A DNA stretch of 64,000 nt, taken from contig JAJEKV010000131.1 of the NCBI GenBank assembly GCA_021234155.1, positions 928,774 to 992,773 of the forward strand, written 5' to 3'. The position numbers and the translations under genes are program-made. Of the stretch, positions 1-64,000 are shown in pieces (the first letter of the stretch is position 1; the number at the start of each line of letters is the position of its first letter). Origin of the DNA: Isoetes taiwanensis (taxonomy: Eukaryota > Streptophyta > Lycopodiopsida > Isoetales > Isoetaceae). The notes beneath the pieces were generated by a model. That model searched no databases and had not been told where the DNA came from. It saw only the letters and a list, made by a program, of their open reading frames with translations.

Positions 1-3000
1 ACAAAATAGATTAGAGATCCAGCAAAGAAGATGATTGATGATTTGTCGATCAGTACAACAGTTGAAATGTCCATAGGCAGAGATCCTAACATTGCATTGC
101 CCCAAATTAAACAATGGCAAGCTAGTTCATGAGCAGATCTAGGCAACATGGAGGCAATGCAAATTAGATATGCACAGATATGTACCTGATACTAAAACAT
201 TAAACATGTTGCACTACAACCACTTTTCTTACGTAATAGAGAACTGCCATGGAGGGATCCACAAAAGCTTCAATCTTGCCAATTTAAAGTCTCTGTCTGA
301 GAAAGATCAAATAGCAAACCCTGTTCTTATGTCCTGCCTAGGAAAGCTTGCCAGCTAGTAATTTAGTTCCATGAAGAATCTAAAGATATTCAATGATGTA
401 TGCTGTTGTAGAATTCTGGAGAAAATGAAGCCTAAAATGCTAATGCCTAAATTAATCAAAAATATGTGCAAGTAAATGTATCATAGAGCAAAATCAAGAC
501 CTTGTGCCAAATTAGATAGCAAGAATAATTCATAGCACAGGATACTCTATTAACATTACAACTAACTCGAGCTTCTAGCATAATCATGAAAGTGCTCATC
601 TAGACTTTTACAAAAACCTAAAAAGATGGAACTGTAAATCAAATGGACTTGGAGCATTAACATCTCTACAAAACCATTTTAGACCAAATCCTTTGCTAAG
701 AATTACCTGATTGCTTCAAAACCTGCAAGAATACATGTCAACTAAGGTCTGCATAGGTAATGTACTCAGTGTTGTTGTTCATCTCAATAACAATATCATA
801 TGTTGGATATAAATACTGCACAAACAAAAGGAAACATGGGGACACAATTTTAAATTGTGCAGACGTGCCTATAATATATGTATGTCATTGGAAAAGCAAA
901 CAAACATGGGGACACAATCCTAAATTGTTCAGATTCCGCCATCTATGCTGTGATTTCATGCTAACTTACTCAAAATACATCGCAGTTTGGGATGATATAG
1001 TCTTTCAGCTCCCCAATCTACGATGTGATTTCTTCATGCTAAGTACTACAACAGGCCCATAAAACACAACACATTAAGTGAAATTGAAGAAGCGCAACAT
1101 GTTCATACCTATAATCAAGCTTCAAAGGATTTGATAGGCACATGCTGAACTCCATCCTACCAAATTGTCTAGAAAGAAAGCAAGTCTCAAATTTAAGAAA
1201 TGAAATTGGAAAAGGTGACATGAGTATTTAAAGCCCAATTACACAATGTTGTTCTTGCTAGATATAAATGGCAACTTGTAACAAAGGGAGAAGCGGACTT
1301 AATTCTATCTACTCTGTGGAAATTTGGGGACTCTGAAAGTAGCCAAAATCAGGCGCACAAACCCATCATACTGCTCCATGGTTACATATTTTTGGAGCTA
1401 TTTTTCTAGAAGCTTCAACATTGGTTTGTACACTCAGCAGGTAAGTTGAATTGATGTATATTCTGGAGAACATAGAATTAGAGGGTATACCTTGCCTGAC
1501 ATGTTTGCAAGCTAATTCCAGTCCCCACCTCCTTTACAGAGGTGAATATTTTCCCTTACCAACTTGGTTGAAAATGCGTCTTAAGTAGATAGCAGTAATA
1601 AAATGAGTGAGCATATTTTCCTAACTGGACAGATCACATAAATTCATGGCAGCATTTTGACCACTACATCAAATACATCATTTGAGGAGTTCCTATTTTG
1701 CTATAGGACTTGCGCTAGCGCTAAAGGATGCCAAAGAGAGACCATCAGTTAATTCTGAAGCAAACAAAATAACCATATAGAAGGCAGAAGGAAGTGCAAT
1801 TTACAGAAGGTAACCTAGACAACTAAGTAATACCTCTTGGGTGCAGATAAACATGATATGAGCTAAAACAAACAGATGTGAATAGAAGGAGCACCATGAA
1901 GACACTGGTAATTGGAAGGATTGCCTGTGATCATACCAGCATATCTCCTGTCCATATTGCGACAGTGATGGAGATTGAGAAGCGTATACTTCCTTTGACT
2001 TTGTCACATTATCAGAAAGTCACCAATACTGGCAGTTGAAAATACAAAGAGACATCAGTAAGCTCGAAGGCAATTACACAATCCTTAAATTTTCAAAGAA
2101 TTGCAACAGACGTATTTGTTTGCCTTCAAATGGTTCATTTACGTATAGTTCTAAGGATTTAACATGTAGTTCCAAGGATTTAACATACATAGAAGACAAT
2201 AAACACAAAATGCAATTTTGCCTTCCATTTTAGCAAGACAGAAACAGGACAGCTTGCCCTTATATTGCCACCACATGAAGGATTTGACAATATGGAATTC
2301 GAGAGCAGGTACACACTTGATGTGTTCTATGTTGAGGCAAAATCATGTTTGGTAATATGCAAACTGCCCCAGAAGTCAAAATTTGACATAGAAACAAAAG
2401 ACAGATCTTTAAAATCTCAACTTTGATCAGGATATTGTGATCAAATGGCTCATCTTCCATACATGAAACTGCAAGCAATTTCTGCTACTGTAGTGCTATA
2501 GAGATGAGAGATGGGTGGAGTTGGTAGCATTTGAAGCCAATTTAACCTACTAAAAGAAAGATCATGTATCGATATAAAGAAACAACAGAAGAAGTCGAAG
2601 CCCCACTCTAGCATTACAATTATTCGGGAACTCTAAAGTGAATTCTTTCAGCACTTGTGTCAACAAAACCATCTGCTAAATACAGCAAAATGTTAAAAGG
2701 ACAACACAAAATAAATGTTAAGAGCAAGGATAGATATAGAACCCTGGCTATGCAGAGCCAAGACTGGAACCGAACCTGTTCTGGATTTTCGACAGTTCCA
2801 TCTGCCGTTAAACGCTCAAACACACCTTCAGAAACCCCGGAGCTAGCTGTAAGCCAAGGTAGTGGCCGAAATTGCAATCTAAAGGCCGATTCATCCACTC
2901 CAAATTGCAGAATGCCATCTATTGCACATAAATTTAGAAAGCACCTGACGAATAAAGCATGCCAATCCAATTGGCGAACATGCATGGAGCGACAGCTGCA

Positions 3001-3590
3001 AGAAGGGATATGGGCATGTGCTAAAGTCTCGGAATCGATAAGGCAACCCCAAAACCTAGAATTTGGTAATCAAAGCCAAAGCCGCATACTCGATTTTTGG
3101 AATACCTGAAAGTTTTCCGGCAGCCAAAAGCTTCTAGACCTTAGAAAACTAACCTGGAAAAAAAATCTAAAAAGTTTTCGGCATGTCGGAAAAACCAAAT
3201 TTAAACAATAGATACTAGAAATGATCAAAGACAACTAACTTAATGCTTTTATAAAAATCATATTGAAGGAGAAGCTTCATAGGCATCTTGTGGAGAAGCT
3301 CCTTTATACCCATCCAGGTTACTTGTGGAGCTCATTTTGCTATTTATATGCTGTCTCCTCCAAATATTGAACTTCTTGAAAATAATGAATTGCTACCTCC
3401 TGCAACATGTCATCCTCCTCGCAGGCACACGCTGTGGTAATGTCGGGCATAATGAAGGCAATTGCAGAAATTCTATTTGACATTTCTATTGCATATCTTT
3501 GCCATAATGATTTTTGAAATTTATTTTTCAAATTATTGTCATCTGTAAGAAACACTTCCTCTTAGAAAATGATCCTCTATTGTAAATACG
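1..3590. other. AT-rich non-coding DNA, no gene recognised
   Basis: No reading frame here resembles a family I know, and none is long. The longest open stretches, on both strands around 2620-3109, overlap each other and give no domain. A minus-strand stretch at 1801-2007 is open and ends next to a possible donor (GGTATT), so it could be an exon, but I cannot identify it. Two weak direct repeats are visible: 832-862 against 904-934 (AACATGGGGACACAAT followed by a similar tail) and a short tandem at 2145-2186. It may be intronic or intergenic. Confidence 0.5.
2145..2186. repeat. short tandem repeat, about 21 bp x 2
   Basis: Two adjacent copies of TAGTTCTAAGGATTTAACAT and TAGTTCCAAGGATTTAACAT differ by one base. 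Confidence 0.8.
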
Positions 3591-3760
3591 TGTTTTTTGG
3601 TGAATTTTAAAATACAAAGGGCTATTTGGGAAAATACTTAAGAATTAAGGGCATTTTGGGAATTTCAAAAATACAAAGGGTTTTTTGAGAATTAAGTCAA
3701 CAATTAAGGTTATTTTGGTAAATTTCCCTTTAAAGGGAAATTTATCAAAATATTTTCCCT
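3590..3760. repeat. degenerate tandem repeat with a 24-bp perfect palindrome
   Basis: Several imperfect copies of a unit containing AAAATACAAAGGG, then AATTAAGG and a T/G-rich tail, are followed at 3720-3743 by a palindrome centred on CCCTTTAAAGGG. Similarity extends outward to a TATTTTGGT / ATCAAAATA pair with one mismatch. It lies immediately left of the duplicated block and may mark a decayed mobile-element end. Confidence 0.6.
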
Positions 3761-6579
3761 ATTTTAAAATGTATATTTTGATAATTTTCCTTCTACTTGA
3801 GATGTATTTTCTTTTTACATTAGAATTTTCCTTTGTAAGACCAATGGTCTAGGGTTGAACTTTTAGAATAGTAGAGGCATCTTAGAATATTCTTATTACA
3901 CCAGCGGGACAGAAGGCCCCGCACACCGGATAAGACTTACTTTACAAATAGCGTAACAGAACAGTAGGGTACCATTGTTGATGCCAATGCCTACATAATC
4001 TCTGCCATTTTTTGTGATATGAATTAAGTATGCAACACAATATCCTAATAAGTGAAGCGGTAGACAACTCATTAAGAGAAGAAAATAACCCACAGAAAAA
4101 ATAGTTGCCCGTGACATGGAGTTGAAAGCAGATGTTCAAATCCCTGTAGTTTGGAGTCGAAACTTGCTCAGATTCAATGCATGCGTGCGAAACAATCATG
4201 TATCCTTTGCATTAGTGTGCTTCAAGGAGGCCTGCATATTAGATATTTTTCGAGTAGATCAATAGCAAAGCTTTTAGGCACGAAGATAAATGATATTTTG
4301 CTAGAAAATATATGTGAAGCGTCATCTCCCAAAATCGGCTCATGATTGCATATGTTAAATTGCAAAAAGTCCACTTACTTTTCCACTAAGACTTGGTATT
4401 ATAGCAATATTTTGCTATCTCCATGCATGTAAATTCTACAATTGATACTGGTAAAACATCTATGGCTGATGGAAGTCAGATACCAAATGGCCTATGCAAA
4501 GTTAGCACATTTCAAACCTAGAGCGTGTATATTTTTTTTCGGGCCTTTGGATTGTGGCATAATTCATGGAATATTCTCTCTCCACGCATTCAGTCCACCC
4601 TTGTGAAGTCTTTCTGGGGTCAAACTGGCCACTATTGACCTGATTTTAAAGGGGGCGCTCGAAGACCACACACCATGGGTTAAGATAGTATAGAAGCATA
4701 TTGGTATAATACAGTATAGTACAAATAATACAATACACTACTGCACAACTCAAATATAGCAGTAGCATTCCAATATGATATGAGCCTGGAGAATCGAACC
4801 CGGTTCCAATCCAATGCTCAGGGCTTACCTGGAAATTTCGCTCCAGAAAGGATGTACAACTTCCGCTGGCCGCTCGCCTTTGTTGCTAACTGTCCAGAAG
4901 TCTGTAATCACAAATAGCAGGAAGGCATGTATCCAAAAGAAATGACTAAGATCTGTTGCTTAAAAAATTCCACCAATGACTTTCCCGCAATGCAGCTAGC
5001 AAGTCTGGTTACCCTGAATCTGGCGCTGCCCTAAACCCTCCAAGACGAAAATAAATCAAAGAGTATAGCCAGCACTCAACAATTTCCTTTCCTGAAAAAA
5101 TCACGCATAAAACTAGAGATTATGCAAACTGCATCAAGTGTATCAAGCAGAAAGAAAGTGGAGCTGCAAAATCAAAAGTCATGCAGCTAAGACAGCCGGC
5201 TGAAGAGCAGAGTGCAGAGTATAATTGTCTGGCCCAGTTTTCTTCCTCTCCTTCAATGTTGTGAGCCGATATGCTGAAATTTTGAAATTTTGGCCCTATC
5301 GCCAAAAATTGTCCCGCCATCCCGATCTGGCACTGCTCATTCCGTGACCATCTCTTTAATGTATCAGAAGGGCATGGATCGCCCTGGTAGACAAAGCGTG
5401 GATAGACAGCTCTGTCAAATTCGAAGGATTTAGCCTACTGGTCTTATATGCAAAGGGAAGACCATCCGACTCTTGTTTATGCCAAAACAAATTTGATTTT
5501 TGTGCTATCTCTTGCCATATTCTTTAAAATTAGATTCAAAATCGCCCAGAATTAGTTGACTTTATGCTTGCTAAAGACAAAGAGCAAAGTTTGGGGCAAA
5601 CTATAGAGGATTACCACCACAGAATTAACCCGATGTCAGGCCTTATTGTCTTAGCTATTACAGAGATAGCAACTCACCGGGGTTTTTCCTAGCTCAGTCC
5701 TAAGGATCACCCTCACACAAACCATAGTTTTAGTGTTCATGGACAACTTTAATGATCTTTGCAAATGAATCGACAAAACATAGATAAAACGGTCCAAGTT
5801 TGTTCTTCCAGCAGGAAAACACTGCAACAATACTATAAGTGATTTTCCTTCACAGCAAAGCAAAAGGTGCCTTTGAGCTCACCACAATGAACAACTCACT
5901 TAAATTTTCATGGTCACCGATGGATTTTGGGGACTATCCACATCCACAAGAATAAATAAGAACTTAAAGGCTCACCTCAAAGCTATAAAAGGAGGTTTGG
6001 CATTGAATGTGGTTGGAATTGAAGATGTCAAGTCGTTCCCATCAAGACTGTAGAGATGTTGGCTAGATGAAACACTTCAAAAATCTGATTCATGTGCCAT
6101 AATCAAATGCTTTGTGGTGTCTATCTGGATGCCCTCTCTCTGTTCTTCAAGTGCCATGCTTTCTTACTCTGATGTAGCAGCATGAAACAATTGGCATGAA
6201 ACAAAATGCAGGTAAAGCGTGAAACAAGTGGCTGCTTTTGTGCCGTATACACAATTCTCCAGTTTGAACATTCACTGTCTATAAACATGCAGTGTCCATT
6301 TTCAAGCAGATAACACTAGCTCGAAGTCATAAACTTGCAAGGCTTTCCGAGTAAATTATGTTCAGCAGTGAAATTATAGTGATATATGTGACTCTCATGA
6401 GCGGACAATAAGAACAGTCCTGCATCCATAAAAGTGATAAAGCTCTATATGTCTAATTCTGCTCACATAAGAAAAAAGAACACCTTTTGAAACATGGCTA
6501 GACTGTTGTGTATATACAATCAATGATTTGTCACTAGTGTTTAGGGCATCGGGGTCACAAGCTAAATTCATTGCCAAAT

Positions 6580-8041
6580 GTATATCAATGCTGTTTTATT
6601 GCATTTGTGGATGTTGTTGGATGATTTGTAGTAAAAAGATACATATATATAAATGAGCTAGCTACTACAGATACAGATTTTGAGAGTGGCGAATGATTGC
6701 ACAAAAAGGAATTGTGTTACAGGTACCTTGAGAGGGGCCTAGACAATCCTGGAGCTGTGTTGGACGGCAAATATACATCCACATTGAGGCTAGTATATGA
6801 CAATGTAAAGATTAAGCAAAGTCTTCAAAGAGATGGTCTGAGAGAAGCTTATGATCAACTTGCTGATCTTATACCCTTAAACTTTTTCACGAAATGCCTG
6901 GCAAGGTGCAGTGCCTTAGACCGCATGATTACCGCATGCGAACTCATCATCTACTGCCACTCTCCTTAAAAGACATATGATAACTGGTTCATGCGACCAT
7001 TGCAAAGAAAGCCTGCGTGGATCTACGCCCAATGCTCCAGAACCTTATAATATGAATGTTATGTTAGAACGAGAATATTCACATGTAAGAAACTCAAATA
7101 TTTGCAACTGGGCTCCACTGCTTATCTAGGTTCCATCCTTGTAACTCAGAATGATCCATTCATTCTGGTCAGGTGAACTGCCATGCACGATGTTTTTATG
7201 TCAAGCTTGTCCCAGTCAAAACGCTAATGCACTTACCTCTAGCAAATAGGAACTAAGTATGCCTTACGTAGAAAATGATTCGACGCTTACAGCTTAACTG
7301 GCCACAACAATAAAGCCTAATAACACAATACATTTCATGGAGCAAATGCACAATACAAAAGCATTTTATGAAATGGACTTGCTTTCTATAACAGTTTATG
7401 TGGGACAACTAATGATCCCCTGTGATCAATGTGGGCTCCAAGACCTTGCAACATACAGTCAAAAACTCAAGGCCCGCTTAAAAATAATTGCAGCAGGCTG
7501 AGCATAAGCCATGTAAATGAGAGTTCAATATAGGCGAACCTTCAGAGCGTAGATCAATATGGTAGATGCCTAAATCCAAAACTTGAAATGTTGAGGAACC
7601 CGTTCACGCAATCATTGGAAAAAAGGCCACTATGGATCTGAGCCCAATGCTCCAGATCCTTGAATATCAATGGCTGTGGAAATCCAATGTTAGAGACGAA
7701 AACATTTAAACATTTGCAACTGTGCTCCATCAATCAAGCATATAACAAAATGCACCTCCTAAGAGCTTTAAACAGTTGAAACTACTGAAACAACATAAAT
7801 AACGAATCTCAACAGAAATGCAAAAGGTGGGGTTACCTGCAAAAATGAACCTCAGAATGATTTAAGAAAACTGCTCTCACTTATCTTTAAATCGTCTTAG
7901 ATGCTCTCACTTATTGGTTTGCTTAGTTGAACAGCAACCAATTTAGCAACTCTCATTGTGCAGCTTATAAATAGCACTATAAATCCGAAATGAATATGTA
8001 ATAATTCATCACATCTATAAAACATTTGCCTGATATACAAT
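6580..8041. other. non-coding part of the duplicated block downstream of IFRD copy 1
   Basis: Non-coding sequence 3' of the minus-strand IFRD gene. A 90-codon plus-strand stretch at 6697-6969 is open here, but in copy 2 the matching sequence (about 30685-30990) carries insertions and does not keep the frame, so I do not call it a gene. Confidence 0.5.
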
Positions 8042-8273
8042 CATGAGTGAATATCAATAATACTCAGAATCATTCATGTTCAATACAGCTAATTCCTAGC
8101 TTGAACACAAGCAAGTATTTGGCTCCTCATTTGGGTGTGCGCTTTACTACTGACTATTGGAGTTGGGGAGCGATACATTCTTTTCTCTTTTACAGTCTGA
8201 GATCTTTTTTCTCCACTCCACTCATGGTTCCAATCCAAAGACTTCATGAAGTAGAGAATTTCCTGCATACATT
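8042..8273 (-). pseudogene. tandemly duplicated C-terminal segment of IFRD copy 1
   Basis: This 230-bp unit repeats 8274-8500, the last part of the IFRD coding sequence. Read on the minus strand it still encodes a recognisable C-terminal motif: KEKRMYRSP followed by SSKAHTQMRSQ, then a stop at ARN. It lies just beyond the stop codon of the intact gene. The same unit exists at 32188-32418 in the second block, so the tandem duplication predates the segmental duplication. It could be dead, or it could serve as an alternative 3' exon giving a different C-terminus; the sequence alone does not decide. Confidence 0.8.
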
Positions 8274-8285
8274 CATGAGTGTATA

Positions 8286-9623
8286 TCAATAACACTCACA
8301 ATCGTTCATGTTAAATACAGCTTGATTCCTAGCTTGAACACAGGCACGTCTTTGGCTCCTCATTTGGGTGTGTGCTTTACTGTCTTTCGAATTTGGAGAG
8401 CGATACATTCTTTTCTCTTTCGCAGTGAGAGATCTTTGTTTCTCCACTCGTGGTTCATACCCAAAGATTTCATGAAGCAGAGGGTTTTCCTGCATATGCT
8501 TCTGAAACCCCTCTGCAAGAAAATGCTTCAAGGCATTAAACTGAACTGATTGTGACCATGTGTTCACTCTCATCACATCACCATATCTGAGCTTCAGAGA
8601 TATTTCAGGGCAGACACTGTCCTCTATGCTAGATAACACTTCTCGAAATAAGCCGCGCTGTAGTGATCTTTCTTTTCTTGATCGTCCTTGCCTTCCAGAA
8701 TCAATTGACAAAAATCTTATTTGTTCAATCAAATGCTCCTCCATGTTGTCAACGGCCAACTTATTGCTTGCAGGAAAATAAGAATCTGAATCTAAAGACT
8801 CTCCATCATCAAAAGAACTTGATGTAATCACCTCCTTAGCATAAGGTTTGCTGATTTCACAAATTAAGGCAACTGCTTCGCCACAAACTTTTCTTAGAGG
8901 AGTGTCTACTGTGTCCAGCAAGGATGATAGCACAGGGAGAGCACCATGCACATGATAATTGATAACATGGGAGGGCAAAGTAGACAAAAGTAGTGACCAA
9001 CCAGATATAGCTGCAGACTTAAGAGCTGGTGATGGTTTGCTGATTCCAAGGGACTGGTCTGCATCCATGTTCCCTTCATGCTTACTAATGTCCATAAATA
9101 TTTCCATGGACCTTTCAGTTGCTGCAACGTCTTGAGCTGCAACAAACGTCAATATTGCCAAGCATTCTACTGCAGATATGCGTGAATCCTGAACCAAACC
9201 AAGCTTTGCAACGCGAACAAGATGTGCATATCCCTCATCCAACAAATGCTGTGCAATATTCCCAGACCCTACAGTCAATGCTAACAACCCAAGAGCTCTG
9301 GCTGCTAAGCATACTTCCGAGGATAATTCACGCCTTAAACAACATAAGCATTGGTGCGAAATTGTTTCATATCTTGATTCTACAAACTCAAGCATTATAT
9401 CTGTGGAAAATGCACTTACAAGTCCTTTCAAGCCTGCTACTCGAGTACTAGACCTTTTCTCATACAAATCGTCCACAAACTTCTCAAGAATTTCCCCATC
9501 TTCTTGTTGCACCTCAATCTCTTGTGTAATATCAGAATCATTATAAGATGTCGCAAAACTATCATTATCATCGTAATCGTCACGATTCTTTGAATTCTTA
9601 CTATTGTTCTTAATCTTCCCCAT
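8286..9623 (-). CDS. IFRD-family (interferon-related developmental regulator) protein, copy 1
   Basis: Encodes a complete 445-residue protein with no introns. IFRD proteins are eukaryotic ARM/HEAT-like helical proteins that act as transcriptional co-regulators; plant members have been linked to stress tolerance. Seen here: an acidic, Asn/Asp-rich N-terminus (residues 1-45), then the conserved segment starting FVDDLYEKRSSTRVAGLKGL, helical repeats with CLRRE, CLAARALGLLALT and KVCGEAVALICE, and a C-terminal IFRD motif near residues 385-435 (QENPLLHEIFGYEP, then KEKRMYRSPNS). The length fits the family. I chose the ATG at 9623 (MGKIKNN); the frame is open upstream but without an ATG. Upstream sequence is T-rich and similar to that of copy 2. 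Copy 2 at 32431-33768 differs at 14 residues, eight of them in the first 46. Lack of introns may point to a retrocopy origin; I do not know the intron layout of the parent gene. Confidence 0.92.
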   Translation of the reverse strand: MGKIKNNSKNSKNRDDYDDNDSFATSYNDSDITQEIEVQQEDGEILEKFVDDLYEKRSSTRVAGLKGLVSAFSTDIMLEFVESRYETISHQCLCCLRRELSSEVCLAARALGLLALTVGSGNIAQHLLDEGYAHLVRVAKLGLVQDSRISAVECLAILTFVAAQDVAATERSMEIFMDISKHEGNMDADQSLGISKPSPALKSAAISGWSLLLSTLPSHVINYHVHGALPVLSSLLDTVDTPLRKVCGEAVALICEISKPYAKEVITSSSFDDGESLDSDSYFPASNKLAVDNMEEHLIEQIRFLSIDSGRQGRSRKERSLQRGLFREVLSSIEDSVCPEISLKLRYGDVMRVNTWSQSVQFNALKHFLAEGFQKHMQENPLLHEIFGYEPRVEKQRSLTAKEKRMYRSPNSKDSKAHTQMRSQRRACVQARNQAVFNMNDCECY

Positions 9624-9649
9624 CTTGCTCTGCAAATAAACCTCCAAAA

Positions 9650-10775
9650 CAGTGACGTAATGCCCCTGCTGATATATGCCTCTGTATTGCTCCTCCTTGC
9701 TTTCCGAAAATTAACGATGAATGAATGGGCTCAGGTGGGTTTCTTATATCAGCGACCTTTTTCCTTTTCTATTTATACCTTTTCCTCTTTTTTTGCTATG
9801 CGTTACTATTTTTAGCTTTTCTAGTTTACCCCATTTTACCCCTTTTTTATCGCTGACTATGCCTTTTTTATTTTGCCATGCCTGCTGCATAGATATTTTG
9901 CCAAAGTCGATATGAAAGAGATATTTTGCCAAAGTCGATATGAAAAGGTTTCTGATGCCTCTGTTTCTTTGATGCTTCTGTGCTTCCCCATGTTAATGCC
10001 TCTATGCACTCTTTTGCACAACATGGCAACTAGGTCGCTGCTTCCGCCTCCATAATGGAAAATGGCTCAAGGATTCCGCTCAAGCAATCAGCTGTAGATA
10101 AGCATCAGGTCATCCTCCCAGTGCCATGTTGTGGCAATCTGGAAGTGGGTCGCCGATTCCAGACCCACTCCTGGCTCCCACCGGTCGCGGTGTTATGGTC
10201 TAAGGGCAAGTCGCGCTTGCAGGCCTTGGGACCGAAAGTTTGCTTTGGAAATGCCACCGGGTGGCCTGGGAACGTTCCAAAGAGCAGTTGCCACCTGGGG
10301 CGGCGTATAGGTTATTTTTAAATGGCATTTGCTTCGTAGGTAAAAGTGACATTTAATTAAATTATAAAGGCCCTTTTAAAACCACTCAACCATTGCCTTT
10401 TGGAGTATGAGGTGGCATCACTTGATTGGTTCAAGTGTTAAAAGGGAAATTTGAAGCCATGGCATCGTGATACAAAGCGCCCAGAACTAACAAGAATAGC
10501 TCGAATCTATACTTAAAGAGCTTGGTTTTAGCTCTAGAAAAGGCCCATCTGCCTTTTTTCACCTATTCTTGGCCCTAGTGGCTTTATAGAAGGAATTGGA
10601 GACGATTTCGGAGATCATAGTTTTTCTCTGGAGCCAAGGGATTGGAACGACCTGCTCTTCCTTGTAGCTTGATCTGCTTCTGGAGGTTTTAGACCATTTC
10701 GAATTGATTGGGAATCAACTCGACCTGTTCCGAGAAACTCCATTATTTGGTGTTGCTTATGAAGTTACTCCGTTC
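9650..10775. other. upstream flank of IFRD copy 1 and unassigned spacer
   Basis: 9650-10195 is the shared 5' flank of the duplicated IFRD gene. It is T-rich, contains a tandem AGATATTTTGCCAAAGTCGATATGAAA-like unit around 9890-9940, and should hold the promoter, though I cannot place a convincing TATA box or start site. 10200-10775 has no reading frame I recognise. It may be the left part of the LTR whose end lies in the inverted repeat that follows. Confidence 0.45.
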
Positions 10776-11116
10776 TTGGAGCGTTCATGACTTCTCCTTA
10801 AGCAATACTGGCACCTTCGATTATTGAGTTCTTGTGATAGAACCACGGGCTGGGCCGAGGCTGATCTAGGGATCGATGCGGTTGTCGTGGGGAGTTACGG
10901 GGAACTCACGATTGAGGAACTCTGGGAGTTCTAGGTGCCCTGTCGGACCTACTCTATAGGTTGTGGCGGTTTGGTATAAGAGGCGGTTAGAGCCATGGCT
11001 GATCCAGCGCGGTATGCGCCACAACCAATTCATGGGTTCTTGGAGCTATAGCTTTGACCAATGGCATAGTACCTGCGCTCCGAGACATCAATTTGGAAGA
11101 CTTGCACGTGTTGATT
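10776..11116 (+). mobile_element. LTR-retrotransposon fragment, left arm of an inverted repeat
   Basis: Sequence from GAGCGTTCATGACTTCTCC to GGAAGACTTGCACGTG recurs as the reverse complement at 11253-11611. On the + strand it contains an LTR end followed by a tRNA-iMet-type primer-binding site, TTGGTATAAGAGGCGG at 10971-10986 (expected TGGTATCAGAGC). It therefore looks like the 3' end of an LTR plus untranslated leader. No gag or pol is attached. Confidence 0.7.
10972..10985 (+). other. degenerate tRNA-iMet primer-binding site
   Basis: TGGTATAAGAGGCG resembles the plant LTR consensus TGGTATCAGAGC. The mirror copy is at 11385-11403. Confidence 0.55.
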
Positions 11117-11252
11117 TTGAAATGATCTTTGCAAGCGCTTAACCCGATGTAGGGTTGTCGACTCCTTCCATAGCTTCTTTGCTAATATCGGCCTCTTATT
11201 GATCTTGGATTTTTAGCGTACGGTTATGGGCGACAATCGGCTTTCGGCGTGT

Positions 11253-11611
11253 TTCAAATTGGTACACGTGCAAGTCTTCCAAATGGATGTCTCGAGCGCA
11301 GTACTATGCCATCTGGCCAAAGCCATAGCCGATAACCCATCAATTGGTTACAAGGCCGCACCGCTGGATCGCCCATGGCTCCAAACCGGGCTCTGATATC
11401 TAAACTGTTATAGCCTACAGAAAGTAGGTCCGATTGTGCTACCTAGAACTCCTGAAGTTCCGGTCCTCGCAATCGTGAGTTCCCGTAACTCCCCCACGAC
11501 AATTGCTTCGATCCTCAGATCAGCCCCAAGCCTGCCTTCGTAAGTTCTATCACAAGAACTCAATACTGCAGCAACAGTATTGCTTAAGGAGAAGCCACGA
11601 ACGCTCCAATA
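11253..11611 (-). mobile_element. LTR-retrotransposon fragment, right arm of an inverted repeat
   Basis: Reverse complement of 10776-11116, with a loop of about 135 bases between the arms. On the minus strand it shows the same order: LTR end, then a primer-binding site (GATATCAGAGCCCGG, around 11385-11400), then leader. It abuts the C-terminal end of the hAT transposase remnant at about 11635, so its arrival may have cut the hAT element. Confidence 0.7.
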
Positions 11612-11639
11612 CCTGCATTGGGGATGTGTCGATTGTTTC

Positions 11640-12604
11640 AAATTTACGAACAAGTCTTAAATTTTCTCGAACAAAAATCAAACACTCAAGTTGCACTGGT
11701 TTTAACCTATTCCTTAGCTTTGTATGTGCAAGAGCATGTGCATTCCAGTTCCTCTTTACTGCTCCAGAAGAACAGTCCTAAATCATAAATAAATTAGACA
11801 TTCTATGATCTAAATATGAATTTACAAATAATTTTAGCTAGACAAAGAAATGAACAAAATTATAAGAGGACAATACTCTACCCGTGATAAGACACTCACA
11901 GCTAATGATTGAAGTTTTGGGGTCCTGCCACCAAATGTCTCCCACCATATAACAGGCCTGCGCATTGAGATCTCTTCTCGTGCCAATGTATAGCTAAACG
12001 TTCCCGTGCCATCGTGATATTCGTGAAGCTCACGAAATAGAATATCACAATCTTCAGTTGAATATAATCTCTGTGTCTATTGCATCCATGCATCCAATAA
12101 ATCAGCACTTAAAAAGCTGGCTTCCTCTCTCCATAATGGATGCAAAATATGAGCGACAAGATGAATGGGTTTTCTAAACCATTCCCAATGCTCGTCAACC
12201 AATTTTAAGACATCTTCAAACTTATATTATGGCATGGCAGCAATAGACATTAAGCAAATCAGAAATCAGCAATATAAACATGAGCAAATCAACAAATTAC
12301 AATGAAAAATCAACAAATTGCAATCAGAAATCAGAGGTTATAATAAAAAATCAGCTTACTTGGATTTATCTGCATGATCTTCTTCCATCCCCTTTGATAA
12401 GGCCTCTTTGCTCCTTCGCATAAATTCATACAATAGCCCGATAGTTGATCCTTCCTTATCAGTTAAGCGCAATACACTATATAATGGACCCATTACACTT
12501 AAGACAATATGGAAAGAGGGTAAAGTTGCAGGATCAAGAATAAATTGTTTCACATTCATTGCATCAATTTTTTTTACTATCCGGCCAATTATTCCAATGA
12601 TCAC
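11640..12604 (-). pseudogene. hAT transposase C-terminal half with dimerisation motif
   Basis: The minus strand shows, in separate frames, VLSVMGPLYSVLRLTDKEG (12604-12356), FEDVLKLVDEHWEWFRKPIH (about 12225), the signature RRPVIWWETFGGRTPKLQSL (about 11975-11910), and RNWNAHALAHTKLRNRL with IFVRENLRL (about 11750-11655). This WWxxFG-to-NLRL order is typical of the hAT dimerisation region. Frames change repeatedly and the 12240-12350 stretch is AT-rich with repeated AATCAGAAATCAG-type units. Confidence 0.75.
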
Positions 12605-13304
12605 TTACCACCGTTTGTTTAAAAGCACTCCAAACTTTATGGAGACGTGCCAATACAATATAAATTACTCCAAATCTTGTCTTGCACGGCCTCAAGATGG
12701 CATGACTACTAAATGAATTGAAAATTTTCCTTGTAGTTCTTTTCTTTCCTAAGAGTCTCACAATAGTATTTGCTTTTGTGACAACACTTTTCATCTCTGG
12801 GAGATCACCGATATCTTGTAGTAAGAGATCTAGACAATGAGAGGCATATGGTGTCCAGACTAGATGTGGAAACTCATCTTCAAGCAAAGTTCCCATGCGC
12901 ACACAATTGGAAGCATTATCCGAAATGACTTGCACAACATTTTCACTACCAACCTCTTTGATTGCTTCTGATATTTTTTCTGCCAGCCATGTACTACCAG
13001 TCCTAATATTAACATGGCTGCAATCAATGGACTTGAAAAACATTGTACTATAACAGCAAGACACCAATATATTAATCAGCTGCCTGTGGCATATATCAAC
13101 CCACCCATCAGTCAAAATAGTGCATCCATATTTGGGCCACAATGCCCTTATCTTCCTCGTCTTTTGTTGCAATGTATGCATTTCAGATTTCAGTCCTTTA
13201 TTCCTCATGTAATTGTAAATAACACCACTATACTTATCTCCTGCTTGAGAAAATGCCTCTAGCATATTTCTCCAGCATGACAATTTTAACAAATTGAAAG
13301 ACAT
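12564..13304 (-). pseudogene. hAT transposase core (DUF659-like)
   Basis: A 246-codon open frame holds the features of plant hAT transposases: KYGCTILTDGW with the first catalytic-type Asp, the segment around VISDNASNCVRMG with the second, then WTPYASHCLDLLLQDIG and VRLLGKKRTTRKIF. It runs into a second frame at about 12604 (VLSVMGPLYSVLRLTDKEG, continuing to 12356), so a frameshift separates them. Reaction: excision and insertion of the element's ends by a DDE-type nuclease. The frame also lacks its own start and its finger domain. Confidence 0.85.
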
Positions 13305-13398
13305 ATTGGGAGACGTATCTCTCTATTGATACAAGGAGAAGGAGAAGGATAGACTGCTGCTATTTTCGAATTAGAAACACTCTCACACATAGATGACA

Positions 13399-13759
13399 TC
13401 ACTGGAGAATTAAGATTACCAACATATGTGTTGCTGCTGCAGCAGTTACATTTTTCCCATACGAATGTCCCATTTCCATGCCTAACTCTTCCACATTTTT
13501 ACTTATGGATGGGCCGCTGCTACCACTTTCAGCTTTTGCTTCCTTCTTAATATCCTCGGGTAGTTGTGCACAAGCGTTGGGCCCATATTTTGAAATCCCT
13601 CCGAGGTGAGCAATCAATCTTTTTTAGTTCCCGTAATGCGCACACCATAAAACGTGTAATCCCATGCTCGATCTCCATTGGCTTCCTTGACGAGGTTATT
13701 GCAACACTTGCTCCACAAATGGGACTCTTTACATGGCATTTTGCTGCTGCAAACAACAT
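13399..13759 (-). pseudogene. hAT transposase N-terminal BED zinc-finger region
   Basis: The minus strand reads KCHVKSPICGA near 13740, then shifts frame. In a second frame, MIAHLGGISKYGPNACAQLP (13617 downward) followed by EDIKKEAKAES matches the end of plant hAT BED fingers and the linker after it. The frame break lies in the finger itself, so no intact DNA-binding domain is encoded. It belongs with the core at 12564-13304. Confidence 0.7.
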
Positions 13760-13769
13760 AAATTAGTTT

Positions 13770-14050
13770 AAAAGCTCATTAGAAAGTCACTCTAAGAATT
13801 GAAACTTCAAAAAGAAAAAATCTTTCCATTTTCTAGTATGCAGATTAACAGTTCAACAACAACGAATGATGTTTTAGATCTGTTGAAGTACAAATCTGCA
13901 AGTAATTTACATCAGCAATAGATTTATTAAGATGATTATAGTGAAAGTAAAAGTCCCTCACCTTAATCAACCTTAATAAAAGCCTACTTCCTATTGTAAG
14001 AAAAAATGATCATATATTCAAACTCACGATTGAAGAAAAAAAGATTTTAT
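13770..14050. other. spacer between hAT and LINE remnants
   Basis: AT-rich, with no reading frame or RNA that I recognise. It probably holds the unrecognised 5' terminus of the hAT element. Confidence 0.4.
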
Positions 14051-14054
14051 GATT

Positions 14055-16161
14055 CTAAAAATTATGCTTTGAATGATTTTCTTCACTGCGTGCAATCAGC
14101 ACAATATCATCAGCATAGAGCAGCAACTGAGTAACATACCCAGCAAGTGTGGTGCCTCCATCGCCTAGACTTGCAACCCATTCTTCCAGCTCATCAATAA
14201 ATATCCCAAATAGAGTTGGAGATAGCGGGCAGTCCTGCTTAACTCCAATATTACTATCCACTCTCTCTACACTCATTCACATAAGGGAAAGAAAGTTGCA
14301 CCCACACCTTCTCATATAACACTTTCACCGCATCTTTATATGCATCAGGCACATTTATTCTTTCCAAATTGACCCATAAATTACCCCTGCATACTGTGTC
14401 AAATGCTTTGGTACAATCTATGAATGCAGCGAAAAGTGGCTTTCTTTTCCCCTTGACTGAGTCTATCATAGCTCCAAAAGTGGTCGATGGTAGACTTTCG
14501 AGGTCTAAACCCTACTTGCCCCTTGGCCCTAACATCATGCTGCTCAGTCCATGTGCTGATTTTGGATTCTACTATCCAAAAAGATTGCAAACCATAATCA
14601 TTCTGTAATTATTGGGGTCGCTTTTGTCACCTGCCTTATGAATTGGTATTACCCTGTTCATTTGCCATGTATCAGAAAAGCCATCTCTAGTAACAACATT
14701 TAGTAGATGTACTAGTGCATCCACCATTTGTGGCCCAACCCATTTAAGTAGTTCCGCCACCAAATCAAGGGAGTCTGGCGCCTTCCAATTTGCCAATTTT
14801 TGTAGCCCCTCCTGCACATCTTCAATGGAAAAGATGAAATCACCCCTCAAAATACCCATATTGTCACTTATGCCCTCCACATGATACAGTCTTTTAACCT
14901 GATGCATCAAATCCTCCACTTGTAATTGTGGTGTTTCATGTTTGCCCTGCTTAAGCTTCTTCCAAAAATCATACGGGTGACTGAGCAAGGATTTGACCAA
15001 CTCCTCCTGCTTGCGTTGCAAAAAAACTCTTTTTTTCCTCTTCACTAGAGTTTTAAACTCCTTAATGAATTGTGACCGTTCCTCTCCATGTGCCAGTTTA
15101 TATTGTCTTCGTTTCTCTTTACATTCTGCATCGAACCACCCATTACAAGGGAGTCCTTTTTGCCTGCGCGCTGATGTAAAACAGCTTCTAGCAGTCTCTA
15201 GTATACGAGACGTCAAAATAGAGCTCGTCTCATCTGCCCCATGTGGCCATTCCATATTTTCTATGCGTTTTTCAAAAGTAGAAAGATACAATTCTGCCTT
15301 CCTGTCATCAACATAAATCTTACTAGATACATTATGCACTGGCTGTTGAGAAATTTTTCCAGGGATCCTAATGCTAGCAATGATAGTTACATGATCCGAT
15401 TCACTCCTTTCCTCCAAAATTTGCATGTCTATAACATGCTCTGCAAAGTATGCTGTTGCTATGAAATAATCAACCACACTCTTGCCTCGACATGTGCATT
15501 TATGTGTATTAGGAAACCTTTTTGTGCCATTGTAGATTAACATTTCCAAACCACTACACATACCTAGCAAAGCATTCCCCATAGGAGTGGGCCATTGGTC
15601 CATATCTTGAGAAACCCGATTCCATCCTATTTCCCCTATTTCAATTTCATCCAATTGCTCCATCCATATAGGATCCCCGCAATCACTTGACATGGCTGCT
15701 TGTTTGCTAGCTGTCCTGCCATTAAAATCACCTACTAGCACCACTTTGCCCGACATCAAAAAATATGAGACAATCTGTTCCAGTGTTAGAAAAGAGTCAT
15801 CCATATCTAAACCATACATCCTATATGTCTATTGCTTTAGTGGAGGAAAGTAACAGCCTGCAATATAAATATTCTGCCCATTTCCCAAAATTTCCACCCA
15901 GATATATTGTTTAGAATCCTTAGCCAACCTTACCATGTGAGCAAACTCTTATCAAACGTAGCATGCAATCCCTCCATATCCACGCCTTCTCCAGCCTTTC
16001 ATGTTCCAAACTGAGTGCACTATTATGAAACCTGGTATATCTGGTAGTCCATTTTCCTCGTGTTCCCATGTTTCTGAGAAAAAGACCAAGTCTATAGATG
16101 CTAGAACATAACCCATTGAATCTACCTTCTCACTATTCAACCGGTTAATGTTCCATGCCAT
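14055..16161 (-). pseudogene. LINE ORF2: endonuclease and reverse transcriptase
   Basis: Endonuclease: it starts WNINRLNSEKV at 16155, with ETW nearby, then GDFNGRT in the frame beginning at 15819 and SESDHVT further on. These correspond to the catalytic Asn/Asp and His of the EEP fold. Reverse transcriptase: NWKAPDSLDL, then NRVIPIHKAGDKSDPNNYR, GFRPRKSTIDH, AAFIDCTKAFDTV, GVKQDCPLSPTLF and LLLYADDIVL. The two central Asp of YADD are present. The protein is split by a frame break near 15830-15950, another near 14580 and more around 14270-14470. Role: target-primed reverse transcription. It is dead as it stands. Confidence 0.9.
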
Positions 16162-16182
16162 AATCCTGATGGTCTCTATTTT

Positions 16183-16401
16183 CTATTCCTCAACATGCAC
16201 TCGCCCACCTCTCCATACTACCCTCTTATTGTTCTGCTTCGCATTTTTGAATTTCTGAATTTCAGTCTGGTGGAGCGCGTATTGTTCCTTGGTGAGATCT
16301 TCGTTGATCCAAATATTTTGCCCACTTAAAGATTTTCTTTTCTGTAGCACCTTCATCCTATCACTGGGGAGGGGGGAGGGAGGGAGAGAGAGAGAGAGCA
16401 T
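16183..16401 (-). pseudogene. LINE ORF1 C-terminal fragment
   Basis: The frame contains SLSGQNIWINEDLTKEQYAL, then an RGGRVHVEE end. IWINEDLT is characteristic of ORF1 proteins of plant and animal LINEs (nucleic-acid chaperones). The N-terminal part is missing upstream. Its end is 21 bases before the ORF2 endonuclease. Confidence 0.6.
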
Positions 16402-16402
16402 T
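16370..16402. repeat. G/A-rich simple repeat (GGGA and GA units)
   Basis: GGGGAGGGGGGAGG followed by a run of GA dinucleotides. Confidence 0.85.
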
Positions 16403-16499
16403 CACAACAGTGACTGTTTAGTGATTAGGCTATCGATTTGGAGTGTCCACCATCGAAGCTCAAAACCCATTGATAGCCGCTGGGTGAAATAAGTAAACA

Positions 16500-18110
16500 C
16501 AAAGAATAAAAGGTGATGGGAAGGAAAATAGGCAAGTGATAGGTAATCCAAAGCAGCACCTTTTTATCCCATGGGCACCAAAACATAATGCAAGAATACG
16601 GTCCAATTCTCTATGTTTTTCCTATTGATTTAGTTAAAGTCCAGTTATTGTATTCAACGCTTGTAATATATAAAATGCCCATTTGCTATCAGGATAAGAA
16701 GGCTTCAGATATAGCAAGTTCAACTTTATAGGATTGGAACTAAAGAAATGTTTGCCGGGATAAATTTCTTTGTAGACTTTCCATAGTTGTTTACTTTCAT
16801 ACTGTATATATTATGTACAAGTTATATTTGCACATTATCTTACTGTATGTAAGATTACTGCCCAAAAAAAAAAGAAAAAAGAAGAAATTTTTAGGCGAAA
16901 ATAATTTCAAAATAAAAAAAAAGGTTTTCAGGCAAAAAAAAAAAAATTACATTTGGAATCAGAATTTTTTTTCGGTAAATAGCTGTCGTCATTGGCAGGC
17001 AGAAGTCTCGCGGTGTGTGCGGCTAGCTACTCAGAAGATAGTCCTATGAGCATCACCCAACTTTAAAAAGTGGGCTCATCCTTATGAAATAATCCAGGCC
17101 GGGGTCTTCTAGGTTTGACAAATCTGGGCTTTTTGTAGAAATTGGTGCAGCTCCAACTCCAGAGCTTACGTGACTGCTAGGATGAAGGAGTGGCTCTCTT
17201 ATTTCTCAAAAAAACCTCAAACAAGCTACAGTAGCTCAAAATTTCGTCGATTTGCTAGCAAAATGCTGGCAGCTTCAAGAAATCATGCCTGTTGAAGCAC
17301 TGGCGAGATACAGCCACGAATGAATTATGGCACCCATCCTCAGTGCTCTGCTATAAATGGCATGAACCCACGGATTTTTTGTAAGCCCATACCAAAAAGA
17401 ACCATTGGGTTTTTGTCACCCATTTCACTATTTCATTTTCAAATTCCCCACAGAACTAGGCAACTCAAGCTGGGAGTTTGGTAGTCTTGAAGGCATGAAC
17501 CCATCAATTTCCAGAGGTCGAGTTTGAACCCTTCTATAGAATTCATGGAGGGCACATGGCATTGAGTAATCCCACTGTAAAATTTCGCCCAGATGGACTG
17601 AGTTGCTATTGTTGACTTGATCTTAGCATCAATTTTGTTAGGCAGTATGGAACACAAAAAAAATTCGTGTCTAGTGCATTAAATTTGCACCTAGGAGCAT
17701 AGACAGTAGCCACTGATGTTCATTCCTTATTCATTCCTTTGCCTTACGTATTTCACAAAATGTGCAATAAATAGTAGATAGTGTTTTAAATGATAAATGT
17801 TTTGTTACTAATTTGATAAATGTTTGATTATTAATATTTAAATCCCCATTTGTTCTAACTAAAATGACCTCAAAGGAGGATTTTGTTGATCCCTAGATAT
17901 TGGCACCGAGAGCTGTTGGATGCATTATTCACTAGTTATGCTTTGATTTGGATCGTAGATAGTGATTTTCGTTTGTGGGGTATTCTCGTACAAGTCTTTT
18001 TATACTATATAGCGAGAGTTGCAAATTACTATAAGGTTAGAGGCAATATACTCAATAGTGTTGATTTTATACATGTATTATATTGTTTTATGGGGTACAA
18101 AAGGGGCTCT
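16500..18110. other. AT-rich non-coding stretch
   Basis: No recognisable gene. 16863-16970 contains long A runs broken by G, and 17730-18080 is AT-rich. Short open frames lack any family resemblance. Possible decayed LINE or hAT flank. Confidence 0.45.
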
Positions 18111-18113
18111 CAT

Positions 18114-18186
18114 TGCCCTGCCTCACCCCCGTGTGAATATGCACCCAAATCCCTGCCTCACCCACGTGTGAATATGCACCCAAACC
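18114..18186. repeat. tandem repeat, about 35 bp x 2
   Basis: CCTGCCTCACCC(C/A)CGTGTGAATATGCACCCAAA occurs twice head to tail. Confidence 0.85.
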
Positions 18187-18189
18187 AAA

Positions 18190-19895
18190 GAGGGTACGGG
18201 GGGATTTAATTTAAAAGTATTGGATGTAATGGTTTGTGTTACAAGCAAAAAATTGCGGGCCCCTTCGGGGCCACAAAAAAGTAGTACAAAAATATAATGA
18301 CATATATTCCATTAGAAATAATAATGTATATTGCATTACAACTGATGTTATAATAGACGTAAAATTATGGGGATTGAACTCATTGTATCCTTGCAGCAAT
18401 TTTAATAATATCCTTTTCCCCTCTAATTTTGTTTTATGTAACATGTAATCTAGTGTTCATCTTGAACCAACAAGTTACAACCTCGGCTTTCCAAGCACAC
18501 TATATACGTACAAGCCACTATGCTAAGTCATCCAGATTTGATCTGTAACCTACTTCAAATCTTCACATGCGCAAAGAATCAGGCTACAGATCATGCTCCA
18601 TTGCCAATGATCTGAACCAAATAAACAAATCTTGAACACACACCTGAAAAGATTGGACTCTCAGCATGTGCCAAGGTGCTAATAGAGAAAGTGATAGAGG
18701 AAAGTCTTTTAACATTGGAACATGAAACGGAGCAACTCAAACCGTTCATTAGATGGGAATTGGGAGCGTTGCTTGCAGCATGTTCAAACTCATGCCAGGA
18801 CTGAGAAAAAGAACAAAAAAAAAGTTGATCTAAAACAAAAGCAAAACAATCCAAGGAAGAGAAATGTCAATTTTGAAAAGCATACAACATTGAATTTGTC
18901 ACCATTGGAAGACGAAATGCAGCACAATGATCCCTGCATGAAAATAGACAACAGAGGCCAATAAAAAAATGGCAAGGAACCCGATTCAGAAAATGATCTT
19001 AAAGGCCATCTTACTGAATCTGCTTTCAATTGATTGAGAGATTCTGTAATAAATCTGCACTGCAATGTCTGAAATCTCATCATTTTTCTACTGAGCTTTA
19101 TCAATGTCAACACTACGTTACTTTATAATATCTTTATGCATTCTGCTAAATATGCTGGAGGGTTCACAATCCTGCGTGAAACTTAGCTGCTTCTAATTCA
19201 TAAAATTTGAAGAGGCACACAATAATATAATGAAGAGGAAACCCATGTTTTGAGCAAGCCTTGCAGCAAAAAACAAGGGAAAATAGGGCAGTCTTTTAAA
19301 AGATGGCAGATCCTTTCCATTTAGGCCAGACCACGGGAGGCGCTTTTCTACTGTTTTGAAGGAGGTAGTACTTCAAATCCCTCCAATAGACGTTTTTTCA
19401 TTAGTTTTTTTGAAGTCATGCAAAGGCCTGTTGCAGCGCAAATAAAAGATGCATAATAATTGAATATAATACTTTGGACATAGACTAGGTAGGAAAACAA
19501 GATGTAAAAGCCCTATCAAAGAATAGATGACCTAGCTAATAACCCCAGCGATGGCATCTGCCCTCTTGCTATTTCAACTGCTCTTCGGAGGTGGTCAAAC
19601 AACCTGCATGTAGGTCGAAATGATGATTCAGCCTCTAGAAGAGCACTATGCTTGAGATCAACCACCCACAGTCAAACTAGAAACCGGATTACAAAAGAAG
19701 AACCTGAGAGAACTGGAAACTCGAAAAACCCTAAACTGAGGGCCTAACTCAAAACTGAAGGGTCTCGAGCACTACATGCTGACATAAATTAAAAAAAAAT
19801 AGTTCCATAATTTGAATACAAAAATGAAGCAGGATAAGCACATACACAACCACATGGTCTCCCTCTTGTTCTTTTAATCAATGGTAAAAAACAAG
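18190..19895. other. non-coding stretch with no recognised gene
   Basis: I see no protein family on either strand. A GC-rich inverted repeat GGGCCCC TTC GGGGCC at about 18258-18275 stands out of AT-rich surroundings. Short minus-strand frames near 18591-18854 could be exon remnants but are not identifiable. Confidence 0.4.
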
Positions 19896-19899
19896 GTGC

Positions 19900-20100
19900 T
19901 GCGCACGGAGGGTTGCCCTCCATGGCCGGAGAGTGAAGTGGCTTAAGTTATAGTTGTAGACAATAGAGTATTTGAATCGAAATTGCTATTTTATGTTTTG
20001 TGAAGTGGCTTGAATTGTAGTTGAAAGTTATGTTTTGACATTTTATTAAAATTGCTACTTCTAGACAACAGAGTACTTGAAACCATGAGTTTATTAATAG
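19900..20100. repeat. left member of a direct repeat flanking an OB-fold pseudogene
   Basis: GAGGGTTGCCCTCCATGGCC followed by GTGAAGTGGCTTAA, and later AAATTGCTACTTC and ACTTGAAACCA, recur in the same order at 21480-21610, with gaps. Confidence 0.65.
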
Positions 20101-20365
20101 GATGATATACATTGGAGTACTTGATAGTTGATAACATACGAAACAATTTATGAAGAATTGAAATAGAGGAACAAGAGACGCCGGGGGAAGGGGGGTGGGT
20201 GTGCAAAAGATGTTAAGAATTATGAATTGTTTTGCATGTGGATTTTGTTTAAATTGAAGAAGATTGCTAGCATGGAATACATAGAAGTTGCAAGCAAAGT
20301 AAAGCTGTTTAAAAATATGAAGGGATGTCTTTTGTTGTTCTATAGTTATGGATCATGTTTTGAGC

Positions 20366-21440
20366 CTAGATCCTGTCGAAGGCAATGATTTGGAGTCTGT
20401 GGTTGAGCTCAAATGTGCATTTACTCCGGCTCTTCATTATGCTTTGGCAGAATGATCGAGGATCTGCTTTCATTGTAGCGAATGCGCCTCCTAATGGGTA
20501 ATCGAGGAATTTATCAAGCAATGCTCCTACCATTGTGACATGTAGCGTGTTGGATCCAGTGTCGATGTCACCGAACATTGTTAACTCTTCTCTCATGTCG
20601 TCGTTCCTGCACGTGTCGCAGAGACTATCCGGCACTACTTGTTGCAAGCATTGCACGTCTTGACAACGTTGTTTTCGCCAGTTATATTCAATCTTAATGT
20701 GCCTGAGATCTGTACATGCAAGGATGTTTGATTAGTGGAGAGGTGTATGAAAGAAGGTAAAAAGCGAAGACAATTTTGGCTTAGTTTTAGTAGTAGAAGA
20801 TATACATTGGTATTTTGTAGAACGTGTGCTGCGAAGACTTCATTTGTGAGTGTTGCTACTACATCATCGTCTGGGAACCATAATTCATCCGGAAACCAAC
20901 TTGACACTGTGTCCTCGACAATCTTGAATGCCATTATAGCTTCTGTAGATGTTAAGCTAGTCTGGCCACGGAACGTACTTGCCTTTAGGGTCTTGAATAA
21001 GATAATGGGTTTATGTCCTAAAAGAAACAAGTGTTTGAGCTTGTCAAACACATGTGCCTATCCAGGCCAGAACTTCAATTCTGCGACATCCTTTTTGTCG
21101 CATCCATCTGCGATTAGCAAACAAGAGAACATCGCATGTTCTTTGACCTCGACAATAGCAACTAGCAGGTTGACGTGTATGGGTTGGTCATGGGTCACAT
21201 TTAACAGTGACTGTATGTTTGCACTGTCTGTGGGCAATAAGGAGAGTAGCACTCCAGGCCCTTCAATGGGTGTCACTTCAGTGTTCCTTTGAATCTTTAT
21301 GGTATTCACACAATGTCCGTACTTGTACAATGGGTTTGTCTTCCTTACACCAAAATTATGTATGGAGACCCAAAAACCTGGTCTCAACACGGTTGTAATT
21401 CCACGCCACGTTCATCGTCAGCAGTCATTGCTTGCTCGTC
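20366..21440 (-). pseudogene. OB-fold / RPA1-like single-stranded DNA-binding protein, broken
   Basis: About 1 kb of minus-strand coding-like sequence without introns. Seen: FWVSIHNFGVRKTNPLYKYG and NTEVTPIEGPG; an OB-fold stretch (QPIHVNLLVAIVEVKEHAMF, then KKDVAELKFWPG, LGHKPIILFKTLKASTFRGQ); and a zinc-ribbon-like CNAC...CDTC pair, with NTLHVTMVGALLDKFLDYP after it. This order resembles replication protein A 70-kDa DNA-binding domains and relatives such as MEIOB, and also the RPA-like proteins carried by plant Helitrons. Breaks: an in-frame TAG at 21055-21057 (CAG expected, between KFWPG and AHVF), a frameshift in the zinc ribbon near 20640-20650, and another near 21385. Which OB-fold family it belongs to is inference. 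It lies between direct repeats 19900-20100 and 21480-21610. Confidence 0.6.
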
Positions 21441-21479
21441 GACGACATCCACATTTAATATAACTGTTGGATGTTGGTC

Positions 21480-21610
21480 GTGCACACAGAGGGTTGCCCT
21501 CCGTGGCCTGATGGTGAAGTGGCTTAAATCATACTTCAATTTCATGTTTTCACAATCAATCAAAATTGCTACTTCAAAACAATACAATACTTGATACCAT
21601 AACATTATGA
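21480..21610. repeat. right member of a direct repeat flanking an OB-fold pseudogene
   Basis: Matches 19900-20100 through GAGGGTTGCCCTCCGTGGCC, GTGAAGTGGCTTAA, AAAATTGCTACTTC and ACTTGATACCA. Confidence 0.65.
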
Positions 21611-21699
21611 GGATTGGTCTGAAGCTGATCCTCGTCCAATTTATAACATGCATGTTGTATGGACATTGGAAAAATAAAAAACGTAGACTGATGGCACCC

Positions 21700-22740
21700 A
21701 ATGCTTATTGAGTCCAGTGTTCAAAAGCATCTAAAGATAGATGCAGGAGACGCGAGAATCTAAAGTGTCTAAACATCTAAAGAATCTCTTGATTTTTAAG
21801 ATGAGTTAGACAAATTTTCAAAGAATAAATACGACAGAGAATAATAGATATATAGCTAATAACAGATGTGGATTGTAACTGTTCTGCTACTCACTGCAAC
21901 TGTAATTGTTGATCCTTTGTTTTCAACTATTAAATTCTGTTTAAGCAAAATATGCTCATGAATGGCATCAAAATATCTGCAAATCAATGTACCTGGCAAC
22001 TTCGAACACCTTGAGAGCTCCTTGAATCCCTGTTCTCTGATCCTCCTCCTAGAGAGCAATTTCGGTAGCAAGGGGAGTGGCCGGAAGCAGAACAAGCAAA
22101 TGCAATAGCAGATTAAGCCATTTCTGTACAGGGAAATCGATTTTGGCAAGGAAAACCTAATGGGGCAGGAAAAAACCCGATGACCAAAAACAAGTGCAAT
22201 GAGGCTTTTAGGGCTGTTATTTTGAGTACCATAGGTGACATACGCAATTCAGAGTCTTTGTCCTTAGCTAATTCGTAAGTTAACTAAAAGCAAACCTATT
22301 TGTTGTAAGCCATGAGCATATTTTACTCTGAGAAGTTCCAACCTATTCTTTTTTAGAGAAGTCTCCTTCGCCATCATTTGTCCCCCAGCAGAAAGGTGTT
22401 AAAATGCCACTAACTTAGAATTTGATAGCATCTTCTTAGATTGCAGTAATATTATTTGGCATAGATTGCAGTATTATTTTATACCATTGTGATTATTCTT
22501 TCAGCTTTCACAACACCATTGTGAGTATTATTTTAGTTGCCCAAGGTTATAAGTTGTGTTTTCAATTTTAAATATCGAAAATGGCTTATGTCATTATGTC
22601 CAACATAGGTTGTAAGCCATATTTTTATCAGATGCCAAAATTTTCAAGGAAGATTTATTACCACCATTTAAGTCGTTGCACACAGGCCCACAACTGCTTT
22701 TTCTATGAATTTATTAAATCCACCAGGTATCAAGACTTGG
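21700..22740. other. non-coding stretch with no recognised gene
   Basis: Short frames only. 22430-22540 holds an imperfect repeat of an AGATTGCAGTAATATTAT / CACCATTGTGA(T/G)TATT type. No domain seen. Confidence 0.4.
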
Positions 22741-22750
22741 CACGTTCACG

Positions 22751-22845
22751 TAACAAAGTTAATTCAATTGATCGTCTTCTTTGTCGTGCATTATTCCAGG
22801 AATAATGCACGACAAAGAAGACGATCAATTGAATTAACTTTGTTA
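22751..22845. repeat. perfect 47-bp inverted repeat with one-base centre
   Basis: Bases 22751-22797 and 22799-22845 are exact reverse complements; the centre reads ATTCC A GGAAT. The pairing stops abruptly at both ends. It would extrude as a 47-bp cruciform or, transcribed, fold into an RNA hairpin. Such a tight perfect palindrome may be a recent inverted duplication. Confidence 0.97.
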
Positions 22846-22852
22846 TGTTTGG

Positions 22853-22893
22853 AATCATGCACAACAAAGAAGATAATCAGTTGAATTCACTGG
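22853..22893. repeat. diverged third copy of the palindrome arm
   Basis: AATCATGCACAACAAAGAAG and the bases after it match the right arm of the 22751-22845 palindrome with several substitutions, in the same orientation as the right arm. The stretch after it (GGATCAAGACTTTGCAC) resembles the sequence left of the palindrome (GTATCAAGACTTGGCAC). Confidence 0.75.
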
Positions 22894-22932
22894 ATCAAGA
22901 CTTTGCACTCGTGTTGCATTGCCTGACAAAAA

Positions 22933-23027
22933 CAAACATGTATGTCAAGGACAGTTGCTATAACCATGCAAACAATCAACATGTATGTCAAGGGCAGTTA
23001 CTATAACCACGCAAACAATCAACAACA
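22933..23027. repeat. tandem repeat, about 46 bp x 2
   Basis: AACATGTATGTCAAGGACAG followed by TTGCTATAACCATGCAAACAATC is repeated head to tail with a few substitutions. Confidence 0.85.
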
Positions 23028-23029
23028 CA

Positions 23030-23695
23030 AATAGTAAAAAAGGCATCTTCATTAAGTGATGCTTGTAGACAATGCTACTGCAATAATGTTCTTCGTCTTT
23101 AAACACAACTCGAACTATTCATAACTGGTTAACATAGACTATCAAGCTTACCCATTGAACCGAAATCTTTCACATACATCAATGAGGTGACGAGAGGTGA
23201 AGAGGCCTGTTTGATATCCACGCTCTTAACATGCTCTCAGAACATGCTCTGCTCTCAGTAAATTCACACATAGATCTCTGCAAAGCTCTTTATGTTAGTC
23301 TGTATAGACACTTACATATATCCATATCCAAACATGCACACCAGAAAGGTCAGTGAATTAAAAGGATCTTTATGCCAATGTGTCCTGGATGTGGAAAATA
23401 ACTTCCACAGAATGCTTAACTTCCATAGATTGATTTCACTATACAACTGATATAAGCAAGGGTATGAAGAAAGGATGTATTTAGGTGCAAAGATATCATG
23501 CTTATCTAATGAACCCCTTTTACTTCAACGTGTATCCGATGCACAAAATATATGTTGATTCTTTCCATGAACTCTTATTCAGTCTTGTGCATACACAAAA
23601 CCATCAGACCGCTGATCGAGAATTTTATTCTGAGGTAAATGGAGACCTGAAGGTAGGTGTTCATAAGAGAAGCATCATTTCACACTTTGCATTTG
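23030..23695. other. non-coding stretch with no recognised gene
   Basis: AT-rich, with short frames only. It may be intron of the GC1-like remnant to its right. Confidence 0.4.
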
Positions 23696-23699
23696 GTAA

Positions 23700-23810
23700 T
23701 AAGAAAGGAAGGCGCTTCAAGTGCAGCAGTGGGACAATGCCATTACGCAGAAGCACCAGTCTTACATTAATATTGACCTGCTTGGCTGCTGACTCCCATT
23801 CTCTACAAAC
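23700..23810 (-). pseudogene. exon fragment resembling GC1/SDR39U1-type epimerase
   Basis: After a good acceptor (TTCTTTTCAG at 23811-23820), the minus strand reads VCREWESAAKQVNINVRLVL followed by LRNGIV. This fits the CREWE...VR(L/V)...R.GIV segment of the plant chloroplast-division protein GIANT CHLOROPLAST 1 and its SDR39U1 relatives (NAD-binding epimerase-like fold). The glycine-rich continuation expected after GIV is lost to a frame change (an AALEA remnant appears in another frame near 23720). I found no further exons, so this is an orphan fragment. The assignment rests on about 27 residues. Confidence 0.45.
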
Positions 23811-24069
23811 CTGAAAAGAAGAGACGGATCTAATAAAGTGCATGTATGTAAAATATCTACAGGAATTGGCACAGTGAACAATAATTGATAAAATTCTGCT
23901 AAGCTGTCTGTCTACTCTCACCGATTCCCTCTGTCTACTCTCACCCCTGCAGGTAATCGGTTCTCAATGACCCCTTTTCATAAAAAATTGTATTTTCGTT
24001 TCTTCCTGTATGCAAAAGATCTTATTGATCATAAGTTTTTGTACATTTCTTAGGCATGTTATACTGAAT

Positions 24070-26973
24070 TCAATGGTAAACCTGTGCAGATGCATAATAT
24101 TCACTTTCCTTGAATACGGGCCTCAGATATGAACTGTAGAGGGATACAAACAAGATGCCCTTCCACGCCTTCTATATCGCTCAAATTTTCTCCATTTCTT
24201 TGTATGGCTGTAATTGGCGCAATACCCAAATCGGTCGTTATTTCAGCTACTTTTTCTTTCTGCATTGCAATGGCAAGATGAGAATGTTTCTACAAAATAA
24301 CAAATACATTTAGCCTCCAGCATCTCAATTGTAGAAGACACATCAGAATCTAACCTCGAATGTATGTGATCATTTGGTAAGCAGCTGAAAACGGCATCGT
24401 ATATAGCAGTATTCATCTGCAACAAGGAAAATAATTCAGCAGCTGGAGAAACAAGACAAACCCCTGAAACCCCAAATCAAGTTTTCATACCTGAGCCCGA
24501 TACATCCACACATCCTTATATGTGGTATCAGATATAGGATCCATCACACTATCCACCTGTTCATCCCAACATGCACCATATTTAGACATAATGAAGGTGG
24601 AAACAAACTCTTTATACATCTAAATCGATGAACTTTTTCTAGCGAACATTCCGGCTGGCACTCACGGACAAGTTCGGCAGGGAAACGCGAAATAATAATA
24701 CATATTATATTTCATCATCCTGAAGTACGAAAATCCCAAGCCAAATGCCAACCTTGTGCAAAAAAATGGGACGTCCACATAAAAAGGACCCTTCTAACCA
24801 GTTTAGTCAAGTCAGTATGACATTAGTGAACAGGAAAATGCTTCATTAAGAAGTCGTTTTCTGGGCACAGTATAAAGAACTTTAACCATAAACAAACTAG
24901 ACATTATAATAACACTTTGCAACCACGAAACTAAATTGGATACCTGAGATTTTCTTAGCCCAAGTTGTTGAGCCCATAAAGACAACCTCAGACTCTGTGC
25001 AAATCTTGCAGCTTTCCAGAGTTTGCCATTCATTATAGACTCGACAAATTCAACATCCTCTAGCATAACAGCAATCTGCAAGGAAGTAGAATGAATGTTA
25101 CTCTTCATTGCCATTAAAATAGTTTCAATTATAAGATCCCTTCGCCAATTTTGGCTTGAATGAACATTACTCTTCATTGCCATTAAAATGGTTTCAATTA
25201 TAAGATCTCTTCGCCAATTGGGCTGCATGCTAAATGTCAAATTAGTGCTCAATAAGTGCAATGTTTCATGACAGTTTGGGCAGCTATAGACCTACACTAT
25301 TTAACCTCTGTTGAGAAGACAGGGAGTCTTACACACTCTTGCAAGAAATTGCAAGAAATTGACCATTGCACAGTTCTCCAAACCTTGACGCTGGTATGTG
25401 ATACATGGATTGGCCAGTGGGCAAGGATTTGTCCAGTATCCCCAGCCCCAAGATGTTTAAGTGGAGAAAAACAACAAACCACTCTTTATCAACCAATCAC
25501 AAAAATCATTATGCTTTCATTGCCCATTGTTATACCTGAGCCTGCCTATAAGCAACCTCAGAGTCCCTAGAGCCTAACAAGCTTCTGTCATTTATATTTG
25601 CTGAACCAAGTAGGACGGCCTTATCATCTATAATCATGATCTTGCTATGTACATAACCAAGTAGTAAGTAAAGCAAAACATTAGTTAACCAATTCAAAGA
25701 CCGTTGTAGCAAGAAACTTGTTTTCTCGTGATACTTGGCTTTGTAGCTAAAGGCCATTTTCTGAAAGTGTTCCATAACCATGAGGCCATAAAACGATATA
25801 TAATTCTCACCAGAGCCAAGTTCGATGAAGCGTTGAAGAATGGAAGCATTGCCCCTACAAATGGTGCGATATTGCCATTGCAATATTGCCCTAAGCGATC
25901 AAAGACACGTGATCGCCTACTCCTCCACCATCCAATACAATAAAATTAAGGGAGACAGTCTTTATTGTTCTCAAATTCAAATCTAAATAATCGCACTTGC
26001 ATATAACACCGAAATCCGGGTAATAGAGGCAAAACAATGATAACCCCAAAGACGATCTTCTTTATAAGCACGAACTATCCGTGCATACAATGCTTGTAAG
26101 ACACGATTTTGTATAATTGCATCTCCATCAAGACCAGAAATAAAAAATTGATTCTGATACCAAAATTGAATGGTTAGAACTGCCCACAGCTTTACTGAAA
26201 AATGGAAGTTCTCTATGTAAATAAAAGTGTTCAGCTCTATCTATTAATGAACAGTAAGCTGAATGAATGTTGGTTTCTTCAAGCTGGCTGGTACCTACAG
26301 ACCATTGTCCGACACTTCAAATGACCTGTTAAAAAATTCCTTCATGAGAAAAGTTCTGGTCATGAAAATTTTTGTGTACAAACACAATTTCTAAGTTTAA
26401 TAGTCCCTGAAAGAACCTTCTAGTTAAGACTATAACATCTGTTGGTTTCGGCAGTTCCTAGACCAATTGATCATACATCATAGATTGTGGTGATGGGACC
26501 AAAGTAGCATATGAGATGGATATCAGCCACAAACATGCCATAACTCAGTTTGTAGCGCTTGCCTCACAAGCAAGCGGTCAATTATCATTGCCCATTTCTT
26601 CACGAATATTTACTTTAGTGGCTGAAGATGTGCCTAAGAAAAAAAAGGGTATTCTGCCAATAACAGCGTAGATTGTTTAAAGATACCTGGCATTGGCATT
26701 TCACACGAGGGCCGCACTGCCCAAGTTTAATTTTTCTGCCTCTCAACATCCCACCATTCTTTGGTGTGTCCGAGGCTGCCATTGGAATATCCAATCCATT
26801 TCCAAGCTAAATGCATGTCCTCTGTTTCTTTAGAAGTTCATTCTTCATTTCCCACAAAATTACGCATTTGCATATCTAGGTTATCATCTGTATCACCAGG
26901 AGGCAACAAGGGCAATGTATCTGAGTGGAACATGCTCCCAGACTTGGTTCTCTCGCCAAGTATTATGTTGCAA
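24070..26973 (-). pseudogene. phospholipase D zeta (PX/PH-type PLD), 3' half, disabled
   Basis: Exons readable on the minus strand, mostly with GT-AG borders: about 26973-26687 (CGPRVKCQCQ), 26325-26199 (SVGQWSVGTSQLEETNIHSA), 26153-26010 (NQFFISGLDGDAIIQNRVLQ, then VLPLLPGF), about 25935-25735 (LQWQYRTICRG, YISFYGL), 25657-25557 (second HKD motif: VHSKIMIIDDKAVLLGSANI, then NDRSLLGSRDSE), 25075-24944 (RLSLWAQQLGLRKSQ), 24556-24491 (DPISDTTYKDVW), 24416-24355 (YDAVFSCLPNDHIHSR) and 24289-24070 (DLGIAP, EYYASAQVYH then stop). PLD zeta hydrolyses membrane phosphatidylcholine to phosphatidic acid. Defects: TGA after VGNEE; an A-run frameshift before CGPRV; TGA where Arg is expected in VI-SVGQW; a T-run frameshift before IYIEN; frame breaks after RAYKE, near ISFYGL and after PLQF; a TAG in the fourth exon; and no AG acceptor before YVHSK. 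The N-terminal PX, PH and first HKD parts are absent. Confidence 0.88.
25094..25230. repeat. tandem repeat, about 67 bp x 2, in a PLD zeta intron
   Basis: Two copies of a unit containing TACTCTTCATTGCCATTAAA, then TTTCAATTATAAGATC and CTTCGCCAATT, lie just upstream of the exon starting at 25075. Confidence 0.9.
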
Positions 26974-26979
26974 GACTGT

Positions 26980-27540
26980 AAGTTGTGTGAGTTGTACTGG
27001 TTAAAAATGGAATCAATGATTGAGAACACGGCAATGCCTTAGCCTGCCTTGAACTTGCAGAACAGATCAACCTCATTTGATGTAGAATAGATATTCTTTG
27101 CCTCTTGAACGAGCTGTAACAAGAGCTCTATCGGAAACTTTAGAAAACTAAAGCCACCTCCAAGAGCTATTTCCTGGCCTTTCTCTAGCTTCCATGGCCA
27201 TTCTCATGAACTAGTTTCCACAGAGCGACCTTGAGCACAGCAGAAGAAAGAAACCGGCTTCAATAAATGAGACGTCGACCAGGTGACCGCCATTTACAGG
27301 AAATCGGAGGTTTTTAGCAGTCACCAGCATATCCTAGGGATATTCTAGCATATACCTAGGATATGCCAAAAGCCCACATAAACACGGGTTTGCCCCCCTA
27401 GGGGCAACCCAAAAAGGGTGCACTCTAGAAATACTATTTAGTACATGCACACGAACGGCGGCCAAACCATAGCTAAACCATTGAAAAAAAAATAGAAAAA
27501 CATAAAAGAAACCTCCTGTTATTTTGCTAGATATTTTAAA
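26980..27540. other. spacer between PLD zeta remnant and the second duplicated block
   Basis: No further PLD zeta exon is recognisable beyond 26973, so the gene breaks off here. 27330-27372 contains an imperfect inverted repeat around CATATCCTAGG / CCTAGGATATG, and 27395-27410 a CCCCCTAGGGG palindrome. Confidence 0.5.
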
Positions 27541-28699
27541 ATGTAGTTATAATTTTCCTTCTACTTGAGATGTATTTTCCTTTTACATTAGAATTTTCCT
27601 TTGTAAGACCAATGGTCTAGGGTTGAACTTTTGGAATAGTAGAGGCATCTTAGAATATTCTTATTACACCAGCAGGACAGAAGGCCTCGCACACCGGATA
27701 AGACTTACTTTACAAATAGCGTAACAGAACAGTAGGGTACCATTGTTGATGCCAATGCCTACATAATCTTTGCCATTTTTTGTGGTATGAAATAAGTATG
27801 CAACACAATATCCTAATACGCAAAGCGGGTGACAACTCATTAAGAGAAGAAAATAACCCACAGAAAAAATAGTTGCCCGTGACATGGAGTTGAAAGCAGA
27901 TGTTCAAATCCCTGTAGTTTGGAGTTGAAACTTGCTCAGATTCAATGCATGCTTGCGAAACAATCATGTATCCTTTGCATTAGTGTGCTTCAAGGAGGCC
28001 TGCATATTAGATATTTTTCGAGTAGATCAATAGCAAAGCTTTTAGGCACGAAGATAAATGATATTTTGCTAGAACATATATGTGAAGCGTCATCTCCCAA
28101 AATTGGCTCATGATTGCATATGTTAAATTGCAAAAAGTCCACTTACTTTTTCCACTAAGACTTGGTATTGTAGCAATATTTTGCTACCTCCATGCATGTG
28201 AATTCTACAATTGATACTGGTAAAATATCTATGTGATGGAAGTCAGATACCAAATGGCCTATGCAAAGTTAGCACATTTCAAACCTAGAGCCTGTATTAT
28301 TTTTTTTGGGCCTTTGGATTGTGGCATAATTCATGGAATATTCCCTCTCCACGCATCTTGTTCGCCCTTGTGAAGTCTTTCTGGGGTCAAACTGGCCTCT
28401 GTTGACTTGATTTTAAAGGGGGCGCTTCAAGACCACACACCATGGGTTAAGATAGTATAGAAGCATACTGGTATAATATAGTACAGTACAAATAATACAA
28501 TACACTATTGCACAACTCAAATATAGCAGTGGCATTCCAATATGATATGAGCCTCGAGAATGAAACCCCAGTTCCAATCCAATGCTGAGGGCTTACCTGG
28601 AAATTTCGGCCCGTAAAGGATGTACAATAACTTGGCCACGCTCGCCTTTGTCGCTAATTGTCCGTAAGTCCAGAATCACAAATAGGAAGGCATGTATCC

Positions 28700-29170
28700 A
28701 AAAAAAAATGACTAAGGCCCAGATTCCACAAGGTCGGCAGATTTTAATCTTGCTTGCAACAAATACCAAAGTCGTTTGATCCAAAGTGCCTAATCAGCAT
28801 TCCACGTGGTTGAAGGTAGTTTTCGGATTGAAGCTTTCTCAAATTTAGGTGGCAACTTTTCTGCGGCCCATCTTAGGGCAACATGGTCATAAAAATCCTC
28901 TTAACCGACTCCACCTCGTAAATTTCCACCTGCAGTTGGAATCCCAATTGTTGCATCTACCCGACCATCTCACGGCAACATCCCCGTCACAAAAAATCCT
29001 AGTAACCGACTCCACCTCGTGAATTTTACCCCCAGTGGGAATCCCAACAACGGCCAATTGCTTATTTGTTGCCCATTTGTCCTCAACTCCGCCCAGTGGA
29101 ATGGGCCTTACTTGTTTTCCCCGGACAACTATCCGCGCTTAAAAAATTCCACCTTCTCCTTGCACTTTCC
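28700..29170. other. insertion specific to copy 2, with internal tandem repeat
   Basis: Absent from the matching place in copy 1 (about 4925-4960). It contains a repeat of ACCGACTCCACCTCGT...GGAATCCCAA at 28901-28952 and 29001-29048. No reading frame of note. It could be a short non-autonomous element, but I could not define ends. Confidence 0.6.
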
Positions 29171-31249
29171 CGCAATGCATGCAGCTAGCAAGTCCGGTTA
29201 CCACGAATCAAGGCTGCTCTAAACCTCCAAGACGAAAATAAATCAAAGAGGTTATAGCCAAAGACTCAACAATTTCCTTACATGAAAATCGTCTCCGCCA
29301 TCCCGACCGCACCGCTCATTCCGTGACCATCTCTTTAATGTATCGGGGCGCATGGATCGCCTCGGTAGACAAAGCGTGGATAGACAAACTCTGTCAAATT
29401 TAAGGATTTAGCCTCATCGGGTCTTATATGCAAAGGGAAGACCATCCGACTCTGTTTATGCCAAAACAAATTTGATTTTTGTGCTATCTCTTGCCATATT
29501 CTCTAGAATTAGATTCAAAAATCGCCCGTAATTAGTTGGTTTTTATGCTTGCTAAAGACAAAGAGCAAAGTTTGGGGCAAAGTATAGAGGATTACCACCA
29601 CGAGAATTAAACCCCGATGTCGCCTTATTGTCTTAGCTATTACAGATAGCAACTCACCGTGGTTTTTCCTAGCTCGGATCCTAAGGATCACCCTCACACA
29701 AACCATAGTTTTAGTGTTCATGGACAACTTTAATGATCTTTGCAAATGAAGTTTTACAATCTTTTCATGCACAAAACATAGATAAACGGTCCAAGTTTGT
29801 TCTTCCAAAAGAAATCAAATCATTGGTCGCAACAAGACTATAAGTGATTTTCCTTCACAAAGAAAGCAAAAAGGTGCCTTTGAGCTCACCACAATGAACA
29901 ACTCACTTCAATTTTCATGGTCACCGATGGATTTTGGGGACTATCCACATCCACAAGAATAAATAAGAACTTAAAGGCTCACCTCAAAGCTATAAAAAGG
30001 AGGTTTGGCATTGAATGTGGTTGGAATTGAAGATGTCAAGTCGCTCCCATCAAGACGTAGAGACTTCAAAAAATGCTTTGTGGTGTCTATCCGGATGCCC
30101 TCTCTCGCTCTTCAAGTGCCATGCTTTCTTTACTCGATGTAGCAAAGATGAAACAATTGGCATGAAACAAAATGCGTGTAAAGCGTGAAACAAGTGGGTC
30201 GCTTTTTGTGCCTTATACACAATTCTCCGCTTTGAACATTCACCGCCTATAAACATGCAAGGTTCATTTTCAAGCACATAACACTAGCTCAAGTCATAAA
30301 CTTGCAAGGCTTTCCGAGTAAATTATGTTCAAGAAGTTGGAATTATAGTGGTATATGTGACTCTCATGAGCGGACAATAAGAACAAATTCCCGCATCCAT
30401 AAAAGTGATGAAGCTCTATATGTCTAATTGCTCACATAAGAAAAAAAAAGAACACGTTTTTGAAACATGGCTAGATTGTGTATATACAATCAATGATTTG
30501 TCACTAGTGTTTAGGCATCGATTCACTGCCTTATTTTGTATGGGTAAATTCATTGCCAAATGTATATCAATGCTGTTTTATTGCGTTTGTGGATGTTGTT
30601 GGATGATTTGTAGTAAAAAGATACATATATAAAAATGAGCTAGCTACTACAGATATGATTTTGAGAGTGGCTAATGATTGCACAAAAAGGAATTGTGTTA
30701 CTGTGTACCTTGAGAGGGGCCTAGACAATCCTCGAGTCTGGTTGGACGGGTAAATGTGTCCATGATCATATTTGCAGACTTGGTTTAGGCAAATATACAT
30801 CCACATTGAGGCTAGTATATGACAATGTAAAGATTTGTAAGAAGCAAGCAAAGTCTTCAAAGAGATGGTTTGAGAGAAGCTTATGATCAACTTGCTAATC
30901 TTATACCCTTAAACTTTTCACTTAAATGCTCGGCAAGGTGCAAAGGCCTTTAGACCGCATGATTACCGCATGCTTTTAACTCATCATCTATCGCCACTCT
31001 CCTTAAAAGACATATGATAACCGGGTTCATGCGACCATTGCAAAGAAAGTGCGTGGATCTACGCCCAATGCTGCCTTAACCTTATAATATGAATGTTATG
31101 TTAGAACGAGAATATTCACATGTAAGAAACTCAAATATTTGCAATGGGCTCCACCGCTTATCTAGGTTCCATCCTTGTAACTCGTAATGATCCATTCATT
31201 CCGGGTCGTGAACCGCCATGCACGATGTTTTTATGTGAAGTTTGTCCCA

Positions 31250-32187
31250 CCAAAACGCTAATGCACTTACCTCTAGCAAATAGGAACTAAGTATGCCTTA
31301 CGTAGAAAATGATTCGACGCTTACAGCTTAACTGGCCACAACAATAAAGCCTAATAACACAATACATTTCATGGAGCAAATGCACAATACAAAAGCATTT
31401 TATGAAATGGACTTGCTTTCTATAACAGTTTATGTGGGACAACTAATGATCCCCTGTGATCAATGTGGGCTCCAGGACCTCGCAACATACAGTCAAAAAC
31501 TCAAGGCTCGCTTAAAAATAATTGCAGCAGGCTGAGCATAAGCCATGTAAATGAGAGTTCAATATAGGCGAACCTTCAGAGCGTAGATCAATATGGTAGA
31601 TGCCTAAATCCAAAACTTGAAATGTTGAGGAACCCATTCACGCAATCATTGGAAAAAAGGCCACTATGGATCTGGGCCCAATGCTCCAGATCCTTGAATA
31701 TCAATGGCTGTGGAAATCCAATGTTAGAGACGAAAACATTTGCAACTGTGCTCCATCAATCAAGCATATAACAAAATGCACCTCCTAAGAGCTTTAAACA
31801 GTTGAAACTACTGAAACAACATAAAGGAGAATCTCAACAGAAATGCAAAAGGTGACCTGCAAAAATGAACCCCAGAATGATTTAAGAAAACTGCTCTCAC
31901 TTATCTTTAAATCGTCTTAGATGCTCTCACTTATCTACAAGAATTCTTTAAATCAACTTAGATGCTCCGATTCAAATCCTTGTACTTCCTGCAGTCTGTA
32001 TTAAATTATCCAAGCATTTAAATCAAGCTTTAAACTGAACTAGACAACTGTTAGCAACTTTGGTTTGCTTAGTTGAACAGCGACCAATTTAGCAACTCTC
32101 ATTGTGCAGCTTATAAATAGCACTATAAATCCGAAATGAATATGTAATAATTCATCACATCTATAAAACATTTGCCTGATATACAAT
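31250..32187. other. non-coding 3' flank of IFRD copy 2
   Basis: Nearly identical to 7210-8041 except for an extra piece of about 125 bases at about 31935-32060. The extra piece contains another copy of TTTAAATC(A/G)..CTTAGATGCTC, so it looks like a local duplication. No gene seen. Confidence 0.55.
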
Positions 32188-32418
32188 CATGAGTGAATTC
32201 AATAATACTCAGAATCATTCATGTTCAATACAGCTAATTCCTAGCTTGAACACAAGCAAGTATTTGGCTCCTCATTTGGGTGTGCGCTTTACTACTGACT
32301 ATTGGAGTTGGGGAGCGATACATTCTTTTCTCTTTTACAGTCTGAGATCTTTTTTCTCCACTCCACTCACGGTTCCAATCCAAAGACTTCATGAAGTAGA
32401 GAATTTCCTGCATACATT
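32188..32418 (-). pseudogene. tandemly duplicated C-terminal segment of IFRD copy 2
   Basis: Same arrangement as 8042-8273. It repeats the end of the adjacent IFRD coding sequence and still encodes KEKRMYRSP and SSKAHTQMRSQ on the minus strand. It differs from the copy-1 unit by only a few bases, including an 'ATATC' to 'ATTC' change near the end. Confidence 0.8.
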
Positions 32419-32430
32419 CATGAGTGTATA

Positions 32431-33768
32431 TCAATAACACTCACAATCGTTCATGTTAAATACAGCTTGATTCCTAGCTTGAACACAGGCACGTCTTTGG
32501 CTCCTCATTTGGGTGTGTGCTTTACTGTCTTTCGAATTTGGAGAGCGATACATTCTTTTCTCTTTCGCAGTGAGAGATCTTTGTTTCTCCACTCGTGGTT
32601 CATACCCAAAGATTTCATGAAGCAGAGGGTTTTCCTGCATATGCTTCTGAAACCCCTCTGCAAGAAAATGCTTCAAGGCATTAAACTGAACTGATTGTGA
32701 CCATGTGTTCACTCTCATCACATCACCATATCTGAGCTTCAGAGATATTTCAGGGCAGACACTGTCCTCTATGCTAGATAACACTTCTCGAAATAAGCCG
32801 CGCTGTAGTGATCTTTCTTTTCTTGATCGTCCTTGCCTTCCAGAATCAATTGACAAAAATCTTATTTGTTCAATCAAATGCTCCTCCATGTTGTCAAAGG
32901 CCAACTTATTGCTTGCAGGAAAATAAGAATCTGAATCTAAAGACTCTCCATCATCAAAAGAACTTGATGTAATCACCTCCTTAGCATAAGGTTTGCTGAT
33001 TTCACAAATTAAGGCAACTGCTTCGCCACAAACTTTTCTTAGAGGAGTGTCTACTGTGTCCAGCAAGGATGATAGCACAGGGAGAGCACCATGCACATGA
33101 TAATTGATAACATGGGAGGGCAAAGTAGACAAAAGTAGTGACCAACCAGATACAGCTGCAGCCTTAAGAGCTGGTGATGGTTTGCTGATTCCGAGGGACT
33201 GGTCTGCATCCATGTTCCCTTCATGCTTACTAATGTCCATAAATATTTCCATGGACTTTTCAGTTGCTGCAACGTCTTGAGCTGCAACAAACGTCAATAT
33301 CGCCAAGCATTCTACTGCAGATATGCGCGAATCCTGAACCAAACCAAGCTTTGCAACGCGAACAAGATGTGCATATCCCTCATCCAACAAATGTTGTGCA
33401 ATATTCCCAGACCCTACAGTCAATGCTAACAACCCAAGAGCTCTGGCTGCTAAGCATACTTCCGAGGATAATTCACGCCTTAAACAACATAAGCATTGGT
33501 GCGAAAGTGTTTCATATCTTGATTCTACAAATTCAAGCATTATATCTGCGGAAAATGCACTTACAAGTCCTTTCAAGCCTGCTACTCGAGTACTAGACCT
33601 TTTCTCATACAAATCGTCCACAAACTTCTCAAGAATTTTCCCATCATCTTGTTGCACCTCAATCTCTTGTGCAATATCAGAATCATTATAAGATGTCGTA
33701 AAACTATCATCATCATCGTAATCGCCATGATTCTTTGAATTCTTACGATTGTTCTTAATCTTCCCCAT
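32431..33768 (-). CDS. IFRD-family (interferon-related developmental regulator) protein, copy 2
   Basis: Complete 445-residue, intronless frame starting at the ATG of MGKIKNN at 33768. Upstream codons are open but lack an ATG. It keeps all conserved parts seen in copy 1: the FVDDLYEKRSSTRVAGLKGL block, the helical repeats and the terminal KEKRMYRSPNS motif. Compared with copy 1, eight of the 14 amino-acid changes lie in the first 46 residues (for example the Asp/Asn run), and none lies in about the last 145, where the DNA is also essentially identical. Absence of stops in both copies suggests that at least one is under selection. The upstream region differs by a 24-30-bp insertion and could alter expression. 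Expected role: nuclear or cytoplasmic transcriptional co-regulator, as for the family. Confidence 0.92.
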   Translation of the reverse strand: MGKIKNNRKNSKNHGDYDDDDSFTTSYNDSDIAQEIEVQQDDGKILEKFVDDLYEKRSSTRVAGLKGLVSAFSADIMLEFVESRYETLSHQCLCCLRRELSSEVCLAARALGLLALTVGSGNIAQHLLDEGYAHLVRVAKLGLVQDSRISAVECLAILTFVAAQDVAATEKSMEIFMDISKHEGNMDADQSLGISKPSPALKAAAVSGWSLLLSTLPSHVINYHVHGALPVLSSLLDTVDTPLRKVCGEAVALICEISKPYAKEVITSSSFDDGESLDSDSYFPASNKLAFDNMEEHLIEQIRFLSIDSGRQGRSRKERSLQRGLFREVLSSIEDSVCPEISLKLRYGDVMRVNTWSQSVQFNALKHFLAEGFQKHMQENPLLHEIFGYEPRVEKQRSLTAKEKRMYRSPNSKDSKAHTQMRSQRRACVQARNQAVFNMNDCECY

Positions 33769-34529
33769 CTGGCTCTGCAAATAAACCTCCAAAACAGTGA
33801 CTCGTGGAATGAAGGATTCACGTAATGCTCCTGCTGATATAGCCTCCAAACGCTGTATTGCTCCTCCTCCTTGCTTTCCGAAAATTAACGATGAATGAAT
33901 GGGCTCAGGTGGGTTTGTTATATCAGCGACCTTTTTCCTTTTCTATTTATACCTTTTCCTCTTTTTTTGCTACGCGTTACTAACCTATTTTTAGCTTTTC
34001 TAGTTACCCCCTTTTACCCTTTTTGTTACCCGAAAGACAAACTCTTAGGAGGTGGGTTAATAGAATATGCTGCTAGATATCGCTGGCTATGCCTTTTTAT
34101 GGCCGAGATTGAAAGGCAAGCAGGGCTAGGTGGCATGAGCAAGGGCCTCGGTTGACGTTGATTTGCGTGAGGGGTCATTAGGGCGCCATCGGACCCTTCA
34201 TGCGCGACTGGCGCTTTCTAGCCCCTACTTTCATACCTCTGCTATGCTTGCGGCACAAATATTTTGCCAAAGTCGATATGAAAGGGTTTCTGTGGTTCAT
34301 TTCTTTGATGCCTCTGTGCATTCTTTGATGCTTCTGTGCTTCCCTATGTTAATGCCTCTATGCACTCTTTTGCACAACATGACAACTAGGTCGCTGCTTT
34401 CACCTCCGGAATGGAAAATGGCTCAAGGATTCCGCTCAAGCAGTCAGCTCAGTTGCCATGTTGTGGCAGCCTAGAAGTGGGTGGCCGATTCCAGACCCAC
34501 TCTCATACCCCACCGGTCGCGGAGCCCCT

Positions 34530-36225
34530 GGAATCAGCTCCCCACTTTCCATGCCGCCATACATCTCGAAGAGGTCTTTCTACTTTAACTTCTTTTCCTG
34601 ATTATGACATAAGATCCTTGCTTCTTCACACATTTCTTCCTTTTTTTTCAAAACTCCAGGCATTGCTTTTCTTTCTCGCGTCATGAAATTTCAATGTGGA
34701 TGACAAGCAGTTTTGGAGTTGCTTGTAGTAATTCAAGTCTTGGGTTGACGTTGAATAAGGGGTGAAATTATATGTTTTTGCAATGATCTTAAGTAGTACT
34801 AGCAAGTGCTAGTTCCAGTAGAGTCCATATCACAAGGCCATGACAATATATGCAAGAACCACATTTTTTATCTTATCTATGTATATGATATATATACATG
34901 GCTTGTCTCCACTGGCATGTGTTCTATTGGTAAAATGGCCAACTCCACCCATTTCCAAACCTCTACCTTAGGAAACCTATTTCCAAAATATTAATGGTAT
35001 AAGCATATTAAAGGTATAAAAGTACCTGTCATGTGTATTTGGTAAAATGCCCAACTGCACCCATTTCCAAAACCTCTACCTTAAAAAACCTATTTTCAAA
35101 ATATCAAATGTATAAAAGTACCTGAAGAAACCGAAACCAAATGTCAAGATACCATGGTGCACCCTTGATTATTGTAGAAATCCGGCGTATGCCACTGACC
35201 ACAACTATAGAGTATAGATATTAAGAAATTGACAAAAGCATAAATGACATTAAATCCACCATAATGTGGCTAATTGAAAAAAATTAGAGGGCAAGTCACT
35301 TGCTTATAGAAATCCAAGGGGTCTGGATGTGATGTAGTGCTAGTCTAATATAGTATAGTGCAGGATGATGGAGTGGTTAAAGGTTAGAGTTTGATTGCTT
35401 TATTTTATGGCAATACAAAGATTCACTATTTACTCTAAACTTAACTAATAAACGTCTTAAAGTTGAATTATTAGTATCTCTTTCTTATGAATTTAATTGA
35501 ATTGATTTTTAGCGTCCACAGAGACCGATTGACCTATGGAATCCAATCAAGGAGTACAACAAACGGGTTCTCGAGGGAAAAAACCTTGGTAGTAATAGGC
35601 ACGCCGTGAAACTGTACAATGACAGATTGTGCTATATTTTCTCAGTGCAACATGTGGGAGCATAACTAGGTGCGCTCATCATCCTAGCAAATCCACTGAA
35701 GGCGTCTCCAACGGCAAATGGAGCAGCTAGTTAGGCGGGATCAAGTCAGCATAGCAGACACGGATGTGGGTGAATGTCGGGCAGTTTTGAAGATCATGGC
35801 ATTCATCAATGATGCCCTGTACATTATCAATTCAGAGGCAATGTGCACCTGTACGTATTGGCTATCAATTTGCGAATGTGCATGGAGGTAGCATTGTGGG
35901 TCCATATAAGCATGGGATTGTTTTGGTGTTGATAATGTGTTGTTTTAACATGCTCTAAGGCATCAACATCTCAAAGCTTGCTGAGAAAGCAAGCATCAAG
36001 GTACTATTGCAAGTGATGGTTATGGAATTTATAGTATTGAAATGCATCTACATGCATTAGCCATGATTTCAGACTTGTTATATCTAACCGTAAATTTCCA
36101 AATAGAAATGCATCATATATCGGTTAAATATTAAATCAATTGATACAAATATTGCTTTAATTAATTCTAGTTAGACGGGCCAAAGAAACTCAGTTACAGA
36201 ACATGAAATAAATGCATATGTCTAG
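34530..36225. other. intergenic DNA, no gene recognised
   Basis: Contains the tandem repeat at 34930-35125 and otherwise short frames only. 35520-36200 could be the decayed downstream part of the copia element on the minus strand, but I find no reverse transcriptase motif there. Confidence 0.45.
34930..35125. repeat. tandem repeat, about 105 bp x 2
   Basis: Each unit has TTGGTAAAATG, CCACCCATTTCC or GCACCCATTTCC, CCTCTACCTTA, AACCTATTT and GGTATAAAAGTACCTG in that order. Confidence 0.85.
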
Positions 36226-36230
36226 TCATG

Positions 36231-36728
36231 CTAGTTGTTTATGATGGGAAAGAAATCTATGGTTACGGCTGGCTGCTCCACAATGTTCTCTTCTTCGTTC
36301 CCTATATCCACCTCCAAATATTCTTCTGGTATCCATTCTGCTTCCTCTTGCTTTGTCAAGTTTTTCCTATCTTTGTATAATATTTTCTCGTCAAACACTA
36401 CATCCCTGCTAACATGCACTTTGCGACTTGCTGGGTCATACAATCTATACCCGTTTGATTCTTCATTATACCCTACTAGAAAGGTGCAAATGCTCCGGTC
36501 ATCTAGCTTTCTTCTTTTTCCTCCTGCACCAAAGATATAACGCTTAAGCATCCAAAACCCTCGTGACGAGACGCATTGTTTGGCCCCGTCCAAACTTCTT
36601 CGTGAGGCGCCCTCAGATCGCCAGGAGTTGGCAACCTTTTTTTTGCACATAGCAAGTACCGCCACCGCTTCACCCCACAAGTAATTCGGCGCCCAAAGAT
36701 GCTTTAACATGCACCTAGCCGCATCCAT
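36231..36728 (-). pseudogene. copia integrase C-terminal region
   Basis: The frame has ARCMLKHLWAPNYLWGEAV (end of the integrase core) and, after an internal frame disturbance, the copia signature DDRSICTFLVGYNEESNGYR followed by LYDPASRKVHVSRDVVFDE and an acidic tail. The middle, where PTRSL and the E.W..... region are expected, is scrambled by compensating indels. No functional protein. Confidence 0.85.
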
Positions 36729-36750
36729 AATGGTGTGATTTTTATGCTCG

Positions 36751-37154
36751 CTACACCATTTTGCCGAGGGAGTATAACCGCATTGTATTGTCTTTTAATT
36801 CCATGCATTTGGCAAAATTTTGTAAATTCTCCTCGACCAGACTCACCTCCAAGGTCGATCTCGACATTTTACATGAGATGATGTCTCTCTTTCTACTTCG
36901 CAATATAAAGCTTAAAAGCATCAAACACCGATCCTTGATCCTAGATAGTAGCACTTGGTGCGCCTACTTAAATCGTCAATAAATGTGGCAAAAAATAATA
37001 TTTTGCACCAAGGCTCAGACCGTGATTGGTCCACATACATCCTGAATGCACCAAGGCCAAGAACGACCGTGACATCTACCTTTATTTCTAAAAGGCTGAC
37101 CGCTTTGCTTCCCCAAAGATACAAGATCACACACACCATGCTCTTCACTATCAA
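36751..37154 (-). pseudogene. copia integrase core
   Basis: Pieces in different frames: a GKQ...PF zinc-binding end near 37110, FATFIDDLSR near 36970-37000 and YSLGKMV/RQNGV near 36760-36770 (the expected PQQNGVAER block). Several frameshifts; catalytic Asp recognisable in FIDDLSR. Confidence 0.65.
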
Positions 37155-37198
37155 AGTTCAATCCATCCAAAGAATCTATGTTTTTGGCTATCTTAATG

Positions 37199-37660
37199 CT
37201 ATTGTAATTTTACATGTGCCAAGCGCAGATGCCAAGTATGTATATCATCCAGAGCGTAAGCGTAAACTTTATTAATGACATCTAGGTTCAATTCAAACAG
37301 ATTTCCATTCTTTTGAGCATCAAATATCTTAACACCATCTTTAATAAAACTTGCAGCCATTCTTATGGAAAAATAGATCATACCCAGCCTACTTAGATTG
37401 GCAACCGAAATCAAATTAAACAACATACCCGGTGCATAGAGAGCATCCGAATAATCGAGGATGTTCTTTCCTCCACTTTTCAATTCCAAGTCTCCTCGCC
37501 CATGAATCTCTTTGAATCGCCTCCATTTCCCATCCGTACTATCCCATGTTTTGTGTCCGTTTTGAACACCTTTTAACAGTTTGGTAAGCAAACCACCTGA
37601 GACCTCAGCTCCGTAATCTATGGTAAAAACATTTGTCCTCACAACTCGTATGCGTTGCAA
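37199..37660 (-). pseudogene. copia protease end and GAG-pre-integrase domain
   Basis: The frame shows DALYAPGMLFNLISVANLSR followed by LFELN and DIHTWHLRLAHV, the typical GAG-pre-integrase segment with its His. A protease catalytic DSGA is not seen, although IDYGAEVSGG near the start may be its remnant. Gag itself is missing between here and the primer-binding site. Confidence 0.8.
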
Positions 37661-37787
37661 GCACCAACCACATGAGAGCTCTCAATGGAATTCCTCCAAA
37701 GAATTTACTTGAAGTTTCCTTTTCATAATCCACTTCTTCATAGCTTCAAAGATAGTCAAAGGCAACATACCTGACCATGTGAAGCGT

Positions 37788-37800
37788 GGCTCTGATACCA
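37788..37800 (-). other. tRNA-iMet primer-binding site of the copia element
   Basis: The minus strand reads TGGTATCAGAGCC, one base after an LTR end of ...TTACA. This is an intact site and a useful contrast to the altered sites of the gypsy elements. Confidence 0.9.
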
Positions 37801-37801
37801 C

Positions 37802-38200
37802 TGTAAGATTCTAGGATGCACCTCAGCAACATCAGTAGAACAATCCCTGCAATTACATACATCCTCAGCGTAAATACCCCGGGCGTGGATTCCAACAGCC
37901 GGCCCAATCCCATGGGACTCTACTTGTCGCACCTCGGCAGCTTCTCACGAATCAACTCCTCGCTAGGGCGCTGTTCATCCGCCTCCGCAGAACCGGTTCC
38001 AACAGCTCAATCCGACCGCTCTTCGACCGCCTCCACCGGGCCCCTCGTCAGCTCACAACTCACCTTGGATCTCCAAAAAGGGCCTGTCTTTTTTGTCGAT
38101 GACATCACTCTATTTTAAGTTGTGGTTCAGGCATGTGACCACATTGGTCACACGGATCTGCTTCCACGTGGATATATTATGTACAGGCTCTCATGTTCCT
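37802..38200 (-). repeat. copia LTR, partial
   Basis: It ends TCTTACA on the minus strand just before the primer-binding site. The other boundary is not determined. A TATA-like TAATATATCC near 38168 on the minus strand would fit a promoter. Confidence 0.5.
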
Positions 38201-38708
38201 ACAAGAACATAGTAATCCTACAAATCAACTTACCAACCAAATGTTGCTACCTACACTTCTATCATGAATAGCGTTTCAAAAGCCAAAATGATGGATCAGG
38301 CTTATGCTCTTTGTAATGAGATGGATGCACGAGAATGCTCGCCTATATGTACAGTTCTATGGACAGTTCCTATTTACAGTTTTATGTTTGAAAATGTTTG
38401 AGTTACACTGATGGAGGACTTCATAGCGGAGATGCCAGTCGAAAATGCTGAAATAGAGGGCCTCTTATGGCTATAGCAATACCTTTAAGAGAAAGGAAAA
38501 CTCTGTGATAATCTGGCTTCTTATGCCATTGAGCTATAGATAACCATATCTGGCAATGGGATTTTAGCTTGCTTTCAGCATTTTTTTTAGATTAACTTGG
38601 CCCATCGACTCAGAAACACATGCGCTCTGTTCTAATTTTTTGAATCCCCTCGACGATTTGATGGTTTGAATTAAAGTGGGTGCCCCTCGAAAGCAAGCTA
38701 AGGATGAG
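38200..38708. other. spacer left of the gypsy nest
   Basis: No gene recognised. The bases just before 38709 should carry the target-site duplication of the outer gypsy element, whose partner lies beyond the window. Confidence 0.4.
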
Positions 38709-40371
38709 TGGTCACAGGACGTTTCCAAAGACAAAGATACCCCCAGGACGATACCGTATCGCTGGGCCACGCAGCATTACCGCCACCCACCGACGGTACG
38801 CTTAGCGTGTAGCCAGGTGAGTAGCCCTAGGGGGCAACTTGCCAGAAATATGTGCAACTATTAATGTGCACATTTTCCAATGTACACATTAATGGGGCAC
38901 ACATTTACAAGTGGACACTTCATGCCAAGTGGGCCACAATATAGGTGTAAATTAATGTGCACATTTTCCAATGTACACATTAATGTGGGCACACATTTCC
39001 ATGTGTGCACATTTGGCCACCTAGCCCTTAAAGGCAAGTGGGCCCATTTCAATTATCCCACATGCCAAAAAGGGGATAATTGGAAACCCTAGCCAACCCC
39101 TTGTCTCATATAGGGTAGGAAACCCTAACTAGCCCAATTTTCGATTTTAGGGCTTTAGAACTCGCTTTGGCCGCCTCAACAAAATTAAAAACCGCATCCC
39201 CTTCTGCACGGGAGAATTACATCCTTAGTTTCCCTTGATTCGAGCGCCTTCGCCAGGATGGTCGAGCTCAGTCGAGGAGCCCCCTCAAGGATCGGGGTAT
39301 TTGGCCAATTAGATAGTCTAAACCCTATTTTAGTCATTGAATCAAGAGGGTTTAGCCTATTAGATTGCCCATAGCAGCCTCTAGATCTCTAGATAGGCGG
39401 ATCCTAACTAAAGAACCTAACTCTATGTTGTAGATTAGATCTAGTTCTTTAGTTCTCGTGGAAGTATATGGATGATGCATCTCTATGAACCCTTGTATTG
39501 GGAAGGGGGGGGTAGAGACCTAAAGCTTGGTAGTTGATGCTCCTAGAGTAGCCTCTCTAGCACACTGTGAGATTCGGCCAGGCGCAAGAGCCACACCGGG
39601 ATGTGGGTGAAGGGGCCGACTGGCTGGAGAAGGGGGGTTCCCGACTCATGAACGGTTCCTCCGGTGTGTAAGGGGCCCACCGGAACCATTGTGGCTAGGT
39701 CCAATGGCTTGCCACCAGGCGGGCAAGGCATGGGCTCGACACCCGTGGGGTGGTGTTCACCTTCCAAAGGGGTTCGAACACGGCAGCGGGCCCTCTAGCC
39801 ACCTTGAGTCAGCATGTAGATCTCGGAGGGAGTGATCCCTACCGCCCCATCGGAACCGGGAAGATGAGGCCGTGAGTAGCCCCTTGGCTATGCATCCCGG
39901 GCTGGGTCCGTCCCGACACTTTTCGCACCACTCGCAAAGTGTGCACAGGAGGGCGGATGGAGTGGACAACCCTAAGCCATGTTCATATGCCAGCCAAATC
40001 CATTGCCATGAATTGCCGGTCTGCAATGAACTCCGAGACCCCGTCAGTCATCCCTTGAGTCCGAGCCTTGGGTAGGATTTCCTATGTGCGAAGTGCTGAT
40101 CTTTGTCTGGCAGAGATATGTGGGAGGTCCATCCTTCGTGATGGTCATAGGATGTTGATGTATGTGCTACTGACATGTATGTTTACGCTTCCGCCTTCAG
40201 GTAGGCCCTGAGGGAGGCGGGGGTGCAATGACCTTCCACTCTTCCCACCGAACCCGATCACGGCTGGCAAATGTCATGTGGAGGGGCCCTGTATTAGCAT
40301 GGAGCTGGTATGGGGATGAACTCTGTTTGTATACAAAGGAGTGCACCGTGATAACAGTAGGGGACGCCACA
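38709..40371 (+). repeat. 5' LTR of the outer gypsy element
   Basis: Starts TGGTCACAGG and ends GGGGACGCCACA. It matches the three other LTR copies (43576-45136, 55182-56729, 63335-64000). It contains two AATGTGCACATTTTCCAATG-type units (38872, 38952), then a TATA-like CTCATATAGGG at 39103-39113. The exact first base is the least certain part, since the first 15 bases are poorly conserved between copies. Confidence 0.85.
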
Positions 40372-40372
40372 T

Positions 40373-40383
40373 TGGTATCGAGC
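40373..40383 (+). other. altered primer-binding site of the outer element
   Basis: TGGTATCGAGC lies one base after the LTR end. The plant tRNA-iMet site is TGGTATCAGAGC, so CAG has become CG. The nested element has a different change at the same trinucleotide. Confidence 0.85.
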
Positions 40384-40565
40384 TATGTTCTTGGAGACCA
40401 AGAGCAAAGAATCGCCATGTTCCCAAGAGCACTAACTTGATAGGATCCTCAAACCTCAAAAAAATGAGAAAATTTTTCTCATTTTGTAGTTTTTGCTAAG
40501 CTAGTAACAGTTTAAAATGAATAGAAACGAAAAAAAAAAGACTAAAATCGATGAGCCAACATCAA

Positions 40566-40638
40566 AAAGTAGGACTATTACACGTCGGCGCCAGATGATT
40601 TCTACATTCTAGAAATGGGGTCGGCGAACGTGTGAGAC
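40566..40638. promoter_or_regulatory. GTCTCAC-type palindrome, outer element, copy 1
   Basis: Imperfect long palindrome: ACACGTCGGCG on the left, TTTCTACATTCTAGAAA in the centre, CGAACGTGTGAGAC on the right. First of two upstream of the TATA box at 40896. Confidence 0.75.
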
Positions 40639-40759
40639 ATTCAGCCTTTGACACCAAAAAAGTTGTAAATTACAGTAAAAATACCTTGATAATTTAATTT
40701 TAAGCTAAGAATTAGTAGATTTAGCATGATACATGTTAATTTAATAGTGGGCCCCACCA

Positions 40760-40821
40760 TGTCTCTACACGCCGAGGACGGGTTTCTAGATTCTAGGAAC
40801 GGCTGGGCGCAACGTGAGACC
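40760..40821. promoter_or_regulatory. GTCTCAC-type palindrome, outer element, copy 2
   Basis: GTCTCTACACGCCG on the left, TTTCTAGATTCTAGGAA in the centre, GCGCAACGTGAGAC on the right. It lies about 75 bases upstream of the TATA box. Confidence 0.75.
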
Positions 40822-40895
40822 TTTGCTTAATTAGGTGTTTTAGGTGCTCTAGACAACCCAAAAAGGTAGTTTAAAAGTTGACCTAAAATTGGCCC

Positions 40896-40904
40896 TATAA
40901 ATAG
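40896..40904 (+). promoter_or_regulatory. internal TATA box 1 of the outer element
   Basis: TATAAATAG followed by a C-rich stretch and GATCGCCAAGGCGATC. It lies about 520 bases downstream of the LTR, inside the leader. The nested element has TATAAATA at the equivalent place (54617-54624). Confidence 0.7.
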
Positions 40905-40999
40905 CCGGGACCCTCCCATTTTTCTGTTCTTTACTGGGGCAGAACTTCGCGGATCGCCAAGGCGATCTCCGGCGCTTAGCTCCGGTCGACAAAACCGCA

Positions 41000-42250
41000 A
41001 TGACAGAGGCCCGCACAAAGCACACCGCAAGGAAGCCTAGCCCATTTGGATCTTCAAATAGCCGGGCAAGCCTCTTTCCGCGGATTCTTCCGTGAACGCT
41101 TTCTCCGGCGGCATTTAATCACCGTCGGCGAGGAAGCAAAGGTCGGACCGGGAGGCGACGCACGAGCTCTTGGAGGATGACCGGCCGTACGTCATGAACC
41201 GCATCCTCGGCAAAATTGCGGGAAGAGGAAAGAAGCGCGCCAGCTAGGAGCAACACCCAGGAGGACGCCAACCTTACAGAAGAGCTGAGGGAACAGCGGA
41301 CCCATCAACAGCACCAGAGCAACCCTGCTGCCGAGATCCACCTCGGGAGCGGAGCAAGGAAGAGAGGAGCAAGAAAATGGGAACCCACCCTTGGAGAAGA
41401 GGGCTGACCAGACGCTTCATCCACAAGTACGGCCAAGGAGCCAGAAGCAGAGGGACAAAGAATGGAAGACGAAACCACAAACAAAGGACCCAAGAAGAGA
41501 GGGCCAAAGCCGTAAAGGCGTGCAAGAGAAGTCGGGTAAAGGCTCGGTAAGTTTGAGTCAAGGTCCCGCCATCAACGGCAGCTTCTGAGGGGGAGTCCCC
41601 GCCCACCACCAACTCGGATGGAGACTACGTGTCGGGGCGCAGACAAGTAAGCTCTTCAAAGCCCCGGTCCGAGAGGAAGAGGTCCCGGAGCGTAGGACGC
41701 CCAAGAAGGTGAGACCGACAGCTATGAAGCCCCCACCAAGTTTCCGGATGGATAGAGTCAAAGCCCTGCGGCCGCAACGGGAAGCATATGTGATAGACCC
41801 CTAAAGGTTTATCAGAAGAGGATCAGGGAAACACGCTTATATGGCAAGGTGGGAGGCGACAACGATATTACTAGGAGCACGGGTGAGAACGATTGAAGGC
41901 GGACACTGGCCGAAGAGCCTTAACATCAAGCCCCTCCACTAAAAATCCAAGCCTCCCCGAGAGCACCGTGGAAGAAGCGAGCAAGAAGAAGAAGCTGGAA
42001 GAGGGGCACCAAGGAGATCCGCCACTTCCGTAAGAGTTACCGGACTCGATTCCCCTGCCGCTTCAGCTGCTTGGTCCATGGGTCATACAAGAATACAACA
42101 CGTATACATGCTGGACCGACGAGAGATGTCATTGTGTTTACAAGAGGCTACCAAGCACACATAGTAAAGCATTTTGAAGATTCAACGGCCCGCACGATTG
42201 CACGCCAAGAGGGTTACCCTCATGAGGCGTGATATGTATCTTGCCAGCAC
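41000..42250 (+). pseudogene. pre-gag reading frame of the outer gypsy element
   Basis: Begins at an ATG about 100 bases after TATA box 1 (MTEARTKHTARKPSPFG) and continues in pieces across several frames. It is strongly charged: EELREQRTHQQHQSN, then KRADQTLHPQVRPRSQKQRD. No domain I recognise. The nested element carries a matching frame at 53280-54511 that is likewise Lys/Arg/Glu-rich, so the frame was probably real in the family. An extra ORF between LTR and gag occurs in some plant gypsy lineages. It could also be a captured host sequence. Confidence 0.5.
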
Positions 42251-42410
42251 ATCAAGGAGAACGCCTTTGAACCTTGTAAATAATCGAAAAATTTTGTTAA
42301 TATAAAGAAAAATTTTGTGTAAATAAAGTCTCAAACCCCGCTTAAATAGGTCAAGATATCGATCCCTAGCTTTTGTTTTAAGTAAATTGGAGCTTTGAGC
42401 AAATTGAGAC

Positions 42411-42471
42411 GATGTCTCACACGTCAGCCAGACCGATTTCTACATTTTAGAAATCGGGCGCAACGTGAGAC
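42411..42471. promoter_or_regulatory. GTCTCAC-type palindrome, outer element, copy 3
   Basis: ATGTCTCACACGTCAGCC on the left, a 10-bp perfect stem CCGATTTCTA / TAGAAATCGG in the centre, GCGCAACGTGAGAC on the right. First of two upstream of TATA box 2. Confidence 0.85.
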
Positions 42472-42600
42472 CATGCCCAAAAATGCCCAAAACAGACTCC
42501 AAATCGACCAAGTAAGGGGTCAATTTCCCCTAACTCATGAGTTTAGTGGAATTACAGCCTTAGATCACCTAAATTGAGTAATCCTAGCCCATTAGGACCC

Positions 42601-42667
42601 ATGTCTCACACGTCCGCGCCAGAATGATTTCTACATTTTAGAAATCTGGGCCATGCAAACGTGAGAC
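42601..42667. promoter_or_regulatory. GTCTCAC-type palindrome, outer element, copy 4
   Basis: ATGTCTCACACGTCCGCG on the left, GATTTCTACATTTTAGAAATC in its centre, AACGTGAGAC on the right. Spacing to copy 3 (about 190 bases) repeats the spacing of copies 1 and 2. Confidence 0.85.
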
Positions 42668-42843
42668 CCCACTCATTTCTTCACCAAATGATCTCCAAGT
42701 TGTACAATAAGTTCAAGATGAGTCTTAACATGCTCAAACTCTAGAAATAGTCTTCAAACTTGCAATTGCATCCCTTAATAGGTCAGAATTGCCTAATTTC
42801 AGTAAATTCTAGGCCACCCAAAAATTAGGGTTTCCCCCTTTTC

Positions 42844-42851
42844 TATAAATA
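42844..42851 (+). promoter_or_regulatory. internal TATA box 2 of the outer element
   Basis: TATAAATA followed by AGTCCCCCATTTC and a CGCTTAGGGCGATC motif similar to that after TATA box 1. The gag ATG is 115 bases downstream at 42966. Confidence 0.7.
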
Positions 42852-42965
42852 AGTCCCCCATTTCTCATTTGGCACCCTCGCAAATTTGCTCCCCATCGCT
42901 TAGGGCGATCTTTCAGCCCCCCGAGGCGCTTCGATCCGTTTGATACTCCCTTCCTTGCTAGATCA

Positions 42966-43575
42966 ATGGCCACCGCCGATTTGGGCGATGGTACAGCGCC
43001 GGTCCATGTCACGAGGGCGGATGTCAACGACATCTTCCAAGTCTTTGTGAAGGAAATCGACATCCAAGCTACGCTGAATGCAACCCCAGCATATAGGCAG
43101 GTGCTAGCAGAATTTCAGGCTAGGGTAGGACCCTCCCTTGTTCAAGTCCCCCCTTGCATAGGATACTGCTGCCCCGCCCATCTCTTCAGCGACCTTGCAT
43201 GCATGTCCCCAACATCGCCAAGTACTTGACTAACAAGGCAAAGGCTACGACTACATGGTCCCACGGCGATAGTACCCAAGTACTTCTCTTACACCGGGCC
43301 GCCCTAGCCATCTTCTTATCCCACCGGGCTAGCCAGAACCGATGGGGCAGCCTCTATCCCCTCGATGGAGTAGACTATAGCGATCTTGGGGAAGGAAGAA
43401 GCGGAATCTTTATTCGCGATATCAGCGAGGAGCGAGGAAGCAAGAGAGAATATGGTTTTAACACCAGTGAAAGCTGGTTAGATGGAAACCGACTCGACGG
43501 CTAAACTCGCTGCAGCGTGAGTCATCAACTTCGAAAGCGTGAGCAGTGGCATCGAAGCCGCTTCCCACTCTGCAT
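42966..43575 (+). pseudogene. gag, N-terminal part, outer gypsy element
   Basis: Starts MATADLGDGTAPVHVTRADV. Later pieces in another frame (YLTNKAKATTTWSHGD) match the nested gag around 52.2 kb. It is cut at 43575 by the nested element and resumes at 56735. Confidence 0.7.
43572..43575. other. target-site duplication, left
   Basis: GCAT immediately before the LTR end of the nested element. The partner is 56731-56734. Related sequence in the nested gag (GGCATCACAAGCC) has it once. Confidence 0.6.
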
Positions 43576-45136
43576 TGTGACGCCCCTACTCGTAGTACTG
43601 GAGTGTCACGGTGCTCTACGTGCCGAAACGGGAGATTCTTCCCCACACACCAGCTCCATCGCGTCTGGGCCCTCCGCATCGCACGTAGCGAGTCACCGAT
43701 TAGGAAGAGTGAAGGTGTCATTCTACCTGTCTCCCTCAGGGGCCTACCCTAGTCATGGGCGTAAACATACATGTCGCATATTCAACAGGATCCTCTCCAT
43801 CCACCCAGAGGGTGGTATATCAACATCTCAGACAGACATAGGCTGGTCAAAGACATCACATGGGAATCCTACCCAAGGCTCGGACTCAAGGGGTGGACTA
43901 CTTTGGCAGGTCTCGAGTTCATTGCGCATGTAATTCATGGCAATGGATTTGGCATGGCATAAGAACATGGCATAGGGTTGTCCATTCCATCCGCCCCCAT
44001 TGCACACTTTGAGTAGAGTAGGTCGGTGCGTTGGGACCGACCGAGTTCACGGGATGCATAGCCAAGGGCTATCTTGTCTCATCCCTCCCCGCCCGGGATG
44101 GGGCAGGTAGGGATCACTCCCTCCCGAGATCTACATGCTGACTCCAGGTGACCTAGAGGGCCACCGCCTCAGATTTGAACCCACCGGAAAGTGTACACCA
44201 CTCACTTTGCAAAGAGCCCATGCCTTACCCGCAAGAGACTCGCTGGTAAGCCATTAGACCTAGTCACAATGATCCTGTGAGGGCCTTACACACCTGTGGG
44301 GACTGCTCAAGAGTCAACATGAACCTCCTTCTTAGCTCCCCCCCCCTTCACCCACAAACTGTGTGTGGTTTTGTACACAAAGTCGAATCTACAAGCATTG
44401 TGCTAGAGAGGCTACTCTAGGAGCATCAACTACAAGCTTTAGGGCCTCTACCCCCTTCCCAATACAAGGAGTTCACAGAGATACATCATCCAAATACATC
44501 ATCGTAAGAGCTAAAGAACTAGATCTAATCATAGAGTTAGGTTCTTTAGTTAGTGTCCTGAGATCTACTACATCTAGATAGTTTGGAGGGCAATTTAATA
44601 GTCTAAACCCACCGATTCTATGACTAGAAGCGGTTTAAGCTATTAAATTGACCAAATACCGATCCTTGAGTGGCTCCTCCCGACCGAGTTCAACCATCCC
44701 TGCCGAAATGAGCCAATTCGGGGAACCGATGGGCAGTCTAAGGCTGCCCTGGGAGGCGGTTTTGGCTCCGGGCAGCCAAAACCGAGCTCTAAAACCCTAA
44801 GGATCTAAAAAACTAGCAAGCTAGGGTTTTCCCTACCCTAAATAGACATGGGGTTTAGGCTAGGGTTTCCACCACCCAATTTGGCATGTGGGATAATTGG
44901 AAAGGCCCCACTTGCCTTTAATGGCTAGGTGGCAAAATGCCAACATGGAAAGGTGTGCCCTCATTAATGTGCACATGTGCACATTAATAATATATGAACA
45001 CTCCTAGCAAGTTGCCCCTAGGGCTACTTAATTGCTATCCGCCATGCATACACGCCGGTTTGAGGGCGTGGTAATGCTGCGATTTGGCAAAGTAAAGATA
45101 CGCCCCGGACCGTGATATCGCGGCCGGAACGCCACA
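43576..45136 (-). repeat. 3' LTR of the nested element
   Basis: On the minus strand it starts TGTGGCGTTCCGGCC, right after the polypurine tract, and ends GGGGCGTCACA. It is 1561 bp, against 1548 for the other LTR of the same element. Confidence 0.88.
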
Positions 45137-45150
45137 TTCTCCCCACCTTG
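45137..45150 (-). other. polypurine tract of the nested element
   Basis: The minus strand reads CAAGGTGGGGAGAA directly before the LTR start TGTGGCG. The equivalent site of the outer element is 63321-63334. Confidence 0.7.
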
Positions 45151-46240
45151 AAATGATGTCGCCCCGCAGAGATCGCGGGTCTCCCCACCTTGGGATCTTC
45201 CTAATCGCAACCGCAATCAACGTGGATGGCAATACAATATAATAGTTATACATTTACCAGATTACCCTAAGGTAATATTTTTAAAACATTATCACGCCAT
45301 CATACTATGGAATACTTAACAATTCACAACATCATTAAACAAGGTATTCACTATCTTAAGTTAGACAAAATTTCAACATTTCATATCTATAATTATTGTC
45401 CGAGGTATTTTCATTCCTTGCAACACATTCCAACAAACTTGTGTTGTAAGTCTTCGTGAGCTCGACCTCCTTTTGCCCTTCTGAGCCCCACCGCCTGCAG
45501 TGGGTCGACACTAACGTTAGTACCCTTTTTAATTATTTAATAAATTTTGGTTTATATGGTGACCAACCCACCTATCTACATGAATGCATGGCTAATCCTC
45601 CGGTAGGAAGAGGATGAATCTTCCATAATGGTCGTGGAGACAGCGGTACGCCCTATATGCCTATATGCATTTCATGCCTACACCTCTAGTTGCCCGGTGG
45701 AGGATATCCTTCTTTTGGGGGGGCTTGAAGGATGGATTCCTCCTATCAAAGCATATATGGGGCTAAAGGTGCTTTTCCCTATCAATGCATTCCTTAATGA
45801 CCTCCTTTCTTTCGAGGTCGCCTACTTCCGTGGATGGAAGTAGGCTTTTCTAATCTACCTTCTCCTCGCCTAAATGGAAACGCCGGGTCATGCCTACATT
45901 GACATTACACCGCCCTAGAGATCACCAAGTAGTGGTCTCATCATCGGTAGAATAGCCAAGATGCGACCCATACTGGGCATAGGTTGCATGGGAGATTAAT
46001 CTATACAAGAATTAACCTTACACAAATCGACATGCTCGAAAGCCATTTCTTGGAGATTTCGTCAGCCCCATTGTTCCATAAATCGTGGGTGCTTTACCAA
46101 ATCCTTCTTAAAGCACCACGCCAAGGCTCTTCCATCGCAAAGTGCTTCCATTTGACTAAGTATTGAGGAACTCGAGCCTCCTTGTCTTCTTGAAAGCTTT
46201 ATCAAGAATCATTTTCGAACTATTTCCATGCTCCTCCGAT
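45151..46240 (-). other. 3' untranslated region of the nested gypsy element
   Basis: Between the end of pol and the LTR, with no reading frame of note. It contains a purine run GAAAGAAAGGAGGTCATTAA at about 45797-45816, which recurs in the outer element at about 62691-62709 and could be an additional polypurine tract. Confidence 0.6.
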
Positions 46241-49200
46241 ATTTCAACAACATTGGAGTGTCCAAGATCATTCTGATTTGGAGTATGCTTCTTCAACAAA
46301 CTCACGTGGAAGACCTTATGAATCTTTTTAGGTGGCCGGCAATTCCAACTTGTAGGATTGATTACCTACTCTCTTGATTATTCTCAAGGGTCCAGCCCAC
46401 CTTGGAGCAAGCTTCTTTGCAATTGCCAATCCTCGAGCCACTGCCTATTCACCTTTATCTTGAGCCATACATCATCTCCAACTTTGAACTCTCCATTGCT
46501 TGATGCTTGCCTGGCGATGCTTTTCGGAGGCTTCTTGTCGCTAGCAGATAACCTCGAACTTCTTCCGCCGTGATATCGCCAACATCTCACCCAAACTTCT
46601 ACTTTGACACTGGGTTGTGCTAATTAATCCTGAGTTAGGCAATCGATAGCCATAATTGATCATAAATGGGCTACATTTGGGGATGATTCCCGCTTGGTGC
46701 TATTGTATGCAACCCACCAAGTGAATAAATTCTTCCACATACTTTTGCTTATTCCGATATAGTTTTAACATCTTCTAAGATCCCGTTGGTCCGCCTCCGT
46801 CCGCCATCCATCCGTCTGAGGATGATACGCGGCTCATGGATAGCTTGGTCTCAAATCGTCGCGAAGAGGTCTTGCCAAAAGGCACTCATGAACCGGATCC
46901 TGGTTTGAGATAATCTCCCCTTGGCATGCCATGAAGCCCCAAGATCTCTTTGGTGAAGAGCTTTGTCAGATCCATAGTCTGTACATTGGTCCGCAAGGCA
47001 CAAAATGTGCCATCTTGACAACAACTTGTCGACCACCACTACCATCAAGGCATCCTTGCCTCTCACTCTTCTTGGGAGTCCTGTGATGAAATCCATGTCG
47101 ATTACCTCCCACTTAGCGTTTGGCACCGCTTAGTGGCTCCTAATGCCCCCTGGAATTGAAGCTGCTCCCTTCGTCTGGCGGCATAGTCGACATTCCTTGA
47201 TGTAGCGAGCTATTTGCTTCTTCATTCCTCGCCAATAATAGTCGCAAGACTTTGAAATATGTTTTCATGAATCGCATGGCCAGCCTATTGGGCTGTTGTG
47301 TCATGGAGGATCAACTTCCTTATTACCGATGATTTGTGCACGCACAACTTGTTCTTATGGTATAACAGGTTGCTTTCCTTCTTATAATGCTTGAAGGCCT
47401 CCCGCTCTTTATCCGTTTCTAGCCTCCTTAGAGAGGCTTGCCCATACTTCCCTCGAAACCCACATCCGCTGGCAAGGACTCTTCAATCTTCTTACCAAAG
47501 TCATTGGAGAGTCGAAATTGCATTGCAATGCACTCTAGTTGTCGAGGGGATGCCTTGAAAGCGCATCTGCTACCACATTGAGCTTCCCGCTTGTAGACTA
47601 TATCAAAGTCATATTCTTCGAGGAACTCCATCCATCTCCCGTTGCTGGGATTAAAGGTGTGGTTGCGTGAATACATATTGGAGGCTCGATGGTCGGTATC
47701 CAATTGGAACTTCCTTCCCAAGAGATAGTGCCTCCATATTCTTAATGCCCCGACAGCGCCAAGCAATTCTGATCGTCGCGTTGGGCGGCGTGTCGTCGTT
47801 CATCTTTAAAGGAATCATGCGTACCACCGCACGGCTCTTCTTGCATAAGCCTTTGCTTTTTGTGGCTATCTTACTGCATACATTTGCTACAAGCTTATCT
47901 TTCTCGAGGGTGCAAAGGCAAGATAAGGAGAGCCGTCGAGGAGCTTCTTTCAACAATTCAAACCTTTTGGGCTTTCACATTGCCAATGCTCTACCCAATC
48001 TTTCACCTTCTACGCCCCGTCCGGTGCACGTTAGCGGGGCTGCTATCTTAACAAAGTTCTTCCGCGAACTTCTGTAGTACCACTGCTAGGCCAAGAAAAC
48101 TTACGACCTGCGTGCACATTCGCCCGTGCCCGGCCCTTTGAATCAACGCCTCAATCTTGGCGGGGGTCGGTCCGAGGATGCCTTACTGCCAGATCACATG
48201 ACCAAGGTATTCCACCTTCTGTTCTTGGTGGCGCCGACAACGAAGGCGTACAACCGGTGCCTCTTCAACTTCTCTAGCACCCTTCTTAAGTGTTGCACGC
48301 GTGCTCTTCAAAGGGATCTCGCTTATACACCAAAAATGTCATCAAAGAAAACAATCACAAAGGTGTCCGGGAACTCCCTCAAGATATCGATTCATGAGCC
48401 TCATGAACGCTAAGTGGGGCATTTGATAAGCCTAAAAGGCATCACCGTGAACTCATAATGCCCATACCGCCGTCAGGCTGGGTCTTGTGGATATCTTCCT
48501 CCTTTATCCGGGTATCGATGATAACCTGACCTTAAGTCGATTTTTGAGAAGATCTTTGCTCCTTGAAGCTGATCCATCAAGTCGCCCGATCTTGGAAGCG
48601 CATACTTGTTCTTAATGGTGTGCTTATTCAACTGCCTATAGTCTATGCACATCCTCAAGGATCCATCCTTCTTCTTGACAAAAAGAATGGGCGCCTCCAA
48701 ACGTAGACACTAGGTCTAATGAAACCTAGGTCGAAAGCTCACGCAGAATCGCTTCTTCAGCTCAGGCAACTCTAGCGTTGTCATTCTATATATGAGCCTT
48801 GCTTGTAGGCTTTGTTCGGTTCGAAAGTGCTTTATCGCGACCTCGACTCCTATAAGGAGGGAGCTGCTTGATCTCATCCTCGAAAGAGATCGTTGGAACT
48901 CCGTGATCAACTTAGCTATTTGCTTCGGCAGCCTTAAGCTGACATCTTGTCTTCTTTGCTTCCTTCCAATTCGCGCTAATCTCCGCTTGAAGATGTATGC
49001 TACTTGCTCACTCTTGATGCACTTGAACAGTAGTTTTAGAAGACATGCACCTTTGCATGATGATGGGAACAACTTCTTTACCGTTATCTCAATGATCTTG
49101 CCGTTCGGGTGTTGGGAAGGTCACCTTCCGCTTCCACAATGCGATAATGGCCCCTCGGCTATCCAAGGTACTCCATACCTATTATCAAGTCAGATTTGGC

Positions 49201-49530
49201 GGGTGCCCATTACCTCCCCGGCCCCTTTATCCGGATCTTAATCCCAGAGCAAGTCGATGTCAAAGTTGATTCTTTACCCCGCCTGCGCCTTCTTGCTCCT
49301 TGCTAAGACAACGGGCCTTGGCTTTGACTTTAATGGTTTCAACTTCAACATTTGAACCATTCGGGAGATGCAAAGTTATGGCTACTTCCCTAATCTATCC
49401 GGACTATAAATGACTTGGCCTTGGCCTTTCCTAACCGTGGAAATTACTTTATACCGGGTTTGCTCTCGTATCTATTATGCAAAGATATGACACTCACCCC
49501 GATGTAGTCGTCTGAGGCCTCCCTCGTCAA
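46240..49530 (-). pseudogene. gypsy pol (protease region, reverse transcriptase, RNase H, integrase), nested element
   Basis: Order on the minus strand: a protease-like stretch near 49.45 kb (CIIDTRANP, catalytic region not convincing); reverse transcriptase with [20 protein letters not shown] and [15 protein letters not shown] (48700-48473), and VIVFFDDI near 48330-48345, the catalytic FxDD box; RNase H with LGRKFQLDTDH and RWMEFLEEYDFDIVY (47766-47428); integrase with VIDMDFITGLPRRVRGKDAL and RFMSAFWQDLFATI (47126-46851); and FKVGDDVWL near 46480. Frameshifts separate nearly every block, one of them exactly at the conserved Gln after SGYH, where CATCAGATA is expected but CATCGATA is present. 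Confidence 0.88.
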
Positions 49531-50949
49531 TTGCCAAATGGCCAAAGTGTCCCAATCTCCCAACCTCTAGCTAGCCAGACTCATGACATATGGGCGCGCT
49601 CATTGCCCTATGGCTTTGGCTGAAACACCAAGCAAAGCTGCTTTTTCTATGCACTCTGTCTCTTCTCCTTAAGGGGCATGGCTGTGTAAAGGATCGTGAC
49701 CGCTTTTGGAGTAGTTTGACCCCTTCCTATTTGTCTTTAAAAGATACACCCTTCTTCTCCTGTTTGCTTCCCTTTGATTGCCACTATATGGGGCTCTAGC
49801 CGGTCCTGGGCTGGCCGTCCCTCGGCTGAACGCGCCACGCTTTGCCTTTATCTTGGTAATTTTGCTGCTCTGCCCGCTATTAGGAGGTCCTGTTTCCTTG
49901 CAAACTTATTGCCTTGGACTCCGGCTGATCACGTTTCTGCGGGTTTTATTGCCCTTACAAGCTTGCGGATCTCCTCATTCCAGACCTTCAATGTAGCTTT
50001 CCCTTTGCGTGCTTCTCACCTAACTTTGGCACATACAGCCTTAGCCTCATAAATTCCTCACGTATATACGTCTTGACTTGTTGCCTTTGCCGCGAACCCT
50101 CAGAAGCGGCTTAGCATCATCGGACTTGTGCTCTCTTGGGACGAATGGCGCAGAAGGCTTTAGCAAACTTCTTGAACACGCAAGCATCCCCGCTTAAGCC
50201 ATGAGCCTTGCATAGCCCCTTCCACCAAATGCGCGTCTTTGCTCCCTGGGGTTATTTGTTGCCAAGCCACCGCCTTTATCCTTATCCTTCATACCATAGG
50301 CATTTGCCGTTATTCGGCTCATCTCGTCAAGCCAAGCCTGCGCCTCCATGCGACCTTTGTTCTACTTCGAGAATTGCTCGAGCTTCGGCCTTCAAACATT
50401 TCCCAATCGCAGTCTACTTTCTTACGGTAGTCGGAGGTTCTTGTGTCCCTTTTGCCGTCCGTGGGGGGTTCCTCTCCTTTTCGTGCGCTTTCGGACTTGG
50501 TTACGCCCCTTCTTCTTCCTCGAGTCGAGGTCGAATCGAGCTTGAGTAGGAGAGTCCGGCTGGGGGACCTTCCTCTTTGCTCCTCTTCTTGTCTCTATCG
50601 TTCTCAGGAGCTGATGCTTGCGTAAGATTAGCGTTACCACCGAACCTGCTCACGCGTGCGGACTTAAAGGCCTTTATGCGATTCGAGGTCCGTCCTCATT
50701 TGCGATATTTCTTCTTACGGGGTCATTTGTCCAAATTCTTCAAAGTTCCTTTTCCTTGCTTTCGGGCGGGCTCTGTTCCCTGTAAGTTCCCGCGGTTGTC
50801 GTTCTCTGCAAGGGGCCTCTAAATGCATACACAAGTGGTTCATATCTACATGGTTAGTTTTCCTTGCTTTCTTGCATTATTTATGTTTGTTGGCATGGTT
50901 GGGGAACACAAAATATATCAACAAAACATTTATAGTGCAAAGAGAATAT

Positions 50950-52546
50950 TATATTTATATTTTATATTACACTAATACAAAAAATTGCAACTACTGCTAA
51001 TCATTCCATTTATGTTGGGGTAAGATGGATTATCCTCGGGAACTTTTTCACTTGGGCTGTTCCACCGAATGGCCCAAGTTCCTAAGGACATTGGCTGGAG
51101 ATCCACCTGTAATGCTCTTGCCAAATCTTCTATTCTGCGGTGGGAGGTATAAAGGCTGGCATCAGCGACGATCTTCTTACGCCTTTGAAGGTATGGCGGA
51201 AGTCGAAGGCGTCGGTGCTACCTCTTCACCGGGATTGCATGCCGATTGTTAGGGGTAACCGTGCATCTTGGCCGAATCAATCGAGTGCAATCAGCACGAT
51301 ACTCCTTCCCACACCTCGCCTCGAAGGGGTGAACTTGCGGTGGATACTTAGCTATTCTTCCATCCATCAGCGATGGCGTGTAATGGCCCGTAGTGACCGT
51401 TTAGTTGAGGCGGATCCTCGCCCTTTCGGTATCCAGCTGCGGTAATGCGCTTCAAATCATCATCAACCTCCACCGTGGTGAGCCCCGTAGTCTCCGGGTT
51501 CTTTGTCAAGCCCTCCCGAGGGGTGAATACCGCCCCTATCAGGGGAGGTGCTGCTTGAGGGCCAGCTTGCTTGGATTAGGATGTTTGAGGTCGCATAGGC
51601 GGATCCCCATCTAATTTCACGAAGAGCAAAGGAACTCTTCCTCCGTCGGTTTGCATTCCTGCGCCTTGTCTCCTCCATAATCTGCCTGATATTTGCCCAG
51701 GGCGGATGCCTGAGGTAAACTCTCCCGCGTTTCTCTTATGTAAATGTCGGGAGGGGGGGAAGTGGGACTCTCCTCGGACGATGAAGTCGCCCAAGAATGC
51801 GATTGTTGGTGCAAAGAAGTTGGTCGGGCAGCTTTCCCGGTGAACCCTGAGGTTTTGAATGTCGCCAGGAGCGTAAACTCCTCACCTTCTCGACTATAAT
51901 GGAGCTAGGCTTGTGATGCCTAACCCTAACTTGGGGGTGGGCATTCCGAGTCCGAAAACTTCTTCGCCAAGTCTTGCCACTCCCGCCTTTTGTCGCCGCT
52001 CCCTCCGGCCGGGTCGAGCCCGACATAGTCTTCCCTCTTCTTGAATTCTGTTCTTCCGAAGTCTTCACTTCCTTCCCTTCCCGCCTCCCGCTCATTGGTG
52101 AGGAGCCGTTGTTCGCCACTATGGCTAATGGGTCCACGCCCATGGGGGAATGGAGTTCCCCCGCGGTGTTCTCTGACGCCGATTGGGTAAGAAAGATTGC
52201 CGTGGTGGGTGTTCAAAGAGAAGTACTTGGTCCCGGTGGCAGTTTGGACCATTGGCTCGTGTGCGATGCTGGCTTTGTTTGTGATGCAGTATTTGGCGAT
52301 GTTAGGGACATCGTCTAATTACCCTGAGGGGCGTCTAGGAACAAAAATATCCTACACAAGGGGAAAGCTAAGACTAGCCCGGGTTCTACCCTAGCTTGGA
52401 ACTTCAGTCAAGACTCTACTATAAGGCCGGGATGCAAGGTTGCTTGGCGTCTACCTCCTTCTCAAGATCCGGAAGATTTGGCTCCACGTCGGCCTCAGCG
52501 AGCATATTGTTGGCGCCCACCATCTCATGGAAATCGAAGTTGCCAT
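50950..52546 (-). pseudogene. gypsy gag, nested element
   Basis: ATG at 52546 (MATSISMRWW), 110 bases after a TATAAATA box. Pieces in several frames match the outer gag: MVQTATGTKYFSL region (52.25 kb), KPSSIIVEKVRSLRSW (51.92 kb) and PSLMDGRIAKYPPQV (51.34 kb). Downstream, 50.2-50.8 kb is Lys/Arg/Glu-rich and ends in AHGLSGDACVFKKFAKAFC, a possible short metal-binding or linker part before pol. Structural capsid-type protein; not translatable as it stands. Confidence 0.75.
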
Positions 52547-52656
52547 TGATTAATTGCGGAAGAGGGTAACAAACGGTTGCAAGAGCCTCGAGGGTTAAAA
52601 AATCGGCTAGAAGGGCAGGAGCAGATTTGTAGGGTGCTATCGAGAAATGGCGGGTC

Positions 52657-52664
52657 TATTTATA
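52657..52664 (-). promoter_or_regulatory. internal TATA box 2 of the nested element
   Basis: TATAAATA on the minus strand, preceded by the palindromes at 52854-52918 and 53048-53115, as in the outer element. Confidence 0.7.
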
Positions 52665-52853
52665 GAAAAGGGGAAACCCTAATTTTTGGATGACTTTGAA
52701 AATTTCCTAGGATTGGGTAATTCTAACTTATCGAGGTCAAAATAGGAGTTTGAGGGACTATATGAGATGCTTGAACAAGGCTAGGTTACCTAAAAGATGC
52801 TATCAAATGAGGTTGAAGGTGACTTTGACAAGTCTGGTGAAGAAATGGTAAGA

Positions 52854-52918
52854 GGTCTCACGGCTTGCTCTCGCTTCAAAACTAACTTTTTGTTTTGCGA
52901 CCGGTATTTTGTGAGACA
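52854..52918. promoter_or_regulatory. GTCTCAC-type palindrome, nested element, copy 4
   Basis: GGTCTCACGG and TTGTGAGACATC at the ends, with CAAAACTAACTTTTTGTTTTG in the centre (6-bp perfect stem). The centre differs completely from the outer element's centre but pairs as well. Confidence 0.85.
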
Positions 52919-53047
52919 TCGATCTCATTCGATCAAAGGTGTCCAACTTGGGTAAACTAATGGTGTAAGGGTGATGGGCTCATCAAATTAGGCAGAATCG
53001 ACCCCTTATTTGGTCAATTTGGAGCTGTTTTGGTCAAGTTTGGTAGA

Positions 53048-53115
53048 GGTCTCACGACTTTAGCCTCGCTTCAATACTAACTTTTTAGTTTTGCGACCCG
53101 GTAGCGGTGTGAGAC
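53048..53115. promoter_or_regulatory. GTCTCAC-type palindrome, nested element, copy 3
   Basis: GGTCTCACGACTTTAGCC on the left, AATACTAACTTTTTAGTTTT in the centre, GGTGTGAGACATC on the right. Confidence 0.85.
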
Positions 53116-53279
53116 ATCATGTCTCGGCTTGCAAATGTCCTATTTCAACTGGAATAAAAGCTAAAACTTATTAATTTGCTCTAATTAACCAAGTTTATGT
53201 CATCAAAGTACACAAAATTGCTCTATATTACAAAATTTTTAATTATTTACAACAAAAGTTTTTCTTGGCGTTCTCCCTT

Positions 53280-54511
53280 AATGCGGGTCGCCAAGACTCA
53301 TGTCTTGTCGCATTAAGGTTACCACTTTTTGGCATGGATAGGGCTGTTGAATCTTAAAATGTTGCACTATCTTTGCCTCCAGCCTCTTGCATTGCCAGCC
53401 GCGCCTCGTCCATTGACTCTAAAAGTCAGATTGCGTAGGCTGCATCACTTCACGCCATAACCAGAGCAAAGGGGCCGCGGGGGAATTAGAGAGACCAGAA
53501 AACAGCGGAAGTGTCTATCTCCCTTAAGCTCTTCTCTCCACCTCCCTTCTATCAGCTTTTCTTCACGGGTGGCGGCTTGGGAACCTTGGAAGCTTGGTGG
53601 TGGCGGCCCTTAAGGTTTCTTTGCTTCGTTGGTCGCCCTCCCTCGATGAACTTAACCACATTTTTCTTCATAATATTTGTTGTAGGCCTCCCATTTCTTC
53701 ATGTAGGCCTCGTGCTCTCTCATCTTCCTCCGTAAATCTTCACCCCTGTCGGTGGCGTAGGCTTCCGGGCGGTCGTGGTTAGTTTCTTTTCTATCCCATG
53801 CCGAGATTTTTCGGGGGTTTCGCGCTTGGTCTTCTTTGGGGTTGCTTTCGGTAGGCTGCTTTCGGGTACTTCACCTTTCGTCGCTGGGTGCTTGGAAGAG
53901 CTTCCACCTGCGGCGTTAGGGTTAAGTCCCCATCCCGAAAAGTGCGTGGGAGGGTTTGGGGGTTCGTCGGGGTTGCGGCTCCTTGATGACTATGTTGGGG
54001 TTCGGCCTCTTCCTTGGCGGGTGGTCCTTCGTTCTCCTTATACCCGCCCACGAACTTCCCTTTTGCTTTCTTCTTCTCTTCTGGCGCCTTTTTGTTCCTC
54101 TTCCTTCCTTTTCCTCTTTTTTGTCTTCCCTTCTCTTCTGCATTTTCGTATTTCCTGATGAACCTTCTAAGGTTTGCTACCTCCGTGGCTCGGACACATC
54201 ACTTGCTCATCACCTTTCGAGGATCTACGTGGATTAGCGTCGAATAGTGCGCTTGTTCTGGCTGGCTGGATCTCAGCTCTATTCCTTCCTCACGCCTCCC
54301 TCGTCTCCTCGTCCATGGGTTGATTGATGTGGCCCTCGTCTGCTCTGCACGCTGGTTGAAGCCCTCAATCGAGATCGGGCGTGTCTTGCTCCTCGTCAGA
54401 AAGGCGAGCGTCCCCTCTGCGAGCCTCTCATGAACATCTTCGAATGATCTCCGCCGATTTTGGTGGCTTCGCTGGCGGCAGCTTCCTTCTTGATCTGTTT
54501 GGTTGGGCCAT
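53280..54511 (-). pseudogene. pre-gag reading frame of the nested gypsy element
   Basis: Starts at 54511 (MAQPNRSRRKLPPAKPPKSA), about 105 bases after a TATAAATA box, and then loses frame. Other frames keep strongly basic or acidic stretches: EDKKEEKEGRGTKRRQKRRR (54.14 kb) and QRRKVKYPKAAYRKQPQRRP (53.9 kb). Unknown function. It is in the same position as 41000-42250 of the outer element. Confidence 0.5.
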
Positions 54512-54616
54512 GCTTTTCACCGGATCGTCAATCGGGATAAAAGCGTAGAGATCGCCTAAGTTGGGAAAAGCGGATTTCTAGGGCTTGGACCCGAAAAAAT
54601 GAGGGGGTTCTACATC

Positions 54617-54624
54617 TATTTATA
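54617..54624 (-). promoter_or_regulatory. internal TATA box 1 of the nested element
   Basis: TATAAATA on the minus strand, with palindromes at 54726-54790 and 54913-54975 upstream of it. Confidence 0.7.
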
Positions 54625-54725
54625 GCTTGGGGAATTTTAGGTCAAAACTCAAGTTGCTGCGTTTAACATGCTAAGGCACCAACTTATCTAAAACTTATAC
54701 TTATTTGGACTTTTTTCTACCTATT

Positions 54726-54790
54726 GGTCTCACGGCTTGCGCCTCGTTCCAATACTAATGTTTGGATTCGCGACCGGGCGGTTTTGTGAG
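54726..54790. promoter_or_regulatory. GTCTCAC-type palindrome, nested element, copy 2
   Basis: GGTCTCACGGCTTGCGCC on the left, AATACTAATGTTTGGATT in the centre, CGGTTTTGTGAGAATC on the right (last arm degraded). Confidence 0.75.
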
Positions 54791-54912
54791 AATCTCATAC
54801 ATTTCTAGGGTTTTTAGGTAATTAAAACATGCTATTCTAACTAATTCCTATTTTAGAATTAGCCCTACCACATTATTTTTCTCAAATTCATCATGTTTTG
54901 GTGTTCTTAACC

Positions 54913-54975
54913 GATGTCTCATAGCTTTAGCCTACCGGCTTCAAAACAAAAATTTAGTTACCCGGATGTGAGACC
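54913..54975. promoter_or_regulatory. GTCTCAC-type palindrome, nested element, copy 1
   Basis: ATGTCTCATAGCTTTAGCC on the left, AAAACAAAAATTTAGTT in the centre, GGATGTGAGACC on the right. Confidence 0.7.
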
Positions 54976-55165
54976 ACCTCACTTGGAAATTTTTGGCTCA
55001 TTCTTTTTAATCTTGTTAAATTCCAATTCACCTAATTGTTACTAGCTTAGCATAAACTACAAAGGTGAGAAAAAAATTTTCCCACTTTTTCGAGGCTTGA
55101 GGATCCTATCAAGTTAGTACTTTGGGAACATGGTCGGTGCTTTGCTCTTGGTCTCCAAGAACATT

Positions 55166-55179
55166 GCTCGACGATACCA
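55166..55179 (-). other. altered primer-binding site of the nested element
   Basis: The minus strand reads TGGTATCGTCGAGC where TGGTATCAGAGC is expected: the CAG has become CGTCG. It lies two to three bases after the LTR end. Confidence 0.85.
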
Positions 55180-55181
55180 GC

Positions 55182-56729
55182 GTGGCGTCCCCTACTGGGT
55201 AATGCCGGATTGCTCTCACCGTATACAAAGCAGGAGTTCTTCCCCACACCAGCTCCATCGCGTCTGGGGCCCTCCACATATCACTTTGCACGTGCGAGTC
55301 CCGATTGGGAAGAGTGAAGGTGTCATTTGTCCCCTGTCTCCCCGGGGGCCTACCTAGGCTGGCGGAAGCATAAACATACATGTCGGTACCAACAGAATCC
55401 TCCATCCACCCGGAGGGTGTGGTATATCAACATTATCTGCATAGACATTGGTCGGCACATCACATGGGGAATCCTACTGAGGCTCGGACTCAAGGGGTGG
55501 ATCGACGGCTTGGGTCTCGAGTTCATTGCGCATGTAATTCATGGCAATGGATTTGGGCGGGCATAAGAACATGGCATAGGGTTGTCCCTCCCATCCCGCC
55601 CCTCACATTGCACACTTTGCGTAAAGGTCAGTGAAAAGTGTTGGGACTGATTGTAGCCGGATGCATGGCCAGAAGGGCTATTCCACGGGTCTCATCCTCC
55701 CAGTTCGATGGGGGCGGTAGGGATCACTCCCCTCGAGGAGATCTACATTGCGACTCAAGGTGACACAGAGGGCCTTGCGTCATTGGTGAACCTTTGATCG
55801 GAAAGTGTACACCACTTCCGGGTGTCGAGCCCATGCCTGACCCGCGCACTCGGTGGTAAGCCATTAGACCTAGTCACAATGATCCCGGTAGGCCTTACAC
55901 ACCGGGGGATGGATTTCAAGAGTCGAACATGAACCTCCTTCTTAGCCCGGTCGGCCCCTTCACCCACAAACCGGTGTGGCTCTTGTACAAGTAGAATCTA
56001 CAATTGTGCTAGAGAGGCTACTCTGGAGCATCAACTACAAGCTTTGGGGCCTCTACCCCTTCCCAATACAAAGGAGTTCACAGAGATACATCATCCAAAT
56101 ACATCTGGAAAGAGCTAAAAAGAACTAGATCTAATCATAGAGTTAGGTTCTTTAGTTAGTGTCAAGATCTACGATCTAGATAGCTGCTATGGGCAATTTA
56201 ATAGTCTAAACCTACTGATTCTATGACTAGAAGATGGTTTAAGCTATTAAATTGACCAAATACCTGGATCCTTGAGTGGCTCCTCGACTGAGTTCAACCA
56301 TCCTGAAATTTGGCGAATTCCGGGGGCCCGATGGTGCAATTAAACGGCGTCCGGGAGGCGTTTTGGCTCTGGGGCAGCCAAGACTGGAAGACTCTAAAAC
56401 CCTAAGGGCCGAAAAACTAGCAAGCTAGGGTTTCCTACCCTAAATAGACATGGGGTTTAGGCTAGGGTTTCCAATTACCCAATTTGGCATGTGGGATAGT
56501 GGAAAAGCCCCACTGCCTTTAATGGCTAGGTGGCAAAATATGCCAACATGGAAAGGTGTGCCCTCATTAATGTGCACATGTGCATTAATAATATATGAAC
56601 ACTCTAGCAAGTTGCCCCTAGGGCTACTTACGGCTATTCGTTGGCGTTACCGTCGGGATTCGGTGCGGTAATGCGGCGTGGAGCGATGCGATATCGATCT
56701 GGGGGCCAGGTATCGTCTTTGAAACGTCG
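55182..56729 (-). repeat. 5' LTR of the nested element
   Basis: Matches 43576-45136 along its length. It ends GGGGACGCCACG next to the primer-binding site. Its start, near 56729, is less clear because the first bases (expected TGTGG) are altered. Confidence 0.85.
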
Positions 56730-56730
56730 A

Positions 56731-56734
56731 GCAT
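56731..56734. other. target-site duplication, right
   Basis: GCAT directly after the nested element, followed by CAAAGCCTAGCCC of the outer gag. The matching copy is at 43572-43575. Confidence 0.6.
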
Positions 56735-58680
56735 CAAAGCCTAGCCCGATCATCGTGCGGAGAGGAGTATCTACTCCCTCGGCCGACATCGAGAACTTTC
56801 CCGAATGCGGGGAGGGGTCAGGTTCACGAGCTGCTCCACCAAGCTGCGGCAGCCCGACATGGGCGACTTCGCCGCCGGGGGAGCCTCGGACTTTCCTTGC
56901 AAGTGAGGAAGGCCGACACCTACCGGGGAGGCGACCGATATCCAGGCCTATATCCGGCGCAACAAAGGCAAAAATGATGGACGGCCGGGGTCGCCAACGA
57001 AGGGAGGAGTTCACAGCCCTCCAAGAGCGGATGGGGGATCAGGTGGGAGACCACGAGCATCCTAATGCCGAAGTCCTCGATATCACCCCTGCCAAAGGAG
57101 AATCGTCGACCTCGGGGAGGCTGCGACCGCACAATGGAAGAATTACGGGGGCTGACTGAAATTGAGGTCGGCCAGTACGGCAACCGCAAGCCGGAGGCCA
57201 AACAAGCCGGAGAAATGAATAACCCTGGCGGCCAGTCATTCAGGTACTACTTGCCGCTGCTGATGGATGGGAGAATAGCGGTAATTCACGCGCCGGTTCA
57301 GTCGAGGCGAAGAAGGAGTGTTCATGCTGATTGCACTCGAGGCCGGCGGGCATGCTCGAATAGCAACAAATGTCGACTATCTTTGTCTTAGTCAAGAGGG
57401 CAATGGCACTTGACCTCTTCGACCGCCATACCCCAGGCGTCGGTGAGTTTGGCTGATGGCTAGCGGCCCTTACATCCGAAGCGGGGGTAGAAGACTGGTG
57501 AGGGGCCATCTGGGAGGCTCGTCGGCAAAGCATCATCGAGGAACTTGGGTCACTTTCGGTAGGGGCGGTAAAGTTAAAGTTTCTTGAAGACAACCCGTCT
57601 TCACCGGCGATTTCAAGACTAGTTAAACTCTTGATCAGGAGACTTTTTTGTATCTGAAATATTACATGATATATGAATATAAAATCTTATTGCACTTTAA
57701 ATGCTTTGTTGATGTATTTGTGCCCCACAACATAAATAATGCAAGAGAACAAGTAAAACTAATCATATAGCCATGAATTGCTTTGTGGATGCAAAGACTA
57801 GAGGGCCAAACGCTAGTGGGGAACGCCAACCCAGTCCCACCCGGACCACCCCCGCAGGAACCTATTTGAAGATATAGGAACCCATGACCCGAGGAGGAGG
57901 AATAGCCCGGATGAGGACCGGAATTCGAGCGGATAGCAGCATTCATCGGCCCCGCGCAAAGTGGGTTGATTGGGCAACGCCTTCGATTCATGAAACATCA
58001 ACTTCGGGCGGGGAAGAGACAAGAAAAGGGAGCAAGAGAAGGAGATCCTCCGGCGAATCTTCCCACTCAAGTTGGACTCGTGACCAGACTCGGGAAGAGG
58101 GAAGAAGAGGGCTTCGAACTAACGGATGGAAGGCGAGGGAATACCCCTCGAGGGGCGACAAATTAAAGATACGGGGCCTCGACTGAGGAAAGAAGGTAGA
58201 TTCCTCGACCGGGCAATGTATGGAAGGTCTGGAACTGGAAGCGGTTCGGGAGAGAAACAGTCGAGGGATTGGAAGCGAGAGGGCATGGCTGGGCGAAATG
58301 AGCGGAAGTACGAGGAAATGCTTATGGTATGAAGGATAAGGACAAAGGCGAGCAACAACAGCCAACTTGAAAGGAGCCGCTCAGTTTGGTGGAAGGGTTA
58401 TGCAAAGGCACATGGCTTAAGCGGGGATGCTTGTAAGTTGAAAAAGTTTGCTAAAGCCTTCAAAGCGCCATTACGTTAGGGAACATAAGTCCAAAGATGA
58501 TGCAAGCGGTTTTCTGGTTCGCGGCAAGGCAACAAATCAGTCAGAAATAGGAGGAATTCATGAGGTAAAAGTTTATGCGTCGCGAATGGGTTGGGAAAGA
58601 ATCATCGTGAAAGCTATATTGAGGGGGCTGAATGAGGGAGATCCGCAAGCTTGTGAGGGCAATAAACCCTAGGGACTGAT
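56735..58680 (+). pseudogene. gag, C-terminal part, outer gypsy element
   Basis: Continuation of the frame that starts at 42966: SKPSPIIVRRGVSTPSADIE, then EEFTALQERMGDQVGDHEHP, LLMDGRIAVIHAPVQ (57250-57300) and LFDRHTPGVGEFG (about 57415-57455), followed by an Arg/Glu-rich part (57.9-58.35 kb) and a KAHGLSGDAC-like segment at about 58405-58435. It equals the nested gag in order. Many frame changes. 57600-57900, holding AT-rich sequence and weak similarity only, may be a small insertion. Confidence 0.72.
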
Positions 58681-59099
58681 GCTCGAAGCTGAATCAAGGC
58701 TATAAGCTCGAGAGTGGGAGGGACCTCGGAATAGCGGCGATGAAGCGGCCAGATACTTCGGGGATAAAGGCAAAGCTGTGAAAGCTATAGCCTGTGGGCA
58801 GCAGTCCCAGTGTCAGCCTAGAACCCTATATGGTGGGAACCAGGGGAAACAGCAGGAGAAGCGGGTGTCCTTCAGGACAAGCAGGAGGGGTCAAACTACT
58901 CCAAAGCAGTGCGATCCTTTTGCAGGCAATGCCCAGGAAAAAAGGCAGGAGTGCATAGAAAAGCGAGTTGTGCTTCAGGTGCTTCTAGCCAGGCCATAGA
59001 GGACACAAAGCGCCCCTACGTCATGAGTGCAGCTCTAGCGGAGGAGTTGGGAGATTGGGGCCTGGTCCGACGGCGGCGAAGAGGCCGTGACGTGAGGTG

Positions 59100-62000
59100 A
59101 GTGTCATATCTTTGCCTAATAGATACCGAACAAAGCAGAGAGGCAATATAAAAGGTAATTTCCCACAATAGGGAAGGCCAAGGCTAAGTCCAGCATAGTC
59201 TTGATAGACTGGGAAGTAGCCATAACTTTGCATCCTGAGAATGGTTCGGCGTTGAAGTTAGAAGCCGCTAAAGTCAGCCAAACCAAGACCGTTGTTTTAG
59301 CAAGTGGTGCGGTAAAGGCGCAGCGGCGGGCAAGAGAATTAAGCGACATCGACTTGCCGCATTAATATCCGGATAAAGGCCAGTAATGGGCATTGGCAAG
59401 TATGACTTGATCATAGGAATGGAGTACCTTAGGCGGGGGGCCATTATGTCGGCCGCGGAAGCGGAAGGTGACCTTCCGCCCGTGGCAAAGATCATTGAGA
59501 TAACGAGTAAGGAAGTTGTTCCCATCATGCGGTGTATGTCTTCTAAACGGCTGTTCAAGTGCATCAAGAGTGAGCAAGTGGCATACATCTTCAAGCTTGA
59601 GATTAGTGAGCGTAATCGGAAGGAAGCAAAGAACAAAGGTCTTTCGGCAAGTTCTTAGAAGCAAGTAGCTGCTGATCCGGAGTTCCATAATCTCTTTCGG
59701 ATGAGATCAGCGACTCCCCTCCATATAGGGAGTTGAGTCGCGAGATTGCTTTCGAACCGAGGAACAAAGCCAACGAGCAAGGCTCCATATAGAATGACAA
59801 CGCAGAATCGGTCGGAGACTAAAAAGCGATTCACGGGATTTTGCTTGACCCTAGGATTTTATTAGACCTAGTGTTTAGCCATTTGGGGCCCATTCTCTCT
59901 TTGTTAAAGAAGGATGGCGATCTAAGGATGTGCATAGACTATAGGCGATTGAACAAGCACACCATTAAGAACAAATATGCGCTTCAAAGATCGGGGACGA
60001 CTTGATGGATCAACTTCAAGGTGCAAAGATCTTCTCAAAATCGACTTAAAATTGAGGTTATCATCAGATCGGGGATAAAGGAAGAAGATATCCATAAAGG
60101 CGCCTTGAACGCGGTATGGGCATTATGAGTTCACGGTAATGCCTTTAAACTTATCAAATGCCCCTTAGCGTTCATGAGGCTCATGAGCGATATCTTCAGG
60201 AGTTTTAGACACCTTTGTGATTGTTTTCTTTGATGACATTTTGGTGTATAAGCGGATCCCTTGAAAACGCGTATACACTTGCCGAGAAAGTCCGAGAAGT
60301 TGAAGAGGCACCGGTTAGGCTAAGCTGTGGCGAATTGCCGCCGCCTAGAAGGTGGAGTACCTTGGTCATGTGATCTCGGAAGGCATTCCCAGCGGACCTC
60401 GCCAAGATTGAAGCGATGATTAGGTGGCGGCGCGAAGAATGTGCATGAAGAAGATTTCCTCGGCCCTAGCGAATTTTCTGAGGAAGTTCGTAAAGAACTT
60501 TGCCAAGATAACGAAAAGCCAAAACTCGTGAGGAGAAAGTGAAAAGAATTCGTGAGCATTGCTTCGAAAGCCCAAAGCGAGTTTAGATTATGAAGGAAAC
60601 TTTTAACATATTGATCTTAACAGGACGGGAAAGAGATAAACATGCTTTTATTGCGGAAATAAAAGATAGCTGGTGCAGTGCTATCTGAAAAATGCGATAG
60701 TGGCATATGATTCCGGGAAGATGAAACGTAGCAAAGCCTTCACGTCGAGGAATTGCCCTGCGGTTGTCGTGGCATTAAGAATTTGGAGGCACCACCTTTG
60801 GGAAGGAAGTTCGAGTTGGATACGGATCCACGAGCCTCTCAATGCTTATTCGAACCACACCCTCAACCCGGAGGCGAGAAGGTGGATGGAGTTCCTTGAA
60901 GAGTACCACGACTTTGATATAGTCTACAAGCGAGGGAAGCTCAATGTGGGAGCGGATGCTTTTCAAGGCATCCCATTAACCTAAAATTATTGCAACGCAA
61001 TTTTCATTGATATCAGCTGATTTTAGTAAGAAGGATTGAAGAGTCCCAAACGGATGTGGATTTCGAGTATGGGCAAGCCTTTCTAAGGAGGCTAGAACAG
61101 ATAAAGAGCCGGGAGGCCTTCAAGCATTATAAGAAGAAGGCAACCTGTTATACCATAAGAACAAGTTGTAGTACCCGAATCATCAGGTGTAAAGGAAGTT
61201 TGATCCTCCATGACCCTTATCAATTGACCAATAGCTGGCCATCGGGATTCATGAAAACATATATTTCAAGGTCTTGGCTATTATCCGCGGAATGAAGAAA
61301 CAAATATTTCTCACATCAAGGAATGTCCAGCTATGCCCATTGGTGAAGGGCGGAGCAGCCAATTCAGGGGCATTAGAGCTATTAAGCGGTGCCAAGCGTA
61401 AGTGGGAAGATATTATCAGCATGGATTTCATCCGCAAGGACTCCCAAGAACAACAAGAGGAAGGATGCCTTGATGGTAGTGGTCGACCAAGTTGTCTAAA
61501 GATGGCACATTTGTGCCTTGAGATGACTATGAATGCAGCTCTTCACGAGGAATCTTGAGGCTTCACTTGGCATGCCAAGGGAGATCATCTCCGGCGAGGG
61601 ATCGAGAAGTTCATATGGCGCTTTTGGCAAGACCTCTTCGCGACAATTCGAGCGAAGCTATCATGAGCGGCATACCATCCTCAGACGGATGGCAGAGACG
61701 GAGGAAGCGGATAGCGAGATTTTTAGAGGTACTCACGAAACATATGCGGAATAAAGCAGTATGGGAAAAATTTATTCACTTGAGGTGGAGTTGCATACAA
61801 TAGCGCAAGCAGGAATCATCCCAAATGTCATAGTTTATGATCAATTCACGACTGCTCGATTGCCTAATTCCGGATGCGAAAGCAAGCCAGGTAAATAAAG
61901 TTACATAGCGGATGTTAGCGATGTCACGGCGGCTTGTGGAAGAAGTTCGAGTTATCGCTAGCAGCAAAATTGCGTCGAGAAGAGCATCGTAGACAAGCAT

Positions 62001-62230
62001 CGAACACGGTAGAGTTCAAAGTTGGAGATGATGTTTGGCTCAAGTCAAGGTGAAGCGGTATTTCGGGGATCGACAATTGCAAGAAGCTTGCTCGAGGTGG
62101 GGTGGACCTTCCAGGAATAGTCAAGAGAGTAGGTAATCAATCCACACACAAGTTGGATTTACTTGAGGCACCTAAAGATTCATAAGGTCTTCCATTATGA
62201 GTTTGTTGAAGAAACGCCATCAAATCAGTG
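59100..62230 (+). pseudogene. gypsy pol (reverse transcriptase, RNase H, integrase), outer element
   Basis: In order on the + strand: a stretch around GIGKYDLIIGMEYLRR (59390) typical of the end of plant gypsy proteases; [20 protein letters not shown] (59900-59960) and IVFFDDILVYKR (60219-60254) of the reverse transcriptase; RRWMEFLEEYHDFDIVYKRG (60880-60940) of RNase H; H2C2-like pieces at 61.1-61.3 kb; integrase pieces around MDFI at 61420, GMPREIISGEGSR-type remnant at 61570 and the SDGW segment at 61680; and FKVGDDVWL at 62020. Frames change at nearly every block, and the first reverse transcriptase motif (VEE..LRELL) region at 59.8 kb is unreadable. Not functional. Confidence 0.88.
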
Positions 62231-63320
62231 TTAAGGTGCATAGCGTTGTTGGAAATAGCGGAGGAAGCATTTGGAGATAGTTTCGAATTGATTCTTGATA
62301 AACTTTCAAGAAAGCGAGGAGATCAAATTCCTCGAGTATTTGGTCGAAGTCGGAAAAACGCACGATTGGAAAGGCAGCGGCATTAAGGTACTTAAGAAAG
62401 ATTTAGTAAGCCCGGTATCCACCGGTTTATGGAGCGGACGGCAAGGTCATCTCAGAAGAAATCATTCGGGCATGTCGGTTGTGTAGGAGTTGAAGATTAG
62501 AATTGTAGTTAAGATTAATCGCATGCAACCCTATGCTTAGTATGGGTGCATGCGTTGTTAAAATGGTGGGACCCTACGGTGATCTCACAGAGTGGTGTAT
62601 GTAATGTCAATGTAGGCATGGCCAGCGTTTCCTTTAGGCCCGTGGAAGGTAGATTAAGAAAGTCGCCGTCACGGAGTAGGCGACCTCGGAAGAAAGGAGG
62701 TCATGAAGGGCCGAGCACCTTTGGCTATACTTAATAACGATAGGAGGAATCTATCCTTGGCCGCGAAGGATATCCTCCTGTTGGGCAACTAGAGGTGTAG
62801 GCATGGGCGGCATATAGGCATATATGAAGTATTTTGTCTCGCGGCCATAATGGAAAATTACCCTCTCTTCCCTCTGGCAGGAGATTAGCCATGCATCCAT
62901 GTAGATATGGGTGGGGTGTAGTACCGCGCAACTTAAGGTACTATTTGTGGTAAATGGTACTAACGTGGTGTCGACTGCCAATGACCCGGTGAAGCTCGGT
63001 AAAAAGGAGATTAGAGACTCACGAAGACTTTTACAACAAATTTTGTTGGAATGTGTTGCAAGGAATGAAGATGCCTGAACTAATTTTAAATTTTGATAAG
63101 CAATAAATGTTAAGTGAATTTTGAAGTATCTGTTTAGTAATGTGTGAATGGATAAGTTATTTCATAATATAATGATGTGATAATGTCATAAAATATTACC
63201 TTAAAGGTAATTTTAATAAATGTATAGGAATTATAGCAATGCAATGTCATTATGTATCGGGTTGTTGGGATTCGATGATCCCAAGGTGGGGCTTACGATC
63301 ACTGCGGACATCATCGTTTC
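62231..63320 (+). other. 3' untranslated region of the outer gypsy element
   Basis: Matches 45151-46240 in the nested copy, in reverse. Contains GGAAGAAAGGAGGTCATGAA at 62689-62708. No gene. Confidence 0.6.
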
Positions 63321-63334
63321 AAGGAACAGGAGAA
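63321..63334 (+). other. polypurine tract of the outer element
   Basis: AAGGAACAGGAGAA directly before TGTGGCGTTCGGCC. Confidence 0.65.
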
Positions 63335-64000
63335 TGTGGCGTTCGGCCGGTATCGCCAAGGGGCGGTATCTGGAAATCTTGCCTAAATCAAGCGTACCGC
63401 CACTCCGTGGCGTGGCACTGGCGATGTAGCAGTGAAATATACAGGGGGCAGCTTGCGGAAATGTACAACTATTAATGTGCACATTTTTCCAATGTACACA
63501 TTAATGGGGCACATTTACGAGTGGACGCCTTCATGCCAAGTGGAAGGCCACACCCATAGGTTGAGTGTATGCACATTTTCAATAATACTGATAATGTGGG
63601 CACACATTTCCATGTGTGTGCACATTTGTACTAGCCCGCCAAGAGCAAGTGGGCCCATTTCAATTATCCCACATGCCAAAGGGATAATTGGAAACCCTAA
63701 CCAACCCCTTGTCTATATATAGGGTGGGAAGCCTAACTGGCCAATTTGGAGTTTTTGGGGCTGGGGGAACTCTGTTTGTTTGCCTCCAGCAAAGCAGCAT
63801 CGATTTCTGCTTTGGGAGGAATTGCATCCTTAGTTCCTTGATTCGGCGTCTGTGGGGATGGTCGAGCTCGGTCGGGGAAGGGAGCCCCCTCAAGGATCAA
63901 TTATTTTATTGAACTAGATAGTCCCCTAAAACTGTGCAGTCATTTGAATCGGTGGGTTTAGCCTATTAGATTGCCCATAGCAGCAACAATACGTAGCGGG
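63335..64000 (+). repeat. 3' LTR of the outer gypsy element, cut by the window edge
   Basis: Starts TGTGGCGTTCGGCC, contains the AATGTGCACATTTTTCCAAT units at 63474 onward and a TATATATAGGGTGGG box at 63713-63727. About 900 further bases should lie outside the window. Confidence 0.85.

Follow-up and report, generated by a model that had tools for sequence, protein, structure and literature searches.

Nanopore consensus errors that gather at short sequence motifs have been described in bacteria. In a Klebsiella benchmark of the then-current ONT basecallers, Dcm sites (CCWGG) held about 70% of the consensus errors (Wick et al. 2019, PMC6591954), and in Listeria such errors were located at GCWGC and GCTGG and were erased by whole-genome amplification (Chiou et al. 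2023, PMC10687267). For native plant DNA, a lower nanopore accuracy has been ascribed to methylation or other modifications outside the training data (PMC9749173, PMC7501810). The changes at CAG and CTG (together CWG) described here appear close to the Dcm errors of Enterobacteriaceae as presented in the consulted part of the benchmark: 5-methylcytosine (5mC) in a palindrome with a CWG core, read by a model untrained on the modification, gives systematic errors that withstand consensus. They differ in affecting CWG generally, in occurring in a plant and in being patchy, and the comparison covers the motif, the persistence through consensus and the training of the model. The Listeria errors, in the corresponding excerpt, share the consensus level and the CAG/CTG-centred motifs, but those motifs are bacterial and five bases long. 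The loss of accuracy in native plant DNA is likewise ascribed to methylation, though the excerpts of those two reports name no CHG-specific substitution pattern. Among the matches listed, judged by titles and the first lines of abstracts, none deals with nanopore consensus errors specific to CHG in plants, which does not imply that they are absent from print.

The window, that is, the whole stretch of 64,000 nucleotides that was analysed, is C943:928774-992773 of the 1.66-Gb assembly of Isoetes taiwanensis (G000). As the earlier note on this DNA had claimed, two of its blocks align as copies, at ~3.76-9.85 kb (copy 1) and ~27.53-34.03 kb (copy 2). The same contig carries a third copy near 1.79 Mb (L001, C943:1786200-1796100). 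Copies 1 and 3 served as referees, by which changes private to copy 2 were polarised, and sites at which the two referees disagree were dropped from the polarised counts. The features are collected in Table 1. The counterpart of the IFRD-like reading frame in copy 1, at 8286-9647, matches PF05004 with an E value of 2.5e-61. The garbled stretch of copy 2 is very probably an error of the assembly consensus, not a biological feature.

Table 1. Features of the window that bear on the altered CAG and CTG sites
Feature	Start	End	Strand	Basis or remark
Copy 1, no signature	5305	9849	.	Alignment, polarised counts; 54 CWG at 5305-7212
Garbled CAG/CTG stretch of copy 2	28612	31250	.	Broken by the insertion, whose first part has intact CWG
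Dispersed-repeat insertion of ~420 bp, copy 2 only	28717	29136	.	Alignment; not in copies 1 and 3
Clean part of copy 2, IFRD-like gene included	31251	34028	.	0/71 polarised CWG changed
IFRD-like gene open reading frame, copy 2	32431	33849	-	ORF
Repeat-rich, CWG-depleted region	36000	64000	.	CWG observed/expected 0.58, CpG 0.76
Dispersed repeat copy, garbled CWG	45114	47755	-	29 CWG; shuffle mean 78.2
Same repeat again, in inverse orientation to 45114-47755, garbled	60765	63354	+	32 CWG; shuffle mean 69.2

Between 29285 and 31250, 48 of the 49 polarised CWG of copy 2 are changed (CAG 22/22, CTG 26/27), compared with 0 of 71 between 31251 and 34028. Other trinucleotides without CG are changed at 271/1620 in the first interval, where part of the 271 overlaps changed CWG, and at 39/2206 in the second; the comparison with CWG in the first interval gives a Fisher p of ~6e-35. 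CCG and CGG are changed at 3/12 in the damaged zone and at 1/5 in the clean zone. The systematic nature of the change, which had been put at 15 sites or more, is borne out, and the number itself was understated. The intactness of CAG and CTG in the flank was described correctly, and the count by trinucleotide, named beforehand as a possible refutation, returned a strong CWG excess. This concentration of changes at a short methylation motif is of the kind found in modification-mediated nanopore consensus errors, with an excess away from CWG remaining. Dinucleotide shuffling of the copy 2 sequence at 29285-31250 gave 52.0 CWG on average over 500 rounds and never fewer than 35; the actual sequence holds 10, one of them the retained polarised site. 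Nowhere in the window is there a longer run free of CWG than at 29643-30526, inside the garbled stretch. The 54 CWG of copy 1 at 5305-7212 compare with a shuffle mean of 64.5, and 31 of 500 shuffles were as low.

Copies 1 and 3 themselves show none of this pattern. In the clean zone the changes private to either referee are unremarkable (5/76 and 7/78 CWG); in the damaged zone they number 1/2 in each, the two CWG shared there by copy 2 and the other referee being too few for a test. When copies 1 and 3 are compared directly, 6/55 CWG of copy 1 and 4/53 of copy 3 differ, appearing in the other copy as TTG, CTA, CAA, CGG or a gap, mostly changes of C-to-T type or gaps. Among columns that lie over 4 bases away from every CWG, 91/1300 differ in the damaged zone versus 18/1685 in the clean zone. 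This excess may come from the usual divergence of intergenic DNA, from CHH methylation or from misalignment; a reading error confined to CWG leaves it unexplained.

The right edge of the garbling is sharp. Relative to copy 1, 10/10 CWG are changed at 31021-31248 and the 11/11 listed at 31324-31687 are intact, which places the edge between 31248 and 31324, within ~76 bases. To the left, 6/20 copy 1 CWG differ in copy 2 at 27532-28540, and three of the four that were spelled out are of C-to-T type. The CWG at 28553 and 28587 are changed, that at 28597 is intact, and the six copy 1 CWG at 28612-28683 are all changed in copy 2, one of them as CTG>TTG, so that the left edge lies near 28.55-28.61 kb. 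The insertion downstream of this edge has inverted ends (AAGGCCC/GGGCCTT) with ACT on either flank, and from its sequence it looks like a small, MITE-like DNA transposon. In comparison with five other genomic copies, it keeps CWG in its first part and has lost several in its second. Copy specificity may have arisen by methylation spreading out of the insertion, an idea with which the intact CWG in the insertion's first part sit awkwardly.

The products in copy 2 were tallied after setting aside four sites of each class that could not be resolved, one intact CTG and one CAG near the end of the alignment. A new CG is present at 23 of the 39 resolved sites, more often for CTG (16/22, as CCG, TCG or CG) than for CAG (7/17, as CGG, CGT or CGA). 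A second type is CAGC>CAAAG, and there are also small deletions and complex products, many sites being too complex to resolve. The CAG>CGT examples of the earlier note are present at 28612, near 29525, at 30175 and at 31183; its products of CGT and CCG type were thus seen, within a spectrum that is wider than it described. Decay by cytosine deamination, whether RIP-like or at CHG, does not describe these products, which are rarely plain C-to-T or G-to-A and, where resolved, mostly contain a CG, consist of CAA-type runs or are indels. Both the CG-gaining and the CAAAG type are seen again at unrelated loci, CAGC>CAAAG in two dispersed-repeat copies (L007 and L010) and in 5S units. A strand asymmetry of the CAA-type product was considered as proof of single-strand reads and rejected. 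The product is found at 3/21 CAG versus 1/27 CTG in copy 2 and at 7/111 versus 8/144 in the repeat copies; in the 5S units the figures are 22/68 versus 0/68, where strand and site context are inseparable.

The change had been described for one stretch of the block, but it is seen also at 36-64 kb of the window, in some but not all repeat copies on other contigs and in many 5S units. For the dispersed repeat, the two window copies were compared with 8 of the 39 other places scored. CWG number 66, 61 and 69 in three clean copies (L008, L009 and L014), 49 each in L011 and L012, and 24, 19 and 30 in garbled ones (L007, L010 and L013), with 32 and 29 in the window copies. L007 retains 20% of the CWG of L008 but 84% of its other trinucleotides without CG. 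CpG rises to 126 in L007 and 123 in L010 versus 97-99 in the three clean copies, a gain that is not universal among garbled copies (107 in L013, 108 and 93 in the window copies). The garbled state is regional in part: the ratio of observed to expected CWG is 0.44 and 0.97 in the pieces beside L007, 0.54 and 0.69 beside L010, and 0.81 and 0.90 beside the clean L009. Within the window, CWG stands at 1.15 and CpG at 0.48 of expectation at 1-28.6 kb, and at 0.32 and 0.76 at 28.6-31.25 kb. The 10 kb to the left of the window (L015) have CWG at 0.71 of expectation, with low patches. For 6-kb pieces chosen arbitrarily, one from each of eight contigs, the CWG ratio is 0.73-1.43 in seven and 0.50 in the eighth (L026, C907:15000001-15006000). 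L026, which has CpG at 0.75, lies far from the window and may be garbled as well. L005 (C1026:3594600-3602300) belongs to a cluster on C1026 of relatives of the copy 2 stretch, and one of these, L5b, has milder CWG changes.

For the 5S rRNA genes, 42 hits gave 34 distinct units of full length once overlap duplicates were removed, the reference unit (C986) included. Changes affect 104/170 CWG cells, 342/1258 trinucleotides near CWG and 507/2550 far from it; the background away from CWG is high because many units are degenerate or poorly aligned. At the second CAG site, CACCAGGAC, CAG is read in the reference unit alone of all 34, which leaves the true base in doubt. A recount that omits both this site and the reference unit finds 71/132 CWG cells changed versus 507/2475 far from CWG. 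The site TTCTGATG reads TTCGATG in 18/34 units. On contig C13, 5 of the 30 units retain all four certain sites and 3 retain none. Clean and garbled units are interspersed in the array units on C13, C907 and C986 (L036-L043), and the garbled ones show CTG>CG or CCG and CAG>CAAG or CAAAG. The same error is thus found at unrelated loci that bear the motif, as in modification-mediated nanopore consensus error, and the CWG-type changes in 5S units and some repeat copies fit a reading error across the assembly better than a property of one locus.

In plants, the symmetrical, CMT3-type portion of CHG methylation falls on CWG. The sequence of events would begin with native plant DNA sequenced by nanopore, in which the 5mC signal in CAG and CTG was decoded by a base-calling model untrained on non-CpG methylation. 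Knowing methylated C mainly in CpG, such a model would write CG or a short run of A, and an error common to most reads would survive consensus. A model trained on CG would explain both the main products and why CCG and CGG, which already hold CG, are spared. During any polishing with accurate reads, those of copy 2 would perhaps match the clean paralogues more closely, and copy 2 itself would go uncorrected; clean repeat copies next to garbled ones would likewise reflect incomplete polishing. The IFRD-like gene beside the garbled stretch would be clean because gene bodies are normally without CHG methylation, and a clean gene adjoining garbled intergenic and repeat DNA seems in keeping with CHG methylation. 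Since copies 1 and 3 are clean despite their close similarity to copy 2, copy-specific methylation or copy-specific polishing is required, and either could explain their escape. These clean copies count against an artefact, as do the excess away from CWG, the intact start of the insertion and the gain of CG at only 7/17 CAG; the absence of a clear CpG gain in L013 and the repeat copies of the window, the complex products and the high 5S background weigh on the same side. The earlier note's reading as a consensus error is supported by the CWG count, by the recurrence in 5S units and repeats and by the published errors at CCWGG, GCWGC and GCTGG. The counts themselves show the CWG specificity, the products, the sharp right edge and the recurrence at other loci; methylation, the nanopore origin, the way the model errs and failed polishing are presumed.

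Surplus changes outside CWG and the many small indels would be expected if the stretch were poorly covered and held ordinary random long-read errors. Such errors may account for part of the off-CWG remainder, but they would not hit 48 of 49 CWG while sparing most other sites, and as an account of the whole stretch they are very improbable; differing homopolymer runs, 3/11 in the damaged zone (two of them inside rearranged stretches) versus 1/12 in the clean zone, are too few to weigh. Gene conversion of the middle of copy 2 from a diverged paralogue naturally without CWG would have many possible donors, the stretch having at least 57 matches in the genome, itself included (40 of 131 first-look candidates were scored). 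However, apart from the stretch itself, no match exceeds 93% identity among those scored, the best two long scored matches are copies 1 and 3 at 86%, and the aligned paralogues mostly retain CWG, L5b being partly garbled. On these scored matches, a conversion event is very hard to credit.

A mutational process that targets CWG, through deamination of adenine next to a methylated C or faulty repair of 5mC, could also have rewritten copy 2 and some repeats, and the copy- and locus-specific nature of the changes agrees with it. CTG>CCG and CAG>CGG are indeed expected from A-to-G at the middle base, but the products also include CGT, CAAAG and small indels. Nor would mutation readily strike all but one site up to so narrow an edge or leave the 5S units of C13 with anything from none to all four sites intact, and the CWG differences between copies 1 and 3 are mostly of C-to-T type or gaps. 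Such a mutational origin is thus extremely unlikely, and there is next to no chance that a real, sharp-edged hypermutation directed at CWG has run across copy 2, some repeat copies and many 5S rRNA genes of this plant.

If the reading as a consensus error is true, part of the assembly has false sequence at CHG sites, biased towards lost CAG and CTG and often towards false CpG, and the ages of repeats, 5S variants, the divergence of duplicates and some gene models would be biased with it. A scan for CWG depletion, often with a gain of CpG, requires no reads and could point to similarly affected stretches when applied to further plant assemblies. The CWG signature may also preserve, at low resolution, which copies carried CHG methylation in the sample.

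Family matches across the assembly include 66 to chlorophyll a/b-binding protein, which mark it as a plant, and 12 to DNA methylase; both are in line with an error at plant methylation sites. The right neighbour of the window (L016, C943:992774-1001000) is all N, either a gap in the assembly or sequence that was withheld. At 9891-9945, copy 1 carries a perfect 28-bp direct duplication, where copy 2, in its aligned part, has the unit once.
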